Of a DNA stretch of 64,000 nt, positions 1-64,000 are shown piece after piece. The stretch comes from Microbacterium resistens NBRC 103078 (lineage in GTDB: Bacteria > Actinomycetota > Actinomycetes > Actinomycetales > Microbacteriaceae), in contig NZ_BCRA01000021.1 of NCBI RefSeq assembly GCF_001552355.1, forward strand, positions 1 through 64,000, given 5' to 3'. The notes under the pieces were generated by a model, which saw only the letters and a program-made list of their open reading frames with translations, ran no database searches and had not been told where the DNA came from. The translations under genes were made by a program, and so were the position numbers. Position 1 is the stretch's first letter, and each line of letters begins with the position of its first letter.

Positions 1-537
1 GGGGCCCGAGACGGCCACGACGCATCCGTGCTGCCTCGCGAGGTCGGCGGCCGCATCCGCCGCGGCCTCGGTCGTGTCGATCGCGTCGACGCCGCGTCCC
101 CCGCCGCCGCGGCCGGCGAGGGCGAGGATCTCCGAGGCGTTCCCGCGCACGGCCGTGGGACGCATCGCGACCAGGTCGCGCGCCAGCGCCGTGCGGACCG
201 GAAGTGCGCCGACCGCGACCGGGTCCAGCACCCACGGGGTCCCGGCGGCCCGTGCGGCGCCGACGGCCTCCACGCTCGCGGCGCGCTGTTCCGGCGTCGG
301 CGTGCCGAGGTTCACCAGGAGTCCGGAGGCGATCCCGGCGAACATCCCGGCCTCCCCGACGATGTCGGTCATGGCGGGAGCGGCTCCCAGCGCGAGCAGC
401 ACGTTCGCGGTGAACCCCGTCACGACCGCGTTGGTGATGCACTGGGTCAGAGGCGGGCTCTCGCGCAGAGCGCGGAGGAGGTCCCCGGTGGCCTCGGCCA
501 CGGGCCCGGCGGACGATGGACGCAGACGATCGCTCAC
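1..537 (-). CDS. thiM: Hydroxyethylthiazole kinase ThiM, C-terminal part cut by window edge
   Basis: The enzyme phosphorylates 4-methyl-5-(2-hydroxyethyl)thiazole in thiamine salvage. The visible 179 residues contain the ThiM N-terminal signature '[20 protein letters not shown]', followed by 'APAMTD' and the central '[11 protein letters not shown]'. The start is taken as GTG at 537; the nearby ATG at 544 is in another frame. The rest of the protein lies left of the window. A TPP riboswitch lies just upstream, which fits a thiamine-repressed gene and independently supports the assignment. Confidence 0.9.
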
Positions 538-544
538 GCGACAT

Positions 545-616
545 CCCTTCGCTAGTACGAACTAGATCAGGTTCGACGGGTGTGATCTCAGCCGCGCGAT
601 GCGGCACCCCGTGTCA
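545..616 (-). promoter_or_regulatory. TPP (thi-box) riboswitch upstream of thiM
   Basis: Read on the minus strand, the segment shows the conserved thi-box blocks in order: 'GGGGTGC', then 'GGCTGAGA', 'ACACCC', 'GAACCTGATCTAGTTCGTAC' and the closing 'GCGAAGGGA'. The aptamer ends only a few bases before the thiM start, so it probably controls translation initiation by hiding the ribosome site when thiamine pyrophosphate is bound. The family assignment is from sequence blocks only; no fold was computed. Confidence 0.92.
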
Positions 617-659
617 CTGCTCGCAGTCTAGCGATCCCGAGGAGTCGGCGGGGCGGGCC

Positions 660-1391
660 TCACACCGACCGCGCGGGAGGGAGGTCCGTGAGCCGAGGGG
701 TCGTCCAGTCCGGATCGGGACGCCAGCGCGTCCATTCGGAGTCGAACGGCCACGCCCCCTCGCGGAACGACGCGATGGCGGCGTCCGCGTGCGCACGGAT
801 GAGCTCCGCCTCGTCCGGCGCGATCCTCCCCTGCCTGATCGCCTCCACCAGCTCGTCCTCGTCCTTGAGACCGATCGTGCCGTCCGCCCCGATCTCCACG
901 TCGAGCACATGGTCCGAGCTGAAGGTCGAGGCGCCGACCCGCTCATGGGCGTTCTCGAGGTTCACATACCACCCCGCGAACTCCCACGCATCGGGGTCGT
1001 CCGCCGTCCCGGCCACCGCCCAGAACAGCCAGACGGACCAGGGTGTGGCCGTCGGGGCGATGCGCAGGACGCCGTTGCCCCACCACTCCTCCACGATCCG
1101 CGTGCGCGGCTCCAGCCAGCGCCTTTCCAGCGGGACCGTGCGGATCCGTCGGCCGTCCGGTCCGCCCATCCCCTCCAGGAGCGTCCCCGGGGCGAGCCAG
1201 GCGACCAGCCCGCGCTCGTCGTCCCGGACGACACGCATCGGGGCGATGCTGGACGCGTCACCGTCCCGCCAACCGGGCTTGCGGTAGTGCCAGTCGACCT
1301 GGGTGCCGGGAGCGAGGAAGGGCGCCCGCCCCAGGGGACGGGCACCGTCCGGCGCCGTGCGCGCGGTCACGTGAGGGACGAGATCTGTCAT
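660..1391 (-). CDS. DUF402 domain protein
   Basis: This 243-residue soluble protein contains a DUF402-like core: 'VDWHYRKPGWRDGD' near the start, 'GLVAWLAPGTLL', then 'TPWSVWLFW' and 'WYVNLE'. Other DUF402 proteins include nucleotide phosphatases and RNA-binding proteins, but nothing here fixes the substrate. The start is ATG at 1391 ('MTDLVPHVTA'); an in-frame start further upstream would add only residues unlike the family. It lies between thiM and pheT on the same strand but is not visibly coupled to either. Confidence 0.75.
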   Translation of the reverse strand: MTDLVPHVTARTAPDGARPLGRAPFLAPGTQVDWHYRKPGWRDGDASSIAPMRVVRDDERGLVAWLAPGTLLEGMGGPDGRRIRTVPLERRWLEPRTRIVEEWWGNGVLRIAPTATPWSVWLFWAVAGTADDPDAWEFAGWYVNLENAHERVGASTFSSDHVLDVEIGADGTIGLKDEDELVEAIRQGRIAPDEAELIRAHADAAIASFREGAWPFDSEWTRWRPDPDWTTPRLTDLPPARSV

Positions 1392-1451
1392 CCCCCGACC
1401 GTATCCGCGGCACACGGGCACCGGCCGCAGCACCGCGCCCGACGGACGGGA

Positions 1452-3950
1452 TCAGTCGCGGATGGTCGCCCCGAATCGCTCGGCGGCGACGCGGACGCCG
1501 GCCAGCTTCGCCTCCGTCGCCTCAGCGGCGGTCAGCGTGCGGTCGTCGGCACGGAAACGGAGCGCGAAGGTCAGGCTCTTCTCGCCCTCCCCCACGCCCT
1601 CGCCGCGATAGTCGTCCACGAGACGCAGCGATTCCAGCAGCGTGCCGGCGCCCTCCGCGAGCGCGGCGCGCACGTGCGCCGCGGGCGTCTCTACGGGGAC
1701 GACGAGCGAGACGTCCTGCGTCGCCGCCGGGAAGGTGGACAGCGACGCCGCCACGATCCGCTCACCGGTCAGGGACAGCACGCGGTCCAGGTCGATCTCG
1801 AGCACGACCGCGCGCCCCGGGAGGTCCGCGTCGGCGGCGACCTGCGGGTGCAGCTCGCCGACATAGCCCACCTCCTCGCCGCGCACGGTGAGGACACCGG
1901 TCCGTCCGGGGTGCAGCGCCTCTCGGCGTCCCTGTGCGACCTCGATCTCCACGCCTGCCGCGACGGCGATGAGGCGCACCGCATCCAGGCCGTCCGCGAT
2001 CCCCGCCGCCTCCGCCGGGCGGCCCGGCTGACGCGGGGACACGTTGCCGGTGAGCAGCACAGCGAGGTGCCGAGCCTGCGGCGGGATCGACGCGTTCAGC
2101 GCCGCCAGCGTCTCGTCCGAGGGCCGCTCCCCCAGCGGCGGGACGGCGTCGGTGCCGTAGGTCACCCCGTCCACGGGCAGGAAGACCGCCCCCGCCTCGA
2201 AGATCGCGAGGTCCGTGAGGCCGCGCGAGATGTTGCGATGCGCAGTCTGCAGCAGGCCGGGGACGAGCGAGCGGCGCAGGTACGGCGCCTGTCCGTCCAG
2301 CGGGTTCGCCAGGCGGACCCCCGCGATGCGGGAGCCGTCCGCGGATCCGTGCAGGTCGTTCTGCTCCTGCGTCGTGAACGGGAAGGACGGCGTCTCGACG
2401 AAGCCGCCCGCGGCCAGGGCGTTCAGGACGCGGCGTCGTCCCCGCTGCAGCGGGGTGTAGCCGCGGCCGGACGGCGGGGTGGGCAGCACGGAGCCGATCC
2501 GGTCCAGGCCGTGGATGCGCGCGACCTCCTCCGCCAGCGTCCACTTGTCCGTGAGGTCGGGCCGCCACGTCGGCGGGATGACCTGCCACCCGGTGTCCGT
2601 GGCCGTGACCTCCGCGCCGATCGTCTCCAGAGCGCCCACGATCTCGTCGTCCGAGTACGCCACGCCGATGAGTCCGGGCACGAACCCTGCGGGCAGATCG
2701 ATGCCCTCGACGGCCACCTCGGCGAACAGGGCACCGCCCTCGTCGGTGAGCGTTCCGCCGGCGAGCTCGACCATGAGATCGGCGACGCGACGCGCCGCCA
2801 CGAACGGGATGAGCGGATCGACGCCGCGCTCGAACCGCTTGGACGCCTCGCTCGGCAGCTTATGCCGCCGAGCCGTGCGCGCGATCGTCGTCGGGTCGAA
2901 CGTGGCCGCCTCGATCAGAACGTTCCGGGTGGTGTCGCCCATCTCGGTCGTGCCACCGCCCATCACGCCCGCGAGGCCGATGGGACCGGACTCGTCCGTG
3001 ATCAGCAGGTCCTCCCCATGGAGGGTGCGCTCCTGTCCGTCGAGCGTCGTCAGCTTCTCTCCCGGCCGGGCGCGACGCACCGTGATGTCGCCCCGGAGCT
3101 TGTCCAGGTCGTAGCCGTGGATGGGGTTGCCGAGCTCGAGCATGACGTAGTTCGTGATGTCGATCAGCACGCCCAGCGAGCGCATCCCCGCCAGGGCGAG
3201 CCGGGCGATCATCCACGGCGGCGTCGGGCGTGAGGGGTCGACGTCCCGCACCACGCGCGTGACGAACTCGCTCGCCCCCACGCGTCCGCGGATGGGGGCG
3301 CGGTCGTCCACGACGGTGGCATGGCCGGAGCCGGGCTGCAGCTCGGCGAAGTCCCGCTCGGCGGGGTCCCGGAAGGCCGCGCCGGTCGCGTGGGCGTACT
3401 CTCGGGCGACGCCGCGGAGCGAGAACGCGTATCCCCGGTCCGGGGTGACGTTGATCTCGACCGCGACGTCGTCCAGGCCGAGCAGGCCGATCGCGTCCGT
3501 GCCGACGGGCGCGTCGACGCCGAGCTCGGACAGGATGAGGATCCCGTTGTGCTCGTCGCCCAGGCCCAGCTCGCGCGCCGAGGCGATCATGCCGTCCGAG
3601 ACGTGACCGTAGGTCTTGCGCGCCGCGATGGGGAACGGACCGGGAAGGACCGCACCGGGCAGGGTCACGACGACCTTGTCCCCGACGGCGAAGTTGTGCG
3701 CACCGCAGACGATGCCGCGCGGCTCGGCCTCGCCGACGTCCACCTGGCACCAGCGGATGGTCTTGCCGTTGGACTGCGGCTCCTCGTCGAAGGACAGCAC
3801 CTGACCGACGACGACGGGCCCCGAGATCTCGAAGCGGTGGACGTCCTCCTCCTCGAAGCCGACGCGCACCAGCGCCGCCAGGACGTCCTCCGGCGTGGCG
3901 TCGGCCGCCACGTCCACGTACTCACGCAGCCACGAAAGCGGGACGCGCAT
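1452..3950 (-). CDS. pheT: Phenylalanine--tRNA ligase beta subunit
   Basis: This is the beta subunit of the alpha2-beta2 synthetase that charges tRNA-Phe. The 832 residues follow the family order: N-terminal 'MRVPLSWLREYVDV', an OB-type tRNA-binding domain ('VVGQVLSFDEEP', 'GIVCGAHNFAVGDKVVV'), the B3/B4 editing region, the B5 domain ('GYDLDKLRGDITVRRARPGE') and a C-terminal FDX-ACB anticodon-binding domain. The ATG shares its first base with the pheS stop (TGATG), so translation is coupled. The open frame extends further upstream, but that part overlaps pheS and is not pheT. Confidence 0.97.
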   Translation of the reverse strand: MRVPLSWLREYVDVAADATPEDVLAALVRVGFEEEDVHRFEISGPVVVGQVLSFDEEPQSNGKTIRWCQVDVGEAEPRGIVCGAHNFAVGDKVVVTLPGAVLPGPFPIAARKTYGHVSDGMIASARELGLGDEHNGILILSELGVDAPVGTDAIGLLGLDDVAVEINVTPDRGYAFSLRGVAREYAHATGAAFRDPAERDFAELQPGSGHATVVDDRAPIRGRVGASEFVTRVVRDVDPSRPTPPWMIARLALAGMRSLGVLIDITNYVMLELGNPIHGYDLDKLRGDITVRRARPGEKLTTLDGQERTLHGEDLLITDESGPIGLAGVMGGGTTEMGDTTRNVLIEAATFDPTTIARTARRHKLPSEASKRFERGVDPLIPFVAARRVADLMVELAGGTLTDEGGALFAEVAVEGIDLPAGFVPGLIGVAYSDDEIVGALETIGAEVTATDTGWQVIPPTWRPDLTDKWTLAEEVARIHGLDRIGSVLPTPPSGRGYTPLQRGRRRVLNALAAGGFVETPSFPFTTQEQNDLHGSADGSRIAGVRLANPLDGQAPYLRRSLVPGLLQTAHRNISRGLTDLAIFEAGAVFLPVDGVTYGTDAVPPLGERPSDETLAALNASIPPQARHLAVLLTGNVSPRQPGRPAEAAGIADGLDAVRLIAVAAGVEIEVAQGRREALHPGRTGVLTVRGEEVGYVGELHPQVAADADLPGRAVVLEIDLDRVLSLTGERIVAASLSTFPAATQDVSLVVPVETPAAHVRAALAEGAGTLLESLRLVDDYRGEGVGEGEKSLTFALRFRADDRTLTAAEATEAKLAGVRVAAERFGATIRD

Positions 3951-5002
3951 CACACCACCATCCCGTACTGCTCGCTGAAGCGGACATCGCCCTCGGCCAT
4001 GTCGCGCATGTCCTTCACATCGCTGCGGAACATCAGGCCCCGCTCGATCCCCATCCCGAACGCGAAGCCGCTGTAGACCTCGGGGTCGATCCCCGCCGCG
4101 CGCAGCACGTTCGGGTTCACCATGCCGCAGCCGCCCCACTCGATCCACCGGGCACCGCCCTTGAAGGTCGGGTGCCACAGGTCGAGCTCCGCCGAGGGCT
4201 CGGTGAACGGGAAGTAGTTGGTGCGCAGTCGCGTCTTCGCCTCGGGACCGAAGAGCTGGCGCGCGAAGTGGTCGAGCGTGCCCTTCAGATGGGCCATCGT
4301 GATCCCCTTGTCCACGACCAGGCCCTCGAACTGCGTGAAGACGGGGAGGTGGGTGGCGTCGAACTCGTCGGTCCGGTAGACGCGCCCCGGGCACAGCACG
4401 TAGATGGGGACCTCTCGGTCGAGCATCGAGCGCACCTGGACCGGGCTCGTGTGCGTGCGCATCACCAGGTGGCGCGCGGCGGGATCCACGTAGAACGTGT
4501 CCTGCTCCTGACGCGCCGGGTGGTCCTCGTCGAAGTTCAGGGCGTCGAAGTTGAACCACTCGTGCTCGAGCTCCGGCCCCTCCGCGATCTCCCAGCCCAT
4601 GCCGACGAAGATGTCGCAGACCTCGTCCTCCAGCAGCCCCAGCGGATGACGGGCACCGGGCCGTGTGCGCGCGGCGAGCGCGGTGATGTCCACGCGCTCG
4701 GCCTCGAGCCGCGCGGCCGTCTCGGCCGCGGCGATCTCGGCCTCTTTGGCCGCCAGCGCCTGGGTCACCCGCCCGCGCCCCTGGCCGATGAGCTTTCCGA
4801 ACGCGGCCTTGTGCTCGGGGGCGACCTGGCGCATCGACGCGTTCAGGACCGCCAGCGGCGACCCCTCCGCGACGTGCGCTGTGCGGGCCGCCTTCAGCTC
4901 GGCGGAATCGGACGCCGCGCCGATCGCCTCCAGCGCGGCGGCGACGGCGGACTCCACCGCCTCCGGGGTGATCTCTGCAGGAGCGTGGGGAACGTCAGAC
5001 AC
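3950..5002 (-). CDS. pheS: Phenylalanine--tRNA ligase alpha subunit
   Basis: This is the catalytic alpha subunit, 350 residues, with a coiled-coil N-terminus followed by the class II core. Recognisable motifs are 'HPLGLLEDEVCDIFVGMGW', 'FDALNFDEDHPARQEQDTFY', 'VMRTHTSPVQVRSM' (motif 2 region) and the terminal 'FGMGIERGLMFRSDVKDMR' (motif 3). It is the first gene of the pheS-pheT pair, with a one-base overlap to pheT. A 66-bp gap separates it from gluD upstream on the same strand; a promoter may lie there, but none is obvious. Confidence 0.97.
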   Translation of the reverse strand: MSDVPHAPAEITPEAVESAVAAALEAIGAASDSAELKAARTAHVAEGSPLAVLNASMRQVAPEHKAAFGKLIGQGRGRVTQALAAKEAEIAAAETAARLEAERVDITALAARTRPGARHPLGLLEDEVCDIFVGMGWEIAEGPELEHEWFNFDALNFDEDHPARQEQDTFYVDPAARHLVMRTHTSPVQVRSMLDREVPIYVLCPGRVYRTDEFDATHLPVFTQFEGLVVDKGITMAHLKGTLDHFARQLFGPEAKTRLRTNYFPFTEPSAELDLWHPTFKGGARWIEWGGCGMVNPNVLRAAGIDPEVYSGFAFGMGIERGLMFRSDVKDMRDMAEGDVRFSEQYGMVV

Positions 5003-5068
5003 GAGACACGAGTCTACCGGCGCGCCCGCGCCCGCCCGCTCAGCGCGAGGCGTGGGCCCGTCCGGGGG

Positions 5069-5989
5069 TCAGATCGAGGTCCCGTCGTGCCTTCCTGCGC
5101 CCTTCTGCAGGGCGATGAGCTCCGTGACGGTGCCCTCCCCGTGCGTCCGCGGATCGTCCTCCGTCCCCCCGCCGGCGATGGCGCGCAGCTTCGGCGACCG
5201 GCGCGTGCGGATCTCCAGCCACTTCGCCACGCCGGAGAGGATGAGGCACATCACGATGTAGATGCCGCCGATCACGAACGCCGACTGCAGGATCGGGCGT
5301 CCCTGCTGGGAGCTGAGGAGCTTCGCGTAGTACAGCAGCTCGGGGTACGTGATGATGAAGCCGAGCGCGGTGTCCTTCATCGTCACGACGAGCTGGGCCA
5401 CGATGACCGGCAGCATGGCGCGAATGGCCTGCGGCAGCAGCACCAGACGCATCACCCCGCTCTTTCGCAGACCGATGGCGTAGCCGGCTTCCTTCTGCCC
5501 CTTCGGCAGCGATTCGACACCGGCGCGGAGAACCTCGGCGAGGACCGAGCCGTTGTAGACCATGAGGCCGATCACGACCGCCCAGTACGGCTCCATCCGG
5601 ATCCCCACGACGGGGAGACCGTAGTACAGCAGCATCATGAACACGAGCACCGGGACGGCGCGGAACAGCTCGGTGACGACCGTGACGGGCACGCGGACCC
5701 ACGCGTGATCGGACAGGCGCCCGATCGCCAGGAGGAACCCCAGGACGAGGCTCAGCACGGCGGCGAGCCCGAACGCGCCGAGCGTCGCCCCGAGCGCCTT
5801 GCCGATGCCGGCCCAGACGTTCGTGAAGGTGAAGACGTACCACTTCTGCGCGTCGAACTGCCCGGTCACGAACATCCGGTAGACGACGAAGCCGATGGCG
5901 GCGAGGACCACGAGGATCGTGACCACGGCGAGGATGCGGTTGCGGGCGACGGCCCGGGGCCCGGGGACGTCGTACAGGACGGAACTCAT
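5069..5989 (-). CDS. gluD: Glutamate-type ABC transporter permease (GluD-like)
   Basis: This 306-residue integral membrane protein of the polar amino acid permease family has the signature 'NGSVLAEVLRAGVESLPKGQ' followed by 'EAGYAIGLRKSGVM', which contacts the ATPase. About five hydrophobic segments are visible, and the C-terminal ~60 residues form a charged cytoplasmic tail. The start ATG at 5989 overlaps the gluC stop by four bases (ATGA). It forms the membrane channel together with GluC. Substrate is inferred from operon resemblance to corynebacterial gluABCD; glutamine or another polar amino acid is possible. Confidence 0.88.
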   Translation of the reverse strand: MSSVLYDVPGPRAVARNRILAVVTILVVLAAIGFVVYRMFVTGQFDAQKWYVFTFTNVWAGIGKALGATLGAFGLAAVLSLVLGFLLAIGRLSDHAWVRVPVTVVTELFRAVPVLVFMMLLYYGLPVVGIRMEPYWAVVIGLMVYNGSVLAEVLRAGVESLPKGQKEAGYAIGLRKSGVMRLVLLPQAIRAMLPVIVAQLVVTMKDTALGFIITYPELLYYAKLLSSQQGRPILQSAFVIGGIYIVMCLILSGVAKWLEIRTRRSPKLRAIAGGGTEDDPRTHGEGTVTELIALQKGAGRHDGTSI

Positions 5990-6642
5990 CGCGCGATCCT
6001 CCATCGGTTCTCGAGATGACGCTGCAGCCAGCTCATCAGCAGGACGAGCAGGACGAACACGACGGCGACCCAGAGCAGGACCTCCATCGGGTTGCCGGGA
6101 CGATCAGCGGCGTCGTTGATCGTGGCCCGCAGCGCGGCGAGCTCCGCGATCGAGAAGCCGGCGGCGACGGTGGTGTTCTTCAGCAGGGCGATGAACACGC
6201 TCATCATCGGCGGCACGACCGAGCGGAACGCCTGGGGCAGGACCACCAGGGTCATCACCTGGCCGAAGGGCAGTCCGATCGCCCGGGCCGCCTCGGCCTG
6301 GCCGACCGGCACGGTGTTGATCCCCGCCCGTAGGACCTCGGCGACGTACGTGGCCGTGTAGATCCCGATGGCGAGAATGCCCAGGACCGTGTTGGACAGG
6401 TCGGGCAGCCCGAGCTGCGGGTAGCCGAAGACGAAGAAGAAGAAGACGAGCGTCAGCGGGGTGTTCCGCACGGTGTTCACGTAGACCGTGCCCACGCCGC
6501 GGGCGATCGGCACCGGCGAGACACGCATCGCGCCGACGATGATGCCCAGCACCAGCGCGATGATCCCGCCGATCACGAAGACCAGCAGGGTGTTGCCGAT
6601 CGCCTCGCCCCACAGGTCGAGGTTCCCGAAGATGACGTCCAC
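5986..6642 (-). CDS. gluC: Glutamate-type ABC transporter permease (GluC-like)
   Basis: This 218-residue membrane permease is partner to GluD. The family loop is 'TYVAEVLRAGINTVPVGQAE' followed by 'AARAIGLPFGQVMTLVVLPQ'. Hydrophobic segments near residues 15-40, 55-75, 85-105 and 185-205 fit the five-helix histidine/glutamate permease fold. It lies 65 bp downstream of gluB, separated by a strong stem-loop, and runs into gluD by a 4-base ATGA overlap. Confidence 0.9.
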   Translation of the reverse strand: MDVIFGNLDLWGEAIGNTLLVFVIGGIIALVLGIIVGAMRVSPVPIARGVGTVYVNTVRNTPLTLVFFFFVFGYPQLGLPDLSNTVLGILAIGIYTATYVAEVLRAGINTVPVGQAEAARAIGLPFGQVMTLVVLPQAFRSVVPPMMSVFIALLKNTTVAAGFSIAELAALRATINDAADRPGNPMEVLLWVAVVFVLLVLLMSWLQRHLENRWRIAR

Positions 6643-6669
6643 GTCACCCTCCCCTTCTCGATGTCAGAG

Positions 6670-6702
6670 GAGGGCGGCCCGAGACCGGCTCGGACCGCCC
6701 TC
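6670..6702 (-). terminator. Intercistronic stem-loop between gluB and gluC
   Basis: The two 14-base arms (6670-6683 and 6689-6702) are complementary except for one position and enclose a 5-base loop. The hairpin lies just after the gluB stop inside the operon. It could be a partial terminator or an RNA-stabilising structure giving more binding protein than permease, as is common in such operons. Function is inferred; there is no poly-T tract. Confidence 0.6.
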
Positions 6703-6707
6703 GCGGG

Positions 6708-7622
6708 TCACTTGTCGACAGCGGGCTGCTCGACCTCGATCCCGGACGAGCCCAGGTTCTTGTCGAAGATCGCCTTCCACGTGTCGCCGCCGTCCGTGAA
6801 GAGGGCGTTGATGTGGTCCTTCAGCGCGGTGTCGCCCTTGGTGAGGCCCACGCCGTAGCGCTCCTCCGTGAAGAGACCGCCCGTGACCTTGATCTCGTCG
6901 GGGTACTGCGCCGCGTAGCCGATGAGGATCGCCTGGTCCGTCGTCACGGCGTCGACCTTGCCGTCCAGCAGGTCCTGCACGCAGGCGGAGTACAGGTCGT
7001 ACTCCTGCGTCTTGATCTCGGGGAAGTTGGCCTTAATGTTCTGGATCGGCGTGGAGCCGGTCGCGGAGCACACCGTCTTCCCGTTGAAGTCCTCGATCTT
7101 GTCGGCCTCGGGAGCGTCCTTCGCGACCAGGAGCCCCTGGCCGGTGACGAAATACGGGCCCGCGAAGTCGATGAGCTCCTTGCGCTTGTCGTTGATCGAG
7201 TAGGTGCCGACGTAGTAGTCGATGTCCCCGTTCACGATCGCCTGCTCACGGTTGGCGGAGGCGATCGGCTTGAACTCGATCTTGTCGTCGCCGAAGCCCA
7301 GGGAAGCCGCGATCCACCGAGCGATGTCGATGTCGAAGCCCGAGCGCTCCCCCGTCGTCGCGTCCAAGTAGCCGAGTCCCGGCTGGTCCTCCTTCACGCC
7401 GATCGTGACCTTGCCCGCCTTCGTCATCTTGTCGAAGGTGGGGCTGCCCTCGAGCGTCACGTCGGTGGCGACCTCGAACAGCGGCTTGTCGCTGCCACCG
7501 GTCTCCTCACCGCCGCCGGTTCCGCCGCCGGGGCTTGCCGGGCTGCCGCTGTTGCAGGCGGTCAGGGCGAGCAGCGCCGCCGCCGCGATGCCGACCGCGG
7601 CGAGTCCTCGTGTACGTCGCAT
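6708..7622 (-). CDS. gluB: Glutamate-type ABC transporter substrate-binding lipoprotein (GluB-like)
   Basis: This 304-residue lipoprotein has an N-terminal signal peptide ending in the lipobox 'LTAC' (lipid-modified Cys23), a Gly/Ser-rich linker, and a type II periplasmic binding protein fold. Landmarks are 'TIGVKEDQPGLGYLD', 'SGFDIDIARWIA', 'DYYVGTYSINDKRK' and 'AVTTDQAILIGYA'. It captures the amino acid outside the membrane and hands it to GluCD. It follows gluA by 66 bp; a stem-loop after its stop separates it from gluC. Confidence 0.92.
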   Translation of the reverse strand: MRRTRGLAAVGIAAAALLALTACNSGSPASPGGGTGGGEETGGSDKPLFEVATDVTLEGSPTFDKMTKAGKVTIGVKEDQPGLGYLDATTGERSGFDIDIARWIAASLGFGDDKIEFKPIASANREQAIVNGDIDYYVGTYSINDKRKELIDFAGPYFVTGQGLLVAKDAPEADKIEDFNGKTVCSATGSTPIQNIKANFPEIKTQEYDLYSACVQDLLDGKVDAVTTDQAILIGYAAQYPDEIKVTGGLFTEERYGVGLTKGDTALKDHINALFTDGGDTWKAIFDKNLGSSGIEVEQPAVDK

Positions 7623-7688
7623 GTGATTCTCCTTCTCTCGGTGCTGAGTCTCGGTGTCCGGTCTTCCCCCCGCGGCCGTGCCGGGGGC

Positions 7689-8483
7689 TCAGTGGGTGAG
7701 GAGCTTGGACAGGAAGTCCTTGGCGCGGTCGCTCCGGGGGTTCGTGAAGAACTCCTCGGGCGTCGCCTCCTCGACGATGCGTCCGTCCGCCATGAAGACC
7801 ACCCGGTTGGCGGCCTTGCGGGCGAAGCCCATCTCGTGCGTGACCACGATCATCGTCATGCCCTCGCGCGCGAGCTCCACCATGACGTCCAGGACCTCGT
7901 TGATCATCTCGGGGTCCAGCGCGCTGGTGGGCTCGTCGAACAGCATGACCTTGGGGTGCATCGCCAGCGCCCGGGCGATCGCGACGCGCTGCTGCTGGCC
8001 GCCCGACAGCTGCGCGGGAAGCTTGGACGCCTGCTGTGCGACGCCCACGCGCTCCAGGAGCTGCATGGCCTCCTTCTCGGCATCCGCCTTCTTGAGGCCG
8101 CGCACCTTGATCGGCCCCAGCGTCACGTTCTCGAGGATCGTCAGGTGGGCGAACAGGTTGAAGGACTGGAACACCATCCCCACCTCGGCGCGCAGGTGCG
8201 CGAGTCCCTTGCCCTCGGCCGGAAGCTCCTTGCCGTCGATGCGGATCGAGCCGCTCGTGATCGTCTCGAGCCGGTTGATCGTCCTGCAGAGCGTGGACTT
8301 GCCGGACCCCGAGGGCCCGATGATGACCACGACCTCGCCCTTCGCGACCTGCAGGTCGATGTCGGTGAGGGCCTGGAAATCGCCGTAGTGCTTCTGGACG
8401 TTCTCCACCACCACGAGGGGCGAGCCGGCGCCCGTACCTGCCGAGGGGGTCTCCAGGCGCGCAGCGCCATTGCTCTCTGCCAT
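7689..8483 (-). CDS. gluA: Glutamate-type ABC transporter ATP-binding protein (GluA-like)
   Basis: This is the 264-residue ATPase that powers the importer. It shows Walker A '[18 protein letters not shown]', the Q-loop '[20 protein letters not shown]', signature '[16 protein letters not shown]', Walker B '[14 protein letters not shown]' and the switch histidine in 'VVTHEMGFA'. The first ~20 residues are an unstructured Ala/Gly stretch absent from shorter homologues. It is the first gene of the operon, and a perfect palindrome lies about 50 bp before its start. Confidence 0.93.
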
Positions 8484-8533
8484 GCCATAAACCTACGGGC
8501 GCGGATCCGATCCGCCAACCACCCACGCGCCGT

Positions 8534-8547
8534 TTACAAACTTGTAA
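8534..8547. promoter_or_regulatory. Perfect palindrome TTACAA-AC-TTGTAA upstream of gluA
   Basis: Two exact 6-base arms separated by 2 bases stand out in an otherwise GC-rich 130-bp intergenic stretch, ending about 50 bp before the gluA start codon. Size and position fit a dimeric repressor or activator site for the uptake operon. No regulator gene is adjacent, so the protein that would bind is unknown. Confidence 0.45.
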
Positions 8548-8587
8548 TGAGCGCGCGGCGGACGCGCGGCGGCTCGCACGCCCCTGA

Positions 8588-8607
8588 GCGCCGGCTCCGG
8601 CCGGCGC
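8588..8607 (-). terminator. GC-rich hairpin after the methyltransferase gene
   Basis: The 20-base stretch 'GCGCCGGCTCCGGCCGGCGC' is an 8-base inverted repeat around a 4-base loop, placed about 10 bp past the stop of the TrmH-family gene (minus strand). It probably ends that transcript before the gluABCD promoter. There is no T tract. Confidence 0.5.
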
Positions 8608-8616
8608 CCCCGACGG

Positions 8617-9426
8617 TCAGTCCGAGCCGGCGCGCTGGGCGAATGCGCTCTCGTACAGGCACACGCTCGCCGCCGTGGCGAGGTTGAGCGACTCGGCGCG
8701 GCCGAAGATGGGCAGCTTGAGCGCGCGGTCGGCGAGGGACAGCGCCCCGGGCTCGAGCCCGCGCGCCTCATTCCCGAAGAGCCAGGCCGTGGGCCCGTCC
8801 AGCACGCCCTCGGCACGCGCGGCGAGCAGATCCTCGCCCTTCACATCCGCGGCGAGGACCTGGACACCGGCCTCGTGCGCGCGGTTCACCACGTCGGCGA
8901 GATCGCCGCCGACCGAGATCGGCAGGTGGAACAGCGACCCGGTCGTCGCCCGGACGACCTTCGGGTTGTAGGGGTCGACCGTGCGGCCGGTGAGCACGAC
9001 GCCGTCCGCGCCGGACGCGTCCGCGGCGCGGATGATCGTGCCGAGGTTCCCGGGATCGCGGACCTCCTCGCAGATCGCGAGCAGCCGTGGGCCCGCGGCG
9101 AAGATGTCGCGCACGGACGTCGGGGTCTGCCGGGCGACCGCCACCAGTCCCTGCGGCGTGACGGTGTCCGCCATCGCTCCCAGCACGTACTCGGTGACGT
9201 ACTCCACGCCGACCCCGTGCTCCTCCGCGGAAGCGCGGATGTCCGGGTGCTTCTCCCAGCCGGTGGGAGTCGCGAACAGGTCGACGATCGCGTCGGCGCG
9301 GTACGCGAGCGCCTCGCGCACCGCCTGCGGTCCTTCGAGGAGGAACAGCCCGGTCTCGGTACGGGCACTGCGTTTGGTGAGCTTCGCGACGGCTCGGACG
9401 CGCGGGGACCGGGGATTCTCCAGCAC
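8617..9426 (-). CDS. TrmH/SpoU-family RNA 2'-O-methyltransferase
   Basis: This 269-residue enzyme belongs to the SPOUT family and is predicted to methylate ribose 2'-OH in rRNA or tRNA using S-adenosylmethionine. An N-terminal substrate-binding domain (residues ~1-100, '[14 protein letters not shown]') precedes the knotted catalytic domain with motif 1 '[17 protein letters not shown]', motif 2 'LFGNEARGL' and motif 3 '[13 protein letters not shown]'. The start is GTG at 9426. It lies downstream of rplT, as in many actinobacteria, but a hairpin separates them. The exact RNA target is not determined. Confidence 0.88.
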
Positions 9427-9483
9427 GGGGACAGTCTATTGACATCCCGCGCCGTGGCCGCCCCCCTCCCCCACACAGATGAC

Positions 9484-9519
9484 GAGACGGGCGCCCCCGC
9501 ACAGGGGAGCGCCCGTCTC
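9484..9519 (-). terminator. Terminator of infC-rpmI-rplT
   Basis: Arms 9484-9498 and 9505-9519 pair over about 14 bases with one mismatch around a 6-base loop, just downstream of the rplT stop on the minus strand. It probably ends the ribosomal operon transcript. Confidence 0.65.
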
Positions 9520-9531
9520 GGAGAGAGGTGC

Positions 9532-9918
9532 TTACGCAGCCGACTTCGGAGCGTTCACGTCCGAAGGCAGAGCCTTCTTCGCCGTCTCGACGAGCGAGGC
9601 GAACGTGGCCGGCTCGTTGACCGCGAGCTCGGCGAGCATGCGGCGGTCGACCTGGACCCCGGCGAGGCCGAGACCCTGGATGAAGCGGTTGTAGGTGATG
9701 CCGTTCTGGCGGGCAGCAGCGTTGATGCGCTGGATCCACAGACGACGGAAGTCGCCCTTGCGCTTGCGGCGGTCGCGGTACGCGTAGACGAGCGAGTGGG
9801 TGACCTGCTCCTTCGCCTTGCGGTACAGGCGCGAACGCTGCCCACGGTAACCGGAGGCGCGCTCGAGGATGACGCGACGCTTCTTCTGCGCGTTGACGGC
9901 GCGCTTGACTCTAGCCAT
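9532..9918 (-). CDS. rplT: 50S ribosomal protein L20
   Basis: This 128-residue protein is an early assembly protein of the large subunit, binding 23S rRNA through its basic N-terminal helix ('[15 protein letters not shown]', '[19 protein letters not shown]'). The globular C-terminal part begins around residue 60 ('[20 protein letters not shown]'). It is the last gene of infC-rpmI-rplT, 32 bp after rpmI, and is followed by a hairpin terminator. The C-terminus carries a short Ala/Lys extension. Confidence 0.98.
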
Positions 9919-9950
9919 TTTCCTGTGTTCCTATTCCTGCGTTCGGCGCG

Positions 9951-10145
9951 TCAGCGGCCGAGGAGCTTCTTGGCGACCTTGGTGTCGTTCTTCGAGAGCA
10001 CCTGGTCCTGGTTCAGACGACGGGTGCGGCGGCTCGACTTGTGCTCGAGGTTGTGGCGCATGTTCGCCTGCTGCTTCTTCAGCTTCCCGCTACCGGTGAT
10101 CTTGAAGCGCTTCTTGGCCCCCGAGTGGGTCTTCTGCTTCGGCAT
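9951..10145 (-). CDS. rpmI: 50S ribosomal protein L35
   Basis: This 64-residue basic protein is the usual length for L35. It opens with '[20 protein letters not shown]' and ends near '[12 protein letters not shown]'. It lies between infC and rplT, the conserved bacterial order. Confidence 0.98.
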
Positions 10146-10231
10146 CTTCTCTTCCTTCGTATGGCGCCTGTGTCAGGCGACAGGGTTCACCCGCGTGGAC
10201 GCGGGGGTCTGTGGGCGAGGCGACCGGTCGG

Positions 10232-10843
10232 TCACTCCGCGTCTTCGGCCGGCGTCGGCGCGCCCGCCTTGGCCTCGCGCGCCGCCTGCTTGTTGGCGGC
10301 GCGGACGGCGTTCTGCTCGGCCTTGGCCTCGGACTTGTTCTTGACCGGGGCGATGACCATGACCATGTTTCGTCCGTCGATGGTCGGGTTCGACTCGACG
10401 GTCCCGAACTCGGCCACGTCCTCGGCGAACTTCTTCAGCAGGCGCACGCCCTGCTCCGGACGCGACTGCTCGCGACCGCGGAACAGGATCATCGCCTTGA
10501 CCTTGTCGCCGGCCTTGAGGAAGCCCTCGGCGCGCTTGAGCTTGGTCGTGTAGTCGTGCGCCTCGATCTTCAGACGGAAGCGGACTTCCTTGAGGATCGT
10601 GTTGGCCTGGTTGCGACGGGCCTCCTTGGCCTTCTGCGCAGCCTCGTACTTGAACTTGCCGTAATCCATGATCTTGACCACGGGCGGCTTCGAGTTCGGA
10701 GCGACCTCGACGAGGTCGAGGTCGGCTTCCTGTGCGAGACGCAGCGCCGCCTCGATGCGGACGACGCCGATCTGCTCACCCGCGGGCCCGACGAGGCGGA
10801 CCTCGGGGACGCGGATGCGCTCATTGGTGCGGGGATCGCTGAT
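10232..10843 (-). CDS. infC: Translation initiation factor IF-3, probable ATC start
   Basis: IF-3 binds the 30S subunit and checks initiation at canonical start codons. The 203 residues cover the N-domain ('[19 protein letters not shown]', 'DLDLVEVAP'), linker ('[20 protein letters not shown]') and C-domain ('[18 protein letters not shown]'). No ATG, GTG or TTG exists in frame before the conserved SDPRTNERI; the first ATG is 54 codons inside the N-domain. An ATC at 10841-10843 sits six bases after an AAGGAG ribosome site. Rare start codons (ATT, ATC) are typical of infC and allow IF-3 to limit its own synthesis. Confidence 0.93.
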
Positions 10844-11092
10844 GCGGAACTCCTTAGACGAGGGTTTCGGCCACCGCGATCGGAGATCGCGGGCGAAATC
10901 GGAGTCTCCCCACCCGGCCGACGTTCAGACATCGGCCGCACCCTTGCCTCTTGTCGAGGCCTACCGGCTCGCGCCGGCGGAGTGCTGGACCCGGTAGCCT
11001 GGAGCGGCAAGCGCGGGTGGGAATCGAATCCTCTTTCGTGCCGGAGCGGAACGCCCCGGAGCCCGCAGAAGTCTACCAGAAGGCAGCCCTCC
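10844..11092. other. Intergenic region upstream of infC and of the DUF1844 gene
   Basis: This is a divergent promoter region with no credible gene. It holds a perfect 7-base inverted repeat around a 3-base loop at 10875-10891 in the infC leader. On the plus strand a possible actinobacterial -10 box (TAGCCT) lies near 10997, ahead of the DUF1844 gene. No riboswitch family was recognised. Confidence 0.45.
10850..10855 (-). promoter_or_regulatory. Ribosome binding site that fixes the ATC start of infC
   Basis: The sequence AAGGAG (minus strand) lies six bases upstream of the ATC codon at 10843, good Shine-Dalgarno spacing. It decides the start in the absence of any ATG, GTG or TTG at the N-terminus of the conserved protein. 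Confidence 0.8.
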
Positions 11093-11482
11093 GTGACGAC
11101 TCACGCCGACCACGACCACCATGACGACGCACCCGCCGACACGGCGGGCGACGAATCGGTCGGAGCCGCGACCCGCGACATCGCCGACGTCGCAGCGGTC
11201 GAGGTCATCACGACCACGGCGGTCCACCTGATGAGCGCGGCCGCGGTGAAGGTCGGACTGGCCGACGACCCGGAGTCCCAGATGGACCTCGACGAGGCCC
11301 GCAAGCTCATCAACGCCCTCGCCGGACTCATCACCGCGGCGGCACCGGAGATCAGCGACATGCACGCGCGCTCTCTCCGCGACGGACTGCGCTCGGTGCA
11401 GCTGGCCTTCCGCGAGGCGTCCACGATCCCCGATCCGATCGGTCAGGGCCCCGGCGAGAAGTGGACCGGCCCGGTCACCTGA
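11093..11482 (+). CDS. DUF1844 family protein
   Basis: This 129-residue protein has an acidic His/Asp-rich N-terminus (residues ~4-25) and a helical DUF1844 domain: '[20 protein letters not shown]', '[20 protein letters not shown]'. The family is often found beside infC/rpmI/rplT in actinobacteria, as here, divergently placed. Function is unknown. The start is GTG at 11093; the open frame extends further left but without similarity to the family. Confidence 0.8.
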
Positions 11483-11510
11483 CCCCGCCGGTACCGCGGA
11501 GCGAGGCGAC

Positions 11511-12332
11511 TCAGGCGCTCTTGCGCAGCTTCACGGTGAGCGAGTCGACGAGAACGGCGATCCGATCGTCGGCGGCCCACCGCTGCGCCAGCCGCGCGAG
11601 CACGGCGTCCAGCACCTCGCGATCCAGCCCGTCCACGAGATCCAGCGTCACGACCAGCTCGGGGCCTCTCAGCCTCGCTTCGGGGTCCCCCGGCGACACA
11701 GCCACGTCGATCACGGCGAGCTCCGCGGCCACGCTGTCCTGCAGCCCCTGGAAGACCTCCGGGGACACGGGGCTCGGCTCCCACGGCTGCGCCTGCGCGA
11801 TCGCCCAGACGGCGGGGCGCCGGATGACGAACTCGGTCGCCGAGGTCGGATCGACGACGATCAGCTCCGTGTCCTCCGAGGACGCCGCGAGCGCCACGCG
11901 CGTCGCCGCCACCGGGATGGGACGCGCCTTGGCGTCCCATCGGGACATCGTCTCGACCGAGGTGAACACCGGCTGGACACGACGGCCGTCCGGCGCCGCG
12001 ACCGTCACCAGGGAGAGCTCCTGCGTCTTGTCGACCCGCAGACCGGTCGGCCCGATCCCCTCGTCGCCCTTCTCGGCGACGAGCGGCACGAGCACGCGCG
12101 CCTGACGGAAGGCGTCGACCACGGCCTCCTGCGGGAGCTCACCGGCACGGAAGCCGGTGAGAGCGGCGAGCAGCGCGGGATCCGCGGAACCGTCGTCGGC
12201 GGCGTGGGCGTTGTCCTCGAAGCGACGCCCCGCCCATGGGACGCCTGCGGAGTCCGCCGTGCCGCCCGGGGAGCCGTGATCCTCGCCGGGAGAACCGTGC
12301 TCGCAGCCGTGCGCGTCAGTCTCCGGCGACAT
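11511..12332 (-). CDS. SseB-family protein
   Basis: This 273-residue soluble protein has an SseB-like N-terminal domain ('[20 protein letters not shown]', 'VLVPLVAE', '[12 protein letters not shown]'). In other species this domain appears in enhanced serine sensitivity and secretion-related proteins. The first ~50 residues are His/Gly/Asp-rich and probably disordered. The start overlaps the hisA stop by 17 bp, so the two genes are probably co-transcribed. The role is unknown. Confidence 0.8.
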
Positions 12333-13062
12333 CCAGCGCCTCAGCCAGGGTGAACGCCCCGGCGTACAGGGCCTTGCCGACGATGGCGCCCTCGACGCCC
12401 AGCGGCACCAGCTCGCGAAGGGCGGCGATGTCGTCCAGAGTCGCGATGCCGCCGGAGGCCACGATCGGCTTGGGGGTGCGCGCCGTGATCTCGCGGAGGA
12501 GCTCCAGGTTCGGGCCCTTGAGCGTGCCGTCCTTGGTCACGTCCGTGACCACGTAGCGGCTGCATCCGGCGTCCTCCAGACGATCGAGCACGGTCCAGAG
12601 GTCCCCGCCCTCCTTCGTCCATCCGCGAGCGGCGAGCGTCGTGCCCCGCACGTCCAGGCCGACGGCGATCGCCTCGCCGAACCGGGCGATGACGTCCGCC
12701 GCCCACTCCGGGTTCTCCAGCGCCGCCGTTCCGAGGTTGATGCGCGCGGCACCGCTGTCGAGAGCGGCCTCCAGGCTCGCGTCGTCGCGGATGCCCCCGG
12801 AGAGCTCGACGTTGACGCTCGGGAAGCGCTTGATCACCTTGCGCAGGAGCGCGGCGTTGTTGCCTCGCCCGAAGGCGGCGTCCAGATCCACGAGGTGGAT
12901 CCACTGCGCCCCCTGGTCGGCCCACTCCGCCGCCGCGTCGATGGGGTCGCCGTAGCTCGTCTCCGAGCCGGCCTCCCCCTGGGTAAGACGCACGGCCTGT
13001 CCGCCGGCGACATCCACGGCGGGGAGGAGGGTCAGCGAGGGGATTGACGCGAAGTCGTTCAT
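12316..13062 (-). CDS. priA: HisA / PriA (ProFAR isomerase, probably also PRA isomerase)
   Basis: This 248-residue TIM-barrel enzyme of histidine synthesis isomerises ProFAR to PRFAR. The residues after the first catalytic Asp ('[15 protein letters not shown]') continue with '[18 protein letters not shown]'; the GSETSYGD loop is the hallmark of actinobacterial PriA, which also does the TrpF reaction of tryptophan synthesis. The second catalytic Asp lies in '[18 protein letters not shown]'. The start is ATG at 13062. A plus-strand ParA-like gene separates it from hisCBH. Confidence 0.93.
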
Positions 13063-13161
13063 GTCGTCCTTGATGAAAGGGAGGGAAACGCCCGGTGCGG
13101 GCACGAGAACCGAGGGTACCCCCGCGTGGGTCGCGCCTCAAATGCCGCTAGGCTCTCAGAA

Positions 13162-14394
13162 ATGTCCGAAGCGCCTGAGTACGAGACGCCGATCGACGGC
13201 ACCCCCGGTCCGACGGGTGAGCCCCCGCTTGCTCCCCTTCCCTCGGCTCCCCCGGTCCCGTCCGGGTCCTCGCCGTCCGCCGCCGGACCGGATTCCGCAC
13301 CGGCACCGGTGACCTCGGCGGACGTTCCTCGCTACCGGCGGAGCGCGCCGGTGGCCGACGAGACGCCGGACACCGAGCCGCCGACCGCCACCCCGCCGAT
13401 GCCGGCCGCCCCGGTCGACGCCGTCCCGACGGGGACTCCCGAGCAGCCGACCCGCCGCCAGCAGCGCGAGGCCGGGGAGCGCGCATCGTTCCTCCAGACC
13501 GATCCGCGTCCCGAGGAGCCCGCGCGCGAGGGCGTGCGGGGCACGCTGAACCGACTGGGCCTGCGGCTGCGGCCCGGCGCCGCGGAGCAGTCCGCGCGCG
13601 ACGACGAGAAGGCCGTCAGCCGCCACTGGTCCGGTCCCCGCACCATCGCCGTCGTCAACGGCAAGGGCGGGGCGGGAAAGACCCCGACGACCGTGCTCCT
13701 CTCCGCGGTCTTCGCCCGGTTCGGCGGAGCCGGTGTCCTCGCCTGGGACAACAACCAGACGCGCGGAACCCTCGGCTGGCGCACGGCGGGCGGCGACCAC
13801 GATCGCACCCTGCTGGAGATGCTGCCGGAGACCGAGCGTCTCCTCGGCCTCGGGGCCCGGTCCGCGGATCTCACGGACTTCGTGCACCACCAGCCCCGGG
13901 AGAAGTACGACGTGCTGCGTTCCAAGCCGATCCGGCTCGCGCACGAGAACCGGCTGCACCCGGCAGACGTGGACGCGATCCACGCCGTGGCCGCCAAGTT
14001 CTACCGGCTCATCATCATCGACTCCGGCAACGACGAGTCGGACCCGATGTGGCTGCGGATGGTGGACCACGCGGACCAGCTCGTGGTCGCCACCACCACC
14101 CGCGACGATCACGCCGAGGCCGGGGCGCTGCTGCTCGAGGCGCTGGAGGAGCGGGACGACCGATCCGCACGGCTGGCGCGCCAGTCCGTGGTGGTCGTGT
14201 CGCAGGCCGACCCGAAGGCGACCTCGGGCGACGTCCGTCATGTCGTCGAGGGATATCGTCCGCTCGCGCGGGAGGTCGTCAGCATTCCGTTCGACCACGA
14301 GATGGTGGACGGACACCTCCGCTACGGCGCGCTGGCACCGGCGACCCAGCGCGCATGGCTGGCCGCCGGGGCCGCCGTCGCACGAGGGCTCTGA
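13162..14394 (+). CDS. ParA/MinD-like P-loop ATPase with disordered N-terminus
   Basis: This 410-residue protein has an unstructured Pro/Ala-rich N-terminal ~150 residues followed by a ParA-type domain. The deviant Walker A is 'NGKGGAGKTPTT' (catalytic Lys near 173); the usual second hydroxyl residue after the Lys-Thr is Pro. Walker A' region 'VLAWDNNQTRGTLGW' and Walker B-like 'LIIIDSGND' follow. Such proteins position plasmids, chromosomes, division or secretion complexes at a membrane or nucleoid. There is no ParB partner or centromere-like repeat nearby. It sits inside a split his locus, convergent with hisH and divergent from hisA. Confidence 0.82.
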   Translation: MSEAPEYETPIDGTPGPTGEPPLAPLPSAPPVPSGSSPSAAGPDSAPAPVTSADVPRYRRSAPVADETPDTEPPTATPPMPAAPVDAVPTGTPEQPTRRQQREAGERASFLQTDPRPEEPAREGVRGTLNRLGLRLRPGAAEQSARDDEKAVSRHWSGPRTIAVVNGKGGAGKTPTTVLLSAVFARFGGAGVLAWDNNQTRGTLGWRTAGGDHDRTLLEMLPETERLLGLGARSADLTDFVHHQPREKYDVLRSKPIRLAHENRLHPADVDAIHAVAAKFYRLIIIDSGNDESDPMWLRMVDHADQLVVATTTRDDHAEAGALLLEALEERDDRSARLARQSVVVVSQADPKATSGDVRHVVEGYRPLAREVVSIPFDHEMVDGHLRYGALAPATQRAWLAAGAAVARGL

Positions 14395-14430
14395 GCGAGG
14401 GACGCGGGCGCCATGGCGGCGCCGTGAGAA

Positions 14431-15075
14431 CTAGAGGCTTCCGAGCCAGTTGCGCAGCAGCCGGATCCCGGCCTCCCCCGACTTCTCGGGGTGGAACTGC
14501 GTCGCCGACAGCGGACCGTTCTCCACCGCCGACAGGAACGGCACGCCGTGCGTCGTCCAGGTCAGGACGGGCGACGCGAACGGTCCCGTCGCCTCCAGCT
14601 CCCAGCGCTGCGCGGCGAAGGAGTGCACGAAGTAGAACCGCTCGTCCTCCAGACCACGGAACAGCACGCTGCCCTCGCCGGGCGAGACGGTGTTCCAGCC
14701 CATGTGCGGCAGCACGGGCGCCTCGAGCTCCGTGACCGCACCCGGCCACTCCCCGAGCCCTTCCACGTCGACGCCGCGCTCGACGCCGTGCTCGAAGAGC
14801 ACCTGCATGCCGACGCAGATCCCGAGCACCGGACGCCCGCCGGCCAGGCGACGCTCGATGAGCTCGTCGCCGCGCTGCGCCGCGAGGGCCTCACGGACCG
14901 CCGCGAACGCCCCGACACCGGGGACGACCAGCCCGTCAGCCTCCTGGGCAGCCCGGCGGTCGCCCGTCAGTTCGACCTCCGCCCCGGCCTCCTGCAGCGC
15001 CTTGACCGCGGAGTGCACGTTGCCGGAGCCGTAGTCGAAGACCACGACCCGGGGGGCGGCACCGGCTCGCGTCAC
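14431..15075 (-). CDS. hisH: Imidazole glycerol phosphate synthase subunit HisH
   Basis: This is the glutaminase subunit (214 residues) that supplies ammonia to HisF. Class I amidotransferase motifs are present: oxyanion-strand '[10 protein letters not shown]', nucleophile '[13 protein letters not shown]', and the His-Glu pair in '[15 protein letters not shown]'. The start is GTG, overlapping the hisB stop (GTGA). HisF is not in the window. Confidence 0.96.
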
Positions 15076-15674
15076 AGCGCGCCCTTCGTCGAGGGGATGC
15101 CGTCGACGAGCGGATCGACGGCCTTCGCCTGACGGAACGCCCGCGCGAACGCTTTGAACTCGGCCTCGGCGATGTGGTGCGGATCGCGTCCGCCGAGCAC
15201 CCGCACGTGCACGGTGAGCCCGGCGTGGAACGTGATCGCCTCGAAGGAGTGCCGGACGAGCGAACCCGTGAAGTGGCCGCCGATGAGGTGCAGTTCGAAC
15301 CCGCTCGGCTCGCCGTCGTGCACCAGATACGGTCGTCCCGAGATGTCGACGACGGCCTGCGCGAGCGCCTCGTCCAACGGCACGAGCGCGTCGCCGTAGC
15401 GGGAGATCCCGCTCTTGTCGCCGAGCGCCTCGCGGATCGCCTGACCGAGCACGATCGAGACGTCCTCCACGGTGTGGTGCGCGTCGATGTGCGTGTCCCC
15501 GGAGGCGCGCACGGTCAGGTCCGTCAGCGAGTGCTTGGCGAACGCCGTCAGCAGGTGGTCGAAGAACGGGACGGACGTGTCGATGCTGCTGCGGCCGGAG
15601 CCGTCGAGGTTCAGCTCGACCTCCACCGTCGACTCCGAGGTCGCGCGGTCGCGGCGGGCGGTGCGGGCGGTCAT
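15072..15674 (-). CDS. hisB: Imidazoleglycerol-phosphate dehydratase HisB
   Basis: This 200-residue, single-function dehydratase of histidine synthesis has manganese-binding motifs '[13 protein letters not shown]', '[18 protein letters not shown]' and '[14 protein letters not shown]'. Start ATG at 15674 overlaps the hisC stop by four bases; its own stop overlaps the hisH start. A longer open frame upstream belongs to the hisC region and is ignored. Confidence 0.97.
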
Positions 15675-16765
15675 GCTGCCGATCCTACCGAGGCCAGGGC
15701 GTCCAGGAACGCCGTCGTCTCGGCCTCCGTCCCCGCGGTGACGCGCAGGTGCCCGGGGATCCCGACGTCGCGGATGAGGACGCCGCGGTCGTACAGCGCC
15801 CGCCACGTGGCCGCCGGATCCGCGACGCCGCCGAAGAGCACGAAGTTCGTCCAGGACTCGTGCGGGCGGTACCCGAGAGCCTCGAGAGTCGCCGAGATCC
15901 GATCCCGCTGGACCACGATCTCGTCGACCATCGCGAGCATCGTCGGGGCGTTTCGCAGCGCGGCCACCGCCGCCGCCTGCGTGAGGCCGCTGAGGTGGTA
16001 CGGCAGACGCACGAGCCGCAGCGCGTCGATGAACGCGGGATCGGCGGCCAGATACCCGACCCGCGCGCCGGCGAACGCGAACGCCTTGCTCATCGTCCGC
16101 GATACCGCGAGGCGCTCCCGGCCCGGCAGCAGGGTCAGCGCGGACGGCGATTCGTGCGGCGCGAACTCCTGATAGGCCTCGTCCACCACCACGACACCGC
16201 GGGACGCCTCGTACACCGCCTCGATCAGCTCAAGCGGAAGGGGGGTCCCGGTGGGGTTGTTCGGCGCGCACAGCAGGATGACATCGGGATCGGCGGCCGC
16301 GACCTGCGCGACCGCGTCGTCGACCGAGACGGTGTAGTCGGGCTGACGCTCCCCCGCCACCCACCGCGCCCCGGTCCCCTGTGCGAGCAGCGGGTACATC
16401 GAGTACGTCGGCGCGAAGCCGAAGACGGTGCGCCCGGGTCCTGCGAAGGCCTGCAGGATGTGCTGCAGCACCTCGTTCGACCCGTTCCCCGCCCAGATGT
16501 TCGCGGCGTCGAGATCGTGCCCGAGGTAGGACGCGAACGCCTCGCGCAGGGGCGTGAACTCCCGGTCGGGGTACCGGTTCACCTCGTGAAGCGCGACGGC
16601 GATGTCATCGAGGATGTCGTCGGCCACCGCATCCGGGACCGGATGCGTGTTCTCGTTCACGTTCAGCGCGACAGGAAGCGGAGCCTGCGGAGCACCATAG
16701 GGGCGGAGGCCGCGGAGGTCTTCGCGTAGCGGCAGGTCATCGAGGGAGACGGTCACCCTCACCAT
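15671..16765 (-). CDS. hisC: Histidinol-phosphate aminotransferase HisC
   Basis: This 364-residue PLP aminotransferase converts imidazole acetol phosphate to histidinol phosphate. It shows the N-terminal '[12 protein letters not shown]', '[16 protein letters not shown]', '[13 protein letters not shown]', '[11 protein letters not shown]' and the Schiff-base lysine in '[18 protein letters not shown]'. It is the first gene of hisC-hisB-hisH. Start ATG at 16765 was chosen; in-frame GTGs a few codons later are possible. Confidence 0.96.
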
Positions 16766-16832
16766 CGTAGGCGCGGAGCCGAGCCGGGGACTCCAGATGA
16801 CGCTTCGGACAGAGGCCTGAGTCGGCGACCGG

Positions 16833-17183
16833 CTAGCGGCCGGCCGCGTACTCCGCGGGGATCGACAGCTCGTCGCCGACCACCAGGGCGCCCGGATCCA
16901 CCAGGTTGAGGCGAGCGATGGCGTCCACCACGTCACGAGGATCGGACTCCGGGGCGACCTCGGCCGCGATGGACCACAGGGTGTCACCCGGCATGACGGT
17001 CACGGTGGCGAAGGACCCCGGCGTGGACGCCTCTCCCGAGGCGAGCGCGGAGCCGCCACTGAGGACCGCGAAGCCGATCGCCGCGGCGACCGGGACAGCG
17101 ACGAGACCGGCCAGCACGCGACGACCCCGGACGGTGAGACGCAGCTGGGTGCGCGGGGCCGGGGTGAGGGTGATGCTGCTCAT
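16833..17183 (-). CDS. LysM-domain membrane protein divergent from lexA, candidate SOS division inhibitor
   Basis: This 116-residue protein has a basic cytoplasmic start, one hydrophobic segment (residues ~24-46, 'VLAGLVAVPVAAAIGFAVLS') and a C-terminal LysM domain ('VTVMPGDTLWSIAAEV', 'LNLVDPGALVVGDELSIP'). LysM binds peptidoglycan. Genes of this shape beside lexA include YneA of Bacillus, DivS of Corynebacterium and Rv2719c of Mycobacterium, which act in DNA-damage arrest of division. Topology and synteny support the same role here, but this is inferred. Confidence 0.75.
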   Translation of the reverse strand: MSSITLTPAPRTQLRLTVRGRRVLAGLVAVPVAAAIGFAVLSGGSALASGEASTPGSFATVTVMPGDTLWSIAAEVAPESDPRDVVDAIARLNLVDPGALVVGDELSIPAEYAAGR

Positions 17184-17439
17184 GTCGTCTGCTCCTTCGG
17201 GGATCTCGACGTCTGGTCCACCGTCGAAGTGAACCTACGTACCGAATCTATCTTCGAATTCGAACATCTGTCAACCCTTCTTCGAGAAAACCTTCGGACG
17301 GGATCCCGACACGCTCGAACAGATCTTCCGCATCCGGCGAATACTCGGATACGGTTTCGATATCGGAAGCCCATCACGGACCACCGACATTCGAATCCGC
17401 CTCGGGTCCCGACGCCCGCAAGCACCTGGAGGATCAGCC
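17184..17439. promoter_or_regulatory. Divergent LysM-lexA promoter region with candidate LexA boxes
   Basis: This stretch is clearly more AT-rich than its surroundings. Two sites carry the half-site TCGAAC of the actinobacterial SOS box (TCGAAC-N4-GTTCGA): 17260-17275 with a poor right half, and 17315-17330 with a partial right half (CTTCCG). A perfect 12-base palindrome, TTCGAATTCGAA, lies at 17253-17264. Position and base composition fit LexA control of both genes, but no perfect consensus is present. Confidence 0.5.
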
Positions 17440-18126
17440 ATGAGCGACGGCGCCACGACCGACGCAGACATCCCCCGCACGCGACGCCGCAAGAGCCTCA
17501 GCGCCAAGCAGATGGCGATCCTCGAGGTGATCCAGACCTCGATCGCGCGGCACGGCTACCCGCCGAGCATGCGCGAGATCGGCGACGCCGTGGGGCTCAA
17601 GTCCCTCTCCAGCGTCACGCACCAGCTCGGCCAGCTCGAGCTGAGCGGCTACCTGCGGCGCGACCCGGGCAAGACCCGGGCGATGGAGGTGCTGATCGAC
17701 CTCCCCGGCACGGCGGGCGAGAACCCGGCGGACGCGGCGCCGTCCGTGGGCGACGCCGCCCTCGTGCCGCTGGTCGGCCGCATCGCCGCGGGCATCCCGA
17801 TCACCGCCGAGCAGCAGGTGGAGGAGATCTTCCCGCTCCCGCGCCAGCTGGTCGGCAAGGGCGACCTGTTCATGCTCAAGGTGTCCGGCGAGTCCATGAT
17901 CGACGCGGCCATCTGCGACGGCGACTGGGTCGTCGTGCGGTCGCAGAACACCGCCGACAACGGCGAGATCGTCGCGGCGATGCTGGACGGCGAGGCGACG
18001 GTGAAGACGTTCCGCCAGCGCGACGGGCACACGTGGCTGCTCCCGCGCAACTCCGCGTTCGAGCCGATCCTCGGCGACGACGCCATGGTGCTCGGCAAGG
18101 TCGTCGCGGTCCTGCGCGCCGTCTGA
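17440..18126 (+). CDS. lexA: SOS repressor LexA
   Basis: This 228-residue repressor and self-cleaving protease controls the DNA-damage response. It has an N-terminal winged helix ('[20 protein letters not shown]', '[20 protein letters not shown]'), a variable linker, the Ala117-Gly118 cleavage site in 'GRIAAGIPI', and the Ser152/Lys189 dyad in '[11 protein letters not shown]' and 'GEATVKTF', 37 residues apart as in other LexA proteins. The 34-bp terminator palindrome follows its stop. Confidence 0.97.
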
Positions 18127-18149
18127 ATCCGCGCGCCGGCCCGGTGCGA

Positions 18150-18183
18150 GAAGAGGCGCCCTCCCGCGGGAGGGCGCCTCTTC
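18150..18183. terminator. Perfect 34-bp palindrome between lexA and metE
   Basis: Two exact 17-base arms (18150-18166 and 18167-18183) form a GC-rich stem, ending TCTTC on either strand. It lies between convergent lexA and metE and can serve both as a bidirectional terminator. Confidence 0.85.
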
Positions 18184-18193
18184 CTGTGACCGC

Positions 18194-20515
18194 TCAGACC
18201 GCGGCCGGGACCTCGGCACGGACGCGACGGGTCGCCTCCACGATGTTGCGCAGGGAGGCGTTGGTCTCCTCGTAGCCGCGGGTCTTCAGCCCGCAGTCCG
18301 GGTTGACCCAGAGCTGACGCTCCGGGATCTCCGCGACGGCGCGGCGCAGCAGGGCCTCGACCTCGTCCGCGCTGGGGACGCGCGGCGAGTGGATGTCGTA
18401 CACGCCGGGACCGATCCCGTGATCGAATCCGGAGCCCGCGATGTCCGCGACGACCTCCATGCGGCTGCGCGCGGCCTCGATCGAGGTGACGTCGGCGTCG
18501 AGGGCGCGGATCGCGTCGATGACCACGCCGAACTCGGAGTAGCAGAGGTGCGTGTGCACCTGCGTCGCCGGCGCGGCGCCGGCCGTGGCCAGACGGAAGG
18601 AGTCCACCGACCACCGCAGGTACGCCGGCTGATCGTCCTTCTTCAGCGGCAGGAGCTCGCGCAGCGCCGGCTCGTCCACCTGGATGACGCCGATCCCGGC
18701 TGCTTCGAGGTCGGCGATCTCGTCGCGCAGCGCCAGGGCCACCTGGTTCGCGGTCTCGGCCAGCGGCTGGTCGTCGCGCACGAACGACCAGGCGAGGATC
18801 GTCACCGGTCCGGTGAGCATCCCCTTGACGGGCTTCGCCGTGAGCGACTGCGCGTAGGCGGACCAGTCGACGGTGATCGGCGCGGGGCGCGAGACGTCCC
18901 CCCAGAGGATCGACGGACGGGTCGCGCGCGAGCCGTAGGACTGCACCCACCCGTGCTCGGTGACGTCGAAGCCGTCGAGGTGCTCGGCGAAGTACTGGAC
19001 CATGTCGTTGCGCTCCGGCTCCCCGTGGACGAGCACGTCGAGACCGAGGTCCTCCTGGAGGTCGATGACGCGGCGGATCTCCTCGCGCAGGAAGTCCTCG
19101 TAGTCCTCCTTCGTGACCTCGTCCCGGAGGTAGCGCGCCCTGGCCCGGCGGATCTCGCCCGTCTGGGGGAAGGACCCGATCGTCGTCAGCGGCAGGCTCG
19201 GCAGAACCAGGGCGGCCTCCTGCGCGGCCACGCGGGTCTCGTAGTCGCCGCGGGAGAAGTCCTCGGCGGTCAGCGCCGCCGTGCGCTCCCGCACCGATCC
19301 GTCCCGGACGCCGGGAGCCCCGAGGCGGTCGGCCAGGGCCGTGGAGGCGGCGTCCAGCTCCGCGGCGATGGCGCCGCGTCCCTCGACGAGGCCCCGCGCC
19401 AGCGTGACGACCTGCGCGACCTTCTGATCCGCGAAGGCGAGCCACGAGACCAGGCGGGCATCCAGCTTCGACTCGTCGTCGACATCGTGCGGGACGTGCA
19501 GGAGCGAGGTGGACGTCGACGCGGAGACGGCTGCGGCACCGAGCTCTCGGAGCGCCTCGAGGCGTGCGAACGCCCCGGCGAGGTCGCCCCGCCAGATGTT
19601 GTGCCCGTCGACGACGCCGCCGACGAGGGTCTTCTCCGCCAGCCCCGGAACCGCCGCCGGGACCTCCCCGCGGACGAGATCCAGCCCGATCGCCTCGATC
19701 GGGGCCGTGGCGAGGGCGGCGAGGTTCTCCCCCAGCGAGGCATACGGAGCGGCCACGAAGATCGACGGCCGGTCCGTCGCGGAGCCGAGCGCCGCGTACG
19801 CCCGCGACGCCGCCGCGCCCAGGATCGTCGGAGCGGCGGGAAGGGACTCGCTCACGAGGGCCGGCTCGTCGAGCTGGACCCACTCCGCGCCCGCGGCCCG
19901 CAGCCGCGCGAGCAGCTCCCCGTACACGGGAAGGAGGTCGTCGAGGCGGGTGAGCGGGTCGAAGCCCTCGGGCGCGCCTTCCGCCGCCTTGGCGAGAGCG
20001 AGCAGGGTCACCGGCCCCACGACGACGGGACGCGTCACGAAGCCCGCCGCGCGGGCCTCCTCGACCTCGCGGACGAGACGCTCGCTCGACAGCGAGAAGG
20101 AGGTCTGCGGGCCGATCTCCGGGACGAGGTAGTGGTAGTTCGAGTCGAACCACTTGGTCATCTCCAGCGGCGCACGCTCGCCCTCGCCGCGGGCGATGGT
20201 GAACGAGGCCGCGAGACCGATCGACCCGTCGGCGTCGCGGAGGTCCTCGAAGCGCTCGGGGATGGCCCCGACGGTCACCGCCGCGTCCAGGACGTGGTCG
20301 TAGAACGAGAACGATTCCGGGATGGCCGAGTCGGCGCGACCGAGGCCGCGTGCGGCCAGCCGGTCACGGGTCTTCGCGCGCAGCTCCGCGGCGGTCCGTT
20401 CCAGCTCCTGCTGGTCGATCCGCCCGGCCCAGAACGCCTCGACGGCCTTCTTCAGCTCTCGACGCGGTCCGATGCGGGGGTAGCCGAGGATCGTTCCTAC
20501 GGGGAATGCGGTCAT
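18194..20515 (-). CDS. metE: Cobalamin-independent methionine synthase MetE
   Basis: This 773-residue enzyme transfers the methyl group of 5-methyltetrahydropteroyl-triglutamate to homocysteine. Two homologous barrels are visible: the N-terminal one opens 'GTILGYPRIGPRRELKKAVE', and the catalytic C-terminal one from residue ~430 opens 'LTTIGSFPQTGEIRRARARY'. Zinc ligands fall in 'VHTHLCYSEFG' and 'WVNPDCGLKTRG'. It lies 49 bp downstream of metF, which makes its methyl donor, so the two form one operon. Confidence 0.97.
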   Translation of the reverse strand: MTAFPVGTILGYPRIGPRRELKKAVEAFWAGRIDQQELERTAAELRAKTRDRLAARGLGRADSAIPESFSFYDHVLDAAVTVGAIPERFEDLRDADGSIGLAASFTIARGEGERAPLEMTKWFDSNYHYLVPEIGPQTSFSLSSERLVREVEEARAAGFVTRPVVVGPVTLLALAKAAEGAPEGFDPLTRLDDLLPVYGELLARLRAAGAEWVQLDEPALVSESLPAAPTILGAAASRAYAALGSATDRPSIFVAAPYASLGENLAALATAPIEAIGLDLVRGEVPAAVPGLAEKTLVGGVVDGHNIWRGDLAGAFARLEALRELGAAAVSASTSTSLLHVPHDVDDESKLDARLVSWLAFADQKVAQVVTLARGLVEGRGAIAAELDAASTALADRLGAPGVRDGSVRERTAALTAEDFSRGDYETRVAAQEAALVLPSLPLTTIGSFPQTGEIRRARARYLRDEVTKEDYEDFLREEIRRVIDLQEDLGLDVLVHGEPERNDMVQYFAEHLDGFDVTEHGWVQSYGSRATRPSILWGDVSRPAPITVDWSAYAQSLTAKPVKGMLTGPVTILAWSFVRDDQPLAETANQVALALRDEIADLEAAGIGVIQVDEPALRELLPLKKDDQPAYLRWSVDSFRLATAGAAPATQVHTHLCYSEFGVVIDAIRALDADVTSIEAARSRMEVVADIAGSGFDHGIGPGVYDIHSPRVPSADEVEALLRRAVAEIPERQLWVNPDCGLKTRGYEETNASLRNIVEATRRVRAEVPAAV

Positions 20516-20564
20516 GGCGGTCCTCTCTCTGGGTGGGAGTCTCGAAGGTCTGGGTCGCCGGCGG

Positions 20565-21566
20565 CTAGCGCGCAGGCCGGGTCGGAAGGGTCGCCCGGGG
20601 GCGGAGGAGCCCGGCGTCCTCCAGCACGGTCAGGACGGTCGTGTGCTGGTTGAACGCGTACAGGTGCACGCCGGGCGCTCCCCCGGCGACGACGTCCCGG
20701 ACGAGGTCGGCGGCCCACCGGATCCCGATCTCACGTCGTCCTTCCGCGGTGGGCTCCACCTCCAGGGCGATCGCGAGCTCGCTCGGCAGGTCCTCGCCCG
20801 TCAGCTCCAGCACGCGGTTCAACCGTGCCGGGGAGGTGATCGGCATGATGCCGGGCAGGATCGGGATGGTCACGCCGGCGCGACGCGCCCGCTCGACGAA
20901 CGCCAGATAGTCGTCCGCGTGGAAGAACAGCTGCGTGATGGCGACGGTCGCGCCCGCGGCCTGCTTCGCCAGCAGTGCCTCGACGTCCTGGGTGCGGTGG
21001 GCGGACCGCGGATGCCCCTTGGGGAACGCGGCCACGGCGATCCGGACGCGTCGCCTCGGCGACACGCGGACCGCTCCCGGCGCGCCCGGGACCGGCTGCT
21101 CCTCGTACGGCGCGCGCTCCGCTTGCACCCGGTCGATCAGCTGCACGAGCTGCGCGGCGCTCTCCAGGTCCCCGAGGAACGGGCCGTCCCCGGCGTCCGC
21201 CGGCGGGTCCCCCCGCAGGGCGAGGAAGCTGAGGATCCCCGCGTCCAGGAACTCGCGGATGAGCCGGGTCGCGCCGGCGTAGGTGTTGCCGACGCACGTC
21301 AGGTGGGCGAGCGGCTCGACGTCGGTGTGCTCGCGGATGAACCGCAGCACCTCGAGGGAGCGGCCGCCCGTCGAACCGCCGGCACCGTACGTCACGGAGA
21401 TGAACTGCGGCCCGGCTGCCGCGAGATGGCGGACGGTGTCGTGCAGGGCCTCGGAGGACGAGTCGCTGCGCGGCGGGTACAGCTCGAACGAGAAGGGGAC
21501 GGACGAGGCGTCGACGCTCTCGCTCGGCTCCGGAGCGGGGACGCCGAGGGACGGATCGAAGGACAT
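20565..21566 (-). CDS. metF: 5,10-Methylenetetrahydrofolate reductase MetF
   Basis: This 333-residue flavoprotein reduces methylene-THF to methyl-THF for MetE. Family landmarks are 'FSFELYPPRSDSSSEALHDT', 'FISVTYGAGGST', 'LAHLTCVGNTY', 'ILSFLALRGDPP', 'TQLFFHADDYLAF' and 'ILPGIMPITSPARL'. The start is ATG at 21566; an open frame extends upstream but without homology. It heads the metF-metE operon. No SAM or cobalamin riboswitch was recognised in its leader. Confidence 0.94.
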   Translation of the reverse strand: MSFDPSLGVPAPEPSESVDASSVPFSFELYPPRSDSSSEALHDTVRHLAAAGPQFISVTYGAGGSTGGRSLEVLRFIREHTDVEPLAHLTCVGNTYAGATRLIREFLDAGILSFLALRGDPPADAGDGPFLGDLESAAQLVQLIDRVQAERAPYEEQPVPGAPGAVRVSPRRRVRIAVAAFPKGHPRSAHRTQDVEALLAKQAAGATVAITQLFFHADDYLAFVERARRAGVTIPILPGIMPITSPARLNRVLELTGEDLPSELAIALEVEPTAEGRREIGIRWAADLVRDVVAGGAPGVHLYAFNQHTTVLTVLEDAGLLRPRATLPTRPAR

Positions 21567-21837
21567 TCGCTCTCCCGGGGTGGCAGTCGGACGGCGGCCG
21601 CGCACGCCAGATCCTGGTCGTTCGCGGGCGGGTGCCGGGCTCGGCTGTCGCACCGCACCCGGAGGACGAAGGACGTCTCCGCGTGCTCGACCCTCACGGT
21701 AGAGCGCGACGCCACGACCGCGCATCCTCTGTGACGCCGTATGTCATCGCGCCGCGACCGCAGGCCCGCAGGGCCCCCGAAGCCGCCCGACCTCGCCGTG
21801 CCGCGATCCGGCCGGTGCTCCCCGATACGCTCGAAGC
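21567..21837. other. Divergent intergenic region, metF / S9 peptidase
   Basis: This 271-bp stretch between two divergent starts must hold both promoters. It was checked for SAM and B12-box motifs because metF-metE follows, and neither was seen. No convincing operator or small gene was found. Confidence 0.4.
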
Positions 21838-23730
21838 ATGTCTGACCCGTACGGATCCTGGCCCTCCCTGCTGTCCGCCGCGGACCTCGCCGTCGCCGGG
21901 GTCCGCCTCGACGGTGCGCGCTTCGTCGGTGGTGACATCTGGTGGGGCGAGTCGATCCCCGCCGAGCGGGGACGCGTCGCGGTGCGCCGGCGCGCCGACG
22001 GCGGGATCGTCGACGTGCTCCCGGCCCCGTGGAGCGCGCGCTCGCGCGTGCACGAGTACGGCGGCGGTGCCTGGACCGTCGACGACGCGGGCGCCCTCTA
22101 CTTCGTCGAGGACTCCGACCAGCGGGTGTACCGGCTCGATCCCGCCTCGGACCCCGTGCCGCTCACGGCGCCGGGGATCCGCTATGGAGGCCTCTCCGTC
22201 CGCGGCGGACGCCTGCTGGCCGTCGCCGAGGACCTCCGTCCCGATCCGCACCGGCGCGGCATCGTCGAGATCCCCCGGGACGGCTCCGCCGCGGACGACG
22301 AGGACGCGCTCGTCTGGCACGTGCGCGGCTCGGCGTTCTGGGCGCATCCCGCCCTGTCGCCGGACGGCTCCCGGGTCGCCTTCGTGGAGTGGAGCGGGCA
22401 CGAGATGCCCTGGGAGGGCGCCCGTCTGTGCGTGACCGCGTCCGGCGGGGGCGATGTCGCCGCGCTGCGGACCCACGCCGCGCTGCAGCCGGAGTGGACC
22501 GGCGAGGACGAGCTGCTGTTCTCGGACGACGCCGGCGGCCGCTGGAACCTCCAGCGCGTGCGCCTGGACGGGATCGAGGTGCGCCGCGGGCCGTCCGCCG
22601 TCGCCCCCGCCGACGCGGACACCGGCGGCGGCCTGTGGGTGCTGGGTCAGCGCTGGTATCGCCCGCTCGAGGACGGACGCATCGTGGCGGTCCGGACGAA
22701 CGGCGCCGACGAGCTCGTCGTCATCGAGCCCGGCGAGGATCCGGTCGTCCGCCTCCTCGACATCCCCGCGACGGCAGACCTCAGCCTCGAGGACGTCCTC
22801 GTCGACGCCGACGGCGCCCACCTCCTCCTCACCGGGCAGGGCGCGCAGGTCACGCCCGGGCTGTGGCGCGTGGACCTGGACGCCGCGACGGCCGAGGTCG
22901 TCCGCGGCGGGGATCCGGTCGACCCGAGGTGGGTGCCCGGCGCCCGGCCGCTCACCTTCTCCGGACCGCACGGTCCGGTCCATGCCTTCGCCCACCTGCC
23001 GGCCAACCCGGACGCCGCGGCCCCGGAGGACGAGCTCCCGCCCTTCGTCATCTCGGTGCACGGCGGCCCGACGGCGCATGTCTCCGGTGCCGTGGCGATG
23101 TGGATCACGTACCTGACCAGCCGCGGGATCGGCGTGCTGGAGGTGAACTACGGCGGCTCGACCGGATACGGCCGCGCGTACCGGGAGCGCCTGGACGGGC
23201 AGTGGGGCATCGCGGACGTCGACGACGTGCTGGCCGCCGCCGAGGGGCTCGCGGCCTCCGGTCTCGCGGATCCGGCGCGCCTGGCGATCCGCGGGGGCTC
23301 GGCCGGCGGGTGGACGGTGCTGTCGGCGCTCGTCCGCGGAGGCGTCTTCGCCGCAGGCATCAGCCGGTACGGCGTGAGCGACCTGCGCGCCCTCGCCGAG
23401 GACACGCACGACTTCGAGCGGTACTACCTCGACGGCCTCGTCGGCCCGCTTCCGGAGGCCGAGGACGTCTACATCGCGCGTTCGCCGCTCACGCACGTCG
23501 ACCGGATCGACGTCCCGGTGCTCCTGCTCCAGGGCGAGGAGGACCGGGTCGTGCCGCCCGCGCAGTCCGAGGCGATCCGCGACGCCCTGGCTGCGCGCGG
23601 GGTGCCCCATGAGTACGTGCTGTACCCCGGAGAGGGGCATGGGTTCCGGCAGGCTGCCACCATCGCCGACGCCGCCGAGCGCGAGCTCCGGTTCCTCGGC
23701 TCCGTCTTCGGCTTCGATCCGCGCCCCTGA
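21838..23730 (+). CDS. S9-family prolyl oligopeptidase-like peptidase
   Basis: This 630-residue cytoplasmic serine peptidase has an N-terminal beta-propeller (residues ~1-360, several 'SPDGSRVAFVEW'-type blades) and a C-terminal alpha/beta hydrolase domain. Catalytic residues are Ser488 in 'RGGSAGGW', Asp569 in 'LQGEEDRVVP' and His601 in 'PGEGHGF'. The oxyanion region is 'SVHGGPTAH'. It resembles acylaminoacyl or dipeptidyl peptidases; the natural peptide substrate is unknown. There is no signal peptide. It ends at a large inverted repeat. Confidence 0.9.
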   Translation: MSDPYGSWPSLLSAADLAVAGVRLDGARFVGGDIWWGESIPAERGRVAVRRRADGGIVDVLPAPWSARSRVHEYGGGAWTVDDAGALYFVEDSDQRVYRLDPASDPVPLTAPGIRYGGLSVRGGRLLAVAEDLRPDPHRRGIVEIPRDGSAADDEDALVWHVRGSAFWAHPALSPDGSRVAFVEWSGHEMPWEGARLCVTASGGGDVAALRTHAALQPEWTGEDELLFSDDAGGRWNLQRVRLDGIEVRRGPSAVAPADADTGGGLWVLGQRWYRPLEDGRIVAVRTNGADELVVIEPGEDPVVRLLDIPATADLSLEDVLVDADGAHLLLTGQGAQVTPGLWRVDLDAATAEVVRGGDPVDPRWVPGARPLTFSGPHGPVHAFAHLPANPDAAAPEDELPPFVISVHGGPTAHVSGAVAMWITYLTSRGIGVLEVNYGGSTGYGRAYRERLDGQWGIADVDDVLAAAEGLAASGLADPARLAIRGGSAGGWTVLSALVRGGVFAAGISRYGVSDLRALAEDTHDFERYYLDGLVGPLPEAEDVYIARSPLTHVDRIDVPVLLLQGEEDRVVPPAQSEAIRDALAARGVPHEYVLYPGEGHGFRQAATIADAAERELRFLGSVFGFDPRP

Positions 23731-23764
23731 CCCCGAATCCGAATCCCGAGCGTCCGCGCGAGCT

Positions 23765-23827
23765 CAGGCAAACGCGCGAGAACAGGCGACGTGCTCCGCT
23801 CGATGCCTGTTCTCGCGCGTTCGCCTG
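23765..23827. terminator. Long inverted repeat (23-base arms) between S9 peptidase and smpB
   Basis: Arms 23765-23787 and 23805-23827 match over 23 bases with one mismatch, around a 17-base loop, in a 127-bp gap between convergent genes. It could be a shared terminator. The stem is longer than other terminators in this window and the loop is large, so a palindromic repeat element is an alternative. Confidence 0.6.
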
Positions 23828-23857
23828 TTGCCGGGCGGGCGAGTCAGCGGTGGTGCG

Positions 23858-24334
23858 TCACTCTCCGAGGCGGTTGCGCAGGCGCATGGCCCGCTCCGCG
23901 TCGCGCGTGTCCTGACGCTCGCGCAGCGTCTGGCGCTTGTCGAACTCGCGCTTGCCCTTGGCGAGGGCGATCTCGACCTTGGCGCGGCCGTCGGAGAAGT
24001 ACAGTCGCAGCGGCACGAGGGTGTAGCCGCCCGCCGAGACCGCATGCGAGAGCTTGGCGATCTCCTCCTTGTGCAGCAGGAGCTTCCGGATCCGCTTGGC
24101 GGAGTGATTCGTCCAGTGCCCCTGCGAGTACTCCGGGATGTGCACGGCGTCGAGGAACGCCTCGCCGCCCTTGACGAACGCATAGCCGTCGGTGAGGTTC
24201 GCGCGTCCCTGACGCAGCGACTTCACCTCCGTGCCGGTGAGCACCAGCCCCGCCTCGTACGACTTCTCGAGGTTGTAGTCGTGACGGGCACGACGATTGG
24301 TCGCGACGACCTTCTCCCCGCGTTCCCTGGGCAT
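23858..24334 (-). CDS. smpB: SsrA-binding protein SmpB
   Basis: This 158-residue partner of tmRNA in rescuing stalled ribosomes has family motifs '[20 protein letters not shown]', '[19 protein letters not shown]', '[13 protein letters not shown]' and '[10 protein letters not shown]'; a basic C-terminal tail follows. It lies downstream of ftsX, the usual actinobacterial order. The tmRNA gene itself is not in the window. Confidence 0.97.
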
Positions 24335-24391
24335 GGCTCTCTCCTGACTGCGGCCCGCATCCTCAGCGGGCCAGCCTGTCAGCCTACCGGA

Positions 24392-25306
24392 TCAGGCCCG
24401 CAGCCAGCGACGGATGGCGAACCCCGCGGACAGCGCCGCCAGCACGATCCCGATCGCGATGAGCACCGGCACGACGAGGAAGGCGTCCTGCATCGTCACC
24501 CACGAGGTGATGAACGGGACCCTCCCCGCCAGGTACTGGTTCACTCCGAAGTGGACCCCCAGCACCACCGCGACGCTCGCCAGGATCGATCCGATCACCG
24601 CGGCGAAGACGCCCTCGAGCACGAACGGGGTCTGGATGAAGCGGTTCGACGCGCCGACCAGGCGCATGATCCCGATCTCCCGGCGCCGCGCGTAGGCGGA
24701 CAGCCGGATCGTCGTCCCGATCAGCAGCACGGCGGCGATGAGCATCAGCACCGCGATGCCCACGGCGATGTAGGTGGCGACGGTCAGCGCCGAGAACAGC
24801 GGGTCCAGGTACTCGAGCTGGTCCTTGACCTCCTCGACGCCCTTCACCCCCTGGAAGGCCTCCGTGATGACCGGCGACTGGGCGGGGTCCTTCAGACTCA
24901 CCCAGTACGTCTCGTTCATCTGTTCCGGAGTGATGACGTCGGCGTAGTCCTCGCCGACGAGCGCGAGGGTGTTCTGGTAAGCCTCGTCGCGATTCTCGAA
25001 GCGCACATCCGAGATGAGCGGTGCGAGCGTCGGGCTCTCCAGCTCTGCCTTGACCGCGGCCAGCTGCTCCTCGGTCGCGGTGCCGTCGACGCATTCCTCG
25101 TTCGTCGACACGGCCGAGCACATGATCACGCCGACCTGCGCCCGGTCCTCCCAGAAGGCGCGCATGGTGCCGATCTGGGACTGCATCAGGATCGCCGCCC
25201 CGACGAAGGTGAGCGAGACGAACGTGACGAGCACCACGGAGATGACCATCGACGCATTGCGCCGCAGCCCGGTGAAGGCCTCGGAGAGGATGAGTCCGAA
25301 CCTCAT
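24392..25306 (-). CDS. ftsX: Cell division protein FtsX
   Basis: This 304-residue integral membrane protein of the FtsEX complex transmits ATP hydrolysis to peptidoglycan hydrolases outside the cell. The N-terminal helix ('[20 protein letters not shown]') is followed by a large extracytoplasmic loop (residues ~45-170) and three further helices. '[20 protein letters not shown]' is a conserved cytoplasmic segment. Its ATG overlaps the ftsE stop by four bases. Confidence 0.95.
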
Positions 25307-26316
25307 GACGTCGGCCCCACTTCCTCGTCGTCGCCCCGGTCGAGCCCCAGGCGGTCAGCGACTCCCAGCTCGGCGACCTCGACGGTCGGCGCCGGGGCTG
25401 CGGGCGCGACCGGGTCCTTCTCCTCCGCCGGCTTCTCCACCGGTCGCTGCTCAGCGGACACGTCGGCGGCGGCGCCCGCGGTGTGCGGGGCCTCGGCGGG
25501 CCGCTCGGCAGCGGGGACGACGGGCTCGGCGATCTGGGCCGCGGTCTCGCGCTGCACCTCCAGTGCGGCGGTCAGCGCCGCGGTCGCCGCCGCGCCCTTG
25601 ATCGCCTCGGGGGTCAGCCGCGGCACGTTGGACGTGTCGCCGTAGCCGCCGCGGACCTCGTCGCGCACCAGCTCTCCGTCACGCAGCTCGATGACGCGCC
25701 GGCGCATCTGGTCCACGAAGCCCGCCTCGTGGGTCGCCATGAGGACGGTGGTGCCGCCGGCGTTGATCCGGGCCAGCAGCTGCATGATGTCCACGGACGT
25801 GGCGGGGTCGAGGTTTCCGGTGGGTTCGTCGGCGAGGACGATGGCCGGCCGGTTCACGATGGCGCGGGCGATCGCGACGCGCTGCTGCTCGCCTCCGGAG
25901 AGCTCGTGCGGGAGCCGCTTCTCCTTGCCGGCGAGCCCGACGAGGGCCAGTGCCTCGGGAACGGCCTGATGGATGAACCCGCGGGAGGATCCGATGACCT
26001 GCAGTGTGAACGCGACGTTCTGGAACACGGTCTTGGACGGGAGCAGGCGGAAGTCCTGGAAGACCGAGCCGATGTTGCGCCGGAAATACGGCACCTTGCG
26101 GTTCGCGATGGTCTTCAGGTCGCGGCCGAGCACGGCGACGCGACCGGAGGTCGGGGATTCCTCACGGAGGATGAGCTGAAGGCAGGAGCTTTTCCCGGAT
26201 CCGGAGGCTCCGACGAGGAAGACGAACTCGCCCCGCTGCACTTCGAAGTCGACTCCGGACAGCGCGGGGCGTTTCGTCCCGCGGTAGCGCTTGGTGACGT
26301 TGTCGAATCGGATCAT
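25303..26316 (-). CDS. ftsE: Cell division ATPase FtsE with C-terminal extension
   Basis: This is the ATP-binding half of FtsEX. The ABC domain occupies residues ~1-225: Walker A '[15 protein letters not shown]', signature '[16 protein letters not shown]', Walker B '[13 protein letters not shown]', switch 'ATHEAGFV'. At 337 residues it is about 110 longer than usual FtsE (~225-230); the extra C-terminus is rich in Ala, Pro and Glu and ends in an acidic stretch. It lies between an NlpC/P60 hydrolase gene and ftsX. Confidence 0.95.
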
Positions 26317-26407
26317 GGCGTCTTGAGCCTAAGCGGGCGACGGGCCGTGCCCGCGAGCGACACCCCGCACCCGGGACACGCACAGACCCGGGGATCGCGA
26401 CGGACGG

Positions 26408-27088
26408 TCAGAGGCGCACGTAGACCGGGGATCCCCAGATCCCGCGGTGCTCGACGTAGCGGCCGAAGTCCGGCGAGTCGATCATGCCGCCGGCGCCGTC
26501 GTAGATGCCGATGTGCTGGCCGGGCCACCACAGCAGGTCCCCCGCCTGGGCCTCGGCCGGCGAGATGACGGTACCGAGCGCCGCCTGGCTGTCGGCGCCG
26601 CGCGGCAGGCTGATCCCGAACTGCCCGAACACGTACTGGACGAGCCCGTCGCACGAGAAGGAGTCGGACGGGTCGTTGCCGTACCCGTAGGGAACGACGC
26701 CGACGAAGGACTCCGCGTAGGCGACGATGTTCGCGCCGGAGTACCCCTGTGGGACCGGCGGCGCGACGTACTCCTCGGAGGGCTGCTCGTCGGCGGACGG
26801 CTCCTCGTCGACACCGTCAGGCACGGAGGCGAGTCCGGGCTCCGGGGCGGCGACCGGTTCCGGCGCCGGCGGCGGGGGAACCTCGACCGTGTATCCCTCG
26901 CGGGCCGGCTGCGGACGATCCTGAGCGGCCGAGGCCACGATGTACGTCTGCGCGGGCACGGCGAGCGACACCGTGTGGACGGGCGGCGGAGCCTCCCCCG
27001 GGAGCGCCGCGTGTGCGGCCACTGCGGCGAAGGGGACGATCAGGGTCGCTATCGCGGACGACGCCGCTATTCTCCGTGTCCAAGCCAT
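26408..27088 (-). CDS. Secreted NlpC/P60 peptidoglycan hydrolase
   Basis: This 226-residue exported enzyme has a signal peptide (residues ~1-28), a Pro/Glu-rich linker (~30-115) and an NlpC/P60 domain from ~118. The catalytic Cys146 is in 'DSFSCDGLVQYVF' and His192 in 'WPGQHIGIYDG'. Such enzymes cut D-Glu-mesoDap or equivalent stem-peptide bonds. The position directly upstream of ftsE-ftsX suggests it is the hydrolase activated by FtsEX during division, analogous to mycobacterial RipC; this is inferred from location. Confidence 0.9.
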   Translation of the reverse strand: MAWTRRIAASSAIATLIVPFAAVAAHAALPGEAPPPVHTVSLAVPAQTYIVASAAQDRPQPAREGYTVEVPPPPAPEPVAAPEPGLASVPDGVDEEPSADEQPSEEYVAPPVPQGYSGANIVAYAESFVGVVPYGYGNDPSDSFSCDGLVQYVFGQFGISLPRGADSQAALGTVISPAEAQAGDLLWWPGQHIGIYDGAGGMIDSPDFGRYVEHRGIWGSPVYVRL

Positions 27089-27168
27089 CGAGAGACCACC
27101 CTACGACCGCCCGGCGAGATTCCGTTCAGCGGACTCACAGAATCGCGCCGTGTCGGACGACGAAAGGA

Positions 27169-28281
27169 TCAGTCGTCGTCGTCCTTGCGCTTTCGCCAGC
27201 GGATCCCCGCCGAGATGAAGCCGTCCAGGTCGCCGTCGAAGACGGTCGCGGGGTTCCCCGACTCATATCCGGTGCGCAGGTCCTTGACGAGCTGCTGTCC
27301 GTAGAGGAAGTACGAGCGCATCTGATCGCCCCAGCTCGCGGTGATGTTGCCCGCCAGCTCCTTCTTCTTGGCCGCCTCCTCCTCCTTCTGGAGGAGCAGG
27401 AGCCGCGTCTGCAGCACGCGCATGGCGGCGGCGCGGTTCTGGATCTGGGACTTCTCGTTCTGCATCGAGACGACGATGCCGGTCGGGAGGTGCGTGATGC
27501 GCACCGCGGAGTCCGTGGTGTTCACGGACTGGCCGCCGGGGCCCGACGAGCGGAAGACGTCGACGCGGATGTCGCCCTCGGGGATGTCGACCTCGGTCGC
27601 CTCCTCCATGAGCGGGATGACCTCGACCGCGGCGAACGAGGTCTGCCGCTTGTCGGCGGACCCGAACGGGCTGATGCGTGCGAGACGGTGCGTGCCGGCC
27701 TCGACGGACAGGGTGCCGAACGCGTAAGGGGCATCGACCTCGAACGTGGCCGACTTGATGCCGGCGCCCTCCGCATAGGAGGTGTCCATCACCTTGACGG
27801 GGTACTTGTGCTGCTCGGCCCAGCGCAGGTACATGCGCAGGAGCATCTCGGCGAAGTCCGTGGCGTCGTCGCCGCCGGCGCCCGAGCGAATGGTGATGAT
27901 GGCGGCGCGCTCGTCGTACTCGCCGTCCAGCAGGGTCTGCACCTCGAGCTGGTTGATCGTCTCGGTGAGCGCGGCGAGCTCGCTGCGCGCCTCGGCGGCG
28001 GAGTCCTCGTCGTCCATCTCGTTGGCGAGGTCGACGAGCACCTCCAGGTCGTCGAGGCGCTGCTCCACCTCGGTCACCCGCTTGAGCTCGGCCTGCTTGT
28101 GACTGAGGGCGCTGGTGACCTTCTGCGCCTTCTCGGGGTCGTCCCAGAGGTCCGGCGCGCCGGCCTCCTCGCTGAGGCGGGCGATGTCGGTGCGCAGACC
28201 GTCGGTGTTCACGACCTCGCGGATGTCGCCGAAGGTCTGTCGGAGGGCCGCGATGTCGGCGGAGAGATCGAGTTCGAGCAT
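27169..28281 (-). CDS. prfB: Peptide chain release factor 2
   Basis: This 370-residue protein ends translation at UGA and UAA. The stop-codon recognition tripeptide SPF is in 'ARISPFGSADKRQTSF', and the peptidyl-hydrolysis GGQ motif in 'SSGPGGQSVNTTDSAV'. The frame is continuous from start to stop: the in-frame UGA and programmed frameshift of E. coli prfB are absent, as in other actinobacteria. It is upstream of the NlpC-ftsE-ftsX-smpB genes on the same strand. Confidence 0.98.
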   Translation of the reverse strand: MLELDLSADIAALRQTFGDIREVVNTDGLRTDIARLSEEAGAPDLWDDPEKAQKVTSALSHKQAELKRVTEVEQRLDDLEVLVDLANEMDDEDSAAEARSELAALTETINQLEVQTLLDGEYDERAAIITIRSGAGGDDATDFAEMLLRMYLRWAEQHKYPVKVMDTSYAEGAGIKSATFEVDAPYAFGTLSVEAGTHRLARISPFGSADKRQTSFAAVEVIPLMEEATEVDIPEGDIRVDVFRSSGPGGQSVNTTDSAVRITHLPTGIVVSMQNEKSQIQNRAAAMRVLQTRLLLLQKEEEAAKKKELAGNITASWGDQMRSYFLYGQQLVKDLRTGYESGNPATVFDGDLDGFISAGIRWRKRKDDDD

Positions 28282-28396
28282 GGCACTTCAGACTATCGCG
28301 CCGGCGGGCCTTCCGCCGCGCGCGGTATCCCGGGCACCGCGGCCTCGCCGCGCCGCCTGCCCGGCGACCGCGCGCCGACGGCGTAGCGTGGGGACC

Positions 28397-29677
28397 ATGG
28401 CAACCCGCGCGAGCGCCGTCCTGCGGCAGTACGGGCCCATGGTGTACCTGCCGACGCTGCTCTTCGCGATCGGCGAGGGCGCGGTGCTGCCGCTCATCCC
28501 GGTCATCGCGGCCGGACGCGGCGCCGATCTCGCGACCGCCGCCCTCGTCGCCTCCGCCCTCGTGGTCGGGCAGCTCTGCGGCAACCTCCCCGCGGGGTGG
28601 CTCGTGGCCCGCATCGGCGAGCGCTACACGATGGTGATCGCCGGCGGGCTGTCGCTCGTCGGCGCCGTGGCCAGCGCCCTGGCGCCCAGCCTGATCCTGT
28701 TCACCGCCGCCGTCTTCGTGGTCGGGATGTCCGCGGCGGCCTTCGGGCTGGCCCGTCATGCGTTCATGACCACGCGCGTGCCGCTGGAGTTCCGGGCTCG
28801 GGCGCTGTCGCTGCTCGGAGGCTCCTTCCGCCTGGGCATGTTCCTCGGCCCGTTCCTCGCGGCGGTCCTGCTGAGCGTGTTCGGGACGGAGATCTCCACG
28901 CTCTGGTTCTTCGCCGTGTGCCTCGTCGGACTCGTGCTGCTGGTCCTGCTCGGGCCGGATCCGGAGGAGCAGGCGCTGGCGAAGGACGCCGCGGAACGCC
29001 GGCTGCGTCCCCCGGCGCCGGCCGAGGACTCGGGCGAGGCGGTCAGCGGATCGATCCCCACCTTCGAGCGCGTCGGGGTCTTCGCCACGATGTGGCGCAA
29101 CCGCGGTGTGCTCGGGCGTCTCGGGCTGGCCGCGGCGTCCCTGTCCGCGGTGCGCTCCGCCCGCCAGGTGGTGCTGCCGCTGTGGGGCGTCTCGATCGGG
29201 CTGGACGCGCAGACGATCGCCCTGGTGGTCGGCGTCTCCGGAGCCATCGACTTCGCGCTCTTCTACGCGAGCGGACAGGTCATGGACCGGTTCGGGCGCC
29301 TCTGGGCCGCCCTTCCCGCGATGCTGCTGATGGGGGCCGGCTTCCTCGTCCTGTCGTTCACACACGACGGAGACGCCGCCGTCCTGTGGTTCGGGATGGT
29401 CGCGGCAGTGCTCGGCGTCGGCAACGGCCTGTCCAGCGGCATCCTGCTCACCCTCGGCGCGGACGTGGCTCCCCGCACCGAGCCGGCGGCGTTCCTGGGC
29501 TCGTGGCGCACGCTGACCGACGCCGGCGGCGCGATCGCCCCACTCCTCTTCTCCGGCGTCGCCGCGGCGACCTCCCTGTCGCTGGCGACCGGCGTCATCG
29601 GTGCGATCGGGCTCGTGGGCGCGCTCGGATTCCTGCGCTGGATCCCGCGGTTCGTCCCCCGCCCTCCCACCGAATAG
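28397..29677 (+). CDS. MFS transporter
   Basis: This 426-residue integral membrane protein has about 12 hydrophobic segments in two halves separated by a charged central loop (~195-245). The motif-A-like loop is 'NLPAGWLVARIGERY', with a second-half counterpart 'ASGQVMDRFGRLW'. It is probably a proton-driven drug or metabolite exporter; the substrate cannot be told. The start is ATG at 28397; the open frame extends further left but overlaps prfB. It is divergent from prfB and convergent with the tad cluster. Confidence 0.88.
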   Translation: MATRASAVLRQYGPMVYLPTLLFAIGEGAVLPLIPVIAAGRGADLATAALVASALVVGQLCGNLPAGWLVARIGERYTMVIAGGLSLVGAVASALAPSLILFTAAVFVVGMSAAAFGLARHAFMTTRVPLEFRARALSLLGGSFRLGMFLGPFLAAVLLSVFGTEISTLWFFAVCLVGLVLLVLLGPDPEEQALAKDAAERRLRPPAPAEDSGEAVSGSIPTFERVGVFATMWRNRGVLGRLGLAAASLSAVRSARQVVLPLWGVSIGLDAQTIALVVGVSGAIDFALFYASGQVMDRFGRLWAALPAMLLMGAGFLVLSFTHDGDAAVLWFGMVAAVLGVGNGLSSGILLTLGADVAPRTEPAAFLGSWRTLTDAGGAIAPLLFSGVAAATSLSLATGVIGAIGLVGALGFLRWIPRFVPRPPTE

Positions 29678-29699
29678 CCGGCCGCCGCGACCGGGTCCG

Positions 29700-30125
29700 T
29701 CATCGCAGGACGGTGCGGCTGGTCGCCGTGGAGCGCAGCTCTACGAGGGGCGGCATGGCGTCGGCGAGCAACGGCGGCGTCCAGGCCGCCCGCACCGTCA
29801 CCCGGGCCGAGGTGCCATCCGGCGTGCCTGCCGACACCAGCTCCGCTCGACCGCGCTCCTCGGCGGCGAGGACCGCCGCCGCCTGCTCGCGGACCGCGGC
29901 ATCGCTGAGCCGGAGAATCGCGACCCCGTCGACCGACGCCACCGTGAAGCCGTCCGCCCCGGCGAGCGCCGCCGCATCCGCCACAGCGTCGAGACGCTTC
30001 TGGGCGAGGTGGAGATCGGTCGCGCAGACGCACACGACCAGCAGGGCGAGGGCCAGCACGACGTACCCGAGCAGCAGGGGCAGAGTGCTTCCGCGCTCCC
30101 CTCCGACCGCCGCGCCCCGGATCAT
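29700..30125 (-). CDS. TadG-like pseudopilin (Rv3654c-type helicase-neighbour family)
   Basis: This 141-residue protein has a short basic start, a type III-like signal 'GGERG|STLPLLLGYVVLALA' with one long hydrophobic segment, then a periplasmic domain with 'LDAVADAAALAGADG', the TadG-family hallmark. Glu at +5 after the Gly is missing. It is the last gene of the tad cluster; its ATG overlaps the preceding stop (ATGA). It is probably a minor component of the Flp pilus or secretion system. Confidence 0.8.
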   Translation of the reverse strand: MIRGAAVGGERGSTLPLLLGYVVLALALLVVCVCATDLHLAQKRLDAVADAAALAGADGFTVASVDGVAILRLSDAAVREQAAAVLAAEERGRAELVSAGTPDGTSARVTVRAAWTPPLLADAMPPLVELRSTATSRTVLR

Positions 30126-30616
30126 CCGCTCCCCCAGGTCCGGGAGACCTTGTAGGCCGCGGAGGCCTCGATCGGGACGCCGGTGGGGAGGTCCCCGCCC
30201 AGGATCGGCGGGATCAACGGGAGCGCGACCCGGGTGCCTACCGTGACGATGACCGTCGCCCCGGCGGACGGACACGGCGCTCCCGCAGGGGTGCACGTCA
30301 CGGATACCTGCACCGCCTCCGGGTCCATCCCGTACTCGACGACCGCTGTGGCCATCACCCTGTCCGCGCGCTCCTGCGCCTCCTCTGCCCCGGCGGCGGT
30401 GCTGACGAGCCGCGCCGTGTGCCGGGCAGCGGACTGCACGCCGAGGAGCTGGTCCTGGACGACGCCCAGAGCCACGACCAGGTAGGCCACGGGGACGAGC
30501 AGGATCGTGCCGACCGCGATGAACTCCAACGCCGCAGAACCCCGGTCCCCGAGGATCGGGTCCCACGGTTCCCGCCGTCTCCGCTCATTCCGGGTCGAAG
30601 GACTCCTGGGGAGCAC
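30122..30616 (-). CDS. TadE-family pseudopilin
   Basis: This 164-residue protein has a basic N-terminus, a prepilin cleavage-like site 'GDRG|SAALEFIAVGTILL' with Glu at +5, one membrane helix, and a ~115-residue exterior domain with two Cys ('VTCTPAGAPCP') that could form a disulfide. The start is GTG at 30616, overlapping the upstream tadE stop by 32 bp; no better in-frame start was found. It is the second of two TadE-like genes. Confidence 0.8.
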   Translation of the reverse strand: MLPRSPSTRNERRRREPWDPILGDRGSAALEFIAVGTILLVPVAYLVVALGVVQDQLLGVQSAARHTARLVSTAAGAEEAQERADRVMATAVVEYGMDPEAVQVSVTCTPAGAPCPSAGATVIVTVGTRVALPLIPPILGGDLPTGVPIEASAAYKVSRTWGSG

Positions 30617-30989
30617 GTCCGGTCACCTCCAACGCGAACGGGATGCTGACGAGGCCCAGGACCGGCAACGGCGACCGGACCGTCACCTCCACCGTGGGAA
30701 CACCCAGCTCCGTGGTCGCGGTGATCGAGATGTCCTCGGCATAGACCGCGCCGACCGTCCGCGAGATGGCCTCGCGCGCGGTCCGGATCCCGTCGGCGTC
30801 GTCCGTGTCGGCGAGCGCGGCGACGTGTGCGCCATCGACCGCGGCGTCGTGGACGACGTTGCGCACGTACACGGCGATGCCCAGTTGCAGCACGGCGAGC
30901 GTGACCGCGGTCAGCAGGGTGCCGACGAGCACGAACTCGACCGGGCCGGATCCGCGCTCGCCGTCCTCCCGTCTCGCCGAGGCGATCAC
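30585..30989 (-). CDS. TadE-family pseudopilin
   Basis: This 134-residue protein has cleavage-like site 'GERG|SGPVEFVLVGTLL' (Glu at +5), a single hydrophobic segment, then a soluble domain starting 'VYVRNVVHDAAVDGAHVAAL'. The start is GTG at 30989, because the longer frame upstream would overlap the Flp gene in another frame. It lies between the Flp pilin-like gene and the second TadE gene. Confidence 0.8.
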   Translation of the reverse strand: MIASARREDGERGSGPVEFVLVGTLLTAVTLAVLQLGIAVYVRNVVHDAAVDGAHVAALADTDDADGIRTAREAISRTVGAVYAEDISITATTELGVPTVEVTVRSPLPVLGLVSIPFALEVTGRAPQESFDPE

Positions 30990-31041
30990 GACGCCGGACG
31001 TCCGATCCGTTCGGGCGCGCTCGCGACGGCCGCACCGCACG

Positions 31042-31257
31042 TCAGATCCCGCCCACCTTGCCGATGGCCTGCTCGAAGAGGCTGGTGAGCGCGGGGCCCG
31101 CAACGGCCCAGATCAGCACCACGAGCCCGGCCGTCATCAACGTGATGAGGACCCATCCGGGAACGTCTCCGCGCTCCGGGTCATCGTCGTGGGACAGTCC
31201 CGACGCGGCCTCTGTCGGGATGGCGAGGCGGTCACGCAGGAGGCGCAGGGTGTTCAT
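31042..31257 (-). CDS. Flp-like pilin subunit (DUF4244-like)
   Basis: This 71-residue protein has a ~30-residue charged leader, then 'ERG|DVPGWVLITLMTAGLV' and a single hydrophobic helix, ending 'LFEQAIGKVGGI'. Size, topology and position between tadC and tadE match the main pilin (Rv3656c position in mycobacteria). Unlike the TadE proteins and typical Flp pilins, Glu at +5 after the cleavage-like Gly is absent. A 17-bp direct repeat lies just upstream. Confidence 0.72.
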   Translation of the reverse strand: MNTLRLLRDRLAIPTEAASGLSHDDDPERGDVPGWVLITLMTAGLVVLIWAVAGPALTSLFEQAIGKVGGI

Positions 31258-31270
31258 GGGTTCTCCTTCT

Positions 31271-31308
31271 TTGTCGGCGGAAACGTCTTCGTTGTCGGCG
31301 GAAACGTC
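31271..31308. repeat. Two 17-bp direct repeats upstream of the Flp-like gene
   Basis: The 17-base unit TTGTCGGCGGAAACGTC occurs exactly at 31271-31287 and 31292-31308 (21-bp period, two helical turns) in the 82-bp gap between tadC and the Flp-like gene, right before its start on the minus strand. It could bind a regulator or be a recent duplication. Confidence 0.6.
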
Positions 31309-31339
31309 ATCGGATTCGTGCGGGAGCGGGGTTGCGGCG

Positions 31340-32266
31340 TCATCCGATCCCCATGCGGAGGATCACCAGTCCCGGAAACACGGCGAAGACGATGCTGAGG
31401 GGCAGGATGAGGAAGACGAGCGGCAGGAGCATGAGGATCTCCTTCCGCCCGGCGCGCTCGATCAGATCCCGCTTGGTCTCCTCGCGGGCGTCCGCCGCCT
31501 GGGCCTGAAGCACGGACGCGAGCGGGGCGCCGCGTTCGAGCGCCGCGACCACCTGGTCCGCGGCGCGGGAGAACGCGGGGATCTGCAGCCGCTGCGCGCA
31601 CTCCGTGAGAGCGTCGGCCAGCGTGGATCCCGTGCCCACCGCGAGCATGACGCCTCGGAGCTCGGCGCTCAGCTCGCCGCTGCCGACGGAGGCCACGCGA
31701 CGGAGACTCTCGCGCAGCCCCTCGCCTGCGGACAGGCAGAGGGCGAAGAACTCCAGGACCGTGGGCAGTTCCTCGGCGATCCGATCGACGCGGGCGCGGG
31801 CGCGCACGGTCAGCAGTGCATCCGACCCCAGCCCGGCGATGCCCGCCGAGACGGCGGGAAGCAGGAGCGCCGGCACGCTCATCCGGCCGAGAAGCACCAA
31901 CAGGAGTGTCGCGAGGGCGCCGACGAGCAGCCCCAGGACCACGGCCGCCAGCTGCCTGCTCCGAAACGAGGCGACGTCACGGCGGCTTCCCGCCTGCGCG
32001 AGGCGGACGGCGACGGCGGCATCGCCCGGTCCGATGCCGGCGAGCACGGTGCGCAGGATCGCAAGCCCGCGTCCGGCGACCGGCATCCGCCAGCGACGCT
32101 CGGTCCGCCCCTCGGGGAGGTCCACGACGTCACGGACATGCGGAGCCACGCGGAGGGTGAGGGACGCGGTCCGCCACCGGGGGAACGCCGCGAGCAGGAT
32201 CAGGGTGCCGACGGCGAGAAGTCCCCCGAGAAGCACCGCCGTTGCGGCGTCCGTGACGATGCTCAT
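31340..32266 (-). CDS. tadC: TadC-type pilus assembly membrane protein
   Basis: This 308-residue protein of the type II secretion F / GspF family is part of the inner-membrane platform of the Flp pilus. It has hydrophobic segments at both ends and in the middle; the core motif region is 'LPTVLEFFALCLSAGEGLRE' and 'GAPLASVLQAQAADAREETK', ending 'LMLLPLVFLILPLSIVFAVF'. Start ATG at 32266 overlaps the tadB stop (ATGA). Confidence 0.87.
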   Translation of the reverse strand: MSIVTDAATAVLLGGLLAVGTLILLAAFPRWRTASLTLRVAPHVRDVVDLPEGRTERRWRMPVAGRGLAILRTVLAGIGPGDAAVAVRLAQAGSRRDVASFRSRQLAAVVLGLLVGALATLLLVLLGRMSVPALLLPAVSAGIAGLGSDALLTVRARARVDRIAEELPTVLEFFALCLSAGEGLRESLRRVASVGSGELSAELRGVMLAVGTGSTLADALTECAQRLQIPAFSRAADQVVAALERGAPLASVLQAQAADAREETKRDLIERAGRKEILMLLPLVFLILPLSIVFAVFPGLVILRMGIG

Positions 32267-33117
32267 CGGAACCACCGCCGCTGTTCGGGAAGGCGTCCGA
32301 TGCGGAGCATGATCCGGAACGCCAAGGCGGAGACACCGGCGCCGACGAGGATCACGGCGATGCCTTCCGCCGTGGCGTACGCCTGCGCGCCCTCCGGCCG
32401 AAGCAGCAGAAGGCAGAGGATCACCCAGGGTGCGATCGCACCGAGCACGGCGGCGCCCCGGATCCAGGACTGGCGCGCTTCCACCTCCGCTCGCAGCGCC
32501 GCTTCGGCCCGCACCGAGCCGGACAGGCTGCGCAACACCGTCCCGAGCTCCGTGCCGCCGACCTCACGGGCCATGCGCACCGTTTCGAGGATGCGATCCG
32601 CCACGGGGTCCGCCAGCGCGTCCTTCAGGCGCGCGGTCGCCACGTCGAAGCGGCCCGTGGCGTGCAGGTCGCGGGCGAACGCGGCGAAGGCCGGTCGCAG
32701 CGGAGCCGGTACGGATTCGGCCAGCCCGGCGAGCGCGTCCGGAAGGGGGAGACCGACGCGTATGCCCGACACCAGCAGATCGCAGACATCCGGCCACAGC
32801 GCTCGCCGCGAGCGGAGCAGTCGGTGTCGACGGCCCCGCAGGTACGCGAACGGCGCGGCCGCCCCGGCCGTTCCGGCGACCACAGCGAAGGCGGCGGAGG
32901 TCGTCACCAGCCACGCGATCGATGCGACGAGCGCTCCCCCACCGGCTGAAGCGGTGATCACCATGCGCCCGGATGCCGCGAATCCGGCCTCGTGCGAGAG
33001 CCGGTCGATCCGACCGGCCCTGGCCACCGGGGCGGAGGGCTCGCGCAGCGGCCACAGCCACGGAGAGACCGCGAGGAGCAGCCCGGCCGCGAGGATCACC
33101 CCGAGCAGGATCGTCAT
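32263..33117 (-). CDS. tadB: TadB-type pilus assembly membrane protein
   Basis: This 284-residue protein of the type II secretion F family partners with TadC. Helices lie at the N-terminus ('MTILLGVILAAGLLLAVSPW'), around residues 55-90, and at the C-terminus; the cytoplasmic domain has 'DLLVSGIRVGLPLPDALAGL' and 'VRMAREVGGTELGTVLRSL'. Four-base ATGA overlaps join it to cpaF and tadC. Confidence 0.87.
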   Translation of the reverse strand: MTILLGVILAAGLLLAVSPWLWPLREPSAPVARAGRIDRLSHEAGFAASGRMVITASAGGGALVASIAWLVTTSAAFAVVAGTAGAAAPFAYLRGRRHRLLRSRRALWPDVCDLLVSGIRVGLPLPDALAGLAESVPAPLRPAFAAFARDLHATGRFDVATARLKDALADPVADRILETVRMAREVGGTELGTVLRSLSGSVRAEAALRAEVEARQSWIRGAAVLGAIAPWVILCLLLLRPEGAQAYATAEGIAVILVGAGVSALAFRIMLRIGRLPEQRRWFR

Positions 33118-34256
33118 GTCGCCACCGCCGCCCCGACGACACGGGTGCGGATCCGTCCGTCCGGGTCCACCCCCACGGGCTCCACGATCTCGGCGACCGT
33201 GCGCCGGCCGGACCCGTCGCGGGCACAGTGCACGACGAGGTCGACCGCGGAGACGAGAGCGGGGGCGACGAAGGCGCGGTCGATGTTCCGCCCCGCCAGC
33301 AGCGGCAGCAGGGCGAGCTTCTCCACCGCGTCCGTCGCCGAGTTCGCATGGACGGTTCCCGCGCCCGGAATCCCGGTGTTGAGCGCGAGCAGGAGGTCGA
33401 GCGCCTCCTCGCCGCGCACCTCGCCGATGACGATCCGGTCCGGTCGCATCCGCAACGCCTCCTTGACCAGACGCCGCAGCGTCACCTCGCCCGTCCCCTC
33501 CAGCCCGGCCTGGCGGCCCTGCAGGGCGACCACGTCGGGCAGGTCCACCCCGAGCTCGAACGTCTCCTCCACGGTGACGACCCGCTGGTGCTCGCACTCG
33601 GCGATCAGCGCGCCGAGCAGCGTTGTCTTCCCCGCGTGCGTCGGTCCGGACACGATCACGGTGCCGCCGCCGCGCACCGCGCGCGACAGCAGCGCCGCGT
33701 CCTCGGCCGACAGCATCCCGCCATCCACGAGCGCGTTCAGACCCCGGTAGCGCGGGAGGAACTTGCGGATGTTGACCGCCCAGCCGCCGCGGACCACGTC
33801 CGCGATCGCCACGTGCAGACGGGAGCCGTCCGGCAGGGAGGCGTCCACGAAGGGCTGGCCGACATCCACCCGCCGGCCCGTGCTGTGCAGCATCCGCTCC
33901 ACCACGTCCCGCAGTTCGGCATCGGTCAGCCGGACAGGCACTCGCTCCGAACGGCCCTGGCGCGCGACGAACACGGCGGAGGGCCCGTTCAGCCAGATCT
34001 CCTCCACGTCCTCGGCGTCCAGCAGCGGCTGGAGCGGGCCGTATCCGCTGACGCCGGCCAGCACATCCCGCACGCAGGCGGCCTCATCCTCGATCAGCTC
34101 GGTGCCCTGCACCAGCGCTCGGTCGTTGTGCCGGCGGATCTCGGACTGGGCGACCCGGCGGGCCTGCTCGGGGTGCACGGAGGGATCCGTCCGCTCCGCC
34201 CGCAGCCGGGCACGGACCCTTTCGACGATGACGGCGGACGGGGAGGAGAGGAGCAC
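33114..34256 (-). CDS. cpaF: CpaF/TadA-family pilus assembly ATPase
   Basis: This 380-residue hexameric secretion ATPase drives Flp pilus assembly. An N-terminal domain ('GYGPLQPLLDAEDVEEIWLN') precedes the RecA-like domain with Walker A 'SGPTHAGKTTLLGALIA', Asp box 'VVTVEETFEL', Walker B 'RPDRIVIGEVRGEEALDLL' and His box 'TVHANSATDAVEKL'. It is the first gene of the cluster; upstream is tRNA-Leu, not the TadZ/CpaE (Rv3660c-like) gene seen in many actinobacteria. Confidence 0.93.
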   Translation of the reverse strand: MLLSSPSAVIVERVRARLRAERTDPSVHPEQARRVAQSEIRRHNDRALVQGTELIEDEAACVRDVLAGVSGYGPLQPLLDAEDVEEIWLNGPSAVFVARQGRSERVPVRLTDAELRDVVERMLHSTGRRVDVGQPFVDASLPDGSRLHVAIADVVRGGWAVNIRKFLPRYRGLNALVDGGMLSAEDAALLSRAVRGGGTVIVSGPTHAGKTTLLGALIAECEHQRVVTVEETFELGVDLPDVVALQGRQAGLEGTGEVTLRRLVKEALRMRPDRIVIGEVRGEEALDLLLALNTGIPGAGTVHANSATDAVEKLALLPLLAGRNIDRAFVAPALVSAVDLVVHCARDGSGRRTVAEIVEPVGVDPDGRIRTRVVGAAVAT

Positions 34257-34398
34257 GGGAGCATCCTGTCAAGGACGCGGTGGCGCATGCAGGAGTTATC
34301 CACAGGGTGAGGTCGGCAGGGGTAGGGAAAGCCCTCCGCATGCTTCCGGGGCTCCCCCAAGACGCGCAGGGCGCGGATCAGTAGACTGAACGGGCTTC

Positions 34399-34480
34399 GC
34401 GGGAGTGGTGAAACTGGCAGACACGCAGGATTTAGGTTCCTGTGCCTCCGGGCGTGTGGGTTCAAGTCCCACCTTCCGCA
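34399..34480 (+). tRNA. tRNA-Leu (anticodon TAG)
   Basis: The 82-nt cloverleaf has acceptor arms GCGGGAG (34399-34405) and CTTCCGC (34473-34479) with discriminator A. The anticodon stem-loop is CAGGA-TTTAGGT-TCCTG, giving anticodon TAG, which reads CUA and CUG by wobble. The variable arm is long, as in class II leucine tRNAs ('TGCCTCCGGGCGT'), and the T-loop is GGTTCAAGTCC. CCA is not encoded. Confidence 0.96.
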
Positions 34481-34577
34481 CGAGCGACGTCGACCGTCGC
34501 TTGCACGGCTCCCGGGCGTCCTCGCCCGACGAGGCTGCACCGCACCGCCGACCCCCACGACCGACGGGACCACTCTC

Positions 34578-35333
34578 TTGCATCACGCCGCGCTCATCCC
34601 CTGGCTCGACCCCGAGACGATCATCGGCGCCGCCGGCCCCTGGGCGCTTCTCGTCGTCTGCTTCATCGTCTTCGCCGAGACGGGCCTCCTCGTCGGCTTC
34701 CTGCTGCCCGGCGACACCCTCCTGGTGATCTCCGGGCTGCTGTCGCACCCGATCGGCGCCGCCGAGCACGGCGTGTTCGGCATCAATGTCTGGATCGTGG
34801 CTCTCCTCATCGGCCTGGCCGCGTTCGTCGGCGGAGAAGTGGGCTACGTCATCGGGCACAAGGGCGGCCCCGCCGTGTTCGAACGCAAGGAGTCCGGACT
34901 GTTCAGCCGCAAGAACGTCGAGCGGACGAACGCGTTCTTCGAGCGCTTCGGCGGCATCACGGTGATCCTCGCCCGGTTCGTGCCGATCGTCCGCACCTTC
35001 GCCCCCGTGGCCGCGGGCGTGGGCCACATGCCCTGGCGGAAGTACACGCTCTACAACCTCATCGGCGCCGTGCTGTGGGGCTTCGGCCTCACGATGTTCG
35101 GCTACCTCATCGGCTTCATCCCGCCGGTCGCCTGGTTCGTCAAGGAGTACATCGACCTGATCCTCCTCGCCGCCGTCGGCGGCACGGCCCTCGTGACGCT
35201 GTGGCACTACCTCAACGAGCGCCGCAAGGCCAAGAAGGAGGCCGCGGCCGGACGCGCCGACGCCGCCGCCCTGCAGCTCGACCCGGAGGTCTTCGACCGC
35301 GCCCCCGACCTCGACGGCGACGGCAAGCACTGA
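34578..35333 (+). CDS. DedA-family membrane protein
   Basis: This 251-residue protein of the DedA (SNARE-associated/VTT) family has members that act as flippases for undecaprenyl phosphate or phospholipids and help keep the membrane potential. Motifs are 'FAETGLLVGFLLPGDTLL', 'GGEVGYVIGHKGG', and the hallmark 'ARFVPIVRTFAPVAAGVGHM'. About five hydrophobic segments; the C-terminal 40 residues are charged and cytoplasmic. The start is TTG at 34578, 98 bp after tRNA-Leu. Confidence 0.93.
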   Translation: MHHAALIPWLDPETIIGAAGPWALLVVCFIVFAETGLLVGFLLPGDTLLVISGLLSHPIGAAEHGVFGINVWIVALLIGLAAFVGGEVGYVIGHKGGPAVFERKESGLFSRKNVERTNAFFERFGGITVILARFVPIVRTFAPVAAGVGHMPWRKYTLYNLIGAVLWGFGLTMFGYLIGFIPPVAWFVKEYIDLILLAAVGGTALVTLWHYLNERRKAKKEAAAGRADAAALQLDPEVFDRAPDLDGDGKH

Positions 35334-35350
35334 CGAGCGCGCTCGCGCGC

Positions 35351-35381
35351 AGAAGCGGGTCGGCTCAGCCGGCCCGCTTCT
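35351..35381. terminator. Hairpin between dedA and ku, overlapping the end of ku
   Basis: Arms 35351-35364 and 35368-35381 pair over 14 bases with one mismatch; the 3-base loop is exactly the TCA that encodes the ku stop codon on the minus strand. On the plus strand it follows dedA by 17 bp and is a plausible terminator for it. It therefore uses ku coding sequence as one arm. Confidence 0.55.
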
Positions 35382-36204
35382 TCTTCGCCTTCGGCTTCTT
35401 CTCCTCGTCGCCGCCGGAGCGCGCCGCGCGGGAGCGCTCGACGCTCGCGCGCAGGGCCTCCATGAGATCGATGACCTCGCCGCCGCCCTCCTCCGGGGCC
35501 GCGAAGGTCTCCTCCACCTCGAACGCCTCGCCCTTCTCGATCTTGGCGTCGATGAGGGTGCGCAGCTCCGCCTGGTACTCGTCCACGAACGAGGCCGCGT
35601 CGAAGTCGCCGGAGAAGCTGTCGACCAGACTCGCCGAGAGCTCCAGCTCCTTGTCGGAGATCTTCACGTCCTCGTCCAGCGACGGGAAGGCGGCCTCGCG
35701 CACCTCGTCCGCCCAGAGCAGGGTCTGGAGCACCAGCACCTTCCCGCGCACGCGCAGCGCCGCCAGCCGCGTCTTCTGCCGCAGCGTGAAGCGCACGATC
35801 GCCGTGCGATCCGTCTGCTCCAGCGTCTTGCGCAGGAGCGCGTAGGCCTTCGGGGAGGACGAGTCCGGCTCGAGGTAGTAGGCCTTGTCGTACGTGAGCG
35901 GATCCACCTGCTCGGTCGGCACGAACTCCACGACGTCGATCTCGCGGCTGCGCTCGGCGGGGAGCGCGGCGAGGTCGTCCTTGGTCAGCACCACCGTGGT
36001 GCCGTCTTCCACGTAGGCGCGATCGATCTCCGAGTACGGGATGACCTGGCCGCACACCTCGCACGTGCGCTGGTACCGGATCCGGCCGCCGTCGGCGTCG
36101 TGCACCTGGTGCAGCGGCACGTCGTGGTCCTCGGTCGCCGAGTACACCTTCACCGGCACGTTGACCAGACCGAACGTGAGCGCGCCCTTCCAGATCGTCC
36201 TCAT
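35365..36204 (-). CDS. ku: Ku homodimeric DNA end-binding protein
   Basis: This 279-residue bacterial Ku is the DNA-end-binding ring of non-homologous end joining and recruits LigD. It starts 'MRTIWKGALTFGLVNVPVK', with 'LHQVHDADGGRIRYQRTCEV' and 'DVVEFVPTEQVDPL', typical of the Ku core. The Lys-rich tail 'KKPKAKKKRAG' is a short basic extension. Start ATG at 36204 is preferred over a GTG six codons earlier. It is divergent from ligD with 60 bp between. Confidence 0.96.
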   Translation of the reverse strand: MRTIWKGALTFGLVNVPVKVYSATEDHDVPLHQVHDADGGRIRYQRTCEVCGQVIPYSEIDRAYVEDGTTVVLTKDDLAALPAERSREIDVVEFVPTEQVDPLTYDKAYYLEPDSSSPKAYALLRKTLEQTDRTAIVRFTLRQKTRLAALRVRGKVLVLQTLLWADEVREAAFPSLDEDVKISDKELELSASLVDSFSGDFDAASFVDEYQAELRTLIDAKIEKGEAFEVEETFAAPEEGGGEVIDLMEALRASVERSRAARSGGDEEKKPKAKKKRAG

Positions 36205-36264
36205 GGCACCAGTGAACACCACCGGCGCCGCCGAGGGCGAGGGGCTTGCGGATAGCCTGGGGGC

Positions 36265-38772
36265 ATGGCCAGCGCCGGAGCCGCCGGAACCGAGCAGATC
36301 GTGACGATCGGCGGCCGCCGCCTGCGCGTGACCAACCTAGAGAAGGTGGTCTACCCCGAGACCGGGACGACCAAGGGCGAGATCATCGACTACTACGCCC
36401 GGATCGCGCCCGTGCTGCTTCCGGCCGTCTCGGGCCGACCCGTCACGCGCAAGCGGTGGGTGGACGGCGTCGGTACGGCCGAGGAGCCCGGGGCCGTCTT
36501 CTTCGCCAAGCAGCTCGAGCCCGGCGCGCCGAGCTGGCTCCCGCGTCTTCCCATCGAGCACTCCGGCGGACCGAAGGAGTATCCCCTCATCGAAGAGGTG
36601 GCCGCCCTCGTCTGGTGCGCACAGGTCGCCAGCATCGAGCTGCACGTTCCGCAGTGGCGATTCGGCCCGGGCGGCGAGCGCCGTCATCCCGATCGGCTCG
36701 TCCTGGATCTGGATCCCGGCCCCGGCGCGGATCTCGCGCAGTGCGCCGAGGTGGCGCGGATCGCGCGCGGCATCCTGGACGGCATGGGACTGGACCTCGT
36801 CCCCGTCACCAGCGGCAGCAAGGGCATCCACCTGTACGCGGCCCTCGACGGCGGGCAGACGAGCGATCAGGTCTCCGCCGTCGCCCACGAACTGGCGCGG
36901 GCGATCGAGGCGGACCATCCCGACCTCGCCGTCAGCAGCATGGCCAAGGCGGTCCGCGCCGGCAAGGTCTTCATCGACTGGAGCCAGAACAACGCCAAGA
37001 AGACCACCATCGCCCCCTACTCGCTCCGCGGCCGGCCACAGCCCTGGGTCGCCGCGCCGCGCACGTGGGAGGAGCTGGACGACCCTGCGCTGCGCCAGCT
37101 CTCGTTCACGGAGGTCCTCGACCGGGTCGCCGACGGGATCGACCCCTTCCACGCCCTCGCGCCGACCGAGGAGGACCGCCTCGACGCCTACCGCGCCAAG
37201 CGCGATGCCGCGCGCACGCCCGAGCCCGTCCCGGACGCTCGGGCGCGTGGACGGTCTTCGCGCGCGGACGAGGTCCGCGAGGAGCCGACGGCCTCGGGCG
37301 GCGAGCGCCGATTCGTGATCCAGGAGCACCACGCCCGGCGCCTGCACTTCGATCTGCGGATCGAGGACGCCGGAGTGCTGGTGAGCTGGGCGGTTCCCAA
37401 GGGCGTGCCGCCCACCGCGGAACGCAACCACCTGGCCGTGATGACCGAGCCGCACCCGATCGAGTACCTGACCTTCGCAGGGACCATCCCCGCCGGGGAG
37501 TACGGGGCCGGCGAGATGAGCGTCTGGGACACCGGCACGGTCCGCCTGGAGAAATGGCGCGACGACGAGGTGATCGGGACGTTCACCGGTCGCCCCGGCG
37601 GACCGCTCGGCGTCGCCCGGCTCGCGCTCATCCGCACCTCCGGCGCAGGAGAGAAGTCGTCCTGGCTGTTGCACCGCATGGTCGACCGCTCCGTGCGCAC
37701 GGAGAAGCCCCGCCCGCCCGCCCGCCGTGCATCCGCTGCCCCGTCCCGGTCCGGTGCCGCCGCCCCGGTGCCGGAGGGCGACGAGCCCCCCGCGCCCATG
37801 CTCGCGGAGCACGGCACACCCGGCACGGCTCGCCGCCTCGGGACGCCGAGCTGGGTGGAGGTCAAGTGGGACGGCATCCGTGCGCTGGGCACATGGACCG
37901 GGTCCGGTCGGGGCGAGGACGGCCGGTTCCGACTGCATGCCCGCAGCGGCATAGACATCACCGACCGCTATCCGGAGCTCACCGCGGACGGCGCACCGAG
38001 GTTCGCGGTCGCCGACGCCGTCGTCGACGGGGAGATCGTCGCCCTCGACGCCTCCGGACGGCCGAGCTTCGCGCGATTGCAGGCGCGGATGCACCTCACC
38101 CGCGGCAGGGAGATCGAACGCGAGGCGGTGCGGACCCCGGTCCGATACCACCTCTTCGATCTCCTTCGGCTGGACGGTCATGACGTCACCCGGCTCCCCC
38201 TGCGGGATCGTCGCGAGCTCCTGGAGGGCATCGTCGAGGGCACCGACGACGCGATCGTCCTCCCTCCCGTGTTCGACGATCTCGACGCTGCGCTCGAGGC
38301 GAGCGACCGGCTGCGACTGGAAGGCGTGGTCGTCAAGGACGCGGCCTCGGCGTACCTCCCCGGGACGCGCTCATCGCGGTGGCTCAAGATCAAGCACACG
38401 CGGACGCAGGAGGCCGTGATCGTCGGCATACGACCCGGGAAGGGCGCGCGGTCGGGGACCATCGGATCGCTGCTGCTCGCGGTGCCCGCGCCGGACACCG
38501 AGAGCGGACTGCGCTACATCGGCCGGGTCGGGACGGGGTTCAACGATCGCACGCTGCGCGATCTCCAGCAGCGCCTCGAGCCTCTGCGCATCCCCCGCCG
38601 CGCGGTGGACGGCGTCCCCGTCGCCGACGCCGGCGATGCCGTGTGGCTCTCCCCGGACCTCGTCGGCGAGGTGGAGTTCGCCAACTGGACGCCGGACGGC
38701 TCGGTCCGTCACGCTCGATGGCGGGGGCTCCGGCCGGACAAGAGCCCCTCGCAGGTCCGGGTCGAGTCCTGA
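36265..38772 (+). CDS. ligD: Multifunctional ATP-dependent DNA ligase LigD
   Basis: This 835-residue NHEJ enzyme has three activities in mycobacterial order: primase-polymerase (residues ~1-300, metal-binding Asp148/Asp150 in 'LVLDLDPGP'), 3'-phosphoesterase (~345-475, His355, His361 and Asp363 in 'EHHARRLHFDLRIE'), and ATP-dependent ligase (~515-835, nucleotidyl Lys534 in 'EVKWDGIRALG', C-terminal 'LKIKHTRTQEAVIVG'). All three catalytic centres are intact. It is divergent from ku. Confidence 0.96.
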   Translation: MASAGAAGTEQIVTIGGRRLRVTNLEKVVYPETGTTKGEIIDYYARIAPVLLPAVSGRPVTRKRWVDGVGTAEEPGAVFFAKQLEPGAPSWLPRLPIEHSGGPKEYPLIEEVAALVWCAQVASIELHVPQWRFGPGGERRHPDRLVLDLDPGPGADLAQCAEVARIARGILDGMGLDLVPVTSGSKGIHLYAALDGGQTSDQVSAVAHELARAIEADHPDLAVSSMAKAVRAGKVFIDWSQNNAKKTTIAPYSLRGRPQPWVAAPRTWEELDDPALRQLSFTEVLDRVADGIDPFHALAPTEEDRLDAYRAKRDAARTPEPVPDARARGRSSRADEVREEPTASGGERRFVIQEHHARRLHFDLRIEDAGVLVSWAVPKGVPPTAERNHLAVMTEPHPIEYLTFAGTIPAGEYGAGEMSVWDTGTVRLEKWRDDEVIGTFTGRPGGPLGVARLALIRTSGAGEKSSWLLHRMVDRSVRTEKPRPPARRASAAPSRSGAAAPVPEGDEPPAPMLAEHGTPGTARRLGTPSWVEVKWDGIRALGTWTGSGRGEDGRFRLHARSGIDITDRYPELTADGAPRFAVADAVVDGEIVALDASGRPSFARLQARMHLTRGREIEREAVRTPVRYHLFDLLRLDGHDVTRLPLRDRRELLEGIVEGTDDAIVLPPVFDDLDAALEASDRLRLEGVVVKDAASAYLPGTRSSRWLKIKHTRTQEAVIVGIRPGKGARSGTIGSLLLAVPAPDTESGLRYIGRVGTGFNDRTLRDLQQRLEPLRIPRRAVDGVPVADAGDAVWLSPDLVGEVEFANWTPDGSVRHARWRGLRPDKSPSQVRVES

Positions 38773-38787
38773 TCCCCCGCACGCCCC

Positions 38788-39720
38788 TCAGGCGTGGGCG
38801 GCCTCGCAGTCCTGACGGCCGGCCGGCTCGATCTGGAAGGTCGAGTGCTCCACGTCGAAGTGATCCGCCAAACAGCTCTGCAGCTCCGCGAGGAGAGTGG
38901 CGGAGCGCCCCTCCTCCAGCAGCGCCGGGTCGACGGAGACGTGCGCGGTGAAGACGGGCGCGCCGCGCGTGAGCTGCCACACGTGCACGTCGTGCACCCC
39001 CGTGACTCCCGGATAGTCCAGCAGATGCGTGCGGATCTCCCCGACGGCGGTCCCCTTCGGCACCGACTCGGCGAGGACGGAGAACACCTCCTTCAGCAGC
39101 ATGATGGCGCGGGGGATGATCATCGCCGCGATCACCAGCGAGGCCAGGGCGTCGGCGGGCATCCATCCCGTGGTCACGATCACGATCGCCGCGACGATCA
39201 CGGTGGCGGATCCGATCAGATCCCCCATGACCTCCAGGTAGGCCCCGCGCACGTTGATGCTCGTTCGCTGGGCGGCGCTGAGGAGCCACATCGAGATGGC
39301 GTTCGCGATGAGGCCGACCACGGCGACACCGAGCATCAGGGGACCCGCGACCTCGACCTCGGACGGGTTCACCAGGCGCCCGATGCCCTCGACGGCGACG
39401 GTGCCGGCGAGCACCAGGAGGATCACGCCGTTGATCAGCGCGCCGAACACCTCGGCGCGCTGATAGCCGAACGTCCGCCGCTCGTCCGCGGGCCGTGCCG
39501 CCACGGCGCTCGCGATCAGCGCGATGACCAGCGCGGAGGAGTCCGTGAACATGTGCGCCGCGTCGGCGAGCAGGGCGAGGGAGCCGGTCAGGATGGCACC
39601 GACGACCTGGACCACCATGACGGTCGCGGTGAGGGTCAGAGAGATGGCCAGGAGCCGGCGGTGCCCGGCGGAGCGAATGCCGCCGGAAGCCGTGCCGTGG
39701 GCGTGCGCGTGATCGTGCAT
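38788..39720 (-). CDS. Cation diffusion facilitator metal exporter
   Basis: This 310-residue CDF transporter has a His-rich start 'MHDHAHAHG', six membrane segments, and the helix II/V metal-site residues in 'LADAAHMFTDSSALVIALIA' and 'LIGSATVIVAA'. The C-terminal cytoplasmic domain (~210-300) has 'GVHDVHVWQLTRG' and ends Cys/His-rich. The ZitB/CzcD type is usually zinc and cobalt. It is convergent with ligD, 15 bp away. Confidence 0.92.
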   Translation of the reverse strand: MHDHAHAHGTASGGIRSAGHRRLLAISLTLTATVMVVQVVGAILTGSLALLADAAHMFTDSSALVIALIASAVAARPADERRTFGYQRAEVFGALINGVILLVLAGTVAVEGIGRLVNPSEVEVAGPLMLGVAVVGLIANAISMWLLSAAQRTSINVRGAYLEVMGDLIGSATVIVAAIVIVTTGWMPADALASLVIAAMIIPRAIMLLKEVFSVLAESVPKGTAVGEIRTHLLDYPGVTGVHDVHVWQLTRGAPVFTAHVSVDPALLEEGRSATLLAELQSCLADHFDVEHSTFQIEPAGRQDCEAAHA

Positions 39721-39842
39721 GCCTCCAGGCTAGGACGCGGATGACCCGGTCAGGGGCCGTTTCGCCATGTCGGGAATGGGGATGATTCTCACTTGCCGCG
39801 GCGGCGCCGAGCCCTCGTTGCCGACTCCCCTGGCGACGCCGG

Positions 39843-40463
39843 TCAGAGCGTCGCCAACAGCGGGACGAGCGCGGCGAACGCCCGCGCCCGATGCGACACG
39901 GCGTTCTTCTCCTCGGCGGTCCACTGCGCGACCGTTCGCTCTGCGCCCTCGGGCTGCCCGTCCGGGATGAACACCGGGTCGTATCCGAACCCGCCCTCCC
40001 CGGCTGCGGCGTGCGCGAGGCGGCCGGGCCATATGCCCTCGACGATGTGCTCGACGGCGTCGGCGTCCGGCACCGGGATGACGAGCGCGATCGTGGAGAC
40101 GAACTGCGCACGGCGGCGCGGGTCCGGGATGTCGCGGAGCTGGTCCAGCAGGAGGTCGCGGTTGGCGACGGCGTCCTTGCGCTGGCCGGCCCAGTAGGCG
40201 GAGAAGGCGCCCGGCGCCCCGCCGAGGGCGTCGACGCAGATGCCCGAGTCGTCGGCGAGCGCCGGGAGACCGGTGTGCGCGGCGGCGGCCCTGGCCTTGA
40301 TCAGCGCGTTCTCCCGGAAGGTGATGCCGTCCTCGACCGGCTCGGGGCCGTCGTAGCCGATCACGGCGACGTCCGGACGGGACGCGGCGACGATGGCGCC
40401 GAACTCCTCGATCTTGTGCGGGTTGTGCGTGGCCAGGACCACGGTGCGGGAGGGCGCGGTCAC
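39843..40463 (-). CDS. rdgB: Non-canonical purine NTP pyrophosphatase, RdgB/HAM1 family
   Basis: This 206-residue enzyme hydrolyses dITP and XTP to keep them out of DNA. Family motifs are '[15 protein letters not shown]', '[17 protein letters not shown]', '[20 protein letters not shown]', '[13 protein letters not shown]' and 'AVSHRARAF'. The start is GTG at 40463, overlapping the rph stop (GTGA). The rph-rdgB pair is a common arrangement. Confidence 0.95.
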
Positions 40464-41224
40464 TCCGCGCCCTCGGCCGGGGCCAGGACCTCGGCCTGGA
40501 TGTCGCGGAGCCGGGCGCACCCGGCGACGCCGAGGTCCAGCAGCGCATCGAGCTCGCGCTTGTCGAACGGCGCACCCTCGGCCGTCCCCTGCACCTCGAC
40601 GAACAGCCCCCGGCCGGTCACGACGACGTTCATGTCGGTCTCGGCGCGGACGTCTTCGACGTAGGCCAGGTCCAGCATCGGCTCTCCGTCGATGATGCCC
40701 ACCGACACCGCGGCCACGGAGTCGTGGAGGACGCGTGACTTCTGTCCGATGAACTTCTTGCGCCGACCCCACTCGATCGCGTCGGCCAGGGCCACGTACG
40801 CACCGGTGATCGCGGCGGTGCGCGTGCCGCCGTCGGCCTGGAGGACGTCGCAGTCGATCACGATCGTGTTCTCCCCCAGGGCCTTCGTGTCGACGACCGC
40901 CCGAAGCGCGCGGCCGATGAGGCGGGAGATCTCGTGCGTGCGCCCGCCGATGCGGCCCTTCACGCTCTCGCGGTCGTTGCGGTCGTTGGTCGCCCGCGGC
41001 AGCATGGCGTACTCGGCCGTGATCCAGCCCTTGCCCTTGCCGGTCAGCCAGCGCGGCACGCCGTTGGTGAACGACGCCGTGCACAGCACCTTCGTGCCGC
41101 CGAAGCTGATCAGCGCGGAGCCCTCGGCCTGGGCGCTCCATCCGCGTTCGATCGTGATCGGTCGGAGCTGGTCCACGGAGCGACCGTCGGCGCGGACGAT
41201 CTCAGCAGGGGCGGTGTCGGTCAT
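40460..41224 (-). CDS. rph: Ribonuclease PH
   Basis: This 254-residue phosphorolytic 3'-exonuclease trims tRNA precursors. It shows '[19 protein letters not shown]', '[17 protein letters not shown]', '[18 protein letters not shown]', '[15 protein letters not shown]' and '[20 protein letters not shown]'. It lies between murI (22 bp upstream) and rdgB (4-base overlap); the order murI-rph-rdgB is conserved in actinobacteria. Confidence 0.97.
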
Positions 41225-41246
41225 GGTTCTCCTCGTTCGGAACGGA

Positions 41247-42083
41247 TCAATCCTGCAGGCGCGCGGCGGCGGGGAGGTCGATGACGCCCGTCTGTACGAG
41301 CTGCACGTCGCGCACCTCGCGCCCCATCAGCCGGTTGGCGAGCGCGGTGAAGTCGTCCGCCGAGTCCCCGGTGGCCTCATAGACGTAGCTCGGCTCGGCG
41401 TGCCGGTCGGCGAGCAGCTCGCCGCGCAGGAGCTGGCGGTACACGTCCGCGGCCGTCTCGTCGTCGCTGGAGACGAGCGTGACGCCCTCCCCCATCACGT
41501 ATCCGATGGCGCCGCGCAGGAACGGATAGTGGGTGCAGCCGAGCACGAGGGTGTCGACGTCGGCATCGCGCAGCGGCGCGAGGTACTCCTCGGCGATGGC
41601 CAGGAGCTCCGGGGAGTCCGTGATCCCCGCCTCGACGAACTCGACGAAACGGGGGCACGCCGCCGCGAAGACCTCCAGCCGCTCGTTCACCTCGAGCATG
41701 TCCTGGTACGCGCGCGACGCGATCGTCCCCACCGTCCCGATGACGCCGATCCGCCCGTTGCGGGTGGTCGACATGGCGCGGCGGACGGCCGGGCCGATCA
41801 CCTCGACGACCGGCACGTCGTAGCGTTCCCTGGCGTCCCTCAGCATGGCGGCGGACGCGGTGTTGCAGGCGATGACGAGCATCTTGACGCCCTGTTCCAC
41901 GAGGGTGTCGAGCACCTCGAGGGCGTAGCGGCGCACGTCCGCGATCGGCTTCGGTCCGTACGGCGAGTGCGCGGTGTCACCGATGTAGACGAAGGACTCG
42001 CGCGGGAGCTGCGCACGGATGGCCCTGGCCACCGTCAGCCCGCCGACACCGGAGTCGAAGATGCCGATGGGCGCGTCGTTCAT
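41247..42083 (-). CDS. murI: Glutamate racemase
   Basis: This 278-residue enzyme makes D-glutamate for peptidoglycan. '[18 protein letters not shown]' holds the N-terminal acid/base Asp-Ser; the two catalytic cysteines are in '[12 protein letters not shown]' and '[15 protein letters not shown]'. The start is ATG at 42083 ('[10 protein letters not shown]'); upstream extension lacks homology. It is divergent from pncB and upstream of rph-rdgB. Confidence 0.97.
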
Positions 42084-42156
42084 GATCCCCCAGCCTAGTC
42101 CGCTCCTGCGCGCCGCCTTCGCCGACGACGCCCGTGCCGCCCCTACACTGTGGGGC

Positions 42157-43482
42157 ATGACCGGCTCGAGCGCGCTGAAGACGGACCGCTATGAACTCAC
42201 GATGCTGGAGGCGTCCCTCCGGGACGGGACCGCGTCCCGCCCGTGCGTGTTCGAGCTGTTCTCCCGACGGCTGTCCGGGGGCCGGCGGTTCGGCGTCGTG
42301 GCCGGCACGGGGCGTCTGCTCTCGCTGCTGCGCGACTTCCGCTTCGGCGAGGAGGAGCTGCGCTTCCTCCGCGACGCGAAGGTCCTCGACGCCGAGGCCC
42401 TCTCCTACCTGGAGGGATACCGCTTCCGCGGCACGATCCGCGGGTATCGCGAGGGCGAGCTCTACTTCCCCGGTTCGCCGATCCTCACGGTGGAGGGGAC
42501 CTTCGCGGACGCCGTCATCCTGGAGACGCTGGCGCTGAGCGTGCTCAATCACGACTCCGCCGTCGCCACCGCGGCATCGCGCATGAGCATCGCCGCCGGT
42601 GACCGGCCCCTGGCCGAGATGGGATCGCGGCGCGCAGCCGAGGACTCCGCGGTCGCCGCCGCCCGGGCTGCATACATCGCCGGCTTCGGGGCCACGAGCA
42701 ATCTCGAGGCGGGACGACGCTGGGGGATCCCGACGATGGGGACCGCCGCCCATTCGTGGACCCTTCTGCACGACTCGGAGGAGGACGCCTTCCGCGCGCA
42801 GGTGGACGCTCTCGGCACCGAGACGACCCTGCTCGTCGACACGTACGACATCCGCACCGGCGTCGAGACGGCCGTCCGCGTCGCCGGCACCGGCCTGGGC
42901 GGCGTCCGGCTCGACTCGGGCGACCTCCCGATCGTGGCCGCGGAGGTCCGCGCCCAGCTGGACGAGCTCGGCGCCACCGGAACGCGGATCACGGTCACGA
43001 GCGACCTCGACGAGTACGCCATCGCCGCCCTGGCCGCCTCGCCCGTGGACTCCTACGGCGTCGGGACCTCGGTCGTGACCGGGTCGGGCTACCCCACCGC
43101 CAGCATGGTCTACAAGCTCGTCGCCCGCCAGGGATCGGACGGCGGTTGGGTCGCGGTGGCCAAGGCGTCCCAGGACAAGGCCTCTCGCGGCGGACGCAAG
43201 GCCGCGTTCCGGATCGTCTCGGACGGTGTGGCCCGGTCGGAGACGGTCGCGGTCTCCGACGGATTCGAGCCGGTGGAGACCGTGCAGCAGCACCCCGACG
43301 GGCGCGCGCTCCAGGTCATTCTCGTCGACAACGGCGAGATCGACACCGCCTACGAGGGAGTCGACGGCACCGCGGCCGCGCGCGAGCACCACCTGCGCGT
43401 CCGGGAGGAGCTCCCGGTGCGCGCCCTCGCACTGAGCAAGTCCGACCCCGCCATTCCGACCGTCTTCGTCGACGCCGGTTGA
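42157..43482 (+). CDS. pncB: Nicotinate phosphoribosyltransferase
   Basis: This 441-residue enzyme of NAD salvage links nicotinate to PRPP. Family motifs are '[18 protein letters not shown]', '[20 protein letters not shown]', '[12 protein letters not shown]', '[10 protein letters not shown]', '[13 protein letters not shown]' and '[14 protein letters not shown]'. The start is ATG at 42157, 73 bp from the divergent murI start. A strong 17-bp-arm hairpin follows its stop. Confidence 0.95.
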
Positions 43483-43501
43483 CCGCGCGTCCGCCCGAGC
43501 A

Positions 43502-43537
43502 CGAGGCCCCCGCATCCGGACGGATGCGGGGGCCTCG
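43502..43537. terminator. Terminator between pncB and the DUF3039 gene
   Basis: Exact 17-base arms (43502-43518 and 43521-43537) around a 2-base loop lie between convergent genes. It is a bidirectional terminator candidate; the second transcript (DUF3039 gene) ends 12 bp away on the other strand. Confidence 0.82.
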
Positions 43538-43549
43538 ACGCGTCGGGCG

Positions 43550-43816
43550 TCAGTTCTGCATGGATTCGTAGATCTCCTTGCAGGTCGGGCACACGGGGAA
43601 CTTCTCCGGATCGCGACCGGGAGTCCACTTCTTGCCGCACAGCGCCCGCACCGGCTTGCCGGTCAGCGCGGACTCGAGGATCTTGTCCTTCTTGACGTAG
43701 TGGGAGAACCGCTCGTGGTCTCCCGGCTCGATCCGCTCCTCCTCGAGGAGCTGTTCGAGTTCGCGGTCGAGGGTGGCGATCCCACCCTGATCGGGGGCAT
43801 CCAGCGGGGTACTCAT
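43550..43816 (-). CDS. DUF3039 zinc-ribbon-like protein
   Basis: This 88-residue actinobacteria-specific protein has a helical acidic N-half ('LDRELEQLLEEERIEPGDHE') and a small metal-binding-like C-half with Cys59 ('VRALCGKKWTPGRDPEKFPV') and 'CPTCKEIYES'. Three cysteines and nearby His residues suggest zinc. Function is unknown. Confidence 0.85.
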   Translation of the reverse strand: MSTPLDAPDQGGIATLDRELEQLLEEERIEPGDHERFSHYVKKDKILESALTGKPVRALCGKKWTPGRDPEKFPVCPTCKEIYESMQN

Positions 43817-43873
43817 AGCGGCGATTCTAGTCGTGCCGAACCGCGGGGGAACCGATCCGTGCGATCCCCGTGC

Positions 43874-45415
43874 TCACGCCGTCTCCACGAACTCCATCAG
43901 GCGCTCTCCGCTGCGCTCGAAGATGCGGGCGCCGATCAGCGCGCCGACCACGAGGACGAACACGCCCGTCGCGAGCCCCGCCCACAGTGCGGGGAACACG
44001 GATTGCCCGGGGTCGACCAGGGCGCTCCAGGCCAGCCAGATGGTCGGTGCGCTGAGGACGAGCGCTCCGATCAGCGTTCCGGCCTGCCCCGCCGCACCGC
44101 GGGACGCGGAGCGCTGCGGCTGCTGGAACGGGCTGTCGCCGGGCCGGGAGACCGCGTACGGAGCCACCACCGAGGCGATGCTCGACAGTCCCAGCCCGCT
44201 GAGCAGCAGACTCGACGAGACGCCGATGAATACGGGGAGCAGGCTCCAGCGTCCGATCACCGCGAGGGTGACGGGGACCGCGATCGCCAGGGCCGGCACG
44301 GCGATGAGGAGCACGGGGACCAGGCGGCCGAGACGATCCGGCAGTCCGCGCACCGCGCTGGCCACGTGGGTCCAGAACGCCGTCGAGTCGTAGGCGACGT
44401 CGTTGTGGGGGAGCCATCCGAAGAACAGCGCCATCACGGGCACGGGCAGCGCCGCGGCCAGCGCGAGCGGCACTCCCGCCACGAGCAGCGGGACGACGGT
44501 GAGGAGCCCCGCGATCGGGACGATGACGACGTTCACGATGTACCGACGGTCCCGCAGCCAGTAGACGAGGCTGCGCGCGGCGACGGCGCCGAAGGCGTTC
44601 GAGGGCAGCAGGGCGAACCAGCCGAGGCCCGGGCGCTCGCGGACCGCCGTGGCCCGATCGGCCCGGGTGAGCGCGCGGTGGACCAGCGCGGTCCAGGCGA
44701 CGCCGATGCCCGCGACGGTCGCGACCGCGACGACGCCGGCGACCCACGCGCCCGCGACGTCCCCCGCCGCGGCGAGGAACGGGAGAGCGACCGCGGCGCC
44801 GAGCGGCGTGAATCCGAGGACGTCGGCGGTCGTGTGCAGCGCTCCCGGCACAGCGCCGTCCCACCGCAGCGACGCGACGAAGACCCCGACCGGAACGGCC
44901 ACGACGACGATCGCCAGGGCGAAGAGGGCGGTCAGCTCCCGTGAGCGGCGCTCGGGGAGGATCAACGCGCTCAGCGCCATACCGACGCGCGCGGCCAGGA
45001 CGGCGGTGACGAACGCCAGGAGGGCCCCCGCGACAGCGAGATACCACGCAGCACCGAGCGAGACGGCCGCGAAGGCGACCGCCACGTCGACCGCCAGCAG
45101 CGCCGCGGACGGGACGCTGACCACCGAGGCCGCCGCGAGGATCGCCGGCATCCTCTTCTCGTCGACGCCGAACACCGCGAACCGGCGGGGGTCGAGCTGA
45201 TCGACCGTCCCCGCGAGAGCCGGGGCGAGGAAGTACCCGAGCACGATCGCGGATCCGCCCAGGACCACGACGGTGCGCGCCGAGTTGGGCGTGCTCTCGC
45301 CCAGACTCGTCACAGCCAGCACCGTGACGAGCGTCGCGGCGGCTGTCAGCAGGAATCCGACGACGGAGCGGATGACGCGTTCCCGGTCGCCGCGCAGAGC
45401 GCCGACCAGGAGCAT
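43874..45415 (-). CDS. Multi-pass ABC transporter permease
   Basis: This 513-residue protein has about 12-14 hydrophobic segments separated by short charged loops ('VVGFLLTAAATLVTVLAVTS', 'YILNVV'-type helix near the middle, 'ALIGARIFERSGERLMEFVE' at the end). It pairs with the ATPase gene immediately upstream (5 bp gap), together forming an exporter of the kind annotated as 'transporter' or ABC-2-like. The substrate is unknown. The start was chosen as ATG at 45415; the open frame upstream overlaps the ATPase. Confidence 0.8.
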   Translation of the reverse strand: MLLVGALRGDRERVIRSVVGFLLTAAATLVTVLAVTSLGESTPNSARTVVVLGGSAIVLGYFLAPALAGTVDQLDPRRFAVFGVDEKRMPAILAAASVVSVPSAALLAVDVAVAFAAVSLGAAWYLAVAGALLAFVTAVLAARVGMALSALILPERRSRELTALFALAIVVVAVPVGVFVASLRWDGAVPGALHTTADVLGFTPLGAAVALPFLAAAGDVAGAWVAGVVAVATVAGIGVAWTALVHRALTRADRATAVRERPGLGWFALLPSNAFGAVAARSLVYWLRDRRYIVNVVIVPIAGLLTVVPLLVAGVPLALAAALPVPVMALFFGWLPHNDVAYDSTAFWTHVASAVRGLPDRLGRLVPVLLIAVPALAIAVPVTLAVIGRWSLLPVFIGVSSSLLLSGLGLSSIASVVAPYAVSRPGDSPFQQPQRSASRGAAGQAGTLIGALVLSAPTIWLAWSALVDPGQSVFPALWAGLATGVFVLVVGALIGARIFERSGERLMEFVETA

Positions 45416-45420
45416 CAGCC

Positions 45421-47424
45421 TCAGTCGGAGAACGTGTGCAACCACTCCAGCCCCTCCACCTCGGCGATCCCGCCCGACAGCTCCACGAACCGCTGCTCGA
45501 GCGTCTGGCCCGCGCGCACCTCGTCCACCGTGCCCTCCGCGAGCACCTCTCCCCCGACGATGATGGCGATGCGCGAGCAGACCTGCTCCACCAGGTCCAT
45601 GCCGTGGCTGGAGAGGATCACCGTGCCGCCATGCGCCACGTAAGCGCGCAGGATGTCCAGGATGACCCCGGAGGAGACCGGGTCGACCGACTCGAAGGGC
45701 TCGTCCAGCACGAGGACGCGGGGCGAGTGGATCATCGCTCCCGCGAGCATGATCTTCTTCGTCATGCCGGCGGAGTAGTCCGAGACCACTCGGCTGAGCG
45801 CACCCGTGAGATCGAACGCGCGGGCGAGATCGACCGTGCGCGCTTCGACGACGTCGGCGCTCAGGCCGCGCAGGAGTCCGTAGTAGTGCAGGAGCTGGCG
45901 ACCCGTGAGGCGGTCGAACGTGCGCAGCCGGTCCGGCAGAACCCCCATGAGCTTCTTCGCGCCGCGGGGGTCCTCCGCACGATCGACGCCGCACACCCGG
46001 ACCGTCCCGGAGTCCCCGCTGAGAAGACCTGCGACGATCGAGAGGGTCGTCGTCTTGCCAGCGCCGTTCGGCCCGACGATCCCGTAGAACGATCCCGACG
46101 GAACGGTGAGGCTGATGCCGTCCACCGCGCGGGAATCCCCGAACGACTTCACGAGGTCACGGATCACGAGGGCATGCTCGGAGCCGTCGTCGGGATCCGG
46201 CAGCGAGGACACCACGACGGCGGGCGCGTCCTCGCCGCCGGTCTCCGCGCCGTCGTCGTCCGTCGTCGGGCCCTCCGCCGCGGTGCCTGCGCCGTCCGCA
46301 TCGGCGGCGGCCTCGCCGTCCTCGGGGGCTCCGTCCGTCGCGGTCGCCGCCGTGTCCTCGTCTGTCGCGGGCGATTCGTCCTGGGCCACGGCGCCGGCCG
46401 TCTCCGGGTGCGCCGCCTCCTCCGGCGCCGCGGGCTCGGCCGCCTGCCCCTCCGCCTCCGGCTCCGGCTCCGGCTCCGGCACGACGGTCTCCCTCGCCGA
46501 CGCTGCGACGTTCTCCGCGTCGCTCCCGGACGGCGCGCTCGAGGGATCCTGCGACGCGGCGTGTGTCATCCCGGCCACGTCCTCGGCGACGGCCGATTCC
46601 GTCGGACGTGCGGGAGCGCCCACCTCGGCCAGGTCCGCGGCCGCCGCCGCGCGCGACGCCGGGGACTTCCTCGCGGGGCTCGCCTTCGCCGGAGCCTTCC
46701 GCGCGGGCGCGGTCTTCTTCGCCGGTGTCGTGCGCCCGGTCGTTCCCTTCGACGCGGACGAGGTCTTGCGGACCGGGGCCGGCTGGTCCGGTGCCGACGC
46801 GGCATCAGGGGCGGTCTCGGCGCGCACCGGGGCCGCCGCCGCCGTCTTCCGGACGGTCGTCGACTTCTTCGCCGCCGTCGTCTTCGTCGTCTTCTTCGCG
46901 GTCGCCGGCTTCTTGGTCGTCGCGGGCTTCCCGGACGCCGCCGGCTTCTCTGCGGTCGCCGCGGATCCGGCGTCGGCCACGGCCTCGGAGACCGGCGCGG
47001 CGTCGGCCTTCTTCTTCGCCGTCGGGGACCGTCTCCCCGTGGGCGCGGGCGCCGGAGAGGACGCCTTCACCGCAGCCACCTTCGCCGCGGCGTCCTCCGC
47101 CTCTCGGGCCTTGGCCTCGGCTTTCGCCGCCTCCGCCTTCTCCGCCGCCGCTCTCGCCGCAGCGGTCCGCGCCGCCGCCGTGCTCGCCGCCGTCCGCTTC
47201 GTCTCACTCGTCCGCGCCGCCGAGCCCCGCGCGGCCGCGCGGATCTGGGCCGCCTTCGCTCGCTCCGCAGCGCTCACGCCGGAGCGGGCCGTCCCGGTGC
47301 GCTTGGTCGTCTTCTTGGCCGAACCCGCCGCCGCCGCGGAACCGGGCGACGCCGTCTCCGCGTTCGCAGTCGTCGGGGTCTCGTCATCGGACACGGGATC
47401 AGGCGGTGCGGGGCTCACCCCCAC
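45421..47424 (-). CDS. ABC transporter ATPase with ~415-residue disordered N-terminal extension
   Basis: The C-terminal ~250 residues (418-667) are an exporter-type ATPase: Walker A 'GPNGAGKTTTLSIVAGLL' (Lys457), a signature reading YSAGM instead of LSGGQ ('VVSDYSAGMTKKIMLAGAM'), Walker B 'VLVLDEPFESVDP' and switch 'LSSHGMDL'. Residues 1-417 lack homology: ~30-270 are Ala/Lys/Thr/Pro-rich and basic ('KKTTKTTAAKKSTTVRKTA', histone-tail-like), ~290-415 acidic ('PEPEPEPEAEG'). Related ATPases are ~250-300 residues. The start is GTG at 47424. It is operonic with the permease; the substrate is unknown. Confidence 0.83.
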   Translation of the reverse strand: MGVSPAPPDPVSDDETPTTANAETASPGSAAAAGSAKKTTKRTGTARSGVSAAERAKAAQIRAAARGSAARTSETKRTAASTAAARTAAARAAAEKAEAAKAEAKAREAEDAAAKVAAVKASSPAPAPTGRRSPTAKKKADAAPVSEAVADAGSAATAEKPAASGKPATTKKPATAKKTTKTTAAKKSTTVRKTAAAAPVRAETAPDAASAPDQPAPVRKTSSASKGTTGRTTPAKKTAPARKAPAKASPARKSPASRAAAAADLAEVGAPARPTESAVAEDVAGMTHAASQDPSSAPSGSDAENVAASARETVVPEPEPEPEAEGQAAEPAAPEEAAHPETAGAVAQDESPATDEDTAATATDGAPEDGEAAADADGAGTAAEGPTTDDDGAETGGEDAPAVVVSSLPDPDDGSEHALVIRDLVKSFGDSRAVDGISLTVPSGSFYGIVGPNGAGKTTTLSIVAGLLSGDSGTVRVCGVDRAEDPRGAKKLMGVLPDRLRTFDRLTGRQLLHYYGLLRGLSADVVEARTVDLARAFDLTGALSRVVSDYSAGMTKKIMLAGAMIHSPRVLVLDEPFESVDPVSSGVILDILRAYVAHGGTVILSSHGMDLVEQVCSRIAIIVGGEVLAEGTVDEVRAGQTLEQRFVELSGGIAEVEGLEWLHTFSD

Positions 47425-47676
47425 ACGGTATCAATCGGCGCGGGCTCGTACGGGAGGCGATCCGCGAATTCCCTGCTGCCGCGTAACATCGTGCTCGGAC
47501 AGACGCGTCGTCACGCCGCCCGTGTTCCTGGGAACGACCCGTGCAGTCGATCACGAAACGGCAACGGGCCTGCGCTTTCCCTGGGATTCCCAGGCGCGGT
47601 CACTAGCATGAACGACGGCACGAAGGAGTGTCTTGCCGGTTAACCAACCGTGAACACACGTAACAGGAGCAGTTCT
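47425..47676. other. Divergent promoter region, ABC ATPase / NTP transferase
   Basis: This 252-bp region separates two divergent genes. Near the NTP transferase it contains the perfect palindrome GGTTAACC (47638-47645) and a less GC-rich stretch, and AGGAG seven bases before the GTG. No small gene was seen. Confidence 0.4.
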
Positions 47677-48369
47677 GTGACTCTTCAGACCATCATTCTC
47701 GCCGCGGGCATGGGCTCGCGTCTCGGCCGTTCGCTGCCGAAGCCGTTGACGCCGCTCGCCGACGGGCGTTCGATCATGCAGCAGCAGCATGACAACATCC
47801 GGGCCGCGTTCGGTCGCGACGTGCGGCTGACGACGGTCGTCGGCTACCGCGCGGAGACGGTCATCGAGGCCTTCCCCCACGTGAACTACGTGCATAACGA
47901 GCGCTACGACGAGACCAACACCTCCAAGAGCCTGCTGCGCGGCCTCGCCGCGACGGGACGCAGCGGCGTCCTCTGGATGAACGGCGATGTGGTCTTCGAC
48001 CCGCGCGTCCTCGGCCGCGCGATCGAGCTGATCGAGCGCGACCAGTCCTTCGTCACCGTCAACACCGCGAAGGTCAGCGACGAGGAGGTCAAGTACACCG
48101 TCAGCGCCGAGGGGTACATCAAGGAGCTCTCGAAGACGGTGGTCGGCGGCATCGGCGAGGCGGTGGGCATCAACTACATCTCCGCCGCGCACAAGCCCGC
48201 GTTCATGCGTCAGCTCCAGCGCGTCGACGACCAGGACTACTTCGAGCGCGGTCTCGAGCTGGCGATCGCCGAGAACGGAGTCCTCCTGGAGCCCATGGAC
48301 ATCTCGGACCTCTACGCGGTCGAGGTCGACTTCGCCGAGGATCTCGAGCGCGCGAACCTGTTCGTGTGA
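47677..48369 (+). CDS. Nucleotidyltransferase (phosphocholine cytidylyltransferase/sugar-phosphate type)
   Basis: This 230-residue NTP transferase makes an activated sugar or alcohol phosphate. The nucleotide-binding loop is 'LQTIILAAGMGSRLGRSLPK', with later 'DYFERGLELAI' and 'YAVEVDFAEDLERAN' like LicC-type enzymes. The start is GTG at 47677, seven bases after AGGAG; an earlier in-frame GTG has no ribosome site. It probably supplies an activated donor for wall glycopolymers, since glycerophosphotransferase genes follow within 8 kb. The substrate is not certain. Confidence 0.8.
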   Translation: MTLQTIILAAGMGSRLGRSLPKPLTPLADGRSIMQQQHDNIRAAFGRDVRLTTVVGYRAETVIEAFPHVNYVHNERYDETNTSKSLLRGLAATGRSGVLWMNGDVVFDPRVLGRAIELIERDQSFVTVNTAKVSDEEVKYTVSAEGYIKELSKTVVGGIGEAVGINYISAAHKPAFMRQLQRVDDQDYFERGLELAIAENGVLLEPMDISDLYAVEVDFAEDLERANLFV

Positions 48370-48393
48370 CGCGGCGCAGCCCGCGCACCGTCG

Positions 48394-48423
48394 GAAGGGC
48401 CGTCCCGATCGGGACGGCCCTTC
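48394..48423 (+). terminator. Terminator after the NTP transferase gene
   Basis: A perfect 30-base palindrome (15-base arms) begins 24 bp after the stop codon of the NTP transferase gene, ending in TTC. It is an intrinsic terminator candidate that separates the gene from the EcsC-like gene downstream. Confidence 0.75.
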
Positions 48424-48497
48424 TGCGCTCCTCCGGCGCCGCCTCCGCGTTCACGGGCTTGCGGGTTCCTCCCGGATCCCGACCGTAGGATCGTCGC

Positions 48498-49433
48498 ATG
48501 GCTGGCAAGGTGCATCGGATCCACTCCCTTCCGGAGGACGCCCCCTGGGACACCGGGCTGCCGCCGTCGGGCTCCGCGGAGCACCCGCTGGTGGTCCGCG
48601 GGATCGACCGCGTCCTCGCGGTCCAGCGGCCGCTCGTCCTTGCGCACATCCGCAGCATCCGCCTGCGCCACCCCGAGGCCACTCCCGCCCAGATCGTGCG
48701 CTCGCTGGAGCGCCGCTACCTGGCCGCGGTCACGACCGGCGGGGCGGCCGTCGGGGCGACCGCGGTCATCCCCGGCATCACGACCGGGGTCACCCTCGCC
48801 CTGTCGGGCGTCGAGACCGTGGGATTCGTCGAGTCGACCGCCCTGTTCGCGCAGTCGGTCGCCGAGGTCCACGGGATCTCCGTCACCGACCCGGATCGCG
48901 CTCGCGCCCTCGTCATGACGCTCATGCTCGGGAAAGAGGGCGTGGATCTGGTGGCCCAGCTCGCCGGGCAGGCCGCGGGCAAGGGCACGTCACGTCCGGC
49001 GTACTGGGGCGAGCTGGTGACGAAGACACTGCCGCGCGCGGCGGTGGGGCCCCTCGTCGACCGGTTGAAATCGATGTTCGTCAAGCACTTCGCGGCGGCG
49101 GGCGGCGCTTCCTTCCTCGGCAAGGCGCTCCCGTTCGGGGTCGGAGCCGCCGTCGGCGGGGCCGGCAACAACATTCTCGGCAGGCGCGTCCTGGTGGCCT
49201 CTCGGCGCGCCTTCGGCGTCGCCCCGGCGACGCTTCCGGCGGAGCTCGAGCCGGTCCCCGGGGCACAGCGCGTCGAGGCGAGGATCAAGCGCGGCGCGAT
49301 GCTCGCCGGCACCGCCGTCGCGGGCGCCGCCGGCTCCGCGGCGCGTGGCGCGGGCTGGATCGGACGCAAGGCGATCGGCGTCGTCCGCCGGGAGCGCGAC
49401 GGACGGACCGAGGAGCTCGGCACCGGCGACTGA
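48498..49433 (+). CDS. EcsC-like membrane-associated protein
   Basis: This 311-residue protein of unknown function has a central pair of hydrophobic Gly/Ala-rich helices ('GGAAVGATAVIPGITTGVTL' near residue 80), further glycine-rich helices near 190-235 and 260-285, and basic segments between. It resembles the EcsC/DUF697-like group loosely associated with ABC export in Bacillus. The start is ATG at 48498. There is no signal peptide. Confidence 0.6.
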   Translation: MAGKVHRIHSLPEDAPWDTGLPPSGSAEHPLVVRGIDRVLAVQRPLVLAHIRSIRLRHPEATPAQIVRSLERRYLAAVTTGGAAVGATAVIPGITTGVTLALSGVETVGFVESTALFAQSVAEVHGISVTDPDRARALVMTLMLGKEGVDLVAQLAGQAAGKGTSRPAYWGELVTKTLPRAAVGPLVDRLKSMFVKHFAAAGGASFLGKALPFGVGAAVGGAGNNILGRRVLVASRRAFGVAPATLPAELEPVPGAQRVEARIKRGAMLAGTAVAGAAGSAARGAGWIGRKAIGVVRRERDGRTEELGTGD

Positions 49434-49539
49434 GGCCCTCCTCCTGCACCGCCCTCGGTCCTCGCGGAGTTTCCACAGCCGCCGTCGGAGCCGGCTGCGG
49501 GACGGGGGTGGCGTCCGTGCCCCTGCCTAGCATCGGGTC

Positions 49540-49836
49540 ATGCCTCCGAGCTCGTGCGATCAGTCTCCGCCGCCGGCCTACGCCGTGCCGTGGGACGTGG
49601 ACCGCCGTGACCGACTCCACCCGGTCATCACGAACCTCTCGACCGCGGCGGATTTCGTCCGCGTCTTCGCCAGTTCCCCGGCCGGCCCGCAGCAGACGCA
49701 GCTCTGGGGGCGCGTCCGACCCGGGCAACAGTTGGAGATCTGCCTCTGCGAGGCCGATGTCGACGACACCGTGCTCACCCTGGCCTGGTTCCGTCCGTCG
49801 GATGGGCTCGAGTACGTCTGGCGCTTCGTGGTGTGA
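49540..49836 (+). CDS. Small hypothetical protein
   Basis: This 98-residue protein has a short Pro/Ser-rich start followed by what looks like a beta-rich domain ('HPVITNLSTAADFVRVFAS', 'GQQLEICLCEADVDDTVL', 'LEYVWRFVV'). No family was recognised. It lies convergent with an XRE regulator gene, separated by only 7 bp. Confidence 0.5.
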   Translation: MPPSSCDQSPPPAYAVPWDVDRRDRLHPVITNLSTAADFVRVFASSPAGPQQTQLWGRVRPGQQLEICLCEADVDDTVLTLAWFRPSDGLEYVWRFVV

Positions 49837-49843
49837 TCCGGTC

Positions 49844-50149
49844 TCAGACGGCGTGCCGCGCGCGCAGCTCGCGTCGGAAGTCGGCCTCGGAGTACGGACG
49901 GATATCGTCGGGCAGGTCCTCGGCGCTCAGACCCTCCAGGAAGCGGGTCGGCGGCACCTCGAGGGCGGTGGCGAGCTGGATGAGGACGAAGAGCGTAGGG
50001 TTGCCCTCTCCGCCTTCGATGCGGGCCAGATGCGAGACGTCGAGGTCGGCTCGGGCGGCCAGCTTCACACGGCTCAGTGCCGCCTGGGCACGGAGCTCCC
50101 GGACGAGTCGCCCGACGCGTTCGGACGCACGAGAGCGCGGTTCTTTCAT
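49844..50149 (-). CDS. XRE-family helix-turn-helix regulator
   Basis: This 101-residue DNA-binding protein has a lambda-repressor-like HTH at residues ~10-65 ('LVRELRAQAALSRVKLAARA', 'DLDVSHLARIEGGEGNPTLF'). The C-terminal 30 residues show no sensor domain. It could regulate itself, the convergent small gene, or the glycosyltransferase genes nearby. A less GC-rich region with an imperfect inverted repeat lies just upstream. Confidence 0.83.
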   Translation of the reverse strand: MKEPRSRASERVGRLVRELRAQAALSRVKLAARADLDVSHLARIEGGEGNPTLFVLIQLATALEVPPTRFLEGLSAEDLPDDIRPYSEADFRRELRARHAV

Positions 50150-50179
50150 GCGTCAAGCATCTGTGCGCGGCCTGCTCCG

Positions 50180-50222
50180 ATGCGAAGGTTATAGACGTGA
50201 GGTTTTATACCATCATACGGGT
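50180..50222 (-). promoter_or_regulatory. AT-rich promoter region of the XRE regulator with imperfect repeat
   Basis: The only AT-rich stretch in this neighbourhood. On the minus strand it contains GGTATAAAACC and TATAACC, which together make an imperfect inverted repeat and resemble -10 elements. It is placed 30-70 bp before the XRE gene start and could be its autoregulatory promoter. Confidence 0.4.
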
Positions 50223-50250
50223 GCGCACCCCGTCATCGCGGACGGCGCAT

Positions 50251-51537
50251 TCAGAGCCCCAGCTCGTCCTCCTCGTCCGCCTCCTCGCCTTCGTCGTCGG
50301 CATCGGGCCGATCCGCCTCGCGAGCGTGCCAGGCGTCCCATTCGGCGAGCAGTCGCTCGATGCCCGCGTGGAACTTGGCCGTCGCGACGCCCGGGGAGGT
50401 GTCCCCGAAGTAGTGCCGCACCCACGTCTGCAGGCGTTCGATGGCCTCCTGGTCGTCCTGAACCCGCGAGACCTCGTCGACGATGGTCCGGGCGCCGTCC
50501 GTCGTGAGCCACTCGCACGCGGACAGGTAGCCCCCGGCATCGATGGCCGCGCGCTCGTCGGCCGGGCGCGTGATCAGCAGCGGGCGCCCCGCCGCCAGCC
50601 GGTCGTACACCATGGCGGAGATGTCGACGACGGCGACGTCCGCTGCGGCGAGCTGCCAACCGAGATCGGGGCCGTCGTCGTAGACGTGGTGAGCGGCGGG
50701 GTCCGCCGTGTTCGCCGCCGCGATCGCCTCGATGATCCGCCGGTTCGCCGCGCCGTACTCGGCGTCGACGACACCGCTGCGCGGATGCGGACGGTAGATC
50801 ACCCGATGGCGGCCCGTCGCGAGCAGGGCGGCGACGAGCGTCTCGCCGTGCGTGCGGACGGACCCGTAGTGAGCCGCAGGGCGATCCCCCTCCCAGGTCG
50901 GCGCATAGAGGACCACGGTCCGATCGTCGGGCGTGTACGGCAACGCCCCCGAGTAGTGGTCGGCCTGAGGACGCCCGATCTCGATCGTGCGCGCGTCGAC
51001 GTCGTAGTCCCACAGCACGCGGGACAGTCGGTCCCTCGCCGCTTGGCCGGCCACCATCGCGTAGTCGTAGGCCTTGTACTGGTTGGTGGTCATGTACATC
51101 TTGTCGGACTCACCGTGGTTGATGAAGACGTGCCACCGTCGGCCGTACCGGAACATCTGGAAGTTGCGCGTGTTCTGGTTCACGTACAGGACGACGCGGA
51201 TGTCCTGCGTGGCGAGATAGCGTTCGAGGTCACGGACCGTGGGGACGAACGCGACCGGTGGCGCGTCCTCCGCGAGAAGCGCCTCGGCCCCGGCCGCGGA
51301 TCGGGCGAGCACGACGACGGGTCGGGTCTTCGCGAGCTCCGCCAGCGGCCGGTACCACTGCCGCATCTGGTACATGTTCACGGCACCGTCGGCGAAGTAC
51401 ACGGCGACCTGGTAGGCGCCCTCGGGGTGCTCCGGCATCGCCGCGATGGTGCGGCGGACCCTCTGCACGGCGGATCGGGACGCGAGCGCCCGGCGGAGGA
51501 GGCGGTACGCCTTGCGGGCATCGGACACGACAGGCAT
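50251..51537 (-). CDS. CDP-glycerol glycerophosphotransferase-like protein
   Basis: This 428-residue GT-B-like protein polymerises or transfers polyol phosphate on a wall glycopolymer. Motifs are 'FINHGESDKMYMTTNQYKAY', 'VVLYAPTWEGDRPAAHYG' and 'VIYRPHPRSGVVD'. The family DYSS motif is replaced by 'VVDISAMVYDRLAAGRPLL', so the donor site may differ. The C-terminus is an acidic tail ('DDEGEEADEEDEL'). Start ATG at 51537. It is divergent from the GT2 gene. Confidence 0.8.
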   Translation of the reverse strand: MPVVSDARKAYRLLRRALASRSAVQRVRRTIAAMPEHPEGAYQVAVYFADGAVNMYQMRQWYRPLAELAKTRPVVVLARSAAGAEALLAEDAPPVAFVPTVRDLERYLATQDIRVVLYVNQNTRNFQMFRYGRRWHVFINHGESDKMYMTTNQYKAYDYAMVAGQAARDRLSRVLWDYDVDARTIEIGRPQADHYSGALPYTPDDRTVVLYAPTWEGDRPAAHYGSVRTHGETLVAALLATGRHRVIYRPHPRSGVVDAEYGAANRRIIEAIAAANTADPAAHHVYDDGPDLGWQLAAADVAVVDISAMVYDRLAAGRPLLITRPADERAAIDAGGYLSACEWLTTDGARTIVDEVSRVQDDQEAIERLQTWVRHYFGDTSPGVATAKFHAGIERLLAEWDAWHAREADRPDADDEGEEADEEDELGL

Positions 51538-51657
51538 TCCTCCAGGGTACCGAGCGGGGATGGGGCGCCCCTGCACGGCAGGGGTCGCGCCCCACGCTCG
51601 CCGCCCGCCCGGCCCGGCCTGCGGCGCCGTTCACGTCGGCCGTGAAAGGATCGGAGC

Positions 51658-52740
51658 GTGACCGCGCACGACGACTCCTCCCCGACCGGGGTCTCTTTCG
51701 TCATGCCCGTGCTCAACGAGCGGGACTACCTCGAACATGCCGTCGCCTCCGTGCTCGCCCAGGACGTCGACGGGCCCATGGAGCTGGTGCTGGCTCTCGG
51801 GCCGTCCACCGACGGCACCACGCCGCTGGCTCATCGCCTCGCGGAGGAAGAGCCCCGGCTTCGCATCGTGGACAATCCCGCCGCGCACATCCCCGTCGGC
51901 CTGAACGCCGCGATCCGCGCCAGCCGCTTTCCGACGATCGTGCGGGTGGACGCGCACTCCGAGCTCGCCCCGGGGTACACCCGACGCGCCCTCGAGACCC
52001 TGAGGCGAACGGACGCCGCGAACGTCGGCGGTGTCATGCGCGCCGACGGGCGGACCCCCTTCCAGAGCGCCGTGGCGCGGGCGTACAACTCCCCCGTCGG
52101 CCTGGGCGGCGGGGCGTACCACGGCGGCACGCGCGAGGGCGAGGCTGAATCCGCCTACCTCGGGGTGATGCGCCGGGAGGTGCTCGACGAGGTCGGTCTG
52201 TTCGACGAGTCCATCCGGCGGGGAGAGGACTGGGAGCTCAACCTCCGCATCCGCCGCGCCGGACACCGTGTGTGGTTCGACCCGGAGCTGGCGGTCACGT
52301 ACTGGCCGCGGGAGAGCTGGGCTCGCCTCGCCCGGCAGTTCCGCGCGACGGGGGCATGGCGAGGGGAACTCGTCCGCCGGTACGGCCGTCGCAACGGGGT
52401 CCGCTTCTTCGCCCCTCCGATCCTGGTCCTCGATCTCGCGCTGGCGGTGATCGTCGCCGTTCTGCAGCTCACCGGGGCGCTCTCGGGCATGGCGAGTCTG
52501 CTCGCATCCGTGGTGTACCTGCCCCTGGCGGTCTACGTGCTCCTGGTCGTCGGAATGGCGGTGGCCCCGGGACGCCCGACCGATCCGCCACGCAGCTTCC
52601 GGGAACGGCTGTGGACGCTCGCCGTCCTGCCCACCATGCACCTGTCCTGGGGCCTCGGCTTCCTCGGGGGCGTCCTCCGCGGTGCCCGCGGCACCGTGGA
52701 CGCTTCACGCCTCGGCACCCGCAACACCCCGCTGCCCTGA
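51658..52740 (+). CDS. Glycosyltransferase family 2 with C-terminal membrane helices
   Basis: This 360-residue enzyme has an N-terminal GT-A domain ('VSFVMPVLNERDYLEHAVAS', DXD-like 'VRVDAHSEL', 'EVGLFDESIRRGEDWELNLR', where ED is the acceptor-site pair) and about three hydrophobic segments near residues 255-310. It attaches a sugar to a lipid-linked or wall polymer. The start is GTG at 51658. It is part of the surface-glycan region, convergent with the second glycerophosphotransferase gene. Confidence 0.9.
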   Translation: MTAHDDSSPTGVSFVMPVLNERDYLEHAVASVLAQDVDGPMELVLALGPSTDGTTPLAHRLAEEEPRLRIVDNPAAHIPVGLNAAIRASRFPTIVRVDAHSELAPGYTRRALETLRRTDAANVGGVMRADGRTPFQSAVARAYNSPVGLGGGAYHGGTREGEAESAYLGVMRREVLDEVGLFDESIRRGEDWELNLRIRRAGHRVWFDPELAVTYWPRESWARLARQFRATGAWRGELVRRYGRRNGVRFFAPPILVLDLALAVIVAVLQLTGALSGMASLLASVVYLPLAVYVLLVVGMAVAPGRPTDPPRSFRERLWTLAVLPTMHLSWGLGFLGGVLRGARGTVDASRLGTRNTPLP

Positions 52741-52760
52741 TCCTCCCCGCCCGGGATCAG
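52737..52760. terminator. Short hairpin between the GT2 gene and a glycerophosphotransferase gene
   Basis: Seven-base arms CTGATCC and GGATCAG (52737-52743 and 52754-52760) enclose a 10-base loop and include both stop codons of the convergent genes. It is a weak shared terminator candidate. Confidence 0.4.
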
Positions 52761-54193
52761 ATCTGCACGAATCCGAGGTCGAGCAGGCGCGAGACCACTC
52801 GCGCCGCAGCCGCGCCGTCGTCACGGGCGTTGAACTGCGCGCGCCACGTCACGTACTGCTCGGCGTGCCGGGCCACGGAGCCCAGGTCAGCGAGCGCGGC
52901 GACGAGCTCGGCCTGGGTCCGGACCAGCGGCCCGGGCGCTCGTGCGGCGAGGTCGAAGTAGAAGCCCCGGAGCTCCCCGCGGTAGTGCTCCAGGTCGGGG
53001 ACGAGGAAGTACATCGGCTTACCGGTCACGCTGAAGTCGAACATCACCGACGAGTAGTCGGTGATGAGGGCGTCCGCGGCCAGCAGCAGGTCCGAGGTGT
53101 CCGGATACCCGGTGACGTCGACGACCCGCGCCCCGTTGCGGTCCCGGCCCGGCCGGATGGTGCGGGAGTGCCCGCGGACGAGCACCACGGAGTCCGTCTG
53201 CTCGGCGAGCGCCTCCGGATCGACGAAGTCGACCATCTCCGCCCGGTCGTCCCGCCACGTCGGGGCGTAGAGCAGGACGTTCTCGTCCTCGTCGATGCCG
53301 AGGGCACGGCGCACAGCGTCCCGGTCCCCGGTGACGAGCGCGTCATTGCGAGGATAGCCGTCGACCCAGATCGGGCGCCGGAGGAACGCATACGCCTTGC
53401 GGAGCACGCGAGCGGCGTAGGGGTTCTGCGCGAGCAGGACGTCCCAGCGACGCGCCTCGCGGAGCACGGCCAGCATGCGCCGCGGATGGAATCCGGGGCG
53501 GTGAAGGGCCAGGCGCTTGAGCGGCGTGCCGTGCCAGGTCTGCAGCACGCGCTGCCCGTCCTTGCGCACGAACCGGCGCCGGAGCCAGTCGTTGACCACG
53601 AGCAGACGTGAGGCGCCGCGCGCGCGCCACCACTCGGGCGATCCCTCGACGACGGGGATCGCGCCGGCGGGCACGGGCACCGACAGGTCGACGACGCTCC
53701 AGTACCGGGTGACGCCCGGGGCGCGGACCGCCAGCTCGCGGTCGATCGCGCCGGGGTTGCACCCGGTGCTCTGCCCGTAGAAGCTCTCGAAGAAGACGGC
53801 GTTCTCCGTGCCGCCCGGCTGCGCCGCGTAGCGGCCTTCCAGCACCGCCTGCCCCTCGGCGGTCTCGTGCACGGGGTCCACCGGCGCACCGATGCGCACG
53901 AGAGGGCCCTTCACCGACACCCGGAGGATGGGCAGCAGGGTGACCGCGAGGTCCAGTGCGTCCAGGTCGACACCGTCCACCGTCAGCGCGTAGTCCCCCG
54001 ACGGCAGCGGCAGGGCGGGCCCGCCCCAGCGCGCGATGCGGAGCGGGAACACGGCCTTCCAGGTCTTCCCTCCCCCGGTGATCCTCGCGGCCGTCCTGGC
54101 GCGCGCGCCGACGAGGTCCGCGGACGCGGGCCGGTTCCCGGTGCCGGAGACGACGAGCGTCTCCTTCTCCTCGTCGATGAGGACGCTGGTCAT
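52757..54193 (-). CDS. CDP-glycerol glycerophosphotransferase
   Basis: This 478-residue enzyme builds a polyol-phosphate wall or membrane polymer. The N-terminal ~115 residues are a beta-rich domain; the catalytic part has 'RVLQTWHGTPLKRLALHRP', 'LLYAPTWRDDRAEM', 'VVLVRGHSRTIRPGRDRNGA' and the DYSS motif 'ALITDYSSVMFDFSVTGKPM'. The start is ATG at 54193, overlapping the upstream gene stop by four bases (ATGA). The polymer is inferred to be teichoic acid-like. Confidence 0.9.
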   Translation of the reverse strand: MTSVLIDEEKETLVVSGTGNRPASADLVGARARTAARITGGGKTWKAVFPLRIARWGGPALPLPSGDYALTVDGVDLDALDLAVTLLPILRVSVKGPLVRIGAPVDPVHETAEGQAVLEGRYAAQPGGTENAVFFESFYGQSTGCNPGAIDRELAVRAPGVTRYWSVVDLSVPVPAGAIPVVEGSPEWWRARGASRLLVVNDWLRRRFVRKDGQRVLQTWHGTPLKRLALHRPGFHPRRMLAVLREARRWDVLLAQNPYAARVLRKAYAFLRRPIWVDGYPRNDALVTGDRDAVRRALGIDEDENVLLYAPTWRDDRAEMVDFVDPEALAEQTDSVVLVRGHSRTIRPGRDRNGARVVDVTGYPDTSDLLLAADALITDYSSVMFDFSVTGKPMYFLVPDLEHYRGELRGFYFDLAARAPGPLVRTQAELVAALADLGSVARHAEQYVTWRAQFNARDDGAAAARVVSRLLDLGFVQI

Positions 54194-55464
54194 GCGGATC
54201 CCTTCCGTGCGGGCGCAGAAGTCCCCATCGTACGCGGGGCGAGGGCCCGGATCGCCCGGTAGACCCGTTCGGCGTTGCGGCCGTCGCGGTACGCGTGCAT
54301 CTCCGCGCTGACCGCGGCCGAGCGGCGACGGCGGGCGGCGTGCTCCTCGGGGTCGGCGAGGACACGACGCAGCTGCGCCGACGCGGTGGCCCAGTCCCGC
54401 GCGAAGTCGTCGCCGGCCAGTTCCCGGTAGGAGCCGTAGAAGCCGCGGGTCCGGGCGTAGTCCTCGGGATCGGGTGCCAGATACACCACGGGCATCCCGA
54501 GCAGTCCCACATCGTACGCGAGCGAGGAGTAGTCCGTGACGAGGACGTCGATCGACGCCAGCACCGGCGTCACGTCCGCGAGGACGTCCGCACCGAGCGC
54601 ACGGACCCGGTCCGTGGGGAACGGCGGCCGGTACACACCCGCGCCGAGCGGGTGGGAGCGGACGATCAGCACCGCGTTCTCGTCCCGCAGCACCTGCTCG
54701 ATGTGCGCCCACTCCGCCTCGTCGGGGACCGCGGGGTCCGCGGCCCCGTCCCGCCACGTCGGCGCATAGAGGATCGTGCGCGCCCCGTCGGGGAGCCGCC
54801 CGATCGCCGCGTCACGGAGTGCGGCGGCCGACGCACGGCGCTCCTCGGGGTCGCCGTGCGAGAGGACGTCCACACGGGGTTCGCCGGTCACGAGCACCTG
54901 CTCCACCCCGAGCCCGAAGGCGGACTCCAAGCGCCCACGCGCGCGTTCGGAGGCGGCGGGAAGGACCCGGATCCGCCGCACCGACTCGCGGTACAGCACT
55001 CCCAGCAGCCGTGGGAGCAGCCGGGAGCGCGGGAGGAACGCGCTCTGCACGGTCGCCGGGGAGTCCAGGCCGATGCGCTTGAGCGGGATGCCGTGCCAGA
55101 GCTGCACGACGAACGCCCCCGAGGACGCGTAGCGGTTCACGTCGCCGAGGCCATGGGTGACGACGACGACGCCCGCGCGGGCCGTCGCCCACCATCCGCG
55201 GATGCCGCCCTTGCGCGCGGTGCGGATCCCGTGCGCCGCGGCCTCGCGATCCTCACGGTCCGATGAGGTGAGCCACAGCGGATCCACGCCATGCGCGCGG
55301 GCCACGCGCCACAGGGCGAGCGCGCCGTCCCCGATCCCCGCCCCGCAGCCGATCACCCATCCCCCGCTGCGCGGGATCACCAGGTTCGCCAGGCGTCCCG
55401 CGGCGTACAGCGGCGCGCGCAGCAGCTTGCCGGCGTTGCCCGTGCGGAAGGAGAAGGACGCCAC
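54190..55464 (-). CDS. CDP-glycerol glycerophosphotransferase
   Basis: This 424-residue TagB/TagF-like enzyme has 'FVVQLWHGIPLKRIGLDSPA', 'ILYAPTWRDGAADPAVPDEA', 'LIVRSHPLGAGVYRPPFP' and DYSS in 'VLVTDYSSLAYDVGLLGMPV'. The start is GTG at 55464, buried in a strong stem-loop (55455-55493). It is followed by the second glycerophosphotransferase (ATGA overlap). It is downstream of htrA on the same strand but separated by the hairpin. Confidence 0.9.
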   Translation of the reverse strand: MASFSFRTGNAGKLLRAPLYAAGRLANLVIPRSGGWVIGCGAGIGDGALALWRVARAHGVDPLWLTSSDREDREAAAHGIRTARKGGIRGWWATARAGVVVVTHGLGDVNRYASSGAFVVQLWHGIPLKRIGLDSPATVQSAFLPRSRLLPRLLGVLYRESVRRIRVLPAASERARGRLESAFGLGVEQVLVTGEPRVDVLSHGDPEERRASAAALRDAAIGRLPDGARTILYAPTWRDGAADPAVPDEAEWAHIEQVLRDENAVLIVRSHPLGAGVYRPPFPTDRVRALGADVLADVTPVLASIDVLVTDYSSLAYDVGLLGMPVVYLAPDPEDYARTRGFYGSYRELAGDDFARDWATASAQLRRVLADPEEHAARRRRSAAVSAEMHAYRDGRNAERVYRAIRALAPRTMGTSAPARKGSA

Positions 55465-55493
55465 CCCGCGAGCCTATCGCGGGGTGGCGTCCT
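55455..55493 (-). terminator. Stem-loop overlapping the start codon of the glycerophosphotransferase gene
   Basis: Exact 17-base arms 55455-55471 and 55477-55493 surround a 5-base loop. The GTG start at 55464 lies in one arm. The structure begins 60 bp after the htrA stop, so it may end htrA transcription, or hide the start codon of the next gene and control its translation. Confidence 0.6.
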
Positions 55494-55553
55494 CGATTCT
55501 GACCATCGGTCAGTCCGGAGCGGTCCCCAGGGGGAGCACAGGACCGCAACCGG

Positions 55554-57050
55554 TCACAGCGACAGCGTCCCCAATGTCGCCGTGGTCTTCTGCTCGCGTC
55601 CGTCGCGAACGTAGGTGATCTCGACCTTGCTGCCCGCGGCGGCCGCGCGGACCTGCGCCGTGAGGTCCGAGGCGTCGGTGATCGGCGCCCCGTCGAGCGA
55701 CGTCACGATGTCCCCGGAGCGCAGTCCCGCGGCCTCGGCGGCACCGCCCGGCGTGAGGTCCTGGATCGCAGCGCCGACGACCTGGGCGTCCTGCAGGCCG
55801 CTGGCGGAGCGGACGGTCGCGCCGAGCAGCCCGTGGGTCGCCGCACCGGTCTCGATGATCTCCTGGGAGACGCGCTGGGCGATGTCCGAGGGGATCGCGA
55901 AGCCTACGCCGATGTTCCCCGACTGGCCAGACCCGGAGTTCCCGGCGCTCGCGATGGCCACGTTGATGCCGATCAGCTTGCCGTCGCCGTCGACCAGCGC
56001 CCCGCCGGAGTTGCCCGGGTTGATCGCCGCGTCCGTCTGGATCACGGCGACGGAGATGGTGTCGCCGGTCGACGGCGTGCTCTGCTCGCCGCGCCCCGGG
56101 AAGTCGAACTGGAACGGCTGCTGGTTCGGATCCTGCTGGTCGGGCTGCTGCTCATCCTGGTTCCCGTCCGACGGCAGCGCCGCGGACTGGATCTGGATGC
56201 TGCGGTTCAGGGCGCTGACGATGCCGGTCGTCACGGAGTTCGACAGCCCCAGCGGAGCGCCCACGGCGACCGTGAGGGACCCGACGTTGAGGTCGGACGA
56301 GTCCGCGAACTCGATCGGCGTGAGATCGGCCGTGTCCGCGACCTTGATGACGGCGAGGTCGTAGACGGGGTCGACACCGACGATCTCCGCGTCGAGCAGT
56401 CGCCCGTCCGAGGTCGTCACGCGGATCGAGGGGTCGGCGGCCTCGCCGTCGAGCGTCACCACGTGCGCATTGGTGAGGATGTGGCCCTTCTTGTCGAGCA
56501 CCACGCCGGATCCGCTGCCGCTCGCCGAGGAGCCGGCGACCTCGATCGTCACCACGGAGGGGACGACCTTGGACGCGATCGCGGTCGCCTCGGACACGGA
56601 CTCGGGGTTGTTCACCGTGACCGTGGAAGGGCCGGCAGCCGGGGAGGACGACGACGGCGGGTTGAGCTGGTTCCCCAGGACGCTCCCGCCGAAGCCCGCC
56701 GCACCGCCGACGAGCGCGGCGGCCAGGAAGATCGCGGCGACCTTCGTGGCGCCGATCCCGGCCTTGCGCTCCTTGGGCTTGTCGGCCGCCCCGGTCACTG
56801 CCGGACCGAACGCGGCGCCGGTGGCGTGGGGCGCGGAGACGCCGTACGGCGTCGGCTGCGGGTGTGTGCCGCTCGGCGGGATCGGCTCCGTGACAGCGGT
56901 CGCGGTGGCGTCGGCGGCGGGCGCGGCGCCCGCCGTGAACGCGTTCGACGCGGTCCCCGGGGCCGGCGCCGCCGACGTGCCCTGCGAGGAGAACGCCGCC
57001 GGGACGTCGTGACCGGCACCGGATTCGGGGCGGGGGGTCTGTTCGTTCAT
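55554..57050 (-). CDS. htrA: HtrA/DegP-family serine protease with PDZ domain
   Basis: This 498-residue membrane-anchored protease has a cytoplasmic Pro/Ala-rich N-terminus (1-~105), a transmembrane helix (~107-130), a trypsin-like domain (~150-395) with His196 ('ILTNAHVV'), Asp231 ('VYDLAVIKVA') and Ser348 ('NPGNSGGALVDGDG'), and a C-terminal PDZ domain (~400-490). A Gln/Asp-rich insert (near residue 280-320) lies in the protease domain. The start is ATG at 57050, six bases after AAGGAG. It degrades or refolds damaged envelope proteins. Confidence 0.95.
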   Translation of the reverse strand: MNEQTPRPESGAGHDVPAAFSSQGTSAAPAPGTASNAFTAGAAPAADATATAVTEPIPPSGTHPQPTPYGVSAPHATGAAFGPAVTGAADKPKERKAGIGATKVAAIFLAAALVGGAAGFGGSVLGNQLNPPSSSSPAAGPSTVTVNNPESVSEATAIASKVVPSVVTIEVAGSSASGSGSGVVLDKKGHILTNAHVVTLDGEAADPSIRVTTSDGRLLDAEIVGVDPVYDLAVIKVADTADLTPIEFADSSDLNVGSLTVAVGAPLGLSNSVTTGIVSALNRSIQIQSAALPSDGNQDEQQPDQQDPNQQPFQFDFPGRGEQSTPSTGDTISVAVIQTDAAINPGNSGGALVDGDGKLIGINVAIASAGNSGSGQSGNIGVGFAIPSDIAQRVSQEIIETGAATHGLLGATVRSASGLQDAQVVGAAIQDLTPGGAAEAAGLRSGDIVTSLDGAPITDASDLTAQVRAAAAGSKVEITYVRDGREQKTTATLGTLSL

Positions 57051-57148
57051 TTCTGCTCCTTCGGACATCGCCCTTACAGAGTCGCGTGCGCATCTGTGCG
57101 TTTCTTATGCCGCGCTTGGGATTCCGCTATGCCGTTACCCTGGCCTGC

Positions 57149-58351
57149 ATGGGAATCGTGTCCGGCGCCTGGCGGCGCACTGCCCGCGGCGCCGGCCTCC
57201 TCACCGCGCAGGGCGGCGTGGCGCCCACCATCTTCGCAGAGATGTCGGCCCTCGCGGCCCGGACGGGCGCGATCAACCTCGGACAGGGATTCCCCGACGA
57301 GGGCGGGCCCGCGGAGGTCCTCGACGCCGCCCGCGCCGCGATCGACACGGGCGCGAACCAGTACCCGCCAGGACGCGGACGCCCCGAGCTCCTCCAGGCG
57401 ATCGCGGAGCATCAGCGGAGGTTCTACGGCCTCGACGTGGACCCCGAACGCGAGGTGATCGTCACGGCGGGAGCCACGGAGGCGATCGCCGCGTCGCTCC
57501 TCGCCCTCGTCGGATCGCCGGACGACGAGGTCGTCGTCCTCGAGCCGTTTTACGACTCCTACGCCGCCGTCGTGGCGCTCGCGGGGGCACGCCTTCGCAC
57601 CGTTCCGCTGCGCCGGCCCGACTTCCAGCCGGATCCCGCCGATCTCGCCCGGGCGATCACCGACCGTACGCGGATCATCCTCGTGAACGACCCGCACAAT
57701 CCCACCGGAACGGTCCTCTCCGCCGAGGTGCGCGCGGAGATCGTCCGGCTGGCCGAACGCCATGACGCCGTCATCGTCACCGACGAGGTGTACGAGCACC
57801 TCGCGTTCGACGGCGCGCACGTCCCGCTCGCCACGCTGCCGGGCGCCCGGGAGCGCACGCTCACCATCTCCTCCGCGGGGAAGACGTTCTCCGTCACCGG
57901 CTGGAAGGTCGGCTGGGTCCACGGGCCGGCGGACCTGATCACCGCCGTGCTGACCGTCAAGCAGTTCCTCACCTACGTCAACGCCGGCCCGTTCCAGCCC
58001 GCCGTCGCGATCGGACTGGGCCTTCCCGACGCGTTTTTCCAGGACGCCCGCACCGCCCTGCAGGAGAAGCACGCGCTCCTCGCTCGTGGGCTGGAGGCCG
58101 CCGGCTTCGAGGTGACCGCCCCGCAGGGCGGATACTTCACGGTCGCCGACGCCACCGCGCTCGGCGGGAGCGACGCCGACGCCTTCTGCCGGAGCCTCCC
58201 GGAGCGGTGCGGTGTGGTGGCGATCCCGCTGTCGGCCTTCGTGCTCCCCGAGCACCGTCGTGACTACGCCGGGCTCGTCCGCTTCGCCGCGTGCAAGCGG
58301 ACCGCGGTGATCGCCGAAGCGTCGGAGAGGCTCGCCGCGCTCCGCGCCTGA
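57149..58351 (+). CDS. Class I/II pyridoxal-phosphate aminotransferase
   Basis: This 400-residue PLP enzyme shows 'AINLGQGFPDEGGPAEVLDA', 'VTAGATEAIAASLLALVG', 'NDPHNPTGTVLSA', 'VTDEVYEHLAF' and the Schiff-base lysine in 'TISSAGKTFSVTGWKVGW'. It resembles the kynurenine/glutamine transaminase and N-succinyldiaminopimelate aminotransferase (DapC) group. The next gene is a nitrilase-fold hydrolase, which would fit a glutamine transaminase/omega-amidase pair. Start ATG at 57149. Confidence 0.88.
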   Translation: MGIVSGAWRRTARGAGLLTAQGGVAPTIFAEMSALAARTGAINLGQGFPDEGGPAEVLDAARAAIDTGANQYPPGRGRPELLQAIAEHQRRFYGLDVDPEREVIVTAGATEAIAASLLALVGSPDDEVVVLEPFYDSYAAVVALAGARLRTVPLRRPDFQPDPADLARAITDRTRIILVNDPHNPTGTVLSAEVRAEIVRLAERHDAVIVTDEVYEHLAFDGAHVPLATLPGARERTLTISSAGKTFSVTGWKVGWVHGPADLITAVLTVKQFLTYVNAGPFQPAVAIGLGLPDAFFQDARTALQEKHALLARGLEAAGFEVTAPQGGYFTVADATALGGSDADAFCRSLPERCGVVAIPLSAFVLPEHRRDYAGLVRFAACKRTAVIAEASERLAALRA

Positions 58352-58379
58352 CGGCGCGACTTCGGTCTGCGGGTGCGCC

Positions 58380-59195
58380 TCAGTCCGCCCGTCGCGGAAC
58401 GACGGCGTAGCGTCGCAGCCGCAGCACGGGGTTGACCTCCCGGACGCGGGCGACGAGCGCCGGATCGAGCTCGGCGACCGCGATCCCCTCGCCGGTGCCG
58501 ACGGCGGCGACCGTGACGCCCTGCGGGTCGATGACGGCGGAGTGGCCCACCCCGATCGGCGTCGGGTGGTCCGCGGCGAGCACGTAGACGGTGTTCTCGA
58601 TGGCTCGTGCGGTCAGGAGCGTCTGCCAGTGGTGCTCCTTGAGCGGCCCGCGCACCCACTCCGCCGGCACCACGATCGCATCCGCCCCGGCGTCCACCAG
58701 CGTGCGGGCGACCTCGGGGAATCGCAGGTCGTAGCAGGTCATCAGACCGATGCGGATCCCGTCGACGTCGACCGTCTCGGGGGTCCGGAGATCGCCTTCC
58801 GCGATCCAGTCCGACTCGCGTTGTCCGAACGCGTCGTAGAGGTGCTGCTTGCGGTAGCGGGCGCGGATCCCGTCCATGTCTACCGCGACGAGAGTGTTGT
58901 GCACGTGTGCGCCGTCGCCCGCCTGCTCCACGAGTCCGGCGACGAGGACGACCCCGTGCGCGGCGGCGAGCGCGCGGAGCCGGCGGGTGAACGGCCCGTC
59001 GAGGGCCTCGGCGTTGTCCGTGAGCGTCTCGTCCATCGGATCGACGAAGAAGCTCGTGTACTCCGGGAAGACCACCACGCGCGCGCCGCGTTCCGCAGCC
59101 GCGGCGGTCAGCTCCGCGACCCGGTCGAGGTTGGCCGCCCTGTCCGCGGTCGGAGCGAACTGGCACACGGCGACGAGGAGCGCGGAGGCGGTCAT
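58380..59195 (-). CDS. Carbon-nitrogen hydrolase, possible omega-amidase
   Basis: This 271-residue nitrilase-superfamily amidase has the Glu-Lys-Cys triad Glu45 ('VVVFPEYTSFF'), Lys116 ('ARYRKQHLYDAFG') and Cys154 ('IGLMTCYDLRFPE'). The latter segment is typical of Nit1/Nit2 branch enzymes, which hydrolyse omega-amides such as alpha-ketoglutaramate. Start ATG at 59195. It is convergent with an aminotransferase gene of the glutamine transaminase group, 28 bp away. Confidence 0.88.
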   Translation of the reverse strand: MTASALLVAVCQFAPTADRAANLDRVAELTAAAAERGARVVVFPEYTSFFVDPMDETLTDNAEALDGPFTRRLRALAAAHGVVLVAGLVEQAGDGAHVHNTLVAVDMDGIRARYRKQHLYDAFGQRESDWIAEGDLRTPETVDVDGIRIGLMTCYDLRFPEVARTLVDAGADAIVVPAEWVRGPLKEHHWQTLLTARAIENTVYVLAADHPTPIGVGHSAVIDPQGVTVAAVGTGEGIAVAELDPALVARVREVNPVLRLRRYAVVPRRAD

Positions 59196-59219
59196 GCGCC
59201 CATCCTCCCTCATCCCTGA

Positions 59220-59627
59220 TCAGACGCCGAGCCCGGCCAACAGATCCTCCACGCGCGCACGGATCTCGTCCCGGATCGGGCGGACCGCTTCGATCCCCTG
59301 ACCCGCGGGATCCTCGAGCTGCCAGTCCTCGTAGCGCTTGCCGGGGAAGAACGGGCACGCGTCGCCGCACCCCATCGTGATCACGACGTCGGAGTCCTGC
59401 ACGGCCTCCGTCGTGAGGACCTTCGGCTGCTCGCCGGCGATGTCGATCCCGGCCTCGGCCATCGCGGCGACGGCGACGGGGTTGATGCGCTCCGCCGGGA
59501 GCGAGCCCGCCGAGCGGACCTCCACACGGTCGCCCGCGAGGGCCCGGACGAAGCCGGCGGCCATCTGCGAGCGCCCGGCGTTGTGCACGCAGACGAAGAG
59601 GACGGAGGGGATGCGCGAATCGGTCAT
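59220..59627 (-). CDS. arsC: Arsenate reductase (low-molecular-weight phosphatase fold)
   Basis: This 135-residue enzyme reduces arsenate to arsenite. The phosphate loop is CX5R with Cys13 and Arg19 ('VLFVCVHNAGRSQMAAG'), and the relay cysteines Cys87 and Cys91 are in 'VITMGCGDACPFFPGKRYED'. The start is ATG at 59627, after AGGAG. No arsR, acr3 or arsB gene is adjacent, so the reduced product must be exported by a transporter elsewhere. Confidence 0.94.
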   Translation of the reverse strand: MTDSRIPSVLFVCVHNAGRSQMAAGFVRALAGDRVEVRSAGSLPAERINPVAVAAMAEAGIDIAGEQPKVLTTEAVQDSDVVITMGCGDACPFFPGKRYEDWQLEDPAGQGIEAVRPIRDEIRARVEDLLAGLGV

Positions 59628-59927
59628 CGTCTGCTCCTGAGGGGGATCGTGCGTCCATTCCATCACGCCGCCGGGTCGCGGGAACCACGCTGCACGCTCG
59701 GGGGCTTTATCCGAGAGCGAAGATGCGACGCCCGGAGCACCCGGCACAGGAGTTCCTCCGTGTCCCCAACTCCTGGAGGCTGTGGACCTGAAGGCAGGGG
59801 CCGGGTAGATCCGCATACCAGAGAGATCGCGAGGACACCGATCCTTCGAATGCACCTATGGTTTCGGTGCCACATTGCATTCCAGTCTGCTAGGAATGCC
59901 TCACCGCAGACGCGGAAGGAGAAGACG
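59628..59927. other. 300-bp intergenic region upstream of arsC and the secreted protein gene
   Basis: This divergent region has no convincing gene. Composition is noticeably less GC-rich from ~59840 on. A perfect 7-base inverted repeat, GCATTCC/GGAATGC (59877-59883 and 59893-59899, 9-base spacer), lies 29 bp before the secreted protein gene start and could be its operator. Confidence 0.5.
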
Positions 59928-60236
59928 ATGAAGATCATCCGCACACCCGGGGCCTTCATGGCGGGCCTGGTCGTCCTCGCGGGGAGCGTGTTCACAGGAC
60001 CGTCGATCGCGACGGCGGCGCCGCTGACGGCAGAGGCGGCCGGTCCGGCGTCAGCGACCGTGGGCCCGCAGATCAACCGGTGGGTCCGGGAGGAACGAGA
60101 CCACTTCAAGTCCCGAGCGACATGCGAGGCGCGAGGGGCGTGGTATGTGGCGAACACACCTGCGCTGGACCACTACTGCTATCTGATCCCGGGGGACGCC
60201 AAGTGGTCGCTCGATCTGTACTGGCCGAACTTCTGA
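59928..60236 (+). CDS. Small secreted protein, unknown
   Basis: This 102-residue protein has a classical signal peptide (residues ~1-33, 'FMAGLVVLAGSVFTGPSIAT' then AAP). The mature part is ~68 residues with exactly two cysteines, 'SRATCEARGAWYVAN' and 'LDHYCYLIPGD', which could form a disulfide, and aromatic-rich ends ('WSLDLYWPNF'). A strong GGAAGGAGAAG ribosome site precedes the ATG. No family was recognised. The next gene overlaps its 3' end by 34 bp. Confidence 0.7.
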   Translation: MKIIRTPGAFMAGLVVLAGSVFTGPSIATAAPLTAEAAGPASATVGPQINRWVREERDHFKSRATCEARGAWYVANTPALDHYCYLIPGDAKWSLDLYWPNF

Positions 60237-60718
60237 TCGCCCCCGGCCAGCGGGTCACGACGGTCGGCCGGCTGGACGGGACCCCGGGCCATCCGACGGC
60301 GACGCTATGGACACTGTTTCCCCAGGACCCGACCAGCACGCAACGCCTGCAGGGCGGATCCGTCGTCGTCCACGGGACCCAGGTCAGTACCGCCGCTCGA
60401 GGCGTCCCCGTCGTCGTCAACGGAGTGTGGGACGGTACGGAGATCCACGACGCTCAGCTGAAACCCGCCCGCGACGAAGAACTCCGCATCGTGACCGTCC
60501 TCGGCGATCCCGACCACCCGCCACCGCCCGAGGTGGCAGACGAGATACGCCTCGCCGCGTTGGAGGAGCGCGACGCGGTTGCGACCACCATCAGCTTCGG
60601 AGGCTCCCAAGAGCGCGTACACCACTACGTCCTCACCGTGACGAAGGGACTGATCGACGTCGTCGACCGCGGACTGATCCGCACCGAGATCCGCGTCGCG
60701 ATCACCCCCGAACGCTAG
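60203..60718 (+). CDS. Unknown protein overlapping the secreted protein gene
   Basis: This 171-residue protein shows no recognised family. The N-terminal ~80 residues alternate in an OB-fold-like way ('APGQRVTTVGRLDGTPGHPT', 'GGSVVVHGTQVST', 'VVVNGVWDGTEIHDAQL'); the C-terminal half is helix-rich with 'PPPPEVADEIRLAALEERDA' and an exposed beta segment 'RVHHYVLTVTKGLIDVVDRG'. There is no signal peptide. The likely start is GTG at 60203, inside the upstream gene, so the pair is probably co-translated. Confidence 0.5.
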   Translation: MVARSVLAELLIAPGQRVTTVGRLDGTPGHPTATLWTLFPQDPTSTQRLQGGSVVVHGTQVSTAARGVPVVVNGVWDGTEIHDAQLKPARDEELRIVTVLGDPDHPPPPEVADEIRLAALEERDAVATTISFGGSQERVHHYVLTVTKGLIDVVDRGLIRTEIRVAITPER

Positions 60719-60810
60719 ACAGGAAGACCGGCGGAACACGTATGGGTGACGGCACCATGCCCGATGCCCGCACAGAGCCCCTGGTCCGACCCGACGCACT
60801 AAGGAATGGC

Positions 60811-60851
60811 GAAGGCCCCCTGATCGGATTTCTCCTGATCAGGGGGCCTTC
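60811..60851. terminator. Hairpin downstream of tRNA-Met
   Basis: Perfect 15-base arms (60811-60825 and 60837-60851) around an 11-base loop lie 6 bp after the 3' end of the minus-strand tRNA gene. It probably ends the tRNA transcript, and could also end the unknown plus-strand gene. Confidence 0.75.
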
Positions 60852-60856
60852 TCTTG

Positions 60857-60930
60857 TTGCGGGGACAGGATTTGAACCTGCGACCTCCGGGTTATGAGCC
60901 CGGCGAGCTACCGAACTGCTCCACCCCGCG
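60857..60930 (-). tRNA. Initiator tRNA-Met (anticodon CAT)
   Basis: The 74-nt cloverleaf has the initiator marks: first base C mispaired with A72, three G-C pairs in the anticodon stem (CCGGG-CTCATAA-CCCGG), and T-loop GGTTCAAATCC. The anticodon is CAT. CCA is not encoded. It lies between the DUF1918 gene and the unknown plus-strand genes. Confidence 0.96.
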
Positions 60931-61018
60931 GCACAAGAATTGAGCTTAGCACGGGTTCGGAGCGCGGTCGAATCGGGGCCGGATCCCGGGCGCGTCCCCC
61001 ACGCTCCGAGCCCCGGAC

Positions 61019-61207
61019 TCAGCCCTCCGAGGGCCGTTCGAGCTCGCAGTCCGGCCCGGGGAACACGAGCGACTCGTGCCCGTCGTCGAAGCGGATGCGG
61101 TACGGAGGCCCGCCGTCCTCACTGGTCTCGAGGACCTCGCCGTGGCGCTCCGCGCGACCGACCTGCGCGCCGTGGATCACGACACGATCGCCTGCGGTGA
61201 CATGCAT
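61019..61207 (-). CDS. DUF1918 protein
   Basis: This 62-residue protein has a typical DUF1918 pattern: 'MHVTAGDRVVIHGAQVGRAE', 'RHGEVLETSEDGGPPYRIRF' and 'DDGHESLVFPGPDCELE', an SH3-like small beta fold. It is widespread in actinobacteria with unknown role. It is the usual full length. Confidence 0.9.
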   Translation of the reverse strand: MHVTAGDRVVIHGAQVGRAERHGEVLETSEDGGPPYRIRFDDGHESLVFPGPDCELERPSEG

Positions 61208-61303
61208 GGGAAACCGCCTCTCCCCCGGCCTCCGCCGGGACGCCTGGAGTCCTCTCCAGTGTGCGCCGTCGCCGCACGATCCGCCAGGTCGGGACGGGAC
61301 ACG

Positions 61304-61340
61304 CGAGAGGCGCCTCCCCGGTGCGGGGAGGCGCCTCTCG
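61304..61340 (-). terminator. Terminator of the UPF0182 gene
   Basis: Exact 16-base arms (61304-61319 and 61325-61340) surround a 5-base loop just after the UPF0182 stop codon on the minus strand. Confidence 0.8.
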
Positions 61341-61345
61341 TGGTC

Positions 61346-64000
61346 TCACTGCGCGGGCGTCTCGGCGGCGTCGCCCTCGAGCTCGATGAGGCGGTTCACG
61401 GCCTCGGTGAGCTGCTTGTCCGCCTCCGCGAACTTCGTCAGGTCACCCGACTTGAGCGCCTCGTCGCGGGCGAGCATCGCCGCCTTCGCGTCCTCCAGCG
61501 CCGCCTGACGCGCGGCGGCGCCGGTCTGCGGCGGCTCCGTGGTCGAGCCGCCCGGCGTGGTGGGAGGCACCTCCTCGTCGCCGCCGACGGCGCCGGCATC
61601 CCCGCCGAACAGCTCGTCCAGCGCCCCTGTGAGCGTGTCGGCGAACGCGATCCGGTCGCCGAAGGCCACGAGGATCTTCTGGAGCCGGGGAAGCTGCGTG
61701 CCCTTGGACGCCTGGACGTAGACCGGCTGGACGTACAGCAGTCCGCCGCCGACGGGAAGGGTCAGCAGGTTGCCGTGCAGCACCTCCGACTGGCCCTGCT
61801 TCAGCAGGTTGAGCTGCTGGGCCACGTCCGTGTCGGTATCGAAGGTGTTCTGCACCTGTCCCGGGCCGGGGACGGTCGTGTCGGCGTCGATCTCGAGCAT
61901 CCGGAGCTGTCCGTAGCCCTTCGCTTTCACCCCCGCCTCGGATCCGGCGTCGGAGTCCACGGCGAGGTAGCCGAGCAGCACGTCGCGACTGCTCGTCCCC
62001 TCGGCGGACGGGATGAAGGTCGTGAACATCGAGAACCGCGGCGAGTCCTGACCCGGCATCTTCATCGACAGGTAGTACGGCGACTGGAGCCGGTCCTGGT
62101 TCTGCGGATCGTTGGGCGTCTTCCAGGCGTTGTCGCGCTGGGCGAACGAGGACGCGTCGTCCACGTGGTAGACCCCGAGCATCGCCCGCTGGACCTTGAA
62201 CAGGTCCGTCGGGTAGCGCACGTGCGACATCAGCTCGCCGGACATGTCGCTGATCGGCTTGAGTGTGGACGGGTAGACCTTCTGCCAGGTCTTCAGGACC
62301 GGGTCCTCCTCGTCCCACGCGTACAGGGTGACGCTGCCGTCGTACGCGTCGACGGTCGCCTTCACCGAGTTGCGGATGTAGTTGACCTCGTCGGCCACGA
62401 AGCCCGGCATGGCCATGCTGGCGTCGCCGATCGCCTCCTGCAGGCTCACCCCGGTGGAGTAGGGGTAGCTGGCGCTGGTGGTGTAACCGTCGACGATCCA
62501 GACGATCCGGCCGTCCACGACGCTCGGGTACGGGTCGTTGTCGAGCGTCAGGTACGGCGCCACCTTCTGCACGCGCGTCTTGGGATCCCGGTCGTAGAGG
62601 ATCTGCGACTCCTCGTTCACGAGGTCGGAGAAGAGGATCTGCTCGGACTGGAACTTCAGCGCGTACAGCAGCTTGTTGAAGAAATTGCCGATCCGCGGCC
62701 CGCCGTCGCCGGTGAAGGTCGTCTTCGTGTCCGTGGCGCCGTCCTGCCCGCGCGGGTAGTCGATCTCGACCGGCGCGGTGCCCTCGGGAGCGCCGACGAT
62801 CGAGTACGGCGGCGACTGCTCGCCGAAGTACACGCGCGGCTCGAACTTCTCCGTGTCCGTGAGGAACCCGGCCGACGGGATGCCGCGCTCGAGGAAGACC
62901 GGCTCACCGTCGCTGGTGCGCTGATTGCCCGCGGCGGCCACGAGACCGTAGCCGTGCGTGTACACCGCGGCGCGGTTGTTCCAGTTGCCCGCGTCGCTGA
63001 GCTGGTTCATGTCGAGCTCACGGACCGCGACGACGGTGTCCTGCTTCTCGCCGTCGATCTCGTAGCGGTCGACGTCCAGGTTCTCGGGGAACTGGTAGTA
63101 CGCGCGGTACTGCTCGAGCTGGCGCACCGTCGGGCTGATGATCGCCGGGTCCAGGATGCGGATCGAGGCGGTCGTGTCGGCGTCGGCGCGCAGCTGTCCG
63201 GGCTCGGCGTCGGTGGCCGCCTTGAACGGGGTGGTCTCGAGCCCGTCGATGCCGTACGCGGCCTTGGTCGCGTCGAGGTTGCGCTGGTAGTACTCCGCCT
63301 GCAGCGAGTTCTGGTTCGGCTTCACCTGGAAGGTGTTGACGACCCAGGGGTAGCCGATACCGACCACGAGCGAGGCCACCACCAGCAGCGCGGTCGCCGC
63401 CAGCGGGAAGCGCCAGCGCCCGATCACGGCGGTGATGAAGAAGAGGATCGCCACGAGCGCGGCCAGGATCGCGAGGATCGACAGACCGGGGATCGTCGCG
63501 TTGGCGCCGGTGTACGCGGCACCGGTGATGCGGTCCTCGGGGGTCACGAGCGTCACGTACCGGTCGAGCCAGAGGCTCGCCGCCTGCAGCAGGAGGTAGA
63601 CCCCCGCGAGCACCGCGAGCTGGATCCGCGCCGGCTTGGAGATGCGGAGCTCGCCCTGGCCCACGCGGACCGATCCGTACAGGTATGACACGAGCGCCGT
63701 CACCAGGAGGCACAGGATCATCACCGCGGAGGCGAAGCCGAGCACCGCCCGGTAGAAGGGCAGCGCGAACATGTAGAAGCCGGTGTCCATCTGGAACTGC
63801 GGGTCGAGGACGCCCGTCGAGGCCCCGTTCGCCCACATCCAGACCGTCTCCCACTGCCCGGCCGCAGCGAAGCCCGCGAACAGGCCGAAGAAGACCGGCA
63901 TGCCCCACATCGCCAGGCGACGCAGCGGCTCGATGACCTCCTGGTACCGGTCCAGCTGCGAGCTCAGGCGCACGTAGACCGGTCGCAGCCGGTAGGCCAG
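61346..64000 (-). CDS. UPF0182 family membrane protein, N-terminus beyond window
   Basis: The visible ~885 residues are the C-terminal part of a large UPF0182 (COG1615) protein. Four or more membrane helices occur in the visible N-terminal third ('MWGMPVFFGLFAGFAAAGQW', 'RIQLAVLAGVYLLLQAASLW', 'ILAILAALVAILFFITAVIG'), followed by a long extracytoplasmic domain and a Thr/Pro-rich linker with a helical tail. Function is unknown; it is a common actinobacterial protein. The start lies right of the window. Confidence 0.9.
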   Translation of the reverse strand: MAYRLRPVYVRLSSQLDRYQEVIEPLRRLAMWGMPVFFGLFAGFAAAGQWETVWMWANGASTGVLDPQFQMDTGFYMFALPFYRAVLGFASAVMILCLLVTALVSYLYGSVRVGQGELRISKPARIQLAVLAGVYLLLQAASLWLDRYVTLVTPEDRITGAAYTGANATIPGLSILAILAALVAILFFITAVIGRWRFPLAATALLVVASLVVGIGYPWVVNTFQVKPNQNSLQAEYYQRNLDATKAAYGIDGLETTPFKAATDAEPGQLRADADTTASIRILDPAIISPTVRQLEQYRAYYQFPENLDVDRYEIDGEKQDTVVAVRELDMNQLSDAGNWNNRAAVYTHGYGLVAAAGNQRTSDGEPVFLERGIPSAGFLTDTEKFEPRVYFGEQSPPYSIVGAPEGTAPVEIDYPRGQDGATDTKTTFTGDGGPRIGNFFNKLLYALKFQSEQILFSDLVNEESQILYDRDPKTRVQKVAPYLTLDNDPYPSVVDGRIVWIVDGYTTSASYPYSTGVSLQEAIGDASMAMPGFVADEVNYIRNSVKATVDAYDGSVTLYAWDEEDPVLKTWQKVYPSTLKPISDMSGELMSHVRYPTDLFKVQRAMLGVYHVDDASSFAQRDNAWKTPNDPQNQDRLQSPYYLSMKMPGQDSPRFSMFTTFIPSAEGTSSRDVLLGYLAVDSDAGSEAGVKAKGYGQLRMLEIDADTTVPGPGQVQNTFDTDTDVAQQLNLLKQGQSEVLHGNLLTLPVGGGLLYVQPVYVQASKGTQLPRLQKILVAFGDRIAFADTLTGALDELFGGDAGAVGGDEEVPPTTPGGSTTEPPQTGAAARQAALEDAKAAMLARDEALKSGDLTKFAEADKQLTEAVNRLIELEGDAAETPAQ

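Follow-up and report, generated by a model that had tools for sequence, protein, structure and literature searches.

A long, mostly disordered arm of largely conserved charge order on the ATPase of a Microbacterium ABC transporter

In the mycobacterial ABC efflux pump Rv1217c-Rv1218c (PDB 8k1m, 8k1n, 8k1o and 8k1p) a double-length permease gene adjoins one ATPase gene. The same layout is found in a pair of genes of Microbacterium resistens NBRC 103078, which we analysed within a 64,000-nucleotide stretch of contig NZ_BCRA01000021.1 (hereafter the window), and the ATPase of this pair is sequence-related to Rv1218c (phmmer E 1.2e-33). The Rv1218c chains in the PDB, however, are 289-311 residues long and have no arm of the size carried by the Microbacterium ATPase, in which 411 of 665 residues precede the ATP-binding cassette domain. 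The best NCBIfam model for the ATPase is DrrA (TIGR01188), which scores 193.9 bits against a cut-off of 312.45 and so leaves the protein outside DrrA as modelled; its top sequence matches in the PDB are ABCA7, ABCA4 and ABCA1, and the arm is without a counterpart in DrrA-type and ABCA ATPases alike.

OpuA is an importer that has a CBS-domain sensor on its ATPase together with a substrate-binding domain; Pfam finds no CBS or substrate-binding family on either the ATPase or the permease here, which places the pair outside the OpuA type. The lysine-rich, low-complexity Lys/Ala/Pro/Thr tails of actinobacterial HupB/HU and HBHA are like the arm in composition, but the arm adds an acidic block, and sister clades have arms of another composition. 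That a disordered segment can control a transport protein is already known: in KtrB (PMC12059179) a basic disordered N-terminus contacts lipid and controls activity, neutralising its positive cluster halves Vmax, and the region is likened to the ionic-strength sensor of OpuA. The basic region of KtrB is short and sits on a channel, whereas the arm here is mostly 100-700 residues long and sits on an exporter-type ATPase. Charge-conserved disordered regions are also a known kind, and PMC6634968 reports highly diverged disordered regions that keep bulk features across orthologues; here likewise sequence is lost and bulk features are kept, in this case within one bacterial transporter family and with a mutation-matched test of charge reversal. 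A search of titles and abstract openings, covering part of the literature, returned no precedent for a bacterial ABC ATPase with a disordered arm of 100-700 residues, nor for an exporter ATPase whose arm combines this length with this order of charge.

The features discussed below are these:

43550-43816, minus strand: DUF3039 gene, third in the co-directional series, behind the permease (Pfam PF11238, E 8.3e-32)
43874-45415, minus strand: partner permease, 513 aa, a double-length ABC-2-like membrane protein, beginning 5 nt past the ATPase stop
45421-47418, minus strand: ABC ATPase gene, 665 aa, with GTG start at 47418 and stop at 45421-45423
45424-46185, minus strand: ATP-binding cassette domain, residues 412-665, with GPNGAGKTTT, the YSAGM signature and VLVLDEPFESVDP (Pfam ABC_tran, invariant columns)
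46186-47418, minus strand: N-terminal arm, residues 1-411 (basis: in-frame gaps, dN/dS, charge constraint and phylogeny)
46186-46566, minus strand: acidic block, residues 285-411, net charge -33
46624-47337, minus strand: basic Lys/Arg/Ala/Thr block, residues 28-265, net charge +32
47062-47271, minus strand: Ala/Lys/Glu segment, residues 50-119, ending in AAKVAAVKA, predicted to form a single long helix (AlphaFold2, clade alignment)
47425-47434, minus strand: extended -10 promoter element TTGATACCGT, with TACCGT at 47425-47430, 6 nt ahead of the start codon

A first-pass annotation had described a long basic-then-acidic extension on an ABC ATPase encoded at 45421-47424. The extension is real and the residue numbers given for it hold to within a few residues; the frame is open on the minus strand (667 aa counted from the GTG first noted), and of the gene as drawn only the start has to be moved, by two codons. 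The ABC domain begins at about residue 412-415 in the 665-residue numbering, and the arm runs in frame into an ATP-binding cassette of the ordinary type: Pfam ABC_tran scores 81.7 bits against a gathering cut-off of 25 (E 9.6e-23), which identifies the protein as an ABC ATPase, and GPNGAGKTTT, SAGMTKK and VLVLDEP are invariant or nearly so across 30 ATPase sequences. The arm contains no aromatic residue and is 5.8% hydrophobic, and its GC content at the three codon positions is 0.715/0.703/0.908, compared with 0.697/0.453/0.909 in the ABC domain. ABC_tran and overlapping P-loop models are the only folded families that Pfam places on the protein, and no Pfam match pointing to a hidden domain was found in the arm, where low-complexity handling could mask weak matches. 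With the same caution, a search for a second genomic site resembling residues 1-267 gave none at E up to 10 (150 of 416 candidates scored).

To locate the start of the arm, each in-frame ATG, GTG or TTG that precedes the ABC domain was checked for a TANNNT box lying 5-8 nt upstream. The Microbacterium set comprises 90 loci (L006-L095) with 894 in-frame start codons; three loci are cut by contig ends, and 86 of the 87 untruncated orthologues have such a site, exactly one each, with a spacer between box and start of 6 nt (79 sites) or 7 nt (7 sites) and the extended TGN form in 82 of the 86. The sole Microbacterium exception, L066, has its box farther upstream and a purine-rich, Shine-Dalgarno-like leader before an ATG. 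Among other Microbacteriaceae the box is present in 41 of 42 loci and extended in 39 (L185, which has it, and L196, which does not, are cut at contig ends), and in other families the pattern is looser, with the box in 16 of 20 loci and the extended form in 3. The element of the window is the single match in 64 kb with one mismatch allowed, 0.10 being expected. Because an extended -10 element with fixed spacing is conserved in the orthologues, the ATPase most likely starts at GTG 47418-47416, two codons below the one first noted, which gives 665 aa. A -10 element so near the start probably means that the mRNA is leaderless in Microbacterium. In M. tuberculosis, according to PMC3898074, most promoters are marked by a TANNNT motif whose centre lies 7-12 nt ahead of the transcription start, and of the genes with a primary start 26% are leaderless; by analogy, we infer that this rule also applies to Microbacterium. 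Orthologues that are nearly armless (L036, L037, L039, L044 and L049, with arms of 4-19 residues) have the same promoter type, and since the same promoter stands before long and very short arms, the arm fills the stretch from a fixed start to the ABC domain. For genes with low-complexity arms, a conserved promoter of leaderless type can thus fix the start codon where alignment of the arm fails.

Selection on the arm was assessed in orthologue pairs whose ABC domains share more than 88% nucleotide identity and whose arms have at least 80 aa; 59 such pairs were greedily cut to 30 that do not overlap, and their codons were aligned by nucleotide identity alone, which brings in no bias towards amino-acid likeness. 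Gap lengths were taken from the 17 closest pairs (ABC identity 0.905 or more), in which 92 of 92 gaps in the arm are multiples of three. Arm dN/dS is under 1 in each of the 30 pairs, with a median of 0.35 against 0.03 for the ABC domain, a figure that covers alignable columns only, as many arm columns cannot be aligned. The gaps keep the frame and dN/dS stays below 1, indicating that the arm is translated. An origin on the mirror strand, where the plus-strand ORFs 45436-47643 and 46106-47611 overlap the gene, was rejected on tests of the minus-strand frame: gap lengths, dN/dS and the partner gene fit that frame.

To compare exchanges made by one and the same mutation, we counted A/G differences at the first codon position where the other two bases are equal. 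In the arms of the 30 pairs the counts are 257/2084 for Ala/Thr, 20/132 for Gly/Ser, 16/1009 for Lys/Glu and 4/326 for Asp/Asn, so that the charge-reversing Lys/Glu exchange is about eightfold rarer than Ala/Thr (bootstrap range of the rate ratio 0.07-0.20), with the lower rate in 29 of 30 pairs. The low Lys/Glu rate is repeated in lysine-rich Microbacterium (19 pairs), lysine-poor Microbacterium (7) and other genera (4), and an earlier 26-pair subset with arms up to 450 aa gave the same picture. Lysine is also the best retained of 15 tabulated arm residues (0.87, as against 0.64 for threonine). Because Lys/Glu exchange is rare relative to Ala/Thr, charge is held while neutral residues drift.

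The order of the charges was examined from 198 loci, of which 16 without a promoter-defined start were dropped; removal of duplicates left 164 unique arms, and removal of those below 80 aa left 158. In 152 of the 158 the average acidic residue sits nearer to the ABC domain than the average basic one, a count that, like those that follow, is of related sequences and not of independent events. Charge shuffles, which like the pairwise controls only approximate a proper null for conservation of charge order, give z above 3 in 118 of the 158 arms and a reversed order with z below -2 in two (L192 and L194). By genus, a count that adds long arms to the 158-arm set, the charge dipole is forward in 136/136 Microbacterium arms of at least 80 aa and in 26/36 from other genera. 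In arms of at least 150 aa scanned in 50-residue windows, the most basic window reaches +5 or more in 153 of 159 and precedes the most acidic one in 155 of 159 (lysine-rich Microbacterium 78/78, lysine-poor Microbacterium 51/51, other genera 26/30); the basic patch is weak or absent in 6 of the 51 lysine-poor Microbacterium arms (L051, L060, L063, L156, L161 and L173). Taken by halves, the arms are less uniform: the N-terminal half is positive in 121 of the 158 arms, the C-terminal half negative in 148, and both in 113. A conserved balance of positive and negative charge was considered and rejected: acid far exceeds base in many orthologues, for example L083 (N-half -2, C-half -63) and L080 (-10 and -75). 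As read from these sequences, selection holds charge and, few exceptions aside, an order that is basic at the distal end and acidic next to the ABC domain.

In an AlphaFold2 model built with 30 sequences, 336 of the 665 residues have pLDDT below 50; all but 13 of those listed fall in the arm, where nearly all of residues 123-407 lie below that value. The arm is only partly unstructured, with a predicted helix at residues 50-119 whose block-mean pLDDT is 85-93 in residues 81-110; this segment is the best-conserved island of the arm in the window's clade (10 arms aligned), and its conservation may partly account for the confidence of the model. With this helix excepted, the arm is predicted to be an intrinsically disordered region. 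That the arm is translated, selected and mostly disordered, with its charge held and the order of charge mostly held, is a description in which we have very high confidence. Alignment of homologues, which the first-pass annotation had proposed as a check, agrees: the fusion is continuous, translated and basic-then-acidic across the genus and at most of the family loci that were sampled.

Sequence and length of the arm turn over fast across orthologues, with lengths of 3-724 residues. Arms of the window's clade run from Lys/Ala/Thr to Glu/Asp and those of other Microbacterium clades from Pro/Arg/Lys to Pro/Glu, and repeats such as AAKTAAAK, EPEPEP and VEEAP differ from species to species. At E up to 1e-85 the ATPase has a match in 144 of 149 genomes of the genus. 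A family search at E up to 1e-80 gave matches, some paralogues perhaps among them, in 121 of 150 genomes and in 69 of 85 genera; the Microbacteriaceae genomes listed as lacking a match are mostly small, at 2.1 Mb or less. The other-genus loci, 42 after five repeats were dropped, are mainly the best-scoring matches of the family search and form an uneven sample. For an ABC-domain tree, 158 rows were thinned to 119 at 93% identity; arms that are truncated (e.g. L009, L178, L181, L184, L187 and L196) entered at their visible lengths, and L236, L248 and L270 were labelled manually. The Microbacteriaceae form a clade of 98 rows (support 100/98): 86 with arms of at least 80 aa, 11 with shorter ones and one without a label; the remaining 21 rows, from 20 other-family loci and the own-genome paralogue, comprise 17 short arms and four without a label. 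On this tree the arm label needs five changes, four of them forced by well-supported branches, a count that carries no direction. Sixteen of the 20 loci from other families have 57 residues or fewer before the ABC domain at the nearest promoter-compatible start, and the remaining four have 13-182 open codons upstream. The arm was probably gained once, near the base of the Microbacteriaceae, and then shortened about four times.

A natural control lies in the same genome, where a paralogous ATPase-permease pair (C65:11350-13655; L002, L270) is armless. Its ATPase is 55% identical, has a related permease adjoining, and has an in-frame ATG five residues before the ABC domain; the open stretch above that ATG has no arm-like composition.

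The permease was called normal in the first-pass annotation, a description that misses the detail of a double-length protein with Rv1217c-Rv1218c as its best structural match. Foldseek places the pump entry 8k1p_A first (prob 1.00, E 5.4e-4, 585 alignment columns with gaps), and 8k1p, 8k1o and 8k1m are its top three, although the TM-score of the superposition is only 0.26; MATE, WzxE, MurJ and CLC folds follow at lower probability. VIA-align matches the permease to Rv1217c over 342-378 residues with Z of about 10 (10.2 over 378 at rmsd 13.2) and rmsd of 13-15, a Z below the value of about 13 under which, by the program's own caution, scores for helical proteins may say little; for the C-terminal half, mainly residues 263-507, it finds CcmB, NosY and ABCG with Z up to 15.5 over about 200-220 residues. 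The model itself has a mean pLDDT of 74.5 and pTM of 0.61. Pfam assigns no family to the permease of the window, seven weak families each matching at most 2 of 31 members, and a 31-sequence profile gave no match among PDB chains at E up to 1. From its predicted fold the permease is likely a tandem ABC-2-like protein.

The pairing of the two genes is stable: in a neighbourhood set of 80 loci (from Microbacterium, from genomes listed as Microbacteriaceae bacterium, or from unplaced actinobacterial metagenome bins) a permease match adjoins the ATPase in 79, as it does in 27 of 28 other-genus loci. In the 69 of these 80 loci that exceed 8.7 kb, a co-directional DUF3039 gene and a convergent nicotinate phosphoribosyltransferase gene are found in 69/69 and a divergent NTP-transferase gene in 66/69. 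Within the window, 41247-43816 holds DUF3039, nicotinate phosphoribosyltransferase and Asp/Glu racemase-family genes, which occur in 69, 69 and 61 of the 69 loci, the last count being possibly lowered by locus ends; DUF3039 also matches a zinc-finger family weakly. A 311-aa ORF at 48498-49433, for which Pfam gives nothing at E up to 0.001, is present nearby in 67 of the 69.

We tentatively favour a mechanism in which the arm is a disordered electrostatic element that tethers or tunes an Rv1217c/Rv1218c-like exporter by binding a polyanion, which we infer to be most likely the anionic inner membrane. On this view the ABC domain of the Microbacteriaceae ATPase came to be separated from a fixed, probably leaderless start by a long arm that is mostly disordered. 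The solved Rv1217c-Rv1218c entries hold two Rv1218c chains each; as the ATPases would act as a pair, a transporter would carry two arms. The distal Lys/Arg-rich part, with the Ala/Lys helix in the window's clade, would rest on the polyanion, likeliest the anionic inner leaflet, and the acidic proximal part would space the chain by repulsion, holding it extended and off both ATPase and membrane. Docking of the distal part may then set the position of the transporter, the ease with which the ATPase domains close, or both, and ionic strength would weaken it. Fast change of sequence under a persistent order of charge suggests a function for the charge pattern itself. An armless paralogue in the same genome, along with nearly armless orthologues, suggests that the arm tunes the pump and that the basic cycle runs without it. 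A more specific version, in which the arm would gate the pump as a sensor of membrane-surface electrostatics (lipid charge, ionic strength), built without a folded domain and selected for charge order instead of sequence, is in our judgement unlikely to be correct. Against the mechanism as a whole, several lineages have dispensed with most of the arm, 10 of 36 other-genus arms lack a forward dipole, and 4 of 30 depart from the order of basic patch before acidic patch.

We think rather improbable a mainly non-adaptive origin, in which a low-complexity tract grown by repeat slippage in very GC-rich DNA hangs free and is for that reason tolerated, its charge being filtered only to avoid harm. Lengths from 3 to 724 residues, repeats that vary between species, near-loss in several lineages and selection some tenfold weaker than on the ABC domain (median 0.35 versus 0.03) are what such an origin would leave, but a charge-reversing exchange held to about one eighth of the Ala/Thr rate, a charge order that persists while sequence is lost, and a long arm as the prevailing state (86 of 98 rows of the family clade) speak against it. 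The histone-tail likeness drawn in the first-pass annotation suggests another reading, in which the Lys/Ala/Thr block binds DNA or RNA and links the transporter to the nucleoid or to membrane ribosomes. The block is indeed rich in Lys, Ala and Thr, a composition resembling actinobacterial HU tails and H1, and lysine is the residue best retained; against a strict histone reading, Pfam finds ABC/AAA/SbcC P-loop families only, with no histone, HU-type or winged-helix domain in the ATPase at E up to 1, and the arms of other clades swap lysine for Pro/Arg-rich stretches with the acidic part dominant. The one HU-family match found in the genome is a separate gene on another contig, and an ATPase docked to its permease would meet anionic lipid first; we regard nucleic-acid binding as unlikely.

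Of the roles that had been proposed for the extension (self-association, nucleic-acid binding or tethering), tethering is the best fit. Separated blocks of opposite charge favour pairing, and the window protein is nearly balanced at +32 and -33, as expected if the blocks of neighbouring arms clustered transporters or if one arm formed a salt-sensitive latch on the ATPase; this balance is not conserved, as the halves of L083 and L080 make plain, and with acid in excess in many orthologues a self-neutralising association is disfavoured, leaving the polyampholyte reading a distinctly poor prospect. Very improbable, in our view, is an arm that is absent from the working ATPase through cleavage, with which the sequence is compatible, or through an internal start near the ABC domain. 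An in-frame ATG does exist at 46569, where the first-pass annotation had suggested such a start, but none of nine aligned close relatives has Met at that place, the promoter of the upper start is conserved in long and short orthologues, and the frame and charge above it are under selection; the internal start was rejected, and translation apparently begins atop the arm.

With more than 100 divergent orthologues, an armless paralogue and orthologues shortened by nature, the family offers a clean test of a disordered region held by charge alone, and the same ATPases can be used to ask whether a disordered arm places or gates a transporter. Two short motifs stand out in arms that are otherwise low in complexity. 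One, [VILF]PP[KRV]PPLP, occurs in 41 of 183 unique arms (e.g. L040, L048, L080 and L252), where shuffles expect 0.0; it is spread over 38 of 142 Microbacterium arms and three other loci whose arms are otherwise unalignable, and it looks like a docking motif for a partner. The other appears in the very long arms (609-724 aa) of other Microbacteriaceae genera as FVWSKRWPF in L251-L253 and VVFSKKWPF in L254 and L255, an aromatic-basic sequence that could be a membrane-interface anchor.
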